From an uncultured bacterium (GTDB lineage Bacteria; Desulfobacterota; DSM-4660; Desulfatiglandales; CALKZT01): DNA of 41,363 bases. The notes beneath the pieces were generated by a model. It searched no databases and had not been told where the DNA came from. It was given only the letters and a program-made list of their open reading frames with translations. A program made the translations under genes and the position numbers. Position 1 is the stretch's first letter; every line of letters begins with the position of its first letter. Where the stretch lies: positions 1 through 41,363 of the forward strand of contig CALKZT010000063.1 of NCBI GenBank assembly GCA_938002815.1, written 5' to 3'. Of the stretch, positions 1-41,363 are shown in pieces.

Positions 1-51
1 TACCTCCTGAAGGGCAACTTTCCTCTGAATCACCTTCTCCTCAAACGTCAT
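1..51 (-). CDS. N-terminal fragment of an unidentified protein running off the window's left edge
   Basis: Reverse complement of 1-51 reads ATG ACG TTT GAG GAG AAG ... (MTFEEKVIQRKVALQEV) with an A/G-rich ribosome-binding-like stretch upstream (ccccctttctc at ~60-72 on +). Only 17 codons visible. Confidence 0.35.
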   Translation of the reverse strand, partial: MTFEEKVIQRKVALQEV

Positions 52-399
52 AATCACATTCCCCCTTTCTCCCTCTAATAATCTCTCCTTATATAGGAAG
101 GAAAGTCTGATTAAGTTTTGGCTGCTTCACCTATACGGCGAGAGATCAAAGAATGGCTGAACATATGAAAGTATCTTACGATAGTCAGCTTATCCATGAG
201 AAATTTGGATATCCACCCCCTGCCTATTATAGAACAATTTTACGAGATTAGAAAATCAGCATCGAAAACTTTTTTGCCTACATTAGTTCCATCAGAGCTT
301 ATTTTATTATTAGCAAACAATTAATAATTTTGTAACCAAGAATTAACATGGATTAATTAAGATACCCAATAAAATGAAGGTAATTAGGAAAGAGTTCAT

Positions 400-2814
400 A
401 TGGGATTACTAGCTATAAAGAATGTTAGAGATACACCTAAGCAATCTCCTTCTTCTGAGTATCTTAAACATATCCAATCCATATTTGGGATCAATGGAGA
501 ACCTTTAGATATCCAAATAGGGTCTCTACCTTTCTCAGTAGGGGATGTCACAGCAGGCGTGGAAAATGAATTTCAAACTGTGGTTAAGGGTGAAGCCTCA
601 GATGTTGATCTCCCCATAGTAATAAAAGAATCAAGCTACTATAAGAATATAATAAAAAGGATAAAGGCTGGGGATACGTCCAAAAAGGCAATTTCTGAAT
701 TGGAAAAATATCTACAGACAAATCAGGAAAAGGTGTGGGAGAACAGTTGGGTAAGGTTTCCCGTGAGATTTCTGGGTAACGAGCTAACAAGTATTTTTGA
801 CGAAGACCTTAACTATGATAAATCCAGGCCTGAATTAGGCAAGAGAAGCGATAAGGATAAGTTTATTTTTTATCAAAATGACGAAGAATATGTAAGATTA
901 CCTGTAAGTTATATCTTAAAATTGAGTTTACTTGACGCATTAACGCAAACTGATTCTATACCTCATATTATCCGAGAGACTGGCAAGAAAATTGCTTCCC
1001 ATTTCATAAATGACAACACATCTCCTGAAATCTTTTCTTTCGTCCCTGTGCAGATGAGTCGGTCTAACAATTTTGGACAAGCTGTTGCAAAAGAAACCTT
1101 GAAAAGATACTTTTTTATTCAGATGCTTGTGATGTATGCAAACAAACGTTTTGGCCTTAATCAAAGCGGACAACACATTTGCCTATATTTATCATCTCAT
1201 CCTCCTATAAGACAAAAAATATTGAACAATATTATATCAGATCATTTTTACAGGGAACTGTTTATGAACCCTTGCCTTTCAGGCTGGGATAGAGGTGAAG
1301 AGAAGTTTCATTATATGGAGCTTTGCCATCAAGTCCTATCCAGAAGTCATCTCAATACTATATCTAAGTTGAGAGACGCAGGCATAATAACGAGAAATCT
1401 CATAGTGCTACCTAATATTTCCAATATCTCCCTTGCAAATAATGGTACCCATATTAGCATAGGAAGCAAAATATTAACAGAGCTTCTGGCTGATCAATAC
1501 TCAGGATTTGGTAGAGCCGATGAGAAATATATAGGGGATCTTGCAATAAAGATAGTGGAACATTTTCTACCGCTCTTTGTGGGAACATATTCAGCATCTC
1601 CGTATAGAATCGATTTCTGGGATTTTCATCCCGAAAAGGTATTAGGTTTTCTACCCCATGAACTGGATTATACCCACTTAAGGATGATATGGCGTAGGTG
1701 GAAGAAAAAGGCACGTCTAAAGATATTCGGAAAGTCTGTTACTCCATTTGGACCACAATGGGTTGATAAGGTTTTAAGTAAGATTTTTGGCTTACAGGGA
1801 GATTTTGTCGTGGATTTTAGGCTCATAGACTATCTTGTATGCCTCTTGTCCACCGAGCATAGCCCTGCTCTGGATGGCTCCATAGACAATGATAAGAGGT
1901 TAAAGAGGGACCTTGCAGCCTTTGGAGTATTCGACCCCAATATGTCCATGTATCTACTCTACAGGTTAAGAGATTATTCTTCCAAAGGATTTTCTGGTTT
2001 TGAAGGCCGTTACTATAGTATCTTCTACAATATCTTAGAAGATATGGGGCAGTCTGCATCACTTCAGGCCCTTATAACTGCTCTGGCATATAAATATATT
2101 TTGATGGAAGGCATAACACATGACCATATACCAGACGATCCAAATATAGAAAGTGAGAGAAGGCAGATATTCTTTGGAACAGCAATAGGTATACCTACAT
2201 TTTATATTAGAAAAGACACAAGCAACAAATTTATGTTAAAGATTCTCAAATATATAGATCACACACGTTTTAGCCGTCGCTATCCTGGATATATAAGGAT
2301 ATACGGTAAAGAATACCAGAAGGCACTTATTAAAATTATAATGGAGGACGCCAAAGAGATAGTGGAAATGATGGGCTTGGAAGAGACACTCGAATCCCTA
2401 AAAGAAAGAATAGATAATCCTGAAACCTTCTCTGCCTGGGGAAAATTGACAAGAGATATCATGAATGAAATCAAGAAAAGCGACCCTCTTAAATGTTCAG
2501 GCGATACCTTTAATAAGCAAGCAGAGATATTTTATAGGGATATTTTGAGAAAAAGACATATGGAAGAAGCATTTTCTGTAGTCATTGAAGAAGTTAGAAA
2601 AATAGATTTGCATTTATGTAGCGGGTGTTTATTCAGAGATTCCCTCAGGTCTATATTGGGTAATTCATCAGCTATTGATTTTATCATTAAAAGGAAAAAA
2701 GAAATTTTTGATGAAACACTATCTGAAAATGACCTAAGGATAATTTTGCAACTCATTACTTTGACTATATATAGTGATATAAGGGAGTTTGAATCAGAAA
2801 ATAGGGACTATTAA
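400..2814 (+). CDS. Large conserved-looking protein of unknown function (804 aa)
   Basis: Long intact ORF with ATG preceded by ggaaagag; no family recognised by reading. First gene of a co-directional set with PSD-like and Lgt-like genes. Confidence 0.85.
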   Translation: MGLLAIKNVRDTPKQSPSSEYLKHIQSIFGINGEPLDIQIGSLPFSVGDVTAGVENEFQTVVKGEASDVDLPIVIKESSYYKNIIKRIKAGDTSKKAISELEKYLQTNQEKVWENSWVRFPVRFLGNELTSIFDEDLNYDKSRPELGKRSDKDKFIFYQNDEEYVRLPVSYILKLSLLDALTQTDSIPHIIRETGKKIASHFINDNTSPEIFSFVPVQMSRSNNFGQAVAKETLKRYFFIQMLVMYANKRFGLNQSGQHICLYLSSHPPIRQKILNNIISDHFYRELFMNPCLSGWDRGEEKFHYMELCHQVLSRSHLNTISKLRDAGIITRNLIVLPNISNISLANNGTHISIGSKILTELLADQYSGFGRADEKYIGDLAIKIVEHFLPLFVGTYSASPYRIDFWDFHPEKVLGFLPHELDYTHLRMIWRRWKKKARLKIFGKSVTPFGPQWVDKVLSKIFGLQGDFVVDFRLIDYLVCLLSTEHSPALDGSIDNDKRLKRDLAAFGVFDPNMSMYLLYRLRDYSSKGFSGFEGRYYSIFYNILEDMGQSASLQALITALAYKYILMEGITHDHIPDDPNIESERRQIFFGTAIGIPTFYIRKDTSNKFMLKILKYIDHTRFSRRYPGYIRIYGKEYQKALIKIIMEDAKEIVEMMGLEETLESLKERIDNPETFSAWGKLTRDIMNEIKKSDPLKCSGDTFNKQAEIFYRDILRKRHMEEAFSVVIEEVRKIDLHLCSGCLFRDSLRSILGNSSAIDFIIKRKKEIFDETLSENDLRIILQLITLTIYSDIREFESENRDY

Positions 2815-2876
2815 TGAAGATTGCCAAAAATACAACTTAATACAGATAAGCCCATGTGTGAGAGAAGGGAATAACT

Positions 2877-3887
2877 ATGCATCAGTTCATAGATAGGCAG
2901 ACATCTGAAATAAAAGATGAAGTATTTTATGGTGACAGATTTATCAAATTTATATATTCAACCACAAGAGAAAACCCAGCCCTTATGTATAATATTTTGA
3001 CTTCAAAAAGATTATCCAAACTCCTGGGTTTTTTCTGTTTTGATTCTTTTATAGGCTCAAAGGTTACAAGGACAAAACATTTTATAAGTAAACTGGGCAT
3101 CAACTATAGTGAGTGTTTGGATAATCCCAAGTTATTTGATACACCGAGAAAGATATTTGAACGCAAAATACGATATTGGGAAAAAAGGCCAATGCCTTCT
3201 GACGAAGCGGTTATAGTATCCCCATGTGATGCAAAGGTTTTAATTGGTTCCTCAAACATAATATCATTAATTCAAATAAAAAATAAATTTTTCCAATATG
3301 AAGAACTCATAGGCTATGAAAAAAGGGAATGGCTGGACGCATTTAGGGATGGTGATTTCGCCATTTTCAGGTTAACACCTGAAAAATATCATTATAACCA
3401 TATGCCTGTATCGGGTGTTGTGTTAGATATCTATGAGATCGATGGATGTTACCATTCCTGCCACCCAGAGATTACAATAACCTTATGCAGTCCTTATTCA
3501 AAAAATAAAAGGGTTATTAGTATTTTTGATACAGATGTGGAAGGTGGAAGCCATGTGGGTCTCGTGGCTATGATAGAAATTGTTGCCCTTATCATAGGTG
3601 ACATTGTGCAGTGCTACAGTGAAGAAAGATACGACAACCCCCAAAAAATCAAAGAGGGCATGTTCCTAAGGAGAGGACAACCTAAGAGCCTCTTCAGGCC
3701 ATGCAGTTCTACTGTTATTCTCATATTTCAAAGAAATAAGATTACCTTTTCTACAGACCTTATCAAGAATACTTTTAATGATAAGGCAAAAAGCGCATTT
3801 TCAAGGGCATTAAATATGTATTTAGTGGAGACAGATATCAAGGTCCGTTCTCCCATAGGTACTGCCGTAAATATGGAGAAGCAATAA
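2877..3887 (+). CDS. Phosphatidylserine decarboxylase-like protein
   Basis: PSD-type motifs: VSPCDAKVL (Asp region), PEKYHYNHMPVSG (YHRFHSPVDG-like His region), and C-terminal FRPCSSTVILIF at the position of the LGST/GST self-cleavage motif. Confidence 0.8.
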   Translation: MHQFIDRQTSEIKDEVFYGDRFIKFIYSTTRENPALMYNILTSKRLSKLLGFFCFDSFIGSKVTRTKHFISKLGINYSECLDNPKLFDTPRKIFERKIRYWEKRPMPSDEAVIVSPCDAKVLIGSSNIISLIQIKNKFFQYEELIGYEKREWLDAFRDGDFAIFRLTPEKYHYNHMPVSGVVLDIYEIDGCYHSCHPEITITLCSPYSKNKRVISIFDTDVEGGSHVGLVAMIEIVALIIGDIVQCYSEERYDNPQKIKEGMFLRRGQPKSLFRPCSSTVILIFQRNKITFSTDLIKNTFNDKAKSAFSRALNMYLVETDIKVRSPIGTAVNMEKQ

Positions 3888-4943
3888 ATGATCGTAGAAC
3901 TATTTAGCATATTACTACTTATCGCTTGTTGTTCCCTGCAGATCTGGGGATTTAAAAAGTTACCATCTGAGAAATGGCAAATAATGGCAGCAATTCCCAT
4001 AAGAAAGACAGGAACGAACGTGTGGTCTGCCGTGAACTATACCTTTTATGGATTTTTTATTGCTATCTCATACACATTCTCCTTAGCCATCTTTATTTTG
4101 CTTCTTGGATCAATCTCTATAAGTCTATGGACAAGCCTATTTATTGCTACGCTGATAGGACTAATATGTGTGCCTGCATCTAAACTTGTAGCAATTTTAG
4201 TTGAGAAAAAGAAACATACATCCACAATAGCAGGAGCATCATTTGTGGGTCTAATACTGTCTCCATGGATTTTGAAGATATTATCCCTATTCGACCTTAA
4301 AGTAGCTTTTATAGATAAAGCAAAGGTAATTCCCATACTTTCCTCTCTTCTAATCTCTTATGCCTTAGGCGAGGGCCTTGGTAGGCTTGCATGCATAAGC
4401 TTTGGTTGTTGTTATGGCAAGCCCATTAGATCATGTGGCCGCATCACAAGGAAATTATTTGCAAATTATGCTCTTATTTTCCAAGGAAAAACAAAAAAGG
4501 CCTCTTATGAAGGAGGCTATGAAAACGAGAAGCTTGTGCCTATCCAGGCAATAACCTCAATCATACTAGTTCTGGCTGCTACATCTGGAATTTATCTTTT
4601 TCTAAAAGGTTACTATTTTATCTCCTTTATTTCTACTATAACAATAAGCCAATTGTGGAGATTTATCTCCGAATTTTTAAGGGATGATTATAGGGGAGGA
4701 GGCAAAGTAACTGCTTATCAGATTATGAGTTTATTTGCTTTTTTTTATATTGTATGTGTTAGCTTTTTTATGCCTCCTGCAGTTTCTATGCTTCCTGAAC
4801 TAACAAGAGGCTTAAGCACTATTTGGGATCCAATTGTTATAATATTCTTAAACATTCTATGGTTTATACTTTTCTACATATTTGGGAAAAGCACAGTTAC
4901 AGCATCGAATGTAGCTTTGTATGTTGTTAGGGAGAATATTTAA
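3888..4943 (+). CDS. Prolipoprotein diacylglyceryl transferase (Lgt)-like multi-pass membrane protein
   Basis: LGRLACISFGCCYGKPI resembles Lgt GRxGCFxxGCCYG; C-terminal WRFISEFLRDDYRGGGKVTAYQIMS resembles Lgt RFxxEFLRxD...TxxQxxS; many hydrophobic segments. ATG directly follows the previous stop codon. Confidence 0.75.
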   Translation: MIVELFSILLLIACCSLQIWGFKKLPSEKWQIMAAIPIRKTGTNVWSAVNYTFYGFFIAISYTFSLAIFILLLGSISISLWTSLFIATLIGLICVPASKLVAILVEKKKHTSTIAGASFVGLILSPWILKILSLFDLKVAFIDKAKVIPILSSLLISYALGEGLGRLACISFGCCYGKPIRSCGRITRKLFANYALIFQGKTKKASYEGGYENEKLVPIQAITSIILVLAATSGIYLFLKGYYFISFISTITISQLWRFISEFLRDDYRGGGKVTAYQIMSLFAFFYIVCVSFFMPPAVSMLPELTRGLSTIWDPIVIIFLNILWFILFYIFGKSTVTASNVALYVVRENI

Positions 4944-5479
4944 GTAAAATTGTTTAAAACATTTGATGAGCATAGTAGTCAATTCCCGATCTGAGATCCT
5001 CTTTTGTTACATCAAACGGTCATTTAGTATCTGATCATTCTTTCCCGAATTATAAATATCTGTCCATAAATGTTCTCGCAGGCATCTTGCCATATATAAT
5101 TTTGAGGTAAACCTCTTTCCCTCTTGAACCCTTTCTTCTAATAGTTAGCTTCTGTAATCTTCCTGAGCCCTTATTCAACTTCTGCCATGGTTTTTGAAGA
5201 TTATCTTATCCCAAAAAAAGACAGCAGAAGATTTAAAGGTCACTTTCTACTCTGTTAGAATCCCTTTTGGGTATCCCTGCCACTTCAGTTTAAGATCAGG
5301 TTTTTGGAATCCCATGTTGAATACCAAAAAGTTTTTTGTATTATCATACCCAATAGCTTTTTTCGTTTTCGTATCTCCTGTATTCGGCAGGAGGATATCT
5401 CGGCCCCAAAACTGACAAGAGAGGATGGAGTTCCTTATGCCTTTATCCGCAGTTTATAAGATCCTGAGAGGAATGAGCT

Positions 5480-6316
5480 GTGATTAGGTTATTGGCATTT
5501 TTTGTATCCTTTATGGCCTTTACTGCTCCCTTGGCTTCAGCACTTGCACAGATGGATATATGGGTCCCTTCAGAGGAGAGGTGGATTGGTGCGGAGGAGA
5601 TGGTAAAGAGATTAGAGGGAAAGGCAGTGGTCTTTTTGGGTGAGGTCCACAACGATCAAAGACACCATGATGCCCAGCTAATCTTTCTTAGATCTTTTCT
5701 AAGTCAGTATGGTCCCTTTAACATGGCCTTGGAGGCCTTACCCCATTGGACACAGGAGAAGGTGGATCTCTTTCTAAAAGGAGACCTAACCGAAAGGGAG
5801 TTTTTAGAGGTCGTAGAATGTGATAGGGTTTGGGGGTTTCCCTATTTTATGTATAGGCCCTTGGTAGATTTGGTTAGTTCTTCTGGTGGAAACCTGATTG
5901 CCATGGGGGTGGAGCTCTCAGAGGTGAGGGGGGTTCTGGAGAAAATGGAAGGAGAAGGCCTGAGGACAGCCCCTCCTCTGGATGCCTTGTTTGGGCCTAA
6001 GCCTTATACAGAGGAGTTGAAGAAATTCTACGACTCAGTGCCGGTACACAAAGGCACGGGCGATTTTAAGAACTTTTTACGGGCCCAGGCCCTAAGGGAT
6101 GAATTCATGGCAAGAAACCTCCTAAAGGGCTTTAAAAGGTATCCCAAACGAACAGTCGCTCTTATGGGAAACGGCCACCTTATCAACTACTGGGGAGTAC
6201 CTGCCAGGTTTTTGAGCCATTTGGGCTTGCCAGTGGGAACGATTGTAATGTATTCAAGGGAGCAGATAGAATTAAAGAGGCCATATCAAAACGAATTTGT
6301 GTGGGTGATAGATTAA
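5480..6316 (+). CDS. ChaN-family (haem/iron-regulated, DUF399-like) exported protein
   Basis: N-terminal signal peptide; VVFLGEVHNDQRHHDAQ and NMALEALPHWTQEKVDLFL match the ChaN-type GExHd...lEmf pattern. GTG start. Confidence 0.8.
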   Translation: MIRLLAFFVSFMAFTAPLASALAQMDIWVPSEERWIGAEEMVKRLEGKAVVFLGEVHNDQRHHDAQLIFLRSFLSQYGPFNMALEALPHWTQEKVDLFLKGDLTEREFLEVVECDRVWGFPYFMYRPLVDLVSSSGGNLIAMGVELSEVRGVLEKMEGEGLRTAPPLDALFGPKPYTEELKKFYDSVPVHKGTGDFKNFLRAQALRDEFMARNLLKGFKRYPKRTVALMGNGHLINYWGVPARFLSHLGLPVGTIVMYSREQIELKRPYQNEFVWVID

Positions 6317-6329
6317 TAGGGGATAGAGG

Positions 6330-7628
6330 ATGTTAAAGATCAGAAGGATCAAAGAGCTTTCGAGGGAAGAGCGGGATAGGATCTTAAGGCGATCACGTGT
6401 GGACATAGAATCTGTCTTAAGTGACGTGAGGGCAATAGTAGCCCAGGTAAGAGAAAGGAAAGACAATGCCCTGCTCCAGATGCTCAAACAGACAAATCCC
6501 AAAGCAGGTGCAGAGGATATTAGGGTCCAGGAAGAGGAGTTCCGTGAGGCAGAAGGCCTTGTATCCAAAGAATTAAAAGAGGCCTTAAGGGAGGCAGCCC
6601 AAAACATTGAGACATTCCATAGGGCACAGTTGGAAAAGCCCTTTTGGTCTGTGGAGATAAGGGAAGGGATCCTGCTTGGCAGGGTCACGAGACCCATAGA
6701 AAAAGTTGGCTGTTACATACCCGGGGGAAGGGCCCCCTATCCCAGCACAGTACTCATGACCGTGATCCCTGCAAAGGTGGCAGGGGTGAGGGAGATCTAT
6801 ATCACCACACCTTGTGGAGAAGACATGAAGGTCAACCCTGCCATCCTGTATGCCGCCCGTATGGCAGGAGCCACCTCTGTCTTTAAGATCGGGGGGCCTT
6901 GGGGCATTGCTGCCTTTGCCTTTGGCACAGAGACGATCCCGAAGGTGGATAAGATAGTGGGCCCTGGGAACAAATATGTTACCGCGGCAAAGTTACTTGT
7001 CTTTGGAGAGGTAGACATAGACTCCCCTGCAGGGCCTAGTGAAGGGCTCATACTTGCAGATTCCTCTGCCAACCCCCAGTATCTGGCATGGGACCTCATA
7101 TCCCAGATGGAACATGACCCTGAGGCAGCGGGCATCCTAATTACTACAGATGAAACCCTGGCAAAGGAGGTCCAGGGCCTGTTAATGGGGCTTTTACCCG
7201 AAATCCCAAAGAGAGATATAATCCTTGGGGCTATGGGGTCCTACTCTTTGATCCTGATTGCCGAGGATATTGAAGAGGCCTTAGACTTTGTAAATGGATA
7301 TGCACCAGAGCATTTAGAGATACACAGCCCAAATCCCTTTGAGCTTCTGCTTAGGATCCAGAACGCTGGGTCGGTCTTCCTGGGAGAATATGCACCTATC
7401 CCGGTGGGGGATTATGCCTCCGGGACCAACCACGTCTTACCCACAGGAGGGGCTGCCAGGGCCTTCAGTGGCCTCTCTGTGGATAGCTTCCTAAAAAGGA
7501 TCACATTTCAATATCTGAGCAGAGGAGGCCTTAGATCTATAGCCCACGGCGTCTCTGAGATGTCCAAAGCAGAAGGCCTCTTATGCCATTCAGAGGCAGT
7601 TATGGTGAGGTTGAAGGATGAGGGTTGA
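6330..7628 (+). CDS. hisD: Histidinol dehydrogenase family protein
   Basis: GCYIPGGRAPYPSTVLMTVIPAKVAG, TETIPKVDKIVGPGNKYV, AGPSEGLILAD, SQMEHDPEA, APEHLE, GDYASGTNHVLPTGGAARAFSGLSV are HisD hallmarks. Confidence 0.9.
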   Translation: MLKIRRIKELSREERDRILRRSRVDIESVLSDVRAIVAQVRERKDNALLQMLKQTNPKAGAEDIRVQEEEFREAEGLVSKELKEALREAAQNIETFHRAQLEKPFWSVEIREGILLGRVTRPIEKVGCYIPGGRAPYPSTVLMTVIPAKVAGVREIYITTPCGEDMKVNPAILYAARMAGATSVFKIGGPWGIAAFAFGTETIPKVDKIVGPGNKYVTAAKLLVFGEVDIDSPAGPSEGLILADSSANPQYLAWDLISQMEHDPEAAGILITTDETLAKEVQGLLMGLLPEIPKRDIILGAMGSYSLILIAEDIEEALDFVNGYAPEHLEIHSPNPFELLLRIQNAGSVFLGEYAPIPVGDYASGTNHVLPTGGAARAFSGLSVDSFLKRITFQYLSRGGLRSIAHGVSEMSKAEGLLCHSEAVMVRLKDEG

Positions 7629-7701
7629 TAAGCGTCCCGGAGGATGTTAGAAAGGCCCATCACAAACTGACTCGGGCAAAGTACAATGGAGGAGGTAGAG
7701 G

Positions 7702-8142
7702 ATGGCTAATATCTTTGGCTATGAGATGCCGGATGATCTCTATTACAACGAGGAGCATAGCTGGGCAAAGGTGGAAGGGTCAAAGGTAAGGGTTGGAATG
7801 ACAGACTTCTTCCAGCGAGAGGCAGGGGACATTGTCTTTGTGGACCTCCCAGACGAGGGAGATGAGGTGACCCAGGGAGAGGTGTGTGGAAAGATCCAGT
7901 CCAGAAAGTGGATCGGGAAACTGGTCTCACCGGTCTCAGGGGAAGTGGCGGAACTGAACGAGGACTTAGAGGATGACCCCACCCTCATAAACCAGGACCC
8001 CTATGGAAAGGGATGGATATTGGTGATAGAGGCCAGTGATCTGGATTCAGAGTTAAAGAATCTTATGCAGGGAGAGGCGGTAAAGGCCTTTATAGAGAGG
8101 GAGATTAAGAAGGCAGAGGAGGAGAAGGCAAAGGCAAAATAG
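7702..8142 (+). CDS. GcvH-like lipoate-binding protein (possibly LbpA-type rather than glycine cleavage H)
   Basis: Lipoyl-domain fold LYYNEEHSWAKVEGSKVRVGMTDF...CGKIQSRKWIGKLVSPVSGEVAELNE; candidate lipoyl-Lys in QSRKW instead of classic ESVKA. Confidence 0.85.
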   Translation: MANIFGYEMPDDLYYNEEHSWAKVEGSKVRVGMTDFFQREAGDIVFVDLPDEGDEVTQGEVCGKIQSRKWIGKLVSPVSGEVAELNEDLEDDPTLINQDPYGKGWILVIEASDLDSELKNLMQGEAVKAFIEREIKKAEEEKAKAK

Positions 8143-8150
8143 AGTCCCTG

Positions 8151-9218
8151 ATGGAATCCTGGAGACTCATTCAGGAGACAGAAAGGCTCAAAACCACCTG
8201 GGAGGGTCTATCTGTGGACGATACCCTCCCCTTGGCAATAGAGAGGTTCGGTTCCCCGCCCATCTTACACCTTTACAAATTCGTACCTTCTGCCATAGTG
8301 GGCAGGTACCAGGACATATTCGCAGCCCTCAAAATCGAAAGGTGCAAGGTACTGAATATAGAAATCAACAGGCGTAGCACAGGGGGTGGCACCGTTATTA
8401 TGGGCCCAGAGGTCCTGGCCTTGGGTTTTGGCATAAATGTAGACCACCCCAGGATAAATTCCGGTAGTGTGGAAGCGATATTTAGGAGCGTGAGTAGGGC
8501 CTTAATTGAGGGCCTTAGAACCTTTGGGATAGCGGCATACTTTAGACCCAAAAACGATATAGAGGTAAAGGGCAAGAAGATAGCAGGGCTCAGTGCTGCC
8601 ATGGAGGGCAAGAAGGCCCTCCTTTTCCACACAAGCCTTCTTGTCTCCTTTGACATGGGAATCCTTACAGAGATCATGAACACACCCCTAATTAAGCTTC
8701 AGGACAAGGGTTACAGCTGCTTTAGTGAAAGGCTCACCACCGTCTCAACTGAATCAGGCCGCAGGGTAGAGGTAGAAGAGGTAATGGATGCCATCCTAAA
8801 GGGCTTTGAAAAGACCTTCTCTGTGGGCCTTTACCATTCCTCCCTTTCAGAGGAGGAGAGATCCATTGCCTCCAAATTAGAGAAAGAGAGATACAAGAAC
8901 CCAGAGTGGATCTTCTCCCATAGACATCCCAGGGCCAGGATGGGTATAGGGAGGATAAAGGCCACCGGAGGGCTTCTGGAGATATATCTCTCCCTCTTGG
9001 GTGCAGTAATTGAGAACATATACATCACGGGGGATTTCTTCACAACCACAGAGGATTTGAATAAGTTAGAATCTTCCCTAAAATACGTTAGATGCGAGGA
9101 AAACAAAGTTAGAGATGCCATAATATCAGTTTGGAAGCCTAATCTTATATATGGCATAACACCAGAAGATCTCACAAAGGCAATAATAATAGCAAAAGAA
9201 AATCAGTTAAGGCTATGA
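8151..9218 (+). CDS. Lipoate-protein ligase (LplA plus LplB-type C-terminal domain)
   Basis: RRSTGGGTVIMGPEVLALG and NDIEVKGKKIAGLSA are LplA signatures; C-terminal SSLKYVRCEENKVRDAIISVW resembles the accessory domain. Confidence 0.85.
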   Translation: MESWRLIQETERLKTTWEGLSVDDTLPLAIERFGSPPILHLYKFVPSAIVGRYQDIFAALKIERCKVLNIEINRRSTGGGTVIMGPEVLALGFGINVDHPRINSGSVEAIFRSVSRALIEGLRTFGIAAYFRPKNDIEVKGKKIAGLSAAMEGKKALLFHTSLLVSFDMGILTEIMNTPLIKLQDKGYSCFSERLTTVSTESGRRVEVEEVMDAILKGFEKTFSVGLYHSSLSEEERSIASKLEKERYKNPEWIFSHRHPRARMGIGRIKATGGLLEIYLSLLGAVIENIYITGDFFTTTEDLNKLESSLKYVRCEENKVRDAIISVWKPNLIYGITPEDLTKAIIIAKENQLRL

Positions 9219-10249
9219 ATAGGCAAGAACAAAAATCACCGGAATATGTTAGAATTAGCAGGGCTTCAGCATTATCCATCGGTCTTATCAGCGGTTGGAT
9301 GTATAAATCCGCTGTTAATAGATGCGTAAATCTTCTGTTGCAGTATCCAGAAGGCTGTTTTGCTAACTGTGCTTATTGTGGCCTTGCAAGGCATAGGCCA
9401 TTCAAATACGAGGACAAGAGTTTTATCCATGTAGATTGGCCTGCATATCAATTAGACTTAATAATAGACGGAATAAACAAGGCTCCCGGCTATGTAAAGA
9501 GGTCGTGTATTTCAATGATTACCCACAAGAGGGCCTTTGAAGATACCTGTGTCATATTGGAAAGGCTGAAGACATATACCAAACTGCCAGTATCTGTGCT
9601 TGTTTCTCCCACTGTCTTAATGGAGGGGAACATAGAAAGGCTTAAAGGTTTCGGTGCAGATAAGATAGGTGTGGCCATTGACCTGGCCAATCCTGTCCTG
9701 TTCGATCAATACAGGGGCAAAGGGGTGAAGGGACCCCATAGGTGGGAGAGTTACTGGAAGACCTTTGAGGATGCCCTCTTGATCTTTGGTTACAAGAACG
9801 TAGGGATCCATCTCATGGTGGGCCTTGGAGAGACAGAGAGGGAACTCGTGGAGATAATCCAGAGGGTCCATGACTCTGGGGGCACGACCCATCTCTTCTC
9901 CTTCTTTGCTGAGAAAGGCTCCCTCTTGGAAGGGGTGCCACAACCCCAGTGGCCAAAATATCTGAGGGTTCAATTGGCAAGATATCTTGTGGAGTATGAG
10001 ATATCCTCGCTTGGGAGGATGAGCTTTGGAAACAGAAAAGAGATATTGGACTTTGGAATCCCCAAGGAACAGATCTTAGGGATAGTGGAATCAGGGATCC
10101 CTTTCATGACCACGGGATGTGAGGACGAAGGCCAGGTGAGCTGCAATCGGCCCTTTGGAAATTGTCTTCCTGGCCCAAAGCAGTGGAATTATCCCTATAG
10201 GCCTGACCCAGAGGAGATAGGGCTCATAAAAGAGGCCCTTTCCCTTTGA
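9215..10249 (+). CDS. Radical SAM protein, LipS2-like (lipoate sulfur insertion) candidate
   Basis: CFANCAYCGLARHR (CX3CX2C cluster motif); ATGA overlap with the lipoate ligase stop; downstream of a GcvH-like carrier. Confidence 0.8.
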   Translation: MNRQEQKSPEYVRISRASALSIGLISGWMYKSAVNRCVNLLLQYPEGCFANCAYCGLARHRPFKYEDKSFIHVDWPAYQLDLIIDGINKAPGYVKRSCISMITHKRAFEDTCVILERLKTYTKLPVSVLVSPTVLMEGNIERLKGFGADKIGVAIDLANPVLFDQYRGKGVKGPHRWESYWKTFEDALLIFGYKNVGIHLMVGLGETERELVEIIQRVHDSGGTTHLFSFFAEKGSLLEGVPQPQWPKYLRVQLARYLVEYEISSLGRMSFGNRKEILDFGIPKEQILGIVESGIPFMTTGCEDEGQVSCNRPFGNCLPGPKQWNYPYRPDPEEIGLIKEALSL

Positions 10250-10327
10250 TCGCTGAGAGATTATTCCTTGCCCCCATAGGTTAGGGTGCTTAAGATTTTT
10301 TCGTACTAAGATACCCGGGAGCTGAAG

Positions 10328-11611
10328 ATGGAGAATAAAGCAAGGCTTATCATAGGAGAGAAGGAGATTGGTCTCCCGATAATAGAGGGGACAGAAGGAG
10401 ATAAGGCCATTGATATTAGGGCTTTGAGGAGCCAGACAGGATATATCACCTACGATCCTGGCCTTGCCAATACAGGTGTCTGCAAGAGTTCCATAACCTA
10501 TATGGACGGAGAGAAGGGGATCCTGAGATACAGGGGGATTCCCATTGAGGAGCTCGCAGAAAACAGCACCTTTGTGGAGACCTCCTATCTGCTCATAAAC
10601 GGCAGGCTTCCTACCCAGAGGGAACTGAATGCCTTCTCTGTCATGTTAAACGACCATAGTTTAGTCCATGAGGACATGAGGCATTTCTTTGAGAACTTTC
10701 CCAGAAGGGCCCATCCCATGGGCATCCTATCTTCCATGGTAAATGCCTTGAGGTTTTTTTATCCTGAGCTCCCCGATGAGGAGGATGAAATCAACATTAC
10801 CTTTGCGAGATTGCTTTCCAAGGTAAGGACCATGGCAGCCATGTCTTACAAGATATCAAGGGGCCACAAGGTGGTCTATCCAAGGCATGATCTGAGTTAT
10901 CCTGCCAATTTCCTCAACATGATGTTCGACTCCCCTGTAAAACCTTACATCATAGATCAGGACAATGTGAAGGCATTGAATGTCTTTTGGATCTTACATG
11001 CGGATCACGAGCAGAACTGTTCCACCGCCGCTGTGAGGCTGGTTGGGAGTGCAAGGGTCAACCTGTATGCAGCCATATCTGCCGGTATATGCGCCCTTTG
11101 GGGCCCCCTCCATGGCGGTGCGAACCAAAGGGTGGTGGAACAGCTCCAGGAGATATACCGGCAAAACCTAAGTCCTAAGAGCCTCGTGGAAAAGGTGAAG
11201 AGGGAAAAGAATTTCAGGCTTATGGGCTTTGGTCATAGAGTTTACAAGACCCTTGACCCCAGGGCCAAGATTATGAAGGAGATGGCCCACAAATTGGTCT
11301 CAAAGCTCCCTGAAAGGGACCCCTTACTGGATATAGCCATGGAACTGGAAGATATTGCAATAAATGATCCATATTTCCGGGAAAGGAAGCTCTATCCCAA
11401 CGTGGACTTCTACAGCGGGATAGTACTCAGGGCCCTTGGGATACCTTTGAACATGTTCACTGTCATGTTTGCAATAGGCCGGCTCCCTGGGTGGATAAGC
11501 CAGTGGAAGGAGGACAGGGACGACCCAGAAAGCAGGCTTTACAGACCAAGGCAGATATATGTGGGCGAAAACCTGAGGCACTATGTGCCCATAAGGGAAA
11601 GAGGTTCATGA
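10328..11611 (+). CDS. gltA: Citrate synthase
   Basis: ILHADHEQNCSTAAVRLVGSARVNLYAAISAGICALWGPLHGGANQ, MGFGHRVYKTLDPRA, VDFYSGIVLRALGIP. Confidence 0.95.
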   Translation: MENKARLIIGEKEIGLPIIEGTEGDKAIDIRALRSQTGYITYDPGLANTGVCKSSITYMDGEKGILRYRGIPIEELAENSTFVETSYLLINGRLPTQRELNAFSVMLNDHSLVHEDMRHFFENFPRRAHPMGILSSMVNALRFFYPELPDEEDEINITFARLLSKVRTMAAMSYKISRGHKVVYPRHDLSYPANFLNMMFDSPVKPYIIDQDNVKALNVFWILHADHEQNCSTAAVRLVGSARVNLYAAISAGICALWGPLHGGANQRVVEQLQEIYRQNLSPKSLVEKVKREKNFRLMGFGHRVYKTLDPRAKIMKEMAHKLVSKLPERDPLLDIAMELEDIAINDPYFRERKLYPNVDFYSGIVLRALGIPLNMFTVMFAIGRLPGWISQWKEDRDDPESRLYRPRQIYVGENLRHYVPIRERGS

Positions 11612-11683
11612 GGTGCTGCCATGTATTTTCTGAAGGTAAGGCTGGAGAAAGGTCAGGGGGGTAGAACAAAAAAGAGCACCGTA

Positions 11684-12031
11684 ATGGGGCTATTGGAGTA
11701 CAAATCCCCTTTTTTGATGGTGGAGGATGACCTCTGGGTCCCTGAGTCGGACCTTTATGAAACAGAGGGCTCCTATGTTCTCAAGATCAATGTGGCAGGG
11801 GTAAAGAAAAACCATCTGGACCTGACCCTCTACGGGGATTCCTTGAGGATATCTGGAAAGAGGGTCCTGGATGATGAAGAGGTCTTAAAATATCATAAAT
11901 TAGAGATGAGGCAGGGACCCTTTGAGAGGAGGTTCAGGCTACCAGAGGATATAGATAGGGACTCCATCGAGGCGGTCCTCTCAGATGGTATACTTACCGT
12001 AAAGATGAAGAAGAGGGGCTCTAATAAGTAA
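11684..12031 (+). CDS. Hsp20/alpha-crystallin small heat shock protein (ORF track starts at 11621; ATG at 11684 is a plausible start)
   Basis: ESDLYETEGSYVLKINVAGVKKNHLDLTLYGDSLRISGKRV...FRLPEDIDRDSIEAVLSDGILTVKMKK. Confidence 0.85.
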   Translation: MGLLEYKSPFLMVEDDLWVPESDLYETEGSYVLKINVAGVKKNHLDLTLYGDSLRISGKRVLDDEEVLKYHKLEMRQGPFERRFRLPEDIDRDSIEAVLSDGILTVKMKKRGSNK

Positions 12032-12033
12032 GG

Positions 12034-14406
12034 GTGAACTGGGAACCTGAAACGGAGTTAGTGGAGATGGAGATGGAAGAAGGAGTAAGGAAGATACCAG
12101 AAGAGCTCCCCTTGCTACCCCTTAGCGATTCTGTGATATTTCCCAAGATGGTTGCACCTCTAGTGATAAAGGAAAAGGGGCACATCCAGCTCGTGGACGA
12201 GGCCCTGAAGGCAGAGAAGCTTTTGGCAGTCACCTTGCTCACAGAAAAGAAGAGGCCTAAGGCAAAGGAAAAACAGATAGAAGGCCTCTCCAAGTTTGGG
12301 ACTGCTTGCGTGATCCTGAGATTGAACAAGACAGAGGAAGGTACCGTGGTAGTGGTACAGGGCCTCCAGAGGATAGAGATCCTCTCCATAGAACAGCGTG
12401 AGCCCTACCTGAAGGTAAAGGTAGGGGAGGTGCAAGAGATACAGAGGAAAGGCAGACGTATAGATGCAATGTTTTTGAGCCTTTTAAACCTCTTTGAGGA
12501 GATAATAAAGCTCTCTCCCCATCTGCCCCAAGAGCTCCTCTCCATTGCCAAAGGTATAGAGCAACCCGGCACACTGGCTGATATGGTAACCTCTGTCCTC
12601 AATTTAGATATCCTAAAGAAGCAGGAGATCCTCGAGGCCCTGGATGTCAAGGAGAGGCTCAAAAAGGCCAGTCTGTTCTTAAACGAGGAGGCTGAGCTTT
12701 TGAGGATCAGCAAGAAGATCCAGGACGAGGTGAGAAAGGGTATAGACAAGAGCCAGAAGGAATATTACCTAAGGGAACAGCTCAGGGTGATCCAGAGGGA
12801 GCTGGGCCTTGAAAAAGAGGTGGCCACTGAGGTGGAGGAATTGAGGGCAAAGCTCCTAAAGAAGAACCTTCCTGAGCATGTGATGAAGGCAGCAGAGGAA
12901 GAGCTCTCTAGACTGGGCAAGATGTCACCCTCTTCTCCTGAATATATGGTATCTCGCACGTACCTCCAATGGATCCTGGATTTGCCCTGGACCCAATCCA
13001 CAAAAGACCGCATAGACCTCAGGACGGCAGAAAGGGTCCTAAACAAACACCATTATGACCTGGAAAAGGTGAAGAAGCGTATCCTTGAGTTCTTGGCAGT
13101 TAGAAAACTGAACCCCAACCACAAAGGCCCTATACTTTGCCTCGTAGGCCCCCCTGGAACAGGGAAGACCAGCCTGGGCCGCTCCATTGCAGAGGCCCTT
13201 GGCAGGAAATTTGTGAGGGTGAGCTTAGGTGGGGTAAGGGATGAGGCAGAGATAAGGGGGCATAGGAGGACCTATATCGGCTCGCTCCCTGGAAGGATCA
13301 TACAGGGCATGAAGAAGGCAGGTTTCAATAACCCGGTCTTTATGTTAGATGAGGTGGACAAGATAGGTTTAGATTTCAGGGGAGACCCTGCCTCTGCACT
13401 GCTGGAGGTCCTGGATCCAGAGCAGAATGTAAACTTCTCCGATCACTACCTGGAGCTGGAATTCGACCTCTCCAAGGTGATCTTTATTGCCACTGCCAAC
13501 CACCTGGACCCCATCCCCCCTGCCCTAAGGGACAGGATGGAGGTGCTGGAACTGAGTGGTTACACAGAGGAGGAAAAACTGCAGATAGCCCAGAGGTTTA
13601 TCATACCAAGGCAGAGAGAAGAACATGGCCTCACGCCAGACCAAGTGAAGATCCTTCCAGGTGCCATAAAGAAGATCATCAGGAACTATACTAGGGAGGC
13701 TGGGGTACGCAATCTGGAAAGGGAGATAGCCTCCATAATGCGTTCTGTGGCCAAGGATGTGGCAGCAGAAAAGAAGGTCACCCATGAGGTGACCCAAGAG
13801 AACCTCTCGGATTACCTGGGTAAACCCAAATATACCTTTGACCAGTTGGAGCGCTCTTCCAAACCAGGTGTGGCAGTGGGGCTTGCATGGACCCCCACAG
13901 GAGGAGATATCCTGTTTGTGGAGGCCACCTTGATGCCCGGGAAAAAGGAACTGGTACTTACAGGGCAGTTGGGTGATATCATGAAGGAGTCTGCAAGGAC
14001 GGCCTTGAGTTATTTAAAGTCCAACTATTCCTCCCTGGGGCTCTCTGAAACCTTGTTTGGGGACTACGATATACATGTCCATGTGCCGGCAGGGGCAGTC
14101 CCAAAGGATGGGCCTTCTGCCGGTATAACCCTCCTCACTGCGCTGGCAAGCCTTTTCAAGGCAAAGCCCATAAGGCCGAAACTGGCCATGACCGGGGAAG
14201 TAACCTTAAGGGGGATAGTATTGCCAGTGGGTGGGATAAAGGAAAAGGTCTTGGCGGCTATTAGGAGTGGGGTAAAGGAGGTGATCATCCCATACGAGAA
14301 CAAGAAGGACTTAGAGGAGATCCCCAAAAAGATAATCTCTCAAATAAAGGTCCATTTGGTAAAGGATGTATCAGAGGTCTTAAAGATCGCCTTGGACGGC
14401 TCTTAG
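12034..14406 (+). CDS. lon: ATP-dependent protease La (Lon)
   Basis: Walker A GPPGTGKTSLGRSIA; catalytic PKDGPSAGITLLTALASL; overall Lon architecture; GTG start. Confidence 0.97.
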   Translation: MNWEPETELVEMEMEEGVRKIPEELPLLPLSDSVIFPKMVAPLVIKEKGHIQLVDEALKAEKLLAVTLLTEKKRPKAKEKQIEGLSKFGTACVILRLNKTEEGTVVVVQGLQRIEILSIEQREPYLKVKVGEVQEIQRKGRRIDAMFLSLLNLFEEIIKLSPHLPQELLSIAKGIEQPGTLADMVTSVLNLDILKKQEILEALDVKERLKKASLFLNEEAELLRISKKIQDEVRKGIDKSQKEYYLREQLRVIQRELGLEKEVATEVEELRAKLLKKNLPEHVMKAAEEELSRLGKMSPSSPEYMVSRTYLQWILDLPWTQSTKDRIDLRTAERVLNKHHYDLEKVKKRILEFLAVRKLNPNHKGPILCLVGPPGTGKTSLGRSIAEALGRKFVRVSLGGVRDEAEIRGHRRTYIGSLPGRIIQGMKKAGFNNPVFMLDEVDKIGLDFRGDPASALLEVLDPEQNVNFSDHYLELEFDLSKVIFIATANHLDPIPPALRDRMEVLELSGYTEEEKLQIAQRFIIPRQREEHGLTPDQVKILPGAIKKIIRNYTREAGVRNLEREIASIMRSVAKDVAAEKKVTHEVTQENLSDYLGKPKYTFDQLERSSKPGVAVGLAWTPTGGDILFVEATLMPGKKELVLTGQLGDIMKESARTALSYLKSNYSSLGLSETLFGDYDIHVHVPAGAVPKDGPSAGITLLTALASLFKAKPIRPKLAMTGEVTLRGIVLPVGGIKEKVLAAIRSGVKEVIIPYENKKDLEEIPKKIISQIKVHLVKDVSEVLKIALDGS

Positions 14407-14939
14407 TCTCCAAATCTCTTAAGGTAAGATTCTAACCTGATCCCTGCCAGTATCTCCTTTCCGGCCACGGCCCTAAGCCTCTGTATCTCCCTTTTTCCTA
14501 AAAGGGAGAAGAGCTCTTCACAAAAAAAGTTTATGCAGAATTGGTCCCTGTAAATGAGGATACAACCTCCCTCTCCCAGGAAGGGGCAATACTCACCCCC
14601 CAAATTTGGCCTCATCTTCACACCCAAGAGCATATTTAGCGCAAGGCCATGGACTTCATACCAATCTCCGGCCTCGTACAAACAGCAACCTCCCTTTGGG
14701 CCATTGCCACAGCTCTTGCAGAATTCAAAGACCCCTGAAGTCTCAAAGGAGGCCAGAGTCCTTTTGTGAGAGGAGATGAACTCCTCTGCCAGGGCCAAAA
14801 ATATCTTGTCCTTTAAGATAGACTCACCCCTTTTGGCCAGGAATGCCTCTGCGCGGGAAAGCCTTTGGGACAAGGGGCCTATGCCCCCTGCCCTTAACCA
14901 ACTATGATCCTTGGTATCATCATGTGGTTGTGGGGACAT
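14403..14939 (-). CDS. YkgJ-like cysteine-cluster protein
   Basis: CKSCGNGPKGGCC...CPFLGEGGCILIYRDQFCINFFCEEL. The annotated start overlaps the upstream gene by 46 nt, so the true start may lie further in. Confidence 0.65.
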   Translation of the reverse strand: MSPQPHDDTKDHSWLRAGGIGPLSQRLSRAEAFLAKRGESILKDKIFLALAEEFISSHKRTLASFETSGVFEFCKSCGNGPKGGCCLYEAGDWYEVHGLALNMLLGVKMRPNLGGEYCPFLGEGGCILIYRDQFCINFFCEELFSLLGKREIQRLRAVAGKEILAGIRLESYLKRFGD

Positions 14940-16627
14940 ATGGAAGTGGGATTTTGGTATGCAGCCTCTGCAAAGGCAACTATGTATCTCCTGAGGTTCG
15001 GGAAAAAGACTATCTCATCCACAAAACCCCTCTGGGCACAGTAGATGGGCCTTGAATAGTCGTAATAGAGCTTTACCAGCTCGTTCATGGATTGGATCAC
15101 TGGTTCAAGAGGCCTTCCAGCATCCTTTTCCTTTACCAACCTCCTGGCATAGGTGGCCACTGCAGCCGTCTCCCCATGCATGACATAGATCTCGGTGGTG
15201 GGTGTGCCCAGGGTAAAGGCATTGTGGTTGTTTGCAGTGGGCCCACCCATAATATAGTGGGCAGCCGCTGTCCCTTTTCTTAGGACTATGCATATCATGG
15301 GCACATCTGTCTGCTCTATGGAGTATATGAGGGACTGGCCCAAACCCAAAAGTTCTGCCTTTTCCGCATAGTCGCCCACATCTATTCCTGTGGTGTCCTG
15401 AAACCAGACTATGGGCACCCTGTCCCTGCCACAGAGGGTAACGAATTCATTCATCTTGATGAGGCCCTGTCTGTAGAGCTTTCCACCAATCCCTTGATAT
15501 GGGGCATAATCAGGATAGTTGGCTCCCAAAAAACCTTGTCTGTTTCCTATGAACCCCACAAGGAGCCCGTTTATCTTTGCAAGGCCTGTATATACCTCAG
15601 GCCCATAGTCAGGCCTAAACTCCAAATGTTCACTGTTGTCAAATATCCTGGCTAGGACCTCGTCAAAGCTATAGCTCCTCTTTTGGTTAAAGGGGACTAT
15701 ATAGTTTAGGTCCTCACCACTGAACTTGGGTTCCTTTGGGGTATCCACCCTGAAAAACTCCAGGTCATAGGAAGGACACATGGACATGTATCTCTTGACC
15801 GCATCCAAGACCTCTTTCTCGGTATCGTAGACCTCCTTAAAAAAGCCAGTTTGGTTGTAGTGGATCCTTACACTCCCAGGAGGGACCTCTTTGTAGTGCC
15901 TTGTGGCCTCTATGATCTGCTCTGCCCCTTCCAGGTCGAAATAGCCCTTTGGGCTCATTCCACTCACGATACCCCCTCCGCCCACTGCCATATTGGCATC
16001 CTTGTGGGCTATGAGGATAGTGGGACTTATGGCCTGATATCCTCCCCCGGCAGGGTTTGTCCCATAAATCCCAGCTATTATAGGGACCCCAAGTTTTTCC
16101 AGCTCTGCATGCCTAAAAAAGGTGGTGCCGTTTCCCCTTCTATTGGCATAGACCTCCTGCTGCTCTGTGAGCTTTACACCACTACAATTTACCAGCCACA
16201 CAAGGGGGATATGTAGCCTCTTGGCCAGATCCGTAACCCTCAACTGATTGTCTGCCTGACCGGCTATCCAGGCCCCTGCCAGGACCTTGTTATCAAAGCC
16301 AGCCACCACAGCCCACTTTCCATTTATCTTGGCCAGGCCGTCTATTACCCCCGTAGTCCCTTCCTCATTGAACTGGGGATTATATAACGTGTGAAGGGGG
16401 CAGAAGGTCCCCGGGTCTATGAGATACTCTATCCTCTCCCATACGGTTAACTGACCCCTCTTGTGGATCTGCTCCTCAGGGATTCCGGCGGACTTTACCT
16501 TGGCTATGGCCTCCTCCACCTGCCTTTCCACCTCTTTTATATCCTTGTAATTCCCTAAATTGGCCTCCCTCTGTTTGTCCGTAAGTGGCTTACCTATGGG
16601 TTTCATATTCTGGAAATAGGGTCGCAT
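14894..16627 (-). CDS. gcdA: Glutaconyl-CoA decarboxylase alpha subunit (carboxyltransferase)
   Basis: 577-aa biotin-dependent carboxyltransferase; N-terminus MRPYFQNMKPIGKPLTDKQREANLGNYKDIKEVE and GIYGTNPAGGGYQAISPTILIAHKDANMAVGGGGIVSGMSPKG are GcdA-like rather than PccB-like; adjacent to a glutaryl-CoA dehydrogenase-like gene. Confidence 0.85.
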   Translation of the reverse strand: MRPYFQNMKPIGKPLTDKQREANLGNYKDIKEVERQVEEAIAKVKSAGIPEEQIHKRGQLTVWERIEYLIDPGTFCPLHTLYNPQFNEEGTTGVIDGLAKINGKWAVVAGFDNKVLAGAWIAGQADNQLRVTDLAKRLHIPLVWLVNCSGVKLTEQQEVYANRRGNGTTFFRHAELEKLGVPIIAGIYGTNPAGGGYQAISPTILIAHKDANMAVGGGGIVSGMSPKGYFDLEGAEQIIEATRHYKEVPPGSVRIHYNQTGFFKEVYDTEKEVLDAVKRYMSMCPSYDLEFFRVDTPKEPKFSGEDLNYIVPFNQKRSYSFDEVLARIFDNSEHLEFRPDYGPEVYTGLAKINGLLVGFIGNRQGFLGANYPDYAPYQGIGGKLYRQGLIKMNEFVTLCGRDRVPIVWFQDTTGIDVGDYAEKAELLGLGQSLIYSIEQTDVPMICIVLRKGTAAAHYIMGGPTANNHNAFTLGTPTTEIYVMHGETAAVATYARRLVKEKDAGRPLEPVIQSMNELVKLYYDYSRPIYCAQRGFVDEIVFFPNLRRYIVAFAEAAYQNPTSICPHNHMMIPRIIVG

Positions 16628-16638
16628 TACTCCCTCCC

Positions 16639-17802
16639 TTATTTGTTAGCCTTTCTGATGTCCAAGAGATCTTGGGCCACTATCCATTTGCAGATGTTAG
16701 CAGACCCTTCCACCATGAAGTAGGTGGGGGCATCCCTAAAGAAACGGGCCACAGGGTACTCTGTGGAGTAGCCGTAGGCACCGAAGATCCTCATGGCCAC
16801 CTGGGCTGCCTTCATGGCCACTTCCCCTGCCAGGTATTTGGCCTGGGCCACCTCAAAGGTGTTTCCAAGCATACCTTGGTCCTTCTGCCAAGCGGCCTTA
16901 TAGACCATAAGCCTTGCTGCCTCTATCTCGGCGGATACCTGTGCGATCATATCCTGGTTCATCTGAAAATGGCCTATGGGCTGGCCAAACTGACTCCTCT
17001 CCTTGGCATATTTTATCACTGCATCTAGGCAACCCTGGGCAAGTCCTACCCCACCTGCTGCGGCAGAAAGCCTTGTCTGATTTAGGGAACCAAAGACGAT
17101 CTTGGCCCCGTCCCCTGGTTTCCCCAGTATGTTTCCCTTAGGCACCTTGGTATCCTCCAGTATGATCTCCCCTGTAGGAGATGACCTTGAACCCATTTTG
17201 GGGAGCTCTGTGGTGGTAATGCCGTTAAAGTTCTTGGGCTCTATTACAAATGCAGATAGACCCCTCCCCCTGGCCTCCCTGTCTGTATAGGCGTAGAAGA
17301 TGAGCACATCTGCCACAGTGGCATTGGAGATCCATGTCTTGGCCCCGTTTATGACCCAGTAATCACCCTTGTCTACGGCAGTACTCTTCATGGACATGAC
17401 GTCGGACCCTGCATTGGGCTCTGTGATACCAAACCCCCCCAGATATTCAGCACTCACCAACTTGGGGATATACTTTTGCTTTAGTTCCTCACTCCCATAT
17501 CGAAAGATAGTAAAAGCACAACCCAGCTCCTGCATGTTTATCTGGACACGAAGGGAGCTGCTCACCCTTGCTATCTCTTCTGTGATGATCATTGCTGCAA
17601 GCCAACCCATGTTGTTGCCGCCGTATTCCTCTGGGATCACGGTCCCAAACAGACCCAGCTCACCCATGGGCTTTATCACCTCTTCGTAAGGAAAGTAGTG
17701 CTTTTCGTCCCATTCATCTGCATAGGGTGCAATCTTTTCGTTTGCAAAGTCCCTCACCATGTCCCTCAGCATCTGTAGTTCTTCTGACAAGGTAAAATCC
17801 AT
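16639..17802 (-). CDS. Acyl-CoA dehydrogenase, glutaryl-CoA dehydrogenase-like, probable non-decarboxylating type
   Basis: Acyl-CoA dehydrogenase motifs (GFGITEPNAGSDVMSMKSTA, RSQFGQPIGHFQMNQDMIA, FMVEGSANICKWIVAQDLL). Val precedes the presumed catalytic Glu. Confidence 0.85.
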   Translation of the reverse strand: MDFTLSEELQMLRDMVRDFANEKIAPYADEWDEKHYFPYEEVIKPMGELGLFGTVIPEEYGGNNMGWLAAMIITEEIARVSSSLRVQINMQELGCAFTIFRYGSEELKQKYIPKLVSAEYLGGFGITEPNAGSDVMSMKSTAVDKGDYWVINGAKTWISNATVADVLIFYAYTDREARGRGLSAFVIEPKNFNGITTTELPKMGSRSSPTGEIILEDTKVPKGNILGKPGDGAKIVFGSLNQTRLSAAAGGVGLAQGCLDAVIKYAKERSQFGQPIGHFQMNQDMIAQVSAEIEAARLMVYKAAWQKDQGMLGNTFEVAQAKYLAGEVAMKAAQVAMRIFGAYGYSTEYPVARFFRDAPTYFMVEGSANICKWIVAQDLLDIRKANK

Positions 17803-17895
17803 CTCTTCCTCCCTATATCTTATTTTTTTATGACCGAGACCAGGAGAATACCAGGACTTATATCCCAGAGACAGGTCTTTGACAACTAAAAATAT

Positions 17896-18882
17896 TTACA
17901 TTGTAGCTATTTCGTAGTCATTTTTAGGGGACTCAGTTCCCAATCTCCACTCCCATGTCTTTTTCAGCCCTTCCAAGAGTTGGGTTTCTGGTCTCCATTC
18001 GAGGGCCTCTTCTGCCTTTCTTACCACCAGGCAGCTCTTGGGGATGTCCCCTTCCCTTGCAGGGCCCCGAAAGGTATTCTTCAGCTCCAAAGCTGCTTTC
18101 CCGGTAAGGGACTCATAGGCCTCTATTATCATATCGTAGAGCTCTCGTGTCCTTGTGCCTCTCCCTGTGCCTATGTTTAGGATCTCACCGTCCCCCCTTT
18201 GTAAGGCCAATAGATTTGCCTTTGCCACGTCCTTTACAAAACAGTAGTCTCTCACCATTCCATCTTCTTCACCAGGGAAGTGATAGATAGTGGAGGGCCT
18301 ATTCTGTAAGATGTTTTCCATGAAGATGGCCACAACCCCTGCCTCGCCATGGGGTATCTGCCTTGGCCCATAGATATTGCTGTATCTTAAGACAGTAAAA
18401 TTTAGACCGAATTGATGTTTGTAATAATTGAGATAATACTCGGAGCAGAGCTTTGTGATGGCATAGGGTGACATGGGCTTAGGCTGGTATGCTTCTGTGG
18501 TGGGATACTCTTCTGCGTCCCCGTATATGGCCCCCCCTGAAGAGATGAATATAAACTTTTTGAGGTATCCCTTTGAGCATTCGATGAGGTTTAAGAGGCC
18601 CTTTATGTTTACATCGGCATCATGGATGGGGTCCCTAACAGAATCTGGCACACTGATCTGGGCTGCATGGTGGTTTATAACCTCTGGCCTTTCTCTCTCC
18701 AAGATAACCCTTATCTCTTGGGATCTGATGTCCACCTGATAAAACTTAGCCCCCTTATTTAGATTCTCAACCCTCCCTGTACTCAGATTGTCTACCACTA
18801 CCACCTGATGCCCCTCGGCAATGTATTGGTCTACCACATGAGAACCTATGAAGCCTGCTCCACCTGTAACCAGAATCTTCAT
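17896..18882 (-). CDS. NAD-dependent sugar epimerase/dehydratase (UDP-glucose 4-epimerase-like)
   Basis: MKILVTGGAGFIGSHVVDQYI nucleotide-binding motif; SPYAITKLCSEYYLNYY (YxxxK); YSNIYGPRQ. Confidence 0.9.
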   Translation of the reverse strand: MKILVTGGAGFIGSHVVDQYIAEGHQVVVVDNLSTGRVENLNKGAKFYQVDIRSQEIRVILERERPEVINHHAAQISVPDSVRDPIHDADVNIKGLLNLIECSKGYLKKFIFISSGGAIYGDAEEYPTTEAYQPKPMSPYAITKLCSEYYLNYYKHQFGLNFTVLRYSNIYGPRQIPHGEAGVVAIFMENILQNRPSTIYHFPGEEDGMVRDYCFVKDVAKANLLALQRGDGEILNIGTGRGTRTRELYDMIIEAYESLTGKAALELKNTFRGPAREGDIPKSCLVVRKAEEALEWRPETQLLEGLKKTWEWRLGTESPKNDYEIATM

Positions 18883-21596
18883 CAGAGGTCCCTCCCCTTT
18901 CTTAAGTTATCGGCCTTTCTTAGAAGTCCTTTTACTTGGGATATGAGGGCATTCACGGAAAAAGGTTTTTGAATAAAGGGCATACCCTTTATTAGGCCTA
19001 GCCGTTCCCCCACAGTCTTTTCTGAATAGCCTGACATAAAGAGGACCTTGAGTTGGGGGAACCTCATCTTCAGCACCCTATAAAGCTCTTCTCCACCCAT
19101 TTCGGGCATCACCAGGTCAGTGATGAGGAGATCAGGCACCATGAGGCCTGATTCCACAACACCTAAGGCCTCCTCTCCGTTTCCTGCCTTCTCTACCCTA
19201 AAACCTGCCTCCTTTAGGATAGCACAGCACAACTCCCTCAAGGCAGGGTCATCTTCCACTACGAGTATCTTTTCTCCCTGGGCCCTAAAGGCCACCTCTT
19301 CTTCCCTCACACTTGCCTTCTGGCTCTCCCCCTTTGAAACAGGGAGGTAGATCTTAAATGTACTCCCTTTGCCAGGCTCTGAATAGGCCCAGATATTTCC
19401 ACCTGATTGCTTAAGTATCCCATACACAGTGGAAAGCCCAAGACCTGTTCCCTTTCCCCTCTCTTTTGTGGTGAAAAAGGGCTCGAATATCCTTGAGAGC
19501 ACCTCCTTGTCCATCCCATGCCCAGTATCTGAAATGGCAAGGAGTATGTATCTTCCAGGTGTTACACCCTGGTGAAGACTAGCATAGTGCTCGTCCAGTG
19601 TGACCTCAGAGGTCTCTATGGTCAATGTCCCGCCATTGGGCATGGCATCCCTTGCATTTATAACAATGTTTAAGATCACCTGCTCCATCTGAACAGGGTC
19701 TACATATACATGGGAGATACCTTCTTTTAGGCGCATCTCCATAAGAATGTCTTCTCCAATGAGCCTATGTAACATCTTGGTCAGATTCTTGATGAGTTCA
19801 TTTAGATCCAATACCTTTGGCTCCAAGGTCTGCTTTCTACCAAAGGCCAAAAGCTGCCTGATTATGTGCTTTCCCCTCTCCCCTGCTTCAATGACCTTTT
19901 GGAGTTTCTCCCTCCTTCTGTCATCTCTTGGGAACTCCCTCATAAGGAGCTCTGTAAAACCCATCATGACACCTAACATATTGTTAAAATCATGGGCCAC
20001 CCCTGCAGCAAGCCTTCCTATGGATTCTAATCTCTGGGCCCGGTATAGCTGCTCTCTTAAGGCCTGGGCCTCCTTTTCCATCCTATCCCTTTCAGTTACA
20101 TCCCGCGCCACACACAAAACACCTTGCACCTCACCCTTTACTACCCAAGGGGAACCAGATATCTCTCCTACCCTTTTTTCCCCATCCTTTGTAAAAAACT
20201 CATACCTGCTGGCAGATATTCGCCCCCCGGCCAAGATCTGCTTTATCTCTTCCAATGCCTTTTGGAGGTACTCCTCCGGAAGGATCTTTAAAACCTCGTA
20301 GATGCTCCTCCCTACTAGCTCCTCTCTCTTCCATCCCAGCATCCTTTCCACAGAAGGTGAGACATCCTTTATCTTAAGCTCCCTGTCTATTATGGAGATC
20401 ACCTCTGAGATGTTCTCAAAGGCGAGCCTGTATTTCTCCTCGGATTCTTTAAGGGCCCTTTCGGCCTTTAATCTCTCCGTCACATCCCTTGCATAGCCCC
20501 TTATTATGGGTTCCTTTCCCTCCCCTCTTTTAAGGGAATTCTTGTATTCCCAGAATCTCAGCTCCCCTTCCTTTGTGACCACCTTCATGATACCTTCGGC
20601 CTTACCTTTCTTGAGGATCTCTTCCAAGTACTTGTCAAACTCATCCCTTACATCGGGGGCCAAGAAATCCCTTAAGTTTTTGCCAATGATCTCATCCTCC
20701 TTGTATCCCCCTATCTCCAATGCCACCCTGTTTACCGAAAGGACGGTCCCCTTAGAATCGTGGGTGCAGATGAGATCACTTACGTTTTCCACTAAGTCCC
20801 TGTAACGCTCTTCGCTTTCTTTTAGCCTCCTTTCCTTCTCCTTCCTCTCTGTGATATCCCTTGCGACGATAAGAATCTCTCTCACCTTTCCCATCCTTTT
20901 TATGGGAACAGACTCTGCTTCGACTAGTATACGATCCCCTCTCTTGTTTACAGCTGATACCTCATACCTATAGCTCTCCAGGTCCCCTCTCTTTCTCTCC
21001 TTAATCCTCTCAGAAAAGAGCGTTAACTCCTCTTCGGATAGGAACTCTGTGATGGACTTGCCCAAAGCCTCTTTTAGTTGGTATCCTGCGAATTCGAGGG
21101 CAGCCTTGTTGGCAAAGGTGATCCTGCCTTCCAGATCGATGGTAATGATTATCTCCCTTGTAGACTCTGTAACGAGCCTATATCTCTCCTCGGATTCCCT
21201 GAGCCGCTCTAATGTTAGGATCTTCTCCGTCACATCCCTTGATATGTGAACTACTCCAATGAGATCGCCTCTCTGATCCATTATGGGCTCAACAGTCACA
21301 TTATACCGCCTGGATCCCAACTCCATTTCCATTTCTTCTCTCTTAAGGCTGCCCCTGAGCCTTATAAGGGGACAATTGGGTATAGGGGATGGGGATTGAT
21401 GCACTATCTCGCAGCAACTCTTTCCTATCATCTCCTGGATGGGGACCCCAAAGAGCTCCTGGGAGGCCCTGTTGGCGTCTATGATCCTGTGGGAAGGATC
21501 TAGTATAAAGATGGGTTCGTTTATGGCATTAAAGGCCCAAGCCCATCTTTTAGTCAATTCATTTCGCCTTTTTGCGAGTCTCTCTTCCTCACTCAC
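18882..21596 (-). CDS. Hybrid sensor histidine kinase with multiple PAS domains and C-terminal receiver domain
   Basis: Repeated PAS/PAC segments (four GxVxVxRDVTERx-type ends), HDFNNMLGVMMGF H-box, DTGHGMDKEVLSRIFEPFFTTKERGKGTGLGLSTVYGI, receiver ILVVEDDPALRELC...LLITDLVMPEMGG. Confidence 0.93.
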   Translation of the reverse strand: MSEEERLAKRRNELTKRWAWAFNAINEPIFILDPSHRIIDANRASQELFGVPIQEMIGKSCCEIVHQSPSPIPNCPLIRLRGSLKREEMEMELGSRRYNVTVEPIMDQRGDLIGVVHISRDVTEKILTLERLRESEERYRLVTESTREIIITIDLEGRITFANKAALEFAGYQLKEALGKSITEFLSEEELTLFSERIKERKRGDLESYRYEVSAVNKRGDRILVEAESVPIKRMGKVREILIVARDITERKEKERRLKESEERYRDLVENVSDLICTHDSKGTVLSVNRVALEIGGYKEDEIIGKNLRDFLAPDVRDEFDKYLEEILKKGKAEGIMKVVTKEGELRFWEYKNSLKRGEGKEPIIRGYARDVTERLKAERALKESEEKYRLAFENISEVISIIDRELKIKDVSPSVERMLGWKREELVGRSIYEVLKILPEEYLQKALEEIKQILAGGRISASRYEFFTKDGEKRVGEISGSPWVVKGEVQGVLCVARDVTERDRMEKEAQALREQLYRAQRLESIGRLAAGVAHDFNNMLGVMMGFTELLMREFPRDDRRREKLQKVIEAGERGKHIIRQLLAFGRKQTLEPKVLDLNELIKNLTKMLHRLIGEDILMEMRLKEGISHVYVDPVQMEQVILNIVINARDAMPNGGTLTIETSEVTLDEHYASLHQGVTPGRYILLAISDTGHGMDKEVLSRIFEPFFTTKERGKGTGLGLSTVYGILKQSGGNIWAYSEPGKGSTFKIYLPVSKGESQKASVREEEVAFRAQGEKILVVEDDPALRELCCAILKEAGFRVEKAGNGEEALGVVESGLMVPDLLITDLVMPEMGGEELYRVLKMRFPQLKVLFMSGYSEKTVGERLGLIKGMPFIQKPFSVNALISQVKGLLRKADNLRKGRDL

Positions 21597-21941
21597 CTTT
21601 TAGCCCTCCCCTTGGGTTCATGGAAACCAGAAAGTATGTCTTAATCCTTCTTTGAGGCTTAGGATCCCATTATGACTGAGCCAATCATACCATGGGGATA
21701 TAGCCTGAGGATAGCTTTTTTGTCTATAAAACAAGCAGATCGCAAAATGTGAAAGAGAAAGAGAGGAGGCCCTTTAGCGGTAATAGTCAACACTTGATCT
21801 CTCCCCCTCCTATAATCTTTTCTCACAACATCGGGATTGCTCACAGAAATGTCGTTAAGGGCACAAAATATCTCTTGACAAATGGAAAGGGAGGACAAGA
21901 AAGTTATCTTAAACATCTTTATCTTCATCCAGCCAGATCTT

Positions 21942-22445
21942 TTAATTCAGGAGGAGTTCCATTACACATTCATCATGCCCTTTTGATCTAAAAGAAAACC
22001 CCACCTTTAAATACAGTCTAATGGCAGGGATATTGGTGGAGGAGACACATAACCACAACCTCTTTATCCCCAAAGACCTTGCTTTATCTATCGCCTTTAG
22101 AGTGAGCTGAGTGCCTATCCCCAACAACCTATGCCCCTGATGCACAAATATCATGTACTCTGCATCTCTTAGGTCCAAAGAAGGTAGGAGGCTCACATGG
22201 CCTATAACGGTGTTATCGGGTCTCGAGGCAATTATATTTATACCCTTTGAAAGCAGTCCAGCTGCCCATGTCTCGCAGCTCTTCTGGTCCTTGGGTGGCA
22301 GGCCCTGGATGTTGGGCCTCGGTGTAAAACAGAAATACATATTGAGGAGTGGATCCAGGAAGGATAGATCCCCCTCCGTTAAAAAGAAAGGCCTGCCCGC
22401 CTTGTCCAATAGCAAAACAGGCCTTTTTTTAGGGTTATCTGACAT
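21942..22445 (-). CDS. GNAT-family acetyltransferase
   Basis: YMIFVHQGHRLLGIGTQLTLKAIDKARSLGIKRLWLCVSSTNIPAIRLYLKVGF. Confidence 0.75.
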   Translation of the reverse strand: MSDNPKKRPVLLLDKAGRPFFLTEGDLSFLDPLLNMYFCFTPRPNIQGLPPKDQKSCETWAAGLLSKGINIIASRPDNTVIGHVSLLPSLDLRDAEYMIFVHQGHRLLGIGTQLTLKAIDKARSLGIKRLWLCVSSTNIPAIRLYLKVGFSFRSKGHDECVMELLLN

Positions 22446-22453
22446 TCATGGTG

Positions 22454-22921
22454 TCATTGGGAGGTGATAAACGAAACTATATCCCTTGCATGGCTCACTT
22501 CCGTGAAATCAGAGGTGATGTCCTTGAATGCATTAAAGGTGGAGACCTTCCCCTCTTTTATTGGCTTGCCGTTTGGATCCCTTAGGACAACCCTTGTCTC
22601 TAATGAGCTATAACCACTCATATTTTCTGATTTCACAAAGGCGGGGTAGTCTGCACTGATAAAGAGCTCTACCTGGTAGTATGGCGTTTTTGTCTCCTCC
22701 TTATAGGCCACCCCTTCCCTTTCCAAGATATTTTGTACCTTAAACATGATTGAGTTTATTAGATAAGGCGAGGTCTCCATATCGGTTATGTCCACTTTAA
22801 CTAATTTAAATGGACCCCTGAACTTTGGTGATTCAACAGCTCTTTGATTTGTGACACTGGCACAAGCAGAAAAAATAACGAGAGCAGAAATAATTATGAC
22901 AATAGTTTTAATTATCTTCAT
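22454..22921 (-). CDS. Small putative lipoprotein of unknown function (ORF track start 22942; MKIIKT start at 22921 preferred)
   Basis: MKIIKTIVIIISALVIFSAC lipobox-like signal peptide; no other motif. Confidence 0.65.
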   Translation of the reverse strand: MKIIKTIVIIISALVIFSACASVTNQRAVESPKFRGPFKLVKVDITDMETSPYLINSIMFKVQNILEREGVAYKEETKTPYYQVELFISADYPAFVKSENMSGYSSLETRVVLRDPNGKPIKEGKVSTFNAFKDITSDFTEVSHARDIVSFITSQ

Positions 22922-22922
22922 T

Positions 22923-23396
22923 TTATACCTCCTTAAAAGCAATTTTTTCCCTCACAACCAATACTGGTATTGGTGACCTTTTTGCAATCCTCTCTGATGT
23001 GGAGCCCAAAAAGATTGTAGCTATATTGGATCTACCTTTAGCCCCAACAATTACAAGATCTATGTTCTTCTCATTGATAAATTCTAAGATTTTTGAAAAA
23101 GGTGTCCCCACAGCTATACTAATATCGACCCCTTCTTCAGCACACCCCACTTTTTTAAGGATCTGTTTTATGAACTCCATCCTATATGCCTTCTGTTCAG
23201 AGATATATTTCTCCACAGAGATATTTGAAGCAAATTGTGCTACCATCGAAACTGCCTCTACATCCCTTTCATTTATGATATTCACTACAAAGAGCCCTGT
23301 TTGGAGTCTATCCTTCAGGTATGTAGCATAAGCAAGGGTGGCCTCAGAATACTCTGACAGGTCAACCGCAGCCATTATCCTTTTTATAGGTAACAT
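22923..23396 (-). CDS. Universal stress protein (UspA family); ORF track start 23429, MLPIKR start preferred
   Basis: IKRIMAAVDLSEYSEATLAYA...DLVIVGAKGRSNIATIFLGSTSERIAKRSPIPVLVVR. Confidence 0.9.
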   Translation of the reverse strand: MLPIKRIMAAVDLSEYSEATLAYATYLKDRLQTGLFVVNIINERDVEAVSMVAQFASNISVEKYISEQKAYRMEFIKQILKKVGCAEEGVDISIAVGTPFSKILEFINEKNIDLVIVGAKGRSNIATIFLGSTSERIAKRSPIPVLVVREKIAFKEV

Positions 23397-23421
23397 GTCT
23401 CCTCCTTTAAAATCATCTGGA

Positions 23422-25062
23422 TTATTCAAAAGAGCTCAGTTTAGTCATGTCAACTTCTTTTTGGAGCCTAAACCTCTGTATCTTTCCGCTCTTTGTCTTG
23501 GGAAACTCCTTTGTAACACCATAAAACCTTGGCCTCTTAATGCCCTCTAAGTGTTCCTTGGCAAAGGCCCATAATTCCTCAGGAGTGAGATCAACACCTT
23601 CTTTGGGTCTCGCCATGAGGACCAACTCCTGACCCCCTTTCGATACTTGGACCCCAAAGGCATAGGCCTCAGACACCTTGGGCATGTGGTAGAAGACCTC
23701 CTCTATCTCAGCCGGCAAGACCTCCTTACCCTTGATCTCTATCACGTCCTTTATCCTTCCCAAGATCCTAAGGTAACCCCTCTCGTCCATGCTCCCAAGG
23801 TCCCCTGTGTGAAACCAGCCCCACCTGTCTATGGCCTGCTCTGTGGCCTGGGGGAGATTGTGGTACCCTTTCATCAAATAACCCCTCGTGACTATCTCCC
23901 CTTGGCTTCCAATTCCCAAATCCTCACCCGTCTCTGGGTCCACAATCTTTACCTCACAACAGGGCAAAGCCCTGCCCACTGTCTTTAGCTTCAGCTCCAT
24001 GGGGTCCTCGGGATCTGCCATGCTAATCCAGGAGCTGGCCTCTGTTATACCGTATGCAGTCACAAGACCCTTCACCCCCAAATCAACTACAAGCCTTCTC
24101 ATGAGCTCAGAAGGACAACTGGCGCCCCCGATGGTACCCTTTTTTACTCCTTCCCATGACCCCTTCTTAGAGGAAGAGTGATCCCACAGGGAGAGAAACA
24201 TGCTCGGAGAACCGAAAATAGCAGTACATCTCTCTTGGCACATTGCCTCTAATACCTTTTCCGGATCGAAGGTATTAGAAGGCATAATTAAAGTAGCCCC
24301 CACCAAAAGACCCGATAGGGCGATACAAGTATTTCCAAACATGTGAAAGAGGGGAAAGAAGAGGCAGAGTCTGTCCCTATGATCTATCCCCTGCCTTGCC
24401 ATAGAGGCCATGGACTTATTTACAAGGCCTAAGCTGTTTAGGATCACCCCCTTTGGTCTCCCTGTGGTGCCAGAGGTATACATTATGGCCACTGGGTCAG
24501 AAGGCTTTGGCCTTGGAAGGGAGCGAAATACCTCTTCTCCTACGTTCCTCCCCAAGTCTAACAACTCTCGGTAGCCCATACTTCCCCTTCCACCACCCTC
24601 GCCCAAAACTATCGTCTCCTTTACGGGAAGCGGTTGATCTTTTGGGCCCAAAGACTCAGCCTCCTTAAACCTCTCCAAACCTTCCTCCGTGGTTACCAAC
24701 ACTTCGGCGTCTGAGTCAGAGAGGATATATCTGAGATCCAGAGGTTCGATCCCAGGATCCAGAGGAATCAAGATCAGGCCTAATTTGGAGAGTGCAAGCC
24801 AAATTATCATCCACTCGGCCATGTTCGAAGCCAGAATCCCTACCCTATTCCCCATCCTTAGACCAGTGGAGAGGAGGCCCTTGGATACCAGATCGGCCTC
24901 CTCTTTCATTTCCCTGTAGGTAAAACCCTTCCCTTCTTCAAGGTGTAAGATTGCCCGCCTTTCTGGGTATGCCTCAATGAGAGGCAAAAGGGCATCATAA
25001 ATGGTCTTTTGGATCTCTACCATCTCTTCTCTCCCTCCTTGGGACTCCAAGGGGTTGGCCAA
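23422..25062 (-). CDS. AMP-forming acyl-CoA synthetase / ligase
   Basis: VAIMYTSGTTGRPKGVILN, YGITEASSW, GWFHTGDLGSMDERGYLRILGRIKDVI, FPKTKSGKIQRFRL. Confidence 0.9.
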   Translation of the reverse strand: MANPLESQGGREEMVEIQKTIYDALLPLIEAYPERRAILHLEEGKGFTYREMKEEADLVSKGLLSTGLRMGNRVGILASNMAEWMIIWLALSKLGLILIPLDPGIEPLDLRYILSDSDAEVLVTTEEGLERFKEAESLGPKDQPLPVKETIVLGEGGGRGSMGYRELLDLGRNVGEEVFRSLPRPKPSDPVAIMYTSGTTGRPKGVILNSLGLVNKSMASMARQGIDHRDRLCLFFPLFHMFGNTCIALSGLLVGATLIMPSNTFDPEKVLEAMCQERCTAIFGSPSMFLSLWDHSSSKKGSWEGVKKGTIGGASCPSELMRRLVVDLGVKGLVTAYGITEASSWISMADPEDPMELKLKTVGRALPCCEVKIVDPETGEDLGIGSQGEIVTRGYLMKGYHNLPQATEQAIDRWGWFHTGDLGSMDERGYLRILGRIKDVIEIKGKEVLPAEIEEVFYHMPKVSEAYAFGVQVSKGGQELVLMARPKEGVDLTPEELWAFAKEHLEGIKRPRFYGVTKEFPKTKSGKIQRFRLQKEVDMTKLSSFE

Positions 25063-25200
25063 GTTCCAGAGATCGGGCCTCTTAGAAGATTCTTCCTACC
25101 AAAGATAGTTCCTGGCCAGAAAAATTTCAAACCCTAAATATAGGCCTCGGGTTAAAAGGAAGTGGGCAAGAGGAGTTTTGTGGGATAGCCTAAAATTTTA

Positions 25201-25254
25201 TTGACATCTTCTCTCCCAAAATGTAGTTACTTTGTAACTATAAAGTAACTACTA
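25201..25254 (+). promoter_or_regulatory. Probable promoter with palindromic operator array in the divergent ligase/SDR intergenic region
   Basis: TTGACA at 25201-25206; 17 nt later TAGTTAC (25224-25230) TTT GTAACTA (25234-25240) TAAA GTAACTA (25245-25251). Confidence 0.7.
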
Positions 25255-25301
25255 CCCGTCTCATTTAGGGTAGTGCCTCCATTCCATCCAAGAGGTAGGC
25301 C

Positions 25302-26054
25302 ATGAGACTAAAGGACAAGGTAGCACTGATTACTGGTAGCAGTCGAGGGGTAGGTAGGGCCATTGCCCTTGCCTATGCAAAGGAAGGTGCAAAGGTGGTG
25401 GTAAATTACACCTCAAATCAGAAGGCAGCAGATGAGGTTGTAGAGGCAATAAAGGGGTTTGGAAGTGATGCAATAGGGGTGAAGGCAGACGTAGCAAAGG
25501 CCGATGAGGCAGCAAAGCTCGTTCAGTCAGCCATAGATACCTTTGGAAGGCTGGACGTGCTTGTGAACAATGCAGGTTTTACAAGGCCTGCAATGCTCCT
25601 CAAGATGACGGAGCAAGAGTGGGATGAGGTCTTGGATATCCATCTGAAGGGCACATTCCTCTGTTCTCAGGCAGCGGCAAGGCACATGGCGGAAAAGAAC
25701 AGGGGGAAGATCATCAATGTGGCCTCTGTTGCAGGAGTGGTTGGGACTGTAGGACAAGTAAATTACAGTGCCGCAAAGGGAGGAGTAATTGCACTTACCA
25801 AGTCAATGGCAAGGGAATTGGCAAGATACAACATATGCGTGAATGTGATCTCTTTAGGTATTGTAGCAACAGACATGACAGAAAAAATCAGGTCAGATGA
25901 AAAGCTCAAAGAGATATACATGAACAGGATCCTATTAAAGCGGTTTGCAGAGCCAGAGGATATTGCGCCAGCCTTTGTGTTTTTTGCTTCAGATGAGAGC
26001 AATTACATAACAGGTCAGCTGCTTTGCGTGGATGGTGGTTACGGAATGGTCTAA
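25302..26054 (+). CDS. Short-chain dehydrogenase/reductase (FabG-like; possibly a beta-hydroxyacyl-CoA dehydrogenase of the aromatic pathway)
   Basis: ALITGSSRGVGRAIALAYAKEGA, LVNNAG, NYSAAKGGVIALTKSMA, GQLLCVDGGYGM. Confidence 0.9.
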   Translation: MRLKDKVALITGSSRGVGRAIALAYAKEGAKVVVNYTSNQKAADEVVEAIKGFGSDAIGVKADVAKADEAAKLVQSAIDTFGRLDVLVNNAGFTRPAMLLKMTEQEWDEVLDIHLKGTFLCSQAAARHMAEKNRGKIINVASVAGVVGTVGQVNYSAAKGGVIALTKSMARELARYNICVNVISLGIVATDMTEKIRSDEKLKEIYMNRILLKRFAEPEDIAPAFVFFASDESNYITGQLLCVDGGYGMV

Positions 26055-26080
26055 CAAAAACAAAGAAAGGAGGTTTTAGA

Positions 26081-27187
26081 ATGGGAGGGATTCCAGATAA
26101 GATAATCACTTGGCAGATGGTACAACCCACGACAAAAAACAGAGAGACAGGTGAAGTTATTCCAGGAAGACTCGAAAAGAAGGAGATCCCTGTCCCTGAA
26201 CTGGGTCCTGGTGAGGTCCTGGTGGAAGTTGCAGGTTGTGGGATCTGCCACACTGACTTAGGGTATTTCTATGATGGTGTACCTACGATCACAAAACCGC
26301 CCCTCACTTTGGGACACGAGATCTCCGGTAGGGTCGTGGCAGGGGATCCTGAGTGGATAGGAAAAGAGGTAATAATCCCTGCAGTGATGCCCTGTAGAAA
26401 GTGCTATTTTTGTAAGACGGGCAGAGGTAACAGGTGTCTGAACCAGAAGATGCCGGGCAATAGCCTTGGTATATATGGTGGTTTTTCAAGCCACATCCCT
26501 GTACCCAGCATAGACCTGTGCGAGGTGACCAACAGGGGAGACTTCCCCCTTGAAAAATTGGCAGTCTTAGCCGATGCCGCCACTACCCCATTTCAGGCTG
26601 CAAAAAGGGCCGACCTGAAATACGGGGACAATGTGGTGGTAATAGGCATAGGTGGCGGTGTCGGCCAGTACACAGGGCAGATCACAAAGGCCTTGGGGGC
26701 AAAGACCGTTGTGGGGATTGACATCTCAGATGAGAGGCTCCAGAGGGCCCTAAAATACGGAGCAGACTTTGTAATCAATTCAAAGGGGAAGAGTGCCGAT
26801 GATGTGGCCAAGGAGTTTAGGAACATCTGCAAGGCAAATGGCCTCCCCACCTATGGATGGAAGATCTTTGAAGCATCTGGTTCAAAGCCGGGCCAGGAGA
26901 TAGGCCTTGCCCTCCTGAGCTTTATCTGCAGGCTGATTATTATAGGGTTCAATATGCAAAAGGTAGAATATTCCATCAGCAGATTGATGGCCTTTGATGC
27001 AGAGATCGTGGGCACCTGGGGCTGCCTCCCAGAATACTATCCGCTGGTCTTGGATATGGCCCTCAAAAAGAAGATCATAGTGGAAGACTTTGTTCAGACA
27101 AGACCTATGAGCACCATAGCTGAATCCTTCGAGGAGGCTCATAAGAGCCCACCTGAAAGAAGGATAGTCTTAGTACCTGATTTTTAA
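26081..27187 (+). CDS. had: 6-hydroxycyclohex-1-ene-1-carbonyl-CoA dehydrogenase (MDR family)
   Basis: Zn-dependent MDR motifs (CGICHTDLGYFYDGVPTI, LGHEISG, CRKCYFCKTGRGNRC, GIGGGVGQYTGQ) and gene order with oah/dch. ATG 26081 preceded by aaaggagg; ORF track start 26024 overlaps the SDR gene. Confidence 0.88.
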   Translation: MGGIPDKIITWQMVQPTTKNRETGEVIPGRLEKKEIPVPELGPGEVLVEVAGCGICHTDLGYFYDGVPTITKPPLTLGHEISGRVVAGDPEWIGKEVIIPAVMPCRKCYFCKTGRGNRCLNQKMPGNSLGIYGGFSSHIPVPSIDLCEVTNRGDFPLEKLAVLADAATTPFQAAKRADLKYGDNVVVIGIGGGVGQYTGQITKALGAKTVVGIDISDERLQRALKYGADFVINSKGKSADDVAKEFRNICKANGLPTYGWKIFEASGSKPGQEIGLALLSFICRLIIIGFNMQKVEYSISRLMAFDAEIVGTWGCLPEYYPLVLDMALKKKIIVEDFVQTRPMSTIAESFEEAHKSPPERRIVLVPDF

Positions 27188-27207
27188 TCTCTAAGAGGAG
27201 GAGCGAT

Positions 27208-28344
27208 ATGGCTTTGGAATGGATGCCAAGGGATAACAGTTTAAAGGATCATCAGTTACATCCCGAAACCCATTGGGGCACCACCCCACCGTGCACCATG
27301 TACGAAAAGAGGCCCTTAAAGGACCCCAACGGAAATGTGGTAGAAGGACTTTATGTGGCCTGGATAATCCTCAACAACCCTGCACAGTACAACTCCTACA
27401 CCACGGAGATGGTAAAAGGGGTGATAGCAGGCTTTGAGAATGCCTCTTTAGACAGATCCGTTGTGGCAGTGGTCTTCACCGGGACAGGCCCCTATGCCTT
27501 CTGTACAGGGGGCAATACCAAAGAGTACAGCGAGTACTACAGCATGAGGCCAGATGAATACGGCCAGTATATGGAGCTCTTCAACCATATGGTTGATTCC
27601 ATCCTGATGTGCAAAAAGCCCACCATATGCAGGGTAAACGGGATGAGGGTGGCAGGTGGTCAAGAGATAGGGATGGCCTGCGATCTGGCCATTGCCTCTG
27701 ACCTGGCTGTCTTTGGCCAGGCAGGTCCAAGGCATGGATCTGCACCTGTTGGGGGTGCCACCGACTTTCTACCCTGGTACCTTAGCATAGAGGATGCAAT
27801 GTGGAACTGCGTCTCCTGTGAGCTTTGGTCTGCTTACAAGATGAAGGCAAAGAACCTGATCTCCAAGGTTGTACCAGTACTCAAAGTAGATGGCAAATGG
27901 GTCCGCAACCCCCTTGTGATCACAGACAAATATGTTGAAAACGGCGAGATAGTATACGGCGAATTTAAGACAGGCCCAGAGGCAAAGGAGGCAAGGGAGT
28001 TTGTAAAACAGCATCAACCCAATGCAGACTTTGAACTCCTGGACAAGGAAGTGGACAAGGTAGTTTGGACCTTTGCCAATCTGTTCCCGGGCTGTCTTAT
28101 AGAGTCCATAGATTCCATAAGGCAGAAGAAGAAGTTCTTCTGGGATCTCACCAAGAATTCCCACAGGCATTGGTTGGCAGCCAATATGTCCGGTGAGGCC
28201 TTCTTGGGCTTTGGTGCCTTCAATACCCGGAAGATCACAGGAAAGGATACAATAGATTTTATAAAGTTCAGGCAGAACATTGCCAAAGGAAGGCTCTGGG
28301 ACATGGACATGTTTGCCGAGGTGATGCCTCAACCTCAAAAGTAG
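27208..28344 (+). CDS. oah: 6-oxocyclohex-1-ene-1-carbonyl-CoA hydrolase (BamA/Oah)
   Basis: N-terminal HQLHPETHWGTTPPCTMYEKRPLKDPNGNVVEGLYVAWIILNNPAQYNSYTTEMVKGVI and GTGPYAFCTGGNTKEYSEYYSMRPDEYGQYMELFNHMVDSIL crotonase-family features typical of Oah. Confidence 0.93.
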   Translation: MALEWMPRDNSLKDHQLHPETHWGTTPPCTMYEKRPLKDPNGNVVEGLYVAWIILNNPAQYNSYTTEMVKGVIAGFENASLDRSVVAVVFTGTGPYAFCTGGNTKEYSEYYSMRPDEYGQYMELFNHMVDSILMCKKPTICRVNGMRVAGGQEIGMACDLAIASDLAVFGQAGPRHGSAPVGGATDFLPWYLSIEDAMWNCVSCELWSAYKMKAKNLISKVVPVLKVDGKWVRNPLVITDKYVENGEIVYGEFKTGPEAKEAREFVKQHQPNADFELLDKEVDKVVWTFANLFPGCLIESIDSIRQKKKFFWDLTKNSHRHWLAANMSGEAFLGFGAFNTRKITGKDTIDFIKFRQNIAKGRLWDMDMFAEVMPQPQK

Positions 28345-28347
28345 AGA

Positions 28348-28367
28348 AAGGGGGCTTTTGCCCCCTT
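28348..28367 (+). other. Stem-loop between oah and dch
   Basis: AAGGGGGC-TTTT-GCCCCCTT perfect 8-bp stem, no T-tract after it; possible processing/attenuation element. Confidence 0.55.
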
Positions 28368-28383
28368 CAGAAAGGAGACCGAA

Positions 28384-29151
28384 ATGGCATATAAGTTTAT
28401 AGAGACCTCATATGGAGACCACGTATTGAAACTTACCCTGAATAGGGCACCCCTCAACGTCCTCAACATAGAGATGATGGAGGAGATAAATGATTTTTTG
28501 AGCAAGTCCAAAGAGACAGAGGGCATGAGGGCCCTGCTCATAGACGCCAAGGGCAAGTGCTTTTCCGCGGGTGTGGATGTGGGGGAGCACATGGGGGACT
28601 TGGCCCCCAAGATGATAGAGGTGTTCCACAGGATGTTTAGGATCCTATATACCTACGAAGTGCCCGTGGTGGCCTCTGTCTATGGCTCCTGCTTGGGAGG
28701 AGGGTGTGAATTGGCCGCATTCTGCGACTTTATTGTAGCCTCGGAAGATGCAAAGTTCGGGCAACCTGAGATACAGGTTGGGGTCTTTCCGCCCATTGCG
28801 GCCCTTATCTTCCCAAGGATGCTAAGCAGGAAAACTGCCTTAGAGCTCATCCTATCCGGAAAGGTAATAGGCGCAAAGGAGGCCATGGAAATAGGCCTCG
28901 TAAACAAGGTGGTTCCAAAGGAGAAATTGGAAGAGGAGACCCAAAACTACCTCAAAACCTTCACAGGACTGAGTGGCATAGTCCTAAAAAAGTCCAAAAA
29001 GGCCTTTTTGGCAGGGCTGTATGATGATTTTGAAAAATGCCTTAAACAAATAGAGGAGATCTATCTAAAGGAGCTTATGAGCACTCAGGATGCAAATGAA
29101 GGTCTAAAGGCCTTCTTGGAGAAGAGAAAGCCCACCTGGCAAGACAGATAG
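28384..29151 (+). CDS. dch: Cyclohexa-1,5-diene-1-carbonyl-CoA hydratase (crotonase family)
   Basis: Crotonase fold (LTLNRAPLNVLNIEMMEEINDFL, KCFSAGVDVGEHMGDLAPKMIEVFHRMFR, GSCLGGGCELAAFCDFIVASEDAKFGQPEI), immediately downstream of oah. Confidence 0.87.
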   Translation: MAYKFIETSYGDHVLKLTLNRAPLNVLNIEMMEEINDFLSKSKETEGMRALLIDAKGKCFSAGVDVGEHMGDLAPKMIEVFHRMFRILYTYEVPVVASVYGSCLGGGCELAAFCDFIVASEDAKFGQPEIQVGVFPPIAALIFPRMLSRKTALELILSGKVIGAKEAMEIGLVNKVVPKEKLEEETQNYLKTFTGLSGIVLKKSKKAFLAGLYDDFEKCLKQIEEIYLKELMSTQDANEGLKAFLEKRKPTWQDR

Positions 29152-29154
29152 AGG

Positions 29155-29183
29155 TGGCCTTGGGGTCTTTTGATCCCCAGGCC
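29155..29183 (+). terminator. Imperfect strong hairpin after dch
   Basis: GGCCTTGGGGTC-TTTT-GATCCCCAGGCC; no clear T-tract downstream, so could be a weak terminator or a processing hairpin. Confidence 0.45.
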
Positions 29184-29238
29184 CCTTACATACCCTACCC
29201 CTTGCCCTAAGATCTTTTTTGTTCTATTAAGACAAGGC

Positions 29239-31596
29239 ATGTTCCTAAATAGGATACAGGTAGACAGGGATCGTATATCACTCCTTCGCTCCCTTAAAGA
29301 GAAGGCCTCGTTGGTGCTCGTATCAAAGCACTACTCCAGGTTAGACTACTGGGTCTTCTCAAGAAGGCTCCTGAAGGAGGGGATAGGTCCTGTGGCCGAT
29401 CTAAGGTCTCTTATTCGGGAGGAGTTCTCCCTTACGGAAGGGGTCTTGAAGGTCCATGGCTCTGGCCAGATCCCCTATATGGCCCTCTACGACCCGGGTC
29501 TCTTTAAAAGGGGCTATCTGAAGGGAGGCCCACATCCTTTGGAGACAACTATTGCCTCCCTGACCCTTTCGGAGAAACCCGTTTACTTGGTGCCCCTTAC
29601 GATCCTCTACAGAAACTCCCTCAATAAGCTCAGACCATCCTTTTGGGACATCCTCTTGGGATACGGAGAGAATCCCGGCGTGATCAGAAAGGCCCTCATC
29701 TTTTTGAGGTTTAGTAGGGATTGTGTCTTGAGCATAGGGGAACCTATCCTGATCTCACCAGGGGATGGGGCCTCCACCATAAGGGAGAGGATACTAAGCG
29801 CCATAGATTTGGAAAAGAGAGTCTGTTTAGGTCCCCTTTTTAAAGGTAAGCAGGAGATAAAGGAAGAGGTCCTCACAGACAAAAGGGTCTTAGAGGTGAT
29901 CGAGGGGTTTTCAAAGGGCGATCCCCAGGCAGAAAAAAAGGCAAGAAAGGAGGCCGAGAAATACTTCGAAGAGATCGCCTCCGACTACAGCCCCTTTTTT
30001 GCCCAGCTCTTCGTGGTCTTCTTAAACTGGCTTTGGCCAAGGATATTTGAAGGCATAGAGATATCCCAAGAGGAGCTGATGGTGGTTAAAGAGGCGGCAA
30101 GAAAGGCCACATTAGTCTATGTCCCATCCCATAGAAGCCACGTGGATTACCTTGTCTTGAACCATATGCTCTATTTGAACATGCTCCACTCCCCGAGGAT
30201 TGCAGCAGGAGTGAATCTACTATTTTGGCCCATGGGCACTCTCTTTAGAAAGGCAGGTGCCTTTTTTATCAGAAGGGCCTTTAGGGGGGCAAAGCTATAT
30301 ACTGCGGTATTTACAAGCTATCTCAAGATGCTCATCAAGGAAGGTTACCCCATAGAGTTTTTCATAGAGGGAGGGAGAAGCAGGACAGGAAAACTTGCCA
30401 ACCCCAAGGCAGGGCTTTTGACCTTGATCTTGAGTACATATCTGGAGGAAAGAGGCAGGAATATAGCCTTCGTTCCTGTATCCATAGTCTATGACAAGGT
30501 ACCCGAAGATGAGGAATATGCACAGGAGTTAATGGGGAAAGAGAAAGAGAAGGAATCCACACTTCAACTGATAAGGGCAGTGCGCTTCCTAAAGAAGCGC
30601 TATGGTAAGGTCTATATAAGGTTTGGAAAACCCATCTATGCAGATGAATCCCTAAAATCAGAGACCATTGACCTTGCCCATCAGGCCCAGGAGCTTGCAG
30701 ACCAGATTGCAATCAGTATAAACAGGATAACCGTTGTAACACCCCTATCCCTTGTTTCAGCTGCAGTATTGAGTAAATTTAGGGGCGGTTTTACAGAGGA
30801 GCAGCTTAAAGAGGCCCTAAATAACTATGTTTCATATTTGAGCTATGCCGGATCCAATCTATCTAATACACTCAGAGATGTCCAGAGGGCAGTAGATCAC
30901 ACCCTGGCACTCTTGGGTCAATGGAATATAATAAAGGATATAGGGGATCAGACAAGGTCCTATTGGGGAATAAGGGAGGAAAAGAGGATAATCCTCGACT
31001 ACTATAAGAATAGCCTTCTATACCATTTGCTACCCTGCTCCCTTGTATGTCTCTCACTCACGTCAAGAGGTCATTTTTCTGAGGAAGTCATTTTGCAAGA
31101 CATAAGGTTTCTAAAGTTTCTGCTTAAACATGAGTTTGTATTCAGCCAACACTCCGAAGAAAAAGAACAGATAGCTCATACAATTCAATTCTTGGTAAAT
31201 AACCAGTTGGCCACCTTTGATAGATCAAGTGGTTTCAATCTCACTCAAAAAGGAAAAGAATACATTATTATGTTTACTGCTCCTATCTTAAGTATCCTCC
31301 AAGTCTATTGGCTTGCAAGCAAGGAGGCAATAAGGCTCAAGGAAGAAGAAGGGAGGATAAGCAGAATCTTGCCTAAGAATATCTCCAAATTAGCCGGAAT
31401 TTATAGAAAACTGGGCATGATCAAGTATCCTGAGGCCATAAATCAAGTTGGGATAACAAACGCCTCAAATCTTTTCAATACAGAAGTCAAATCACAGGAG
31501 AACCTGAAAGTCTACCTTGGTGAAAATGCAGATATTTACACCTTAAACAGGCATATAGAGTCTTTTCTCATGTCAGGGGGTGGCTATTCCCCTTGA
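29239..31596 (+). CDS. PlsB-like glycerol-3-phosphate acyltransferase (ORF track start TTG 29170; ATG 29239 preferred)
   Basis: VPSHRSHVDYLVLN (HX4D), PIEFFIEGGRSRTGKLANPKAGLL, FVPVSIVYDKVPE. TTG 29170 lies inside the hairpin after dch. Confidence 0.85.
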   Translation: MFLNRIQVDRDRISLLRSLKEKASLVLVSKHYSRLDYWVFSRRLLKEGIGPVADLRSLIREEFSLTEGVLKVHGSGQIPYMALYDPGLFKRGYLKGGPHPLETTIASLTLSEKPVYLVPLTILYRNSLNKLRPSFWDILLGYGENPGVIRKALIFLRFSRDCVLSIGEPILISPGDGASTIRERILSAIDLEKRVCLGPLFKGKQEIKEEVLTDKRVLEVIEGFSKGDPQAEKKARKEAEKYFEEIASDYSPFFAQLFVVFLNWLWPRIFEGIEISQEELMVVKEAARKATLVYVPSHRSHVDYLVLNHMLYLNMLHSPRIAAGVNLLFWPMGTLFRKAGAFFIRRAFRGAKLYTAVFTSYLKMLIKEGYPIEFFIEGGRSRTGKLANPKAGLLTLILSTYLEERGRNIAFVPVSIVYDKVPEDEEYAQELMGKEKEKESTLQLIRAVRFLKKRYGKVYIRFGKPIYADESLKSETIDLAHQAQELADQIAISINRITVVTPLSLVSAAVLSKFRGGFTEEQLKEALNNYVSYLSYAGSNLSNTLRDVQRAVDHTLALLGQWNIIKDIGDQTRSYWGIREEKRIILDYYKNSLLYHLLPCSLVCLSLTSRGHFSEEVILQDIRFLKFLLKHEFVFSQHSEEKEQIAHTIQFLVNNQLATFDRSSGFNLTQKGKEYIIMFTAPILSILQVYWLASKEAIRLKEEEGRISRILPKNISKLAGIYRKLGMIKYPEAINQVGITNASNLFNTEVKSQENLKVYLGENADIYTLNRHIESFLMSGGGYSP

Positions 31597-31760
31597 TTTC
31601 TTTTCCTGAAGTATTCCTTTGCATATATAATGGCAAGCATTGCCGCGGCAAGCCCCAAACTCCAAAATATTGACCTCTCCTTAAAGTAAAACCTGGCTAA
31701 CAATATAGAAAAAAAGACTGCAAGTAGCGCCCTAATGATGAATATCTCAAAGGCTCCCAC
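31584..31760 (-). CDS. Small (58 aa) two-TM hydrophobic protein, not in the supplied ORF track
   Basis: GTG start; VGAFEIFIIRALLAVFFSILLARFYFKERSIFWSLGLAAAMLAIIYAKEYFRKRNQGE; begins 4 nt after the stop of the 112-aa gene upstream. Confidence 0.55.
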   Translation of the reverse strand: MGAFEIFIIRALLAVFFSILLARFYFKERSIFWSLGLAAAMLAIIYAKEYFRKRNQGE

Positions 31761-31764
31761 CCGT

Positions 31765-32103
31765 TTACCTCTTTGGCTTTAAGGGTATGACCTTTGGTCC
31801 CTTTGAGGTTGGCTCAGAAGAGGTCCTCTGGGGCTTTTCGGGACCCTCCTCTTTTTTTGTCTCTTCCCTAAAAGGTGGCACCAGCTCAATCCTCAAAGGA
31901 GTCCCTCCCATGGTAAAGGGCTCTCCGTCTATGTACTCTTCCCTCAAGATCCATACCACTGTCCTGGCAGGTATGCCCAAGAACAAAAAGGTCACCTGAT
32001 ACCACCCTGCCTTTGCATCTGGCTCTATCTTTTCGATCCTCCCATAAAAGGAAGGGGCATCCTCCACATATACCAAGACCAGATCTCCTATTTTCCTCTC
32101 CAC
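31765..32103 (-). CDS. Hypothetical protein (112 aa), basic/Pro-rich C-terminus
   Basis: Intact ORF MERKIGDLVLVYVEDAPSFYGRIEKIEPDAKAGWYQVTFLFLGIPARTVVWILREEYIDGEPFTMGGTPLRIELV. Confidence 0.65.
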   Translation of the reverse strand: MERKIGDLVLVYVEDAPSFYGRIEKIEPDAKAGWYQVTFLFLGIPARTVVWILREEYIDGEPFTMGGTPLRIELVPPFREETKKEEGPEKPQRTSSEPTSKGPKVIPLKPKR

Positions 32104-32157
32104 TCTATCACCCCTTTATTTTCAGATTAGCAGATCCCCTTTGAACCTTCAAGATAT

Positions 32158-33216
32158 TCACGACTCCGGGCTCTCTTTACAAAAGGCCTTATATGCCCTT
32201 AAGACCTCATCTAAGAGCACTGCATCTTTTCCCTTATATCTAAAAGAGTGGTGAAAGATATGTAAGTGTTTGGCCCCTAAAAGACCTGCTATTCTCCCTG
32301 CGTCAATTGTGGTCAGGTGAAAGGTTCGCTTGGCATAATCTTTATCAGCTGCCAAAAAGCCTGCTTCTATAAATAGAACGTCGCAGTATTCAAAGTCTTT
32401 TACAATTTGCTCTATGTTTGCCTCTGATCCTACTATGTCAGTCAAGTAAACTATTCTTGCACCTGAGGTTATCTTGGCAATATTCTGTTTTAGCTCTCCT
32501 AATGTGAAACATCTCTCAACGTGCTTCTCTATGCCTTCTTGTTTTACAACTATCAGTTCAGTATCTTCCTTATCTTCATATATTGCATGTTTAAATTTAG
32601 TTAACCATGGCCCTGGCCTTAATTTTAATTCATGAAGCTTCTCCTTTAAGATGTTTATTCTGAAGCGCTCTTCCAACATAAAACCCAACGATGGCACAAG
32701 ATGATCTAATATAGATACATAAACTTTATAGTTTGGATGATTTGAAATTATCTTTCCCGTATTGTAAAAAGAGGCTTCACTCTGTTTTCTAAACGCCTTT
32801 TTTGAGCTGAAAATAGCCACCTTCTTCTTTTTTTCCATTATTTCATTTATAACTATTCTAAGCTCACCCTCGTAATTCTCTATTAGATTCCAGGTATAGC
32901 CCTTTAACTTTCCATTCACGTTTTCTATGATACCTTCTGGGCCAAAGATGTTTATGGTCTTATCCTTCCCCAAAGAGATCCTCAGCATCTGATCGAAGCC
33001 TATAAAATGATCCATGTGGGTATGGGTCACAAAGACATCTTCTATCCTCAATATCTCTTTGGGGCTAAGATTACTTAGATCTGGCAGGTCAAAGAGTATG
33101 GCACTCTTTTGGTGGGTAAACCTCAGATAGAGCCCTGGGTCAAAGTTGTCTTTATTTATAAGTCTTGCGTGGAAGGTATTAGTCATCCTGGGAGGGAGGG
33201 AAAAAGCCCCTCCCAC
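32158..33216 (-). CDS. MBL-fold metallohydrolase, ribonuclease Z-like
   Basis: VFVTHTHMDHFIGFDQMLRISLGKDKTINIFGPEGI, ARIVYLTDIVGSEANIEQI, LHIFHHSFRYKGKD. Confidence 0.85.
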   Translation of the reverse strand: MGGAFSLPPRMTNTFHARLINKDNFDPGLYLRFTHQKSAILFDLPDLSNLSPKEILRIEDVFVTHTHMDHFIGFDQMLRISLGKDKTINIFGPEGIIENVNGKLKGYTWNLIENYEGELRIVINEIMEKKKKVAIFSSKKAFRKQSEASFYNTGKIISNHPNYKVYVSILDHLVPSLGFMLEERFRINILKEKLHELKLRPGPWLTKFKHAIYEDKEDTELIVVKQEGIEKHVERCFTLGELKQNIAKITSGARIVYLTDIVGSEANIEQIVKDFEYCDVLFIEAGFLAADKDYAKRTFHLTTIDAGRIAGLLGAKHLHIFHHSFRYKGKDAVLLDEVLRAYKAFCKESPES

Positions 33217-33219
33217 CTC

Positions 33220-35793
33220 CTAATGAAATAGGATATTTCCGCCCTCCACATCCACTGTAATATTTGAGCCCTCTCTTACCGAACCATCCAATATCTTTGT
33301 GGCAAGGGGATCTTGTATCAACCTCTGTATGGTCCTCTTAAGGGGCCTGGCACCGTAGACAGGGTCAAATCCTTTCTCTGCAAGGAACCTCTTTGCCCGA
33401 TCCGTTATGGTGATCCCAATATTTTTGTCAGCAAGCCTCCTTGCTAAAAGCTTTATCTGGATCTCCACTATCCTCTCTATCTCCTCTCTCCCAAGGGGGT
33501 TAAAGATGATGATCTCATCTATCCTGTTTAGGAACTCGGGTCTGAAGGTATTCTTGAGGGCATCCATTACCCTCCTTTCCATCTCTGCCCTATCCTTCTG
33601 GGCAAGCTCCTGAATCCAGTGGCTGCCTATATTGCTGGTCATTATGAGCACAGTATTGCGGAAGTCAACGGTTCTGCCCTTGCCATCGGTTAGTCTGCCG
33701 TCGTCCAAGATCTGCAAGAGGACATTGAAGACCTCTGGATGTGCCTTTTCTATCTCGTCTAAGAGGACTACAGAGTAGGGGTGTGTCCTCACCGCCTCTG
33801 TGAGATAGCCCCCCTCTTCGTAGCCCACATAACCGGGAGGTGCACCTATAAGCCTTGCCACACTGTGCTTCTCCATAAACTCAGACATGTCTAACCTTAT
33901 CATGAACTTTTCATCATTGAACAAAAAGGCCGCCAGGGCCTTTGCCAGCTCTGTCTTTCCCACACCGGTAGGTCCCATGAAGATAAAGGAACCTATGGGT
34001 CTGTTGGGATCCTGGAGCCCTGACCTTGCCCTTCTCACGGCATTGGAGACGGCCTCAATGGCCTTCTCCTGGCCCACGACCCTCTCGGCAAGCCTCTCTT
34101 CCATCTGGAGGAGTTTTTCCTTTTCACCCTCCAGAAGCTTTGTTACCGGGATACCGGTCCATTTGGCAACAATAATGGCAATGTCTTCAGAGTCCACCTC
34201 TTCTTTCAGCATCTTCCTGCTCGACTGGATCTCCACCAACTCCTTGTTTGCAAGATTCAGTTCCTTTTCCAGTTCTATCATGACGCCATATTTTAATTCC
34301 GCGGCCCTCGTGTAATCCCCTTGCCTCTCTGCCAGTTGCGCCTCTGTCCTGGCAGACTCAAGTCTCTCCTTTATCTCCCTGATCCTCGAGATAACACCCT
34401 TTTCCCTCTCCCAGTGGGATACCATCTCATCCATCTGGCCTCTTAGTCCCTCCAACTCCTTTTCAAGCTTTGAAAGCCTCTCCAAAGAGGCAGGGTCCTT
34501 TTCCTTCTTTAGGGCCTCCCTCTCTATCTCCAACTGGGTGATCTTCCTCTTTATGTCATCTATCTCAGCTGGCATGCTGTCTATCTCCATCCTGAGCCTG
34601 CTGGCTGCCTCGTCCACAAGGTCTATGGCCTTGTCCGGCAAAAACCTGTCCACAATATACCTGTGGGATAGTGTGGCAGCTGCCACAAGGGCAGAGTCTT
34701 TGATCTTTACACCATGATGCACTTCGTACTTTTCCTTTAGACCCCTCAGGATGGATATGGTATCCTCCACAGAGGGCTCAGTTACCAATACGGGCTGGAA
34801 CCTCCTCTCGAGGGCAGGATCCTTTTCTATGTGTTTTCTGTATTCCTTGATGGTAGTTGCTCCCACACACCTCAACTCTCCCCTTGCAAGGGCAGGTTTG
34901 AGCATGTTGGAGGCATCCATTGCTCCCTCTGCAGCACCTGCCCCCACTAAGGTGTGTAGCTCATCGATAAACAGAATTATGTTCCCGTTACTCTCTTGGA
35001 TCTCTTTTAGAACCGCCTTTAACCTGTCCTCAAATTCTCCCCTGTATTTTGCCCCTGCCACAAGGGCCCCCATGTCCAATGCCACAACCCTTTTGTCTTT
35101 GAGGGTCTCTGGGACATCTCCATGGGCAATCCTCTGGGCAAGGCCTTCCACTATAGCAGTCTTGCCTACCCCAGGCTCACCTATGAGAACGGGGTTGTTC
35201 TTGGTCCTCCTGCTCAGTACCTGCACTACCCTTCTAATCTCTTCATCCCTTCCAATGACAGGATCAAGGCTCCCCTTCCTGGCAAGCTCTGTAAGGTCTT
35301 TCCCGTATCGCTCTAAGGCCTGATATTTATCCTCGGGATTGGGGTCCGTGATCCTGTGGACACCTCTTATGTCCTTCAGGGCCATTAGTATGGCCTCCCT
35401 CGTGAGCCCCTTTTTCTTCAGGAGTTTTCCAGCAAATCCCTGCCCATCTTGGGAGATTGCGAGGAGCAAATGCTCTAAACTTACATATTCATCCTTCATA
35501 AGGGATGCTTCCTCAAAGGCCTTCTCCAAAACCTCCTTTGCCCTTAAAGAGAGATATATTTCTCCCCCTGATACCTTTGGGAGCCCTTCTAGATACCTGT
35601 CCAGTTCTTCAAGGAGCTCGACGGGCTGGACCCCTATCTTCTTTGTAAGGGCAGGTATTACCCCCTCGGTCTGCCCAAAGACTGCCTTCAATATATGTTC
35701 TGGCTCTATATGTTGATGCCCCAAAGACTGGGCAAGTCTCTGTGTCTCCCCTATGGCCTCCTGGGCCTTTAACGTGAATTTATCAAACCTCAT
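33220..35793 (-). CDS. clpB: ATP-dependent chaperone ClpB
   Basis: Two Walker A motifs ([30 protein letters not shown]), Clp N-domain, middle coiled-coil, 857 aa. Confidence 0.97.
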
Positions 35794-35862
35794 CTTTTCT
35801 CCTCCATGGCTGTAAGTACTTTTTTTAACTAAATTTTCTAAGGAAAGGTAAGGATGGGGCCA

Positions 35863-36180
35863 TTATCTGTCAACAAGCGACAGACTACCGGATTTCAGTC
35901 TCTGGAGGTATTCCTCCCATTCCCAGGGGAGCATCCATTTCTTCTTGTTGTTACATTCCTTACATGCAGGGACCACATTTCCTTTGGTCGTCTTGCCCCC
36001 TCTGCTTAAGGGCACAATATGGTCCATGGTGAGATCTTGGGGAGCAACATTTTTACCACAGTAAAAACATATGCCCAAGCCCAGCTTCCTCTGCCACCAA
36101 TGTGTCTTTCTCAAGGCCCTGGCCTTTGCCTTTTCCTTTGCTATGGAGGCCTCTGAGACCTCTTCAAACCTTATATCCAT
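35863..36180 (-). CDS. HNH endonuclease domain protein
   Basis: CFYCGKNVAPQDLTMDHIVPLSRGGKTTKGNVVPACKECNNKKKW. Confidence 0.9.
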   Translation of the reverse strand: MDIRFEEVSEASIAKEKAKARALRKTHWWQRKLGLGICFYCGKNVAPQDLTMDHIVPLSRGGKTTKGNVVPACKECNNKKKWMLPWEWEEYLQRLKSGSLSLVDR

Positions 36181-36182
36181 AG

Positions 36183-37196
36183 CTATAGTATATCTCCATC
36201 ACCAAATGTAAGATAGAGGTCCTCAGAAACCAGCCCACTGCCATCCCTGAGATCCCTCCACCCCACATGCCAGGGTCTTGGATTCAAAAGGGATGGGATC
36301 CTAATTCCAGGATCCAAAAATTTCTTAAAGAAGCCAATAGAGTCTGAAAAAATTAGGCCCACTATATTATACCCCTTGAGCATAGCCAAAATCTCCTTAA
36401 AGACCCTTTTGGTCGTCTCTCTGTCAATCAAGGGAAAAGGGAATATATCCATTAATACCGCAAACCAAAGCCCCTTTTTTGGGTAGTTTCTTATCACAAA
36501 ATACCCTAAAAGCTCTTTTCCAAATAGTATCCTATAGCATCTGTATGAATACCATCTCGGTCTGATATACCTCCAGTTCAGATAATCGGGGTCCCTCTTC
36601 AGAAAAGAATAGGGAAGGGCCCCTGAATCCAAGGGAATAATAGCATTCTCAAAACGACTTATGGTTTCAAAAATTATCTCCCTGCTCTTATACCTCTGGT
36701 AAGTGGGGAGAGAGGATGTTGTTTTATAGCCTTTAATGTAGGATAGGAGAAAATTTGGATTGGTGGCAAAAAAGAGACTTAGATCCATAAGGTGCTTCCA
36801 CCCAAGTCTATTCTTATAAGTGGGAAGGGTCCTTTCGTTGGGAAAACCCAGTATTCCGGCTAAGCCCTGCTCCCTTGCCTCCTTTTCCACCTCTTTATAC
36901 ATGTTCACAAAGAGGCCTCGCCTTCTATATAGAGGATGGACCATGAGGTCCACCGCAAGCCCAAAAGGCTGCTCTTTTCCCCTGTGGCAAAGAGTCATGG
37001 GAAGGAGGCCATAGTGTCCCACGATCTCCCTTCCCTCTTCTGCCACTACTATTATGGGGCTGCCAGATGGTATCTCCCTAAACTCCCACTTCCAGCACTC
37101 TACTGTGGCCTTGTATGGGTCTATATCCCCAAATACAGACCTTCTAAGCCTGACTATACCCTCTTCATCACCTCTCTTGTAAGGACGGATCACCAT
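36183..37196 (-). CDS. GNAT-family N-acetyltransferase (ORF track start 37229; MVIRPYKRG start preferred)
   Basis: MVIRPYKRGDEEGIVRLRRSVFG...VAEEGREIVGHYGLLP...LAVDLMVHPLYRRRGLFVNMYKEVEKEAREQG. Confidence 0.8.
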   Translation of the reverse strand: MVIRPYKRGDEEGIVRLRRSVFGDIDPYKATVECWKWEFREIPSGSPIIVVAEEGREIVGHYGLLPMTLCHRGKEQPFGLAVDLMVHPLYRRRGLFVNMYKEVEKEAREQGLAGILGFPNERTLPTYKNRLGWKHLMDLSLFFATNPNFLLSYIKGYKTTSSLPTYQRYKSREIIFETISRFENAIIPLDSGALPYSFLKRDPDYLNWRYIRPRWYSYRCYRILFGKELLGYFVIRNYPKKGLWFAVLMDIFPFPLIDRETTKRVFKEILAMLKGYNIVGLIFSDSIGFFKKFLDPGIRIPSLLNPRPWHVGWRDLRDGSGLVSEDLYLTFGDGDIL

Positions 37197-37215
37197 AAGG
37201 GGGCGATTGAAACCT

Positions 37216-38049
37216 CTAAAGCCCCTCAAAACTGCAGGGGGTCAGGTGAAACTCGGTGAGGAGGCTATGGAAACTCTTATCGAAGAGCAATCTTAGATCA
37301 CTCTCCCAATCGAATCTCCAATGGACATAGCTATCTACTCCGGCGCCGGTATTGAAACCAGGGTGGAGATTCAACTCAAAAAAACTAAAGGATCTAATAT
37401 TCGTGAGGACCTCTTTAAGAGCTTTTAGGTCCATTTTTCCTCCAGAAAATCCTACCCCGATAAAGGGATGGTCCGTCTCAGAAGGGATAATTAGGACCTT
37501 CATGAGGGTAGCCATGGCCTTGGTGAGCATAAAAGGGAGCTTCTTTGGGATCCTAAAAAAGAGCCTCCATGGTTCAAGGGGCTCAAATCTCATGTACCTT
37601 ATCCCAAATTCCCTTTTAAGCCTTTTGGCCACCATCAGGGTCTTTGGGAGTATATGGAGGTGCTGATGGCTGTTCATATGTGTGGGGGGGATCCCATGCC
37701 TTAGCAGATGTATAATCTGGTTTTTCCACTCCATATACACATGCATCGGATCCACTTTTCCCCTAAAATACCTCTTCAGAAATCCCTCCATAGAGAGAAA
37801 TCTCCCTGATCCGTCCACTATGGACGGGACGCTTTCGGGTTCTGTTAAGGGGATCTCTTGTGTAATGGTGAGATGAATTCCTAAGTCTTTGCCTGTAGCC
37901 TTTAATTCATCGAGGTGGTTGAGGAAAAACCTGCCACAACTGATAAGGGATATCGCATTTATCTTACCTGCCCTTGCTGCCTCTAAGATCCCTAGATTTA
38001 TGTTTCCTGAGATTCCAAAATCATCCGCATTTATCACAACCTTTGGCAT
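37216..38049 (-). CDS. YdjC/ChbG-family (HpnK-like) carbohydrate deacetylase
   Basis: VVINADDFGISGNINLGILEAARAGKINAISLI, LGIHLTITQEIPL, PTHMNSHQHLHILP. Confidence 0.9.
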   Translation of the reverse strand: MPKVVINADDFGISGNINLGILEAARAGKINAISLISCGRFFLNHLDELKATGKDLGIHLTITQEIPLTEPESVPSIVDGSGRFLSMEGFLKRYFRGKVDPMHVYMEWKNQIIHLLRHGIPPTHMNSHQHLHILPKTLMVAKRLKREFGIRYMRFEPLEPWRLFFRIPKKLPFMLTKAMATLMKVLIIPSETDHPFIGVGFSGGKMDLKALKEVLTNIRSFSFFELNLHPGFNTGAGVDSYVHWRFDWESDLRLLFDKSFHSLLTEFHLTPCSFEGL

Positions 38050-38688
38050 TTAGCTTTCATAGCCAGAATTTTTTTCAGACTGAAGTGATATGAGAATGGT
38101 CTTTAACTGGTGATTAATGTATTCGTCAATTGTGAGCCTTTTCTTAAAGTGCCATTGTTTAAGTGCCCACATATGGGCAAGCATTATTATATTATAAGCC
38201 ATTAGATCAACATCCACAGGCCTAAAAACCCCTTTTTGAATCCCTTCCTCAAGGATTTTGACAAATATCTGGCTTACATCTACCTCAAGAGACATGATTT
38301 TCGATTTTGATGCCTTGTCCAGAGATATGGATTTTTGGTATATTAATAGAGCCTTTTCTTTGTTTGAATCAACTATCTTGTAATATAGTATAGTTGCTAC
38401 CGCCAGTTTCTCCTCGGGATCTTCATACCCTTTTAGATTCTCTTCGAGACTTGCCTTAAAACTCATGAGGAGGTCTTCCATAATCATGCTCATGATCTCT
38501 GACTTGCTCTTTATATAATGATACGTCACCGGAAGACTCACACCTGCAAGCTCAGAAATCTCCTGAATAGAGGTGGCCTTAAAGCCCTTTTTTGCATAGA
38601 GCACACTGGCAGCATCTATTATTTTGCGCCTAACCTCGTCCGATGCAGCGATCTGATCCAATACAGTAAGCTTTCTACCTTCGTACAT
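38050..38688 (-). CDS. TetR-family transcriptional regulator
   Basis: N-terminal HTH RRKIIDAASVLYAKKGFKATSIQEISELAGVSLPVTYHYIKSKSEIMSMI. Confidence 0.93.
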   Translation of the reverse strand: MYEGRKLTVLDQIAASDEVRRKIIDAASVLYAKKGFKATSIQEISELAGVSLPVTYHYIKSKSEIMSMIMEDLLMSFKASLEENLKGYEDPEEKLAVATILYYKIVDSNKEKALLIYQKSISLDKASKSKIMSLEVDVSQIFVKILEEGIQKGVFRPVDVDLMAYNIIMLAHMWALKQWHFKKRLTIDEYINHQLKTILISLQSEKNSGYES

Positions 38689-38732
38689 GAAAAACCTCCA
38701 GGATATTCAAACTGTATGCCCTGTAATCTGGG

Positions 38733-38759
38733 CCTAAGACCCTCTATTGGGGTCTTAGG
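38733..38759 (-). terminator. Hairpin downstream of dodecin gene
   Basis: CCTAAGACCC-TCTATTG-GGGTCTTAGG, perfect 10-bp stem, between dodecin stop and TetR start; no obvious T-tract. Confidence 0.55.
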
Positions 38760-38768
38760 GCTATTCTT

Positions 38769-38984
38769 TTAGTCCTCCTTGTGATACTTGAAAGAGAGGT
38801 TTACCCTCGCCCTGTATCTGGTAACCTTGCCGTTTTCCACCACCACATCCAGTCTTGTCACCTCTGCAATCCTTAAATCCCTTAGGCTCTCCCCTGCTGT
38901 CTCCACTGCAGTCTTTACTGCCTCCTCCCAGGAGGTATCGCTCGTCCCCACTAGTTCAATGATCTTATAAGTAGAACCGGCCAC
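38769..38984 (-). CDS. Dodecin family protein
   Basis: YKIIELVGTSDTSWEEAVKTAVETAGESLRDLRIAEVTRLDVVVENGKVTRYRARVNLSFKY. Confidence 0.93.
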   Translation of the reverse strand: MAGSTYKIIELVGTSDTSWEEAVKTAVETAGESLRDLRIAEVTRLDVVVENGKVTRYRARVNLSFKYHKED

Positions 38985-39118
38985 CTTTTACTCCTTTCTG
39001 TGGTTAGGGGTTTTCATCCCATAAAGACCTCTGCCAAAAAAAACCCATCACCCCCTTCCCAGGCCCTGATGACCTCCATAGATTCTATCTACCCTGGTTT
39101 TCCGGTCAAAGGAAAAAA

Positions 39119-39571
39119 TCAGATCAGGCCCCATTCCCTGAATTTTTTTTCCATATGTCTTCTGTGTGTGCCTGGCCAAAAGAATCTATCACAGGTCTCA
39201 CAATATCTCACTTGCCCCCTGTGGAGGAGCTGTATATATTCCGGGATCCTTCCCCTATATAGGTCTTGGTCTGCTCTTATGAGCAGGCTATTACACTCAA
39301 GGCACCTGGTGAAGAGTTGAGAAGGATCTATCCGGAGGTCTATAGACTCCTTTAACTCCTTTAGCTGGGATTTTAGTGTCCCTGAGTTCAATACCACTAT
39401 CTTGGGAAAGAGTTCTCCCAATGCCTTCTTTCTCGTAATCAATACCCTTCCCCCCAAAGAGGGATGGAAGATCTTCCCTTCAAAGGGGAAGACCACCACA
39501 TCAAAACCCAAAGCCCTCAGGTGTCTTGCAAGGCTACCCAGCATGATGTCACATGCCATCTTTATGTCCAT
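39119..39571 (-). CDS. Mut7-C RNase domain / zinc-binding protein
   Basis: DIMLGSLARHLRALGFDV...VLITRKKAL...RCLECNSLL...YCETCDRFFWPGTHRRHM. Confidence 0.85.
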   Translation of the reverse strand: MDIKMACDIMLGSLARHLRALGFDVVVFPFEGKIFHPSLGGRVLITRKKALGELFPKIVVLNSGTLKSQLKELKESIDLRIDPSQLFTRCLECNSLLIRADQDLYRGRIPEYIQLLHRGQVRYCETCDRFFWPGTHRRHMEKKFREWGLI

Positions 39572-39793
39572 ATTCTCAGATCTGCCCTTGGTAAGAATCT
39601 ATATTCTCTTTTCTTTAGGATAGCAGAAAGGGCCTCGTCTAATCAAAGGGCTTCTCCTCGGGGCGACAAGAATTGGATCCAACCCCAAAAGGATGGGGTC
39701 TCCTTTGGGCCCTATCCATATAGTGGCTATGTTCTTCGTAAACTTGATAGCCACCATCAAAGAGGCTATATTATAAGAATTTGATGGAGGCAC

Positions 39794-40114
39794 ATGTTCT
39801 TCTTCTTCATAGGTGGCATACAACCCAAGACAGTGGAGCTTGAAAACACCAGCAGGCTTTGCCCTGTCTGCGGACTTGCACGGGCCAAGCTTAGGCGGGT
39901 GGATCACTACCTTTCCCTCTTCTTCATACCCCTTTTCCGGGTAAAAAAGGGAGAAGCTCTGCTCATCTGCGACAGGTGCGGTGTGGTGGGGGAGCATGCG
40001 GTCCCCTCCATGGGGAGAGAGATCAGTCTCCGGGAACACCTCTATTGCCCAGAATGCGGGAATAGAATAGAGCCAGGATTCAGATACTGTCCATATTGTG
40101 GCAGGCCTCTATGA
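39794..40114 (+). CDS. Zinc-ribbon protein
   Basis: Three CxxC pairs: CPVCGLARAKLRRVDHYLSLFFIPLFRVKKGEALLICDRCGVVGEH, LYCPECGNRIEPGFRYCPYCGRPL. Its TGA overlaps an ATG at 40111. Confidence 0.75.
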   Translation: MFFFFIGGIQPKTVELENTSRLCPVCGLARAKLRRVDHYLSLFFIPLFRVKKGEALLICDRCGVVGEHAVPSMGREISLREHLYCPECGNRIEPGFRYCPYCGRPL

Positions 40115-41249
40115 TAAAGAGATTCTCTGATCTGAGGATATTTGCACTTTTTTTTTGACCTTTGCAAACTCCTCAGCCTTTCTCATATATCCTACTCTCC
40201 TCAAAGATAGGGACTATTCATACCTGCAAGTGGGAATTATAGTGGGGGCATTTTCTTTTTCAAACGCATTACTTAGGATTCCACTTTCAAAATTTGTACG
40301 AATAGTAGCTGAATACAGCGCAGCAAAACTTGGACTAATTATTATTTGCGTTTCATGCTTCGCCTATATATTCACAGAAAACTCTTTCCGTGAATTAGTT
40401 ATAAACAGAATAGTTCATGGTGCCGGATTCTCACTCTTAATCATAGCCTTTTTTACCTATATAGCAAAAGAGATACCCGAAGAAAAGCGCTATCTTTTTT
40501 TTATCAACGTAGGAATTGTCATGATGGGAAGTGCTGCACTTATCCCCATACTCACTGAGATACTGATCAATAAATTTCAAGACCAAGTATTATATCTCAC
40601 CTCACTATGGTATGGAGTCCTATGTTTTTTCTTTCTCACCCCATTGAAAACAAATAAAAAGCCAAAAAATGAGAACTCAAATGCTCTTCCCTCTCGATAT
40701 TCTCCTCCCATTTCCTTTATTCTGCTCCTATTCAGTACCTGGACATTTTCCCATTCCCAGGCCAGTATCCTAAACTTTGTGGGCCTCCTGATACACAAAA
40801 TGGGGATGGGAAGGGGAGGATCCTATATAGGAATCTCACTTCTTACGGCAATGATAGCATCGATAGTCCTTTATAAATTGGGCAGGATGCCCCACCTCGG
40901 CATAGGATACCTTTTGATGGCAGGGGGTGCCTATATACTCTGCATAGAAGATCCCCCTATATATCTTCTCCTTTTGAGTGCCCTACTGAGTGGGATTGCC
41001 ATGGCTGTGGGCTTTGCCCTCCTCAACCAATATGCATCCACCTTTGGGGATAGGGAACAGAAGGCCACCACCATGGCCATATTTACATTCACTTACGACC
41101 TGGGTTTTATCACCGGCACCTTCTTGTCTGGATTTGTGTCAGAGTATTACGACCTAAAGGGATTGTTTGGGGTAGTGGGAACAGTATCCCTCTTGGGACT
41201 TTGGGGATCCATGGCCTTTTTGTCCAAAAGAAAGGAGGGGCTAACTTGA
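40111..41249 (+). CDS. MFS transporter; reading frame broken at a T9 tract (ORF track shows only 40155..41249)
   Basis: Multi-TM protein. ATG 40111 gives MIKRFSDLRIFALFF then TGA; one extra T restores ...LFFLTFANSSAFLIYPTLL, a typical MFS TM1. Confidence 0.75.
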
Positions 41250-41363
41250 ATAAAGAACAAAAAGACTTCCTTTCGACCCTTGAAGAGAAGATCTCATATC
41301 GCTTTAATGAGCCAAAGCTCTTGGTCCAGGCCCTTACCCATTCTTCCTATATAAATGAGCATA
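41246..41363 (+). CDS. rnc: Ribonuclease III, N-terminal fragment (runs off window)
   Basis: TTG start overlapping MFS stop (TTGA), RBS aaaggagggg; LNKEQKDFLSTLEEKISYRFNEPKLLVQALTHSSYINEH matches the RNase III start (LExxIxYxFxxxxLLxxALTHxSYxNE). Confidence 0.88.
   Translation, partial: MNKEQKDFLSTLEEKISYRFNEPKLLVQALTHSSYINEH

Follow-up and report, generated by a model that had tools for sequence, protein, structure and literature searches.

Remodelling of membrane lipids is established in sulfate reducers, since Desulfovibrio alaskensis, when phosphate is limiting, exchanges its phospholipids for glycolipids and ornithine lipids that contain no phosphorus (PMC5193443). Proteins related to those considered below have also been described: carboxylate-amine ligases of the glutamine-synthetase/glutamate-cysteine-ligase (GS/GCS) fold share a set of recognized motifs (PMC2588565), and in the Lgt diacylglyceryl transferase of E. 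coli His103 was proposed to touch the lipobox peptide (PMC4728403). For the combination of a candidate GS-fold ligase with homologs of the decarboxylase PSD and of Lgt, no description was found in open-licence papers. Such a trio is present in the 41,363-nucleotide contig CALKZT010000063.1 of an uncultured member of the Desulfobacterota (hereafter, the window). According to the ORF calls, three intact genes occupy positions 400-4943, all on the plus strand (Table 1). Their coordinates confirm the co-directional arrangement initially proposed, including the abutting of the last two genes (end at 3887, start at 3888). The GC content of the trio is 36%, compared with 47% for the contig.

Table 1. 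Features of the trio locus (window coordinates; motif positions are residues of the protein)
Feature	Coordinates	Strand	Remarks
Candidate Pho box	322..348	+	TAATA (322), TAACC (333), TAACA (344); read from the sequence
804-aa protein, new family	400..2814	+	Predicted from sequence and models as a GS/GCS-fold ATP-dependent carboxylate-amine ligase
Motifs of the 804-aa protein			GVENE strand, 53-57; NNGTHIS, 347-353; FEGR, 534-537
PSD-like pyruvoyl decarboxylase, 336 aa	2877..3887	+	PRK00723 (clostridial) type, N-terminal extension
Lgt-like protein, 351 aa	3888..4943	+	Integral membrane diacylglyceryl-transferase homolog

The conserved cassette is real: the same gene order was observed in 18 of 21 GTDB loci and in each of 37 additional neighborhoods; the other three GTDB loci are truncated at contig ends. 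The lineages with the trio are Desulfobacterota-type lineages, Nitrospirales, and SAR324, and the isolates Desulforhabdus sp. TSK and Pelovirga terrestris M08fum carry the operon. Within the phylum, the 804-aa family is present in 44 of 395 genomes, and the lgt-like gene was found in these 44 and in one further case broken by a contig end. Wherever the neighborhood is long enough to judge, psd-like and lgt-like genes lie downstream of the 804-aa gene, with one or two extra genes occasionally inserted within the trio (among them genes for a HAD phosphatase, an ArsC-like protein, and a lipid-glycosyltransferase-like protein). The association is far beyond chance, and random grouping of the three genes was rejected in view of their near-perfect co-occurrence and order. 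The original prediction depended on three points, namely that the 804-aa protein matches no well-described family, that the trio recurs in other genomes, and that it does not supply the only psd and lgt of its genome. The searches of Pfam, NCBIfam, and PDB sequences (see below) bear out the first, the gene-neighborhood survey bears out the second, and separate canonical psd and lgt genes in the genome of the window bear out the third, so the trio genes were rejected as sole copies. Another psd was found in 43 of 43 trio genomes tested and another lgt in 41 of them. Always accompanied elsewhere in the genome by another psd and nearly always by another lgt, the trio copies do not appear to be housekeeping genes.

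A link to phosphate starvation did not figure in the original prediction. Direct repeats spaced by 11 bp are the architecture of the Pho box. TAACA repeats with exactly this spacing are located upstream of 14 of 56 trio operons (25%), compared with about 3 of 540 controls (0.6%), and no excess was detected in the trio upstream regions at other spacings. The window trio belongs to these operons; its candidate box comprises three repeats about 50-80 bp before the first ATG, the last two units matching at 9 of 10 positions. E. coli-type CTGTCAT boxes, considered across all loci, are clear in one clade only, and were seen at trio loci L009, L010, L011, and L018; the TAACA form with its spacing controls gives a far stronger signal. 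Phosphate-uptake genes (pst/phoU, names confirmed with NCBIfam) are found within ±8.5 kb at 8 of 37 trio loci, versus none of 40 control regions taken from the same contigs. The Nitrospirales copies adjoin ppx, CHAD/CYTH, and ppk1, and no pho gene adjoins the trio of the window. Taken as sequence evidence, these observations suggest that the operon is probably switched on by phosphate shortage. It might be argued that the phosphate link is a coincidence of neighborhood and that the divergent copies serve another role in the envelope, e.g. phosphatidylethanolamine supply or lipoprotein maturation. Conservation of the Lgt and PSD residues (see below) agrees with such a role, and pst or polyphosphate genes are nearby in only 16 of 58 trio loci, the majority of loci having no nearby pst gene and the majority of upstream regions no strong repeat. 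However, the absence of such phosphate genes from the control regions and the restriction of the repeat excess to 11-bp spacing speak against a coincidence, and backup copies would be needless because of the separate psd and lgt genes. We consider a coincidence quite improbable.

The 804-aa protein represents a large, highly conserved, and undescribed family. No match was detected in Pfam, NCBIfam, or PDB sequences, in agreement with the earlier failure to name a family for it. For two independent AlphaFold models (pTM 0.81), the top Foldseek matches in both cases have the GS/GCS fold; the best matches in this superfamily are 1tt4 (probability 0.96, E 0.054) and 3ln6 (probability 1.00, E 0.016), with target-normalized TM-scores of 0.3-0.45. 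Gly-53, Glu-55, and Glu-57 are invariant in 53 sequences and fall within predicted strand 50-63, as expected for the GhExE motif of the first core strand. The candidate strand-4 motif, assigned by eye, is H351-x-S353 in predicted strand 350-356, with Ser at the second position of [HD]x[NH]. Similarly, the invariant E535-x-R537-x2-S540, in and just past predicted strand 534-538, has Ser in place of Asp of the strand-6 motif Ex[RK]x2D. Comparison of the family with GCS2 proteins of related genomes by hhalign was not significant (probability 2-5%), although in one local alignment the strand LPF..TAGvENElQ is paired with F..YTLGIEvEvQL of GCS2. Given the above Foldseek E-values and the non-significant profile comparison, the ligase assignment draws on the fold ranking together with the short motif. 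Judging from the models, the protein probably has the GS/GCS fold, and the resemblance to glutamate-cysteine ligase that was first called weak, now strengthened by the two structure searches and the invariant GxExE, is probably correct.

The PSD-like protein matches PF02666 (E 6.8e-37), and equivalents of Asp90, His144, His147, and Ser254, including the complete self-cleavage triad (D90, H147, S254), are present in 19 of 19 aligned members, which upholds its assignment to this superfamily. The cleavage junction is PGSS in the family (Gly in 18 of 19 members) and PCSS, with Cys, in the window copy, whose score of 153.7 bits is far below the NCBIfam equivalog cut-off of 371 bits. Given its likeness to authentic clostridial PSDs, the trio PSD could act on ordinary phosphatidylserine. 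One may imagine that the operon modifies an existing phospholipid to a phosphorus-containing product for envelope charge or stress resistance: the PSD-like protein would make phosphatidylethanolamine locally, the ligase would attach an amino acid to the amine of this lipid or else to a different lipid, and the Lgt-like protein would transfer or bind lipid. The placement of the trio PSD in the PRK00723 branch with every catalytic residue kept is compatible with this scheme, and an amine-bearing lipid could be the acceptor for a GS-fold ligase, but the expenditure of phospholipid fits poorly with the phosphate link and the diacylglyceryl transferase is left without explanation. We regard this scheme as unlikely.

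The Lgt-like protein of the window matches PF01790 in the protein scan with E 6.2e-5, narrowly missing the Pfam threshold, and other members of its family, which is distinct and well separated from canonical Lgt, reach E 1.6e-14. Equivalents of E. coli Tyr26, Arg143, Gly154, Arg239, Glu243, and Arg246 were found in 17 of 17 aligned members, so that the essential arginines 143 and 239 and the Glu243/Arg246 network are all invariant; the proposed superfamily is thus correct for this protein as well. His103 of the HGGL motif, essential in E. coli, is absent from all 17 members and replaced by Val, Ile, Thr, Ala, or Phe. The canonical Lgt of the window's genome has Ser at this position and thus also lacks the histidine, and the loss was dropped as proof of a changed acceptor. 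The known acceptor of Lgt is a peptide and the Pup ligase PafA, a GS-fold relative, also ranks high in one of the structure searches, both consistent with lipidation of a peptide or protein, in which the ligase would build or tag a peptide, the Lgt-like protein would add diacylglyceryl, and the PSD-like protein would decarboxylate the end. We find this distinctly improbable, as the trio neighborhoods share neither a conserved small ORF nor a peptide gene and the position of His103 is never His in trio members, albeit with the above reservation about the canonical copy.

Our preferred reading, to which we give about even credence, is that the trio forms one Pho-response operon remodeling membrane lipids, most likely with a phosphorus-free diacylglyceryl aminolipid as product. 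Phosphate shortage would activate PhoB/PhoP, which would bind the 11-bp repeats upstream of the first gene. The 804-aa enzyme, to judge from its fold and motif, would activate a carboxylate at the expense of ATP and link it to an amine, yielding an amino-acid or peptide-like head-group precursor. Its catalytic residues suggest that the Lgt-like enzyme shifts diacylglyceryl from phosphatidylglycerol to this head group, rather than to a lipoprotein cysteine, with release of glycerol phosphate. At this stage or another, the PSD-like enzyme, with its conserved catalytic residues, may strip the carboxylate off the amino-acid head group to leave an amine-bearing lipid able to replace phosphatidylethanolamine. 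We infer both the building of a modified lipid and the nature of its product. More tentatively, membrane lipids of a new, phosphorus-free class would arise here by a route not previously described, in which diacylglyceryl from phosphatidylglycerol is transferred to an amino-acid head group made by ATP-dependent ligation, followed by decarboxylation of the head group. The original interpretation survives in outline (a conserved cassette, the two superfamilies, the extra psd and lgt, and the large protein as partner enzyme); the suggestion that the large protein is a substrate does not fit.

The trio thus resembles an undescribed enzyme pathway common to many anaerobic and nitrite-oxidizing bacteria. 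If the preferred reading is true, about one in ten sampled genomes of the phylum, as well as the nitrite-oxidizing Nitrospirales, respond to phosphate shortage through their membrane lipids in an unrecognized way, and a large conserved family outside the coverage of Pfam, NCBIfam, and PDB gains a function. Lgt and PSD enzymes would have been recruited to a new product, extending Lgt chemistry past lipoproteins and PSD chemistry past phosphatidylserine in several phyla.

Among known systems, the GS-fold ligases (YbdK/GCS2, GshA, GshF, PafA) are the top structural matches of the 804-aa protein with two models, and its GhExE on the first core strand, together with HxS and ExR on predicted strands further along the chain, resembles the described motifs (PMC2588565). 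However, it has no significant sequence or profile similarity to them, the strand-4 and strand-6 motifs match partly, and it is about twice as long as YbdK, with a large additional helical region. The trio PSD shares PF02666, the N-terminal extension, and the catalytic equivalents with the PRK00723/NF001941 type, but differs in scoring below the equivalog cut-off, in its PGSS/PCSS cleavage site, and in always having a second psd in the genome. Similarly, the Lgt-like protein shares PF01790 and six residue equivalents with canonical Lgt, a separate copy of which is nearly always present in trio genomes, whereas the segment ahead of the HGGL position is altered and reduced in length. Like the Pho-controlled remodeling pathways for betaine lipids (BtaAB), glycolipids (Agt), and ornithine lipids (OlsF), the trio is a phosphate-linked operon of lipid-acting enzymes; yet those pathways contain none of its three proteins, and the trio implies other chemistry, with an ATP-dependent ligase, a pyruvoyl decarboxylase, and diacylglyceryl derived from phosphatidylglycerol.

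The 804-aa gene, the PSD-like gene and the Lgt-like gene almost certainly constitute a conserved functional unit. The original prediction, which had flagged them as a possible lipid cassette, placed all three reading frames exactly where we found them, the final pair abutting, and the neighborhood survey suggested with it bore out their association. The GTDB scan yielded 21 loci (47-70% identity) in Desulfobacterota-type lineages, Nitrospirales, and SAR324, with the full trio in conserved order in 18; loci L006, L009, and L026 are truncated by contig ends. The 804-aa family was detected in 44 of 395 genomes of the phylum, and the further neighborhoods read contain the complete ordered trio in 37 of 37 cases; in some of these, psd and lgt are separated by one or two genes. 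When the 395 genomes were searched for the Lgt-like family, the identical 44 genomes came up and one more, G118, whose contig stops ~1.2 kb past the Lgt-like gene, at the expected place of the 804-aa gene; no fragment of the latter was found elsewhere in that assembly. One locus, L022, has an 804-aa gene (3233-5712) fragmented over several frames, together with psd-like and lgt-like genes that are still open.

Features of the trio loci (window coordinates unless a locus is named)
Feature	Position	Strand	Remark
804-aa gene	400-2814	+	intact ORF
PSD-like gene	2877-3887	+	intact ORF
Lgt-like gene	3888-4943	+	intact ORF; abuts PSD-like gene
Candidate Pho box	TAATA 322, TAACC 333, TAACA 344
HAD-type phosphatase-like family	L006:1-681, L007:8967-9752, L008:1-660, L022:6750-8177, L074:5491-6903		beside or inside operon
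Small gene, in one family	L068:11660-12061, L070:6991-7392, L071:4790-5230		between psd-like and lgt-like

At least two psd matches were found in all 43 trio genomes tested, and a canonical lgt in 41 of them. The second canonical copies that the original prediction proposed looking for are both present in the window's genome, lgt on a different contig and psd apparently split over two contig ends (G000:C49:6232-6498 and G000:C15:9348-9539, pieces covering profile positions 4-120 and 132-197). Given these separate copies and the co-occurrence of the trio genes, the trio forms a co-inherited set that is additional to, and distinct from, the housekeeping psd and lgt.

The PSD-like protein clearly belongs to PF02666, and its family aligns to the clostridial-type PRK00723 model along the whole length, N-terminal extension included. 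Equivalents of Asp90, His144, His147, and Ser254 are kept in 19/19 members. The cleavage junction is PGSS, whereas the window copy has PCSS, with Cys (TGC, 3702-3704) instead of the Gly of 18/19 relatives, a one-base difference that may be real or an assembly error. The Lgt-like protein is a borderline member of PF01790; all 17 members retain equivalents of Tyr26, Arg143, Gly154, Arg239, Glu243, and Arg246. In E. coli Lgt, Arg143 and Arg239 are essential, and Glu243 and Arg246 lie in a conserved network with Arg239 (PMC4728403). Judged by these residues, both proteins look catalytically competent.

The 804-aa protein has no match in Pfam, NCBIfam, or PDB sequences. Modeled with AlphaFold2, the window protein and its Desulforhabdus homolog each give pTM 0.81, and the middle region resolves poorly. 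In Foldseek comparison with PDB, the top ranks went to YbdK, GshA, and bifunctional GshF with one model and to GshF and PafA with the other; both lists also include Dop. These proteins are all members of the glutamine-synthetase-fold carboxylate-amine ligase superfamily. The E-values are modest (0.054 and 0.016). The superfamily is marked by GhExE in strand 1, [HD]x[NH] in strand 4, and Ex[RK]x2D in strand 6 (PMC2588565). G53-V-E55-N-E57 within the first long strand fully matches the first motif, and partial matches to the others are provided by H351-x-S353, which lies on a later strand, and by E535-x-R537-x2-S540, at the strand around residue 535. Residues G53, E55, E57, H351, E535, R537, and S540 show no variation across 53 sequences. 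Profile-profile comparison with GCS2 gave no significant similarity. The protein is likely a ligase of this fold and, from its models and motifs, probably acts like one, although we do not count it as a proven superfamily member.

A link of the trio to the phosphate regulon also appears likely. Pho boxes consist of directly repeated 11-nt units (PMC4415409). Several Desulfobacteraceae copies have textbook examples, e.g., CTTATACCCAT-CTAACATCCGC-CTGTCATAACC in L011. At least 9/10 matches to TAACA-N6-TAACA occur in 25% of 56 trio upstreams vs 0.6% of 540 control upstreams, counts inflated by kinship among loci; with spacings of 9, 10, 12, and 13 bp, a control with the same kinship, the trio fraction drops to 0-4%. 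Four units stand in register in L064. Annotation of the neighbors with NCBIfam and Pfam revealed complete pst-phoU-phoR-phoB sets near the trio in L010 and L021 and pst genes in L012, L008, L016, and L017. In a second sample, pst/phoU lie within about 8.5 kb of 8/37 trio loci vs 0/40 control regions on the same contigs (one-sided Fisher p about 0.002, computed by hand). In the Nitrospirales loci L015, L016, L017, and L019, the trio sits within a polyphosphate neighborhood, with ppx upstream and CHAD/CYTH and ppk1 downstream. Some genomes carry operon-internal genes with a phosphate or lipid theme: a HAD phosphatase (L022 and L074), an ArsC-like protein (L074), and, between psd-like and lgt-like in L058 (2708-7517), a PHP-domain glycosyltransferase resembling glycolipid synthases, accompanied by a 735-aa protein with no Pfam or NCBIfam family. 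The recurring HAD-type phosphatase-like family could serve to salvage the phosphate of liberated glycerol phosphate. The inserted small gene is DksA-like in L070 and L071.

The trio has 36% GC vs 47% for the remainder of the contig, and the 804-aa family is found in 0/16 sampled other genomes of the same order; therefore, recent horizontal acquisition by the window lineage is likely. In most other carriers, trio GC agrees with the host genome. A second, much more AT-rich trio (L077 in genome G328, 30% vs 44% in the flanks) suggests repeated horizontal transfer.

PSD uses a pyruvoyl group to decarboxylate serine head groups, Lgt transfers diacylglyceryl from phosphatidylglycerol to a thiol, and GS-fold ligases form amide bonds at the expense of ATP. 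The trio would, in whichever order, build some amino-acid-derived head group, attach diacylglyceryl to it, and decarboxylate it, yielding a phosphorus-free aminolipid. Action on a lipid is very likely; that the product is phosphorus-free is more tentative, at best close to an even chance. No paper in the open-licence literature unites the three families, and the trio enzymes and their implied chemistry are new to a process that is itself already known, lipid remodeling under phosphate limitation: in Desulfovibrio alaskensis, when phosphate is scarce, all detectable phospholipids can be replaced by phosphorus-free glycolipids and ornithine lipids (PMC5193443).
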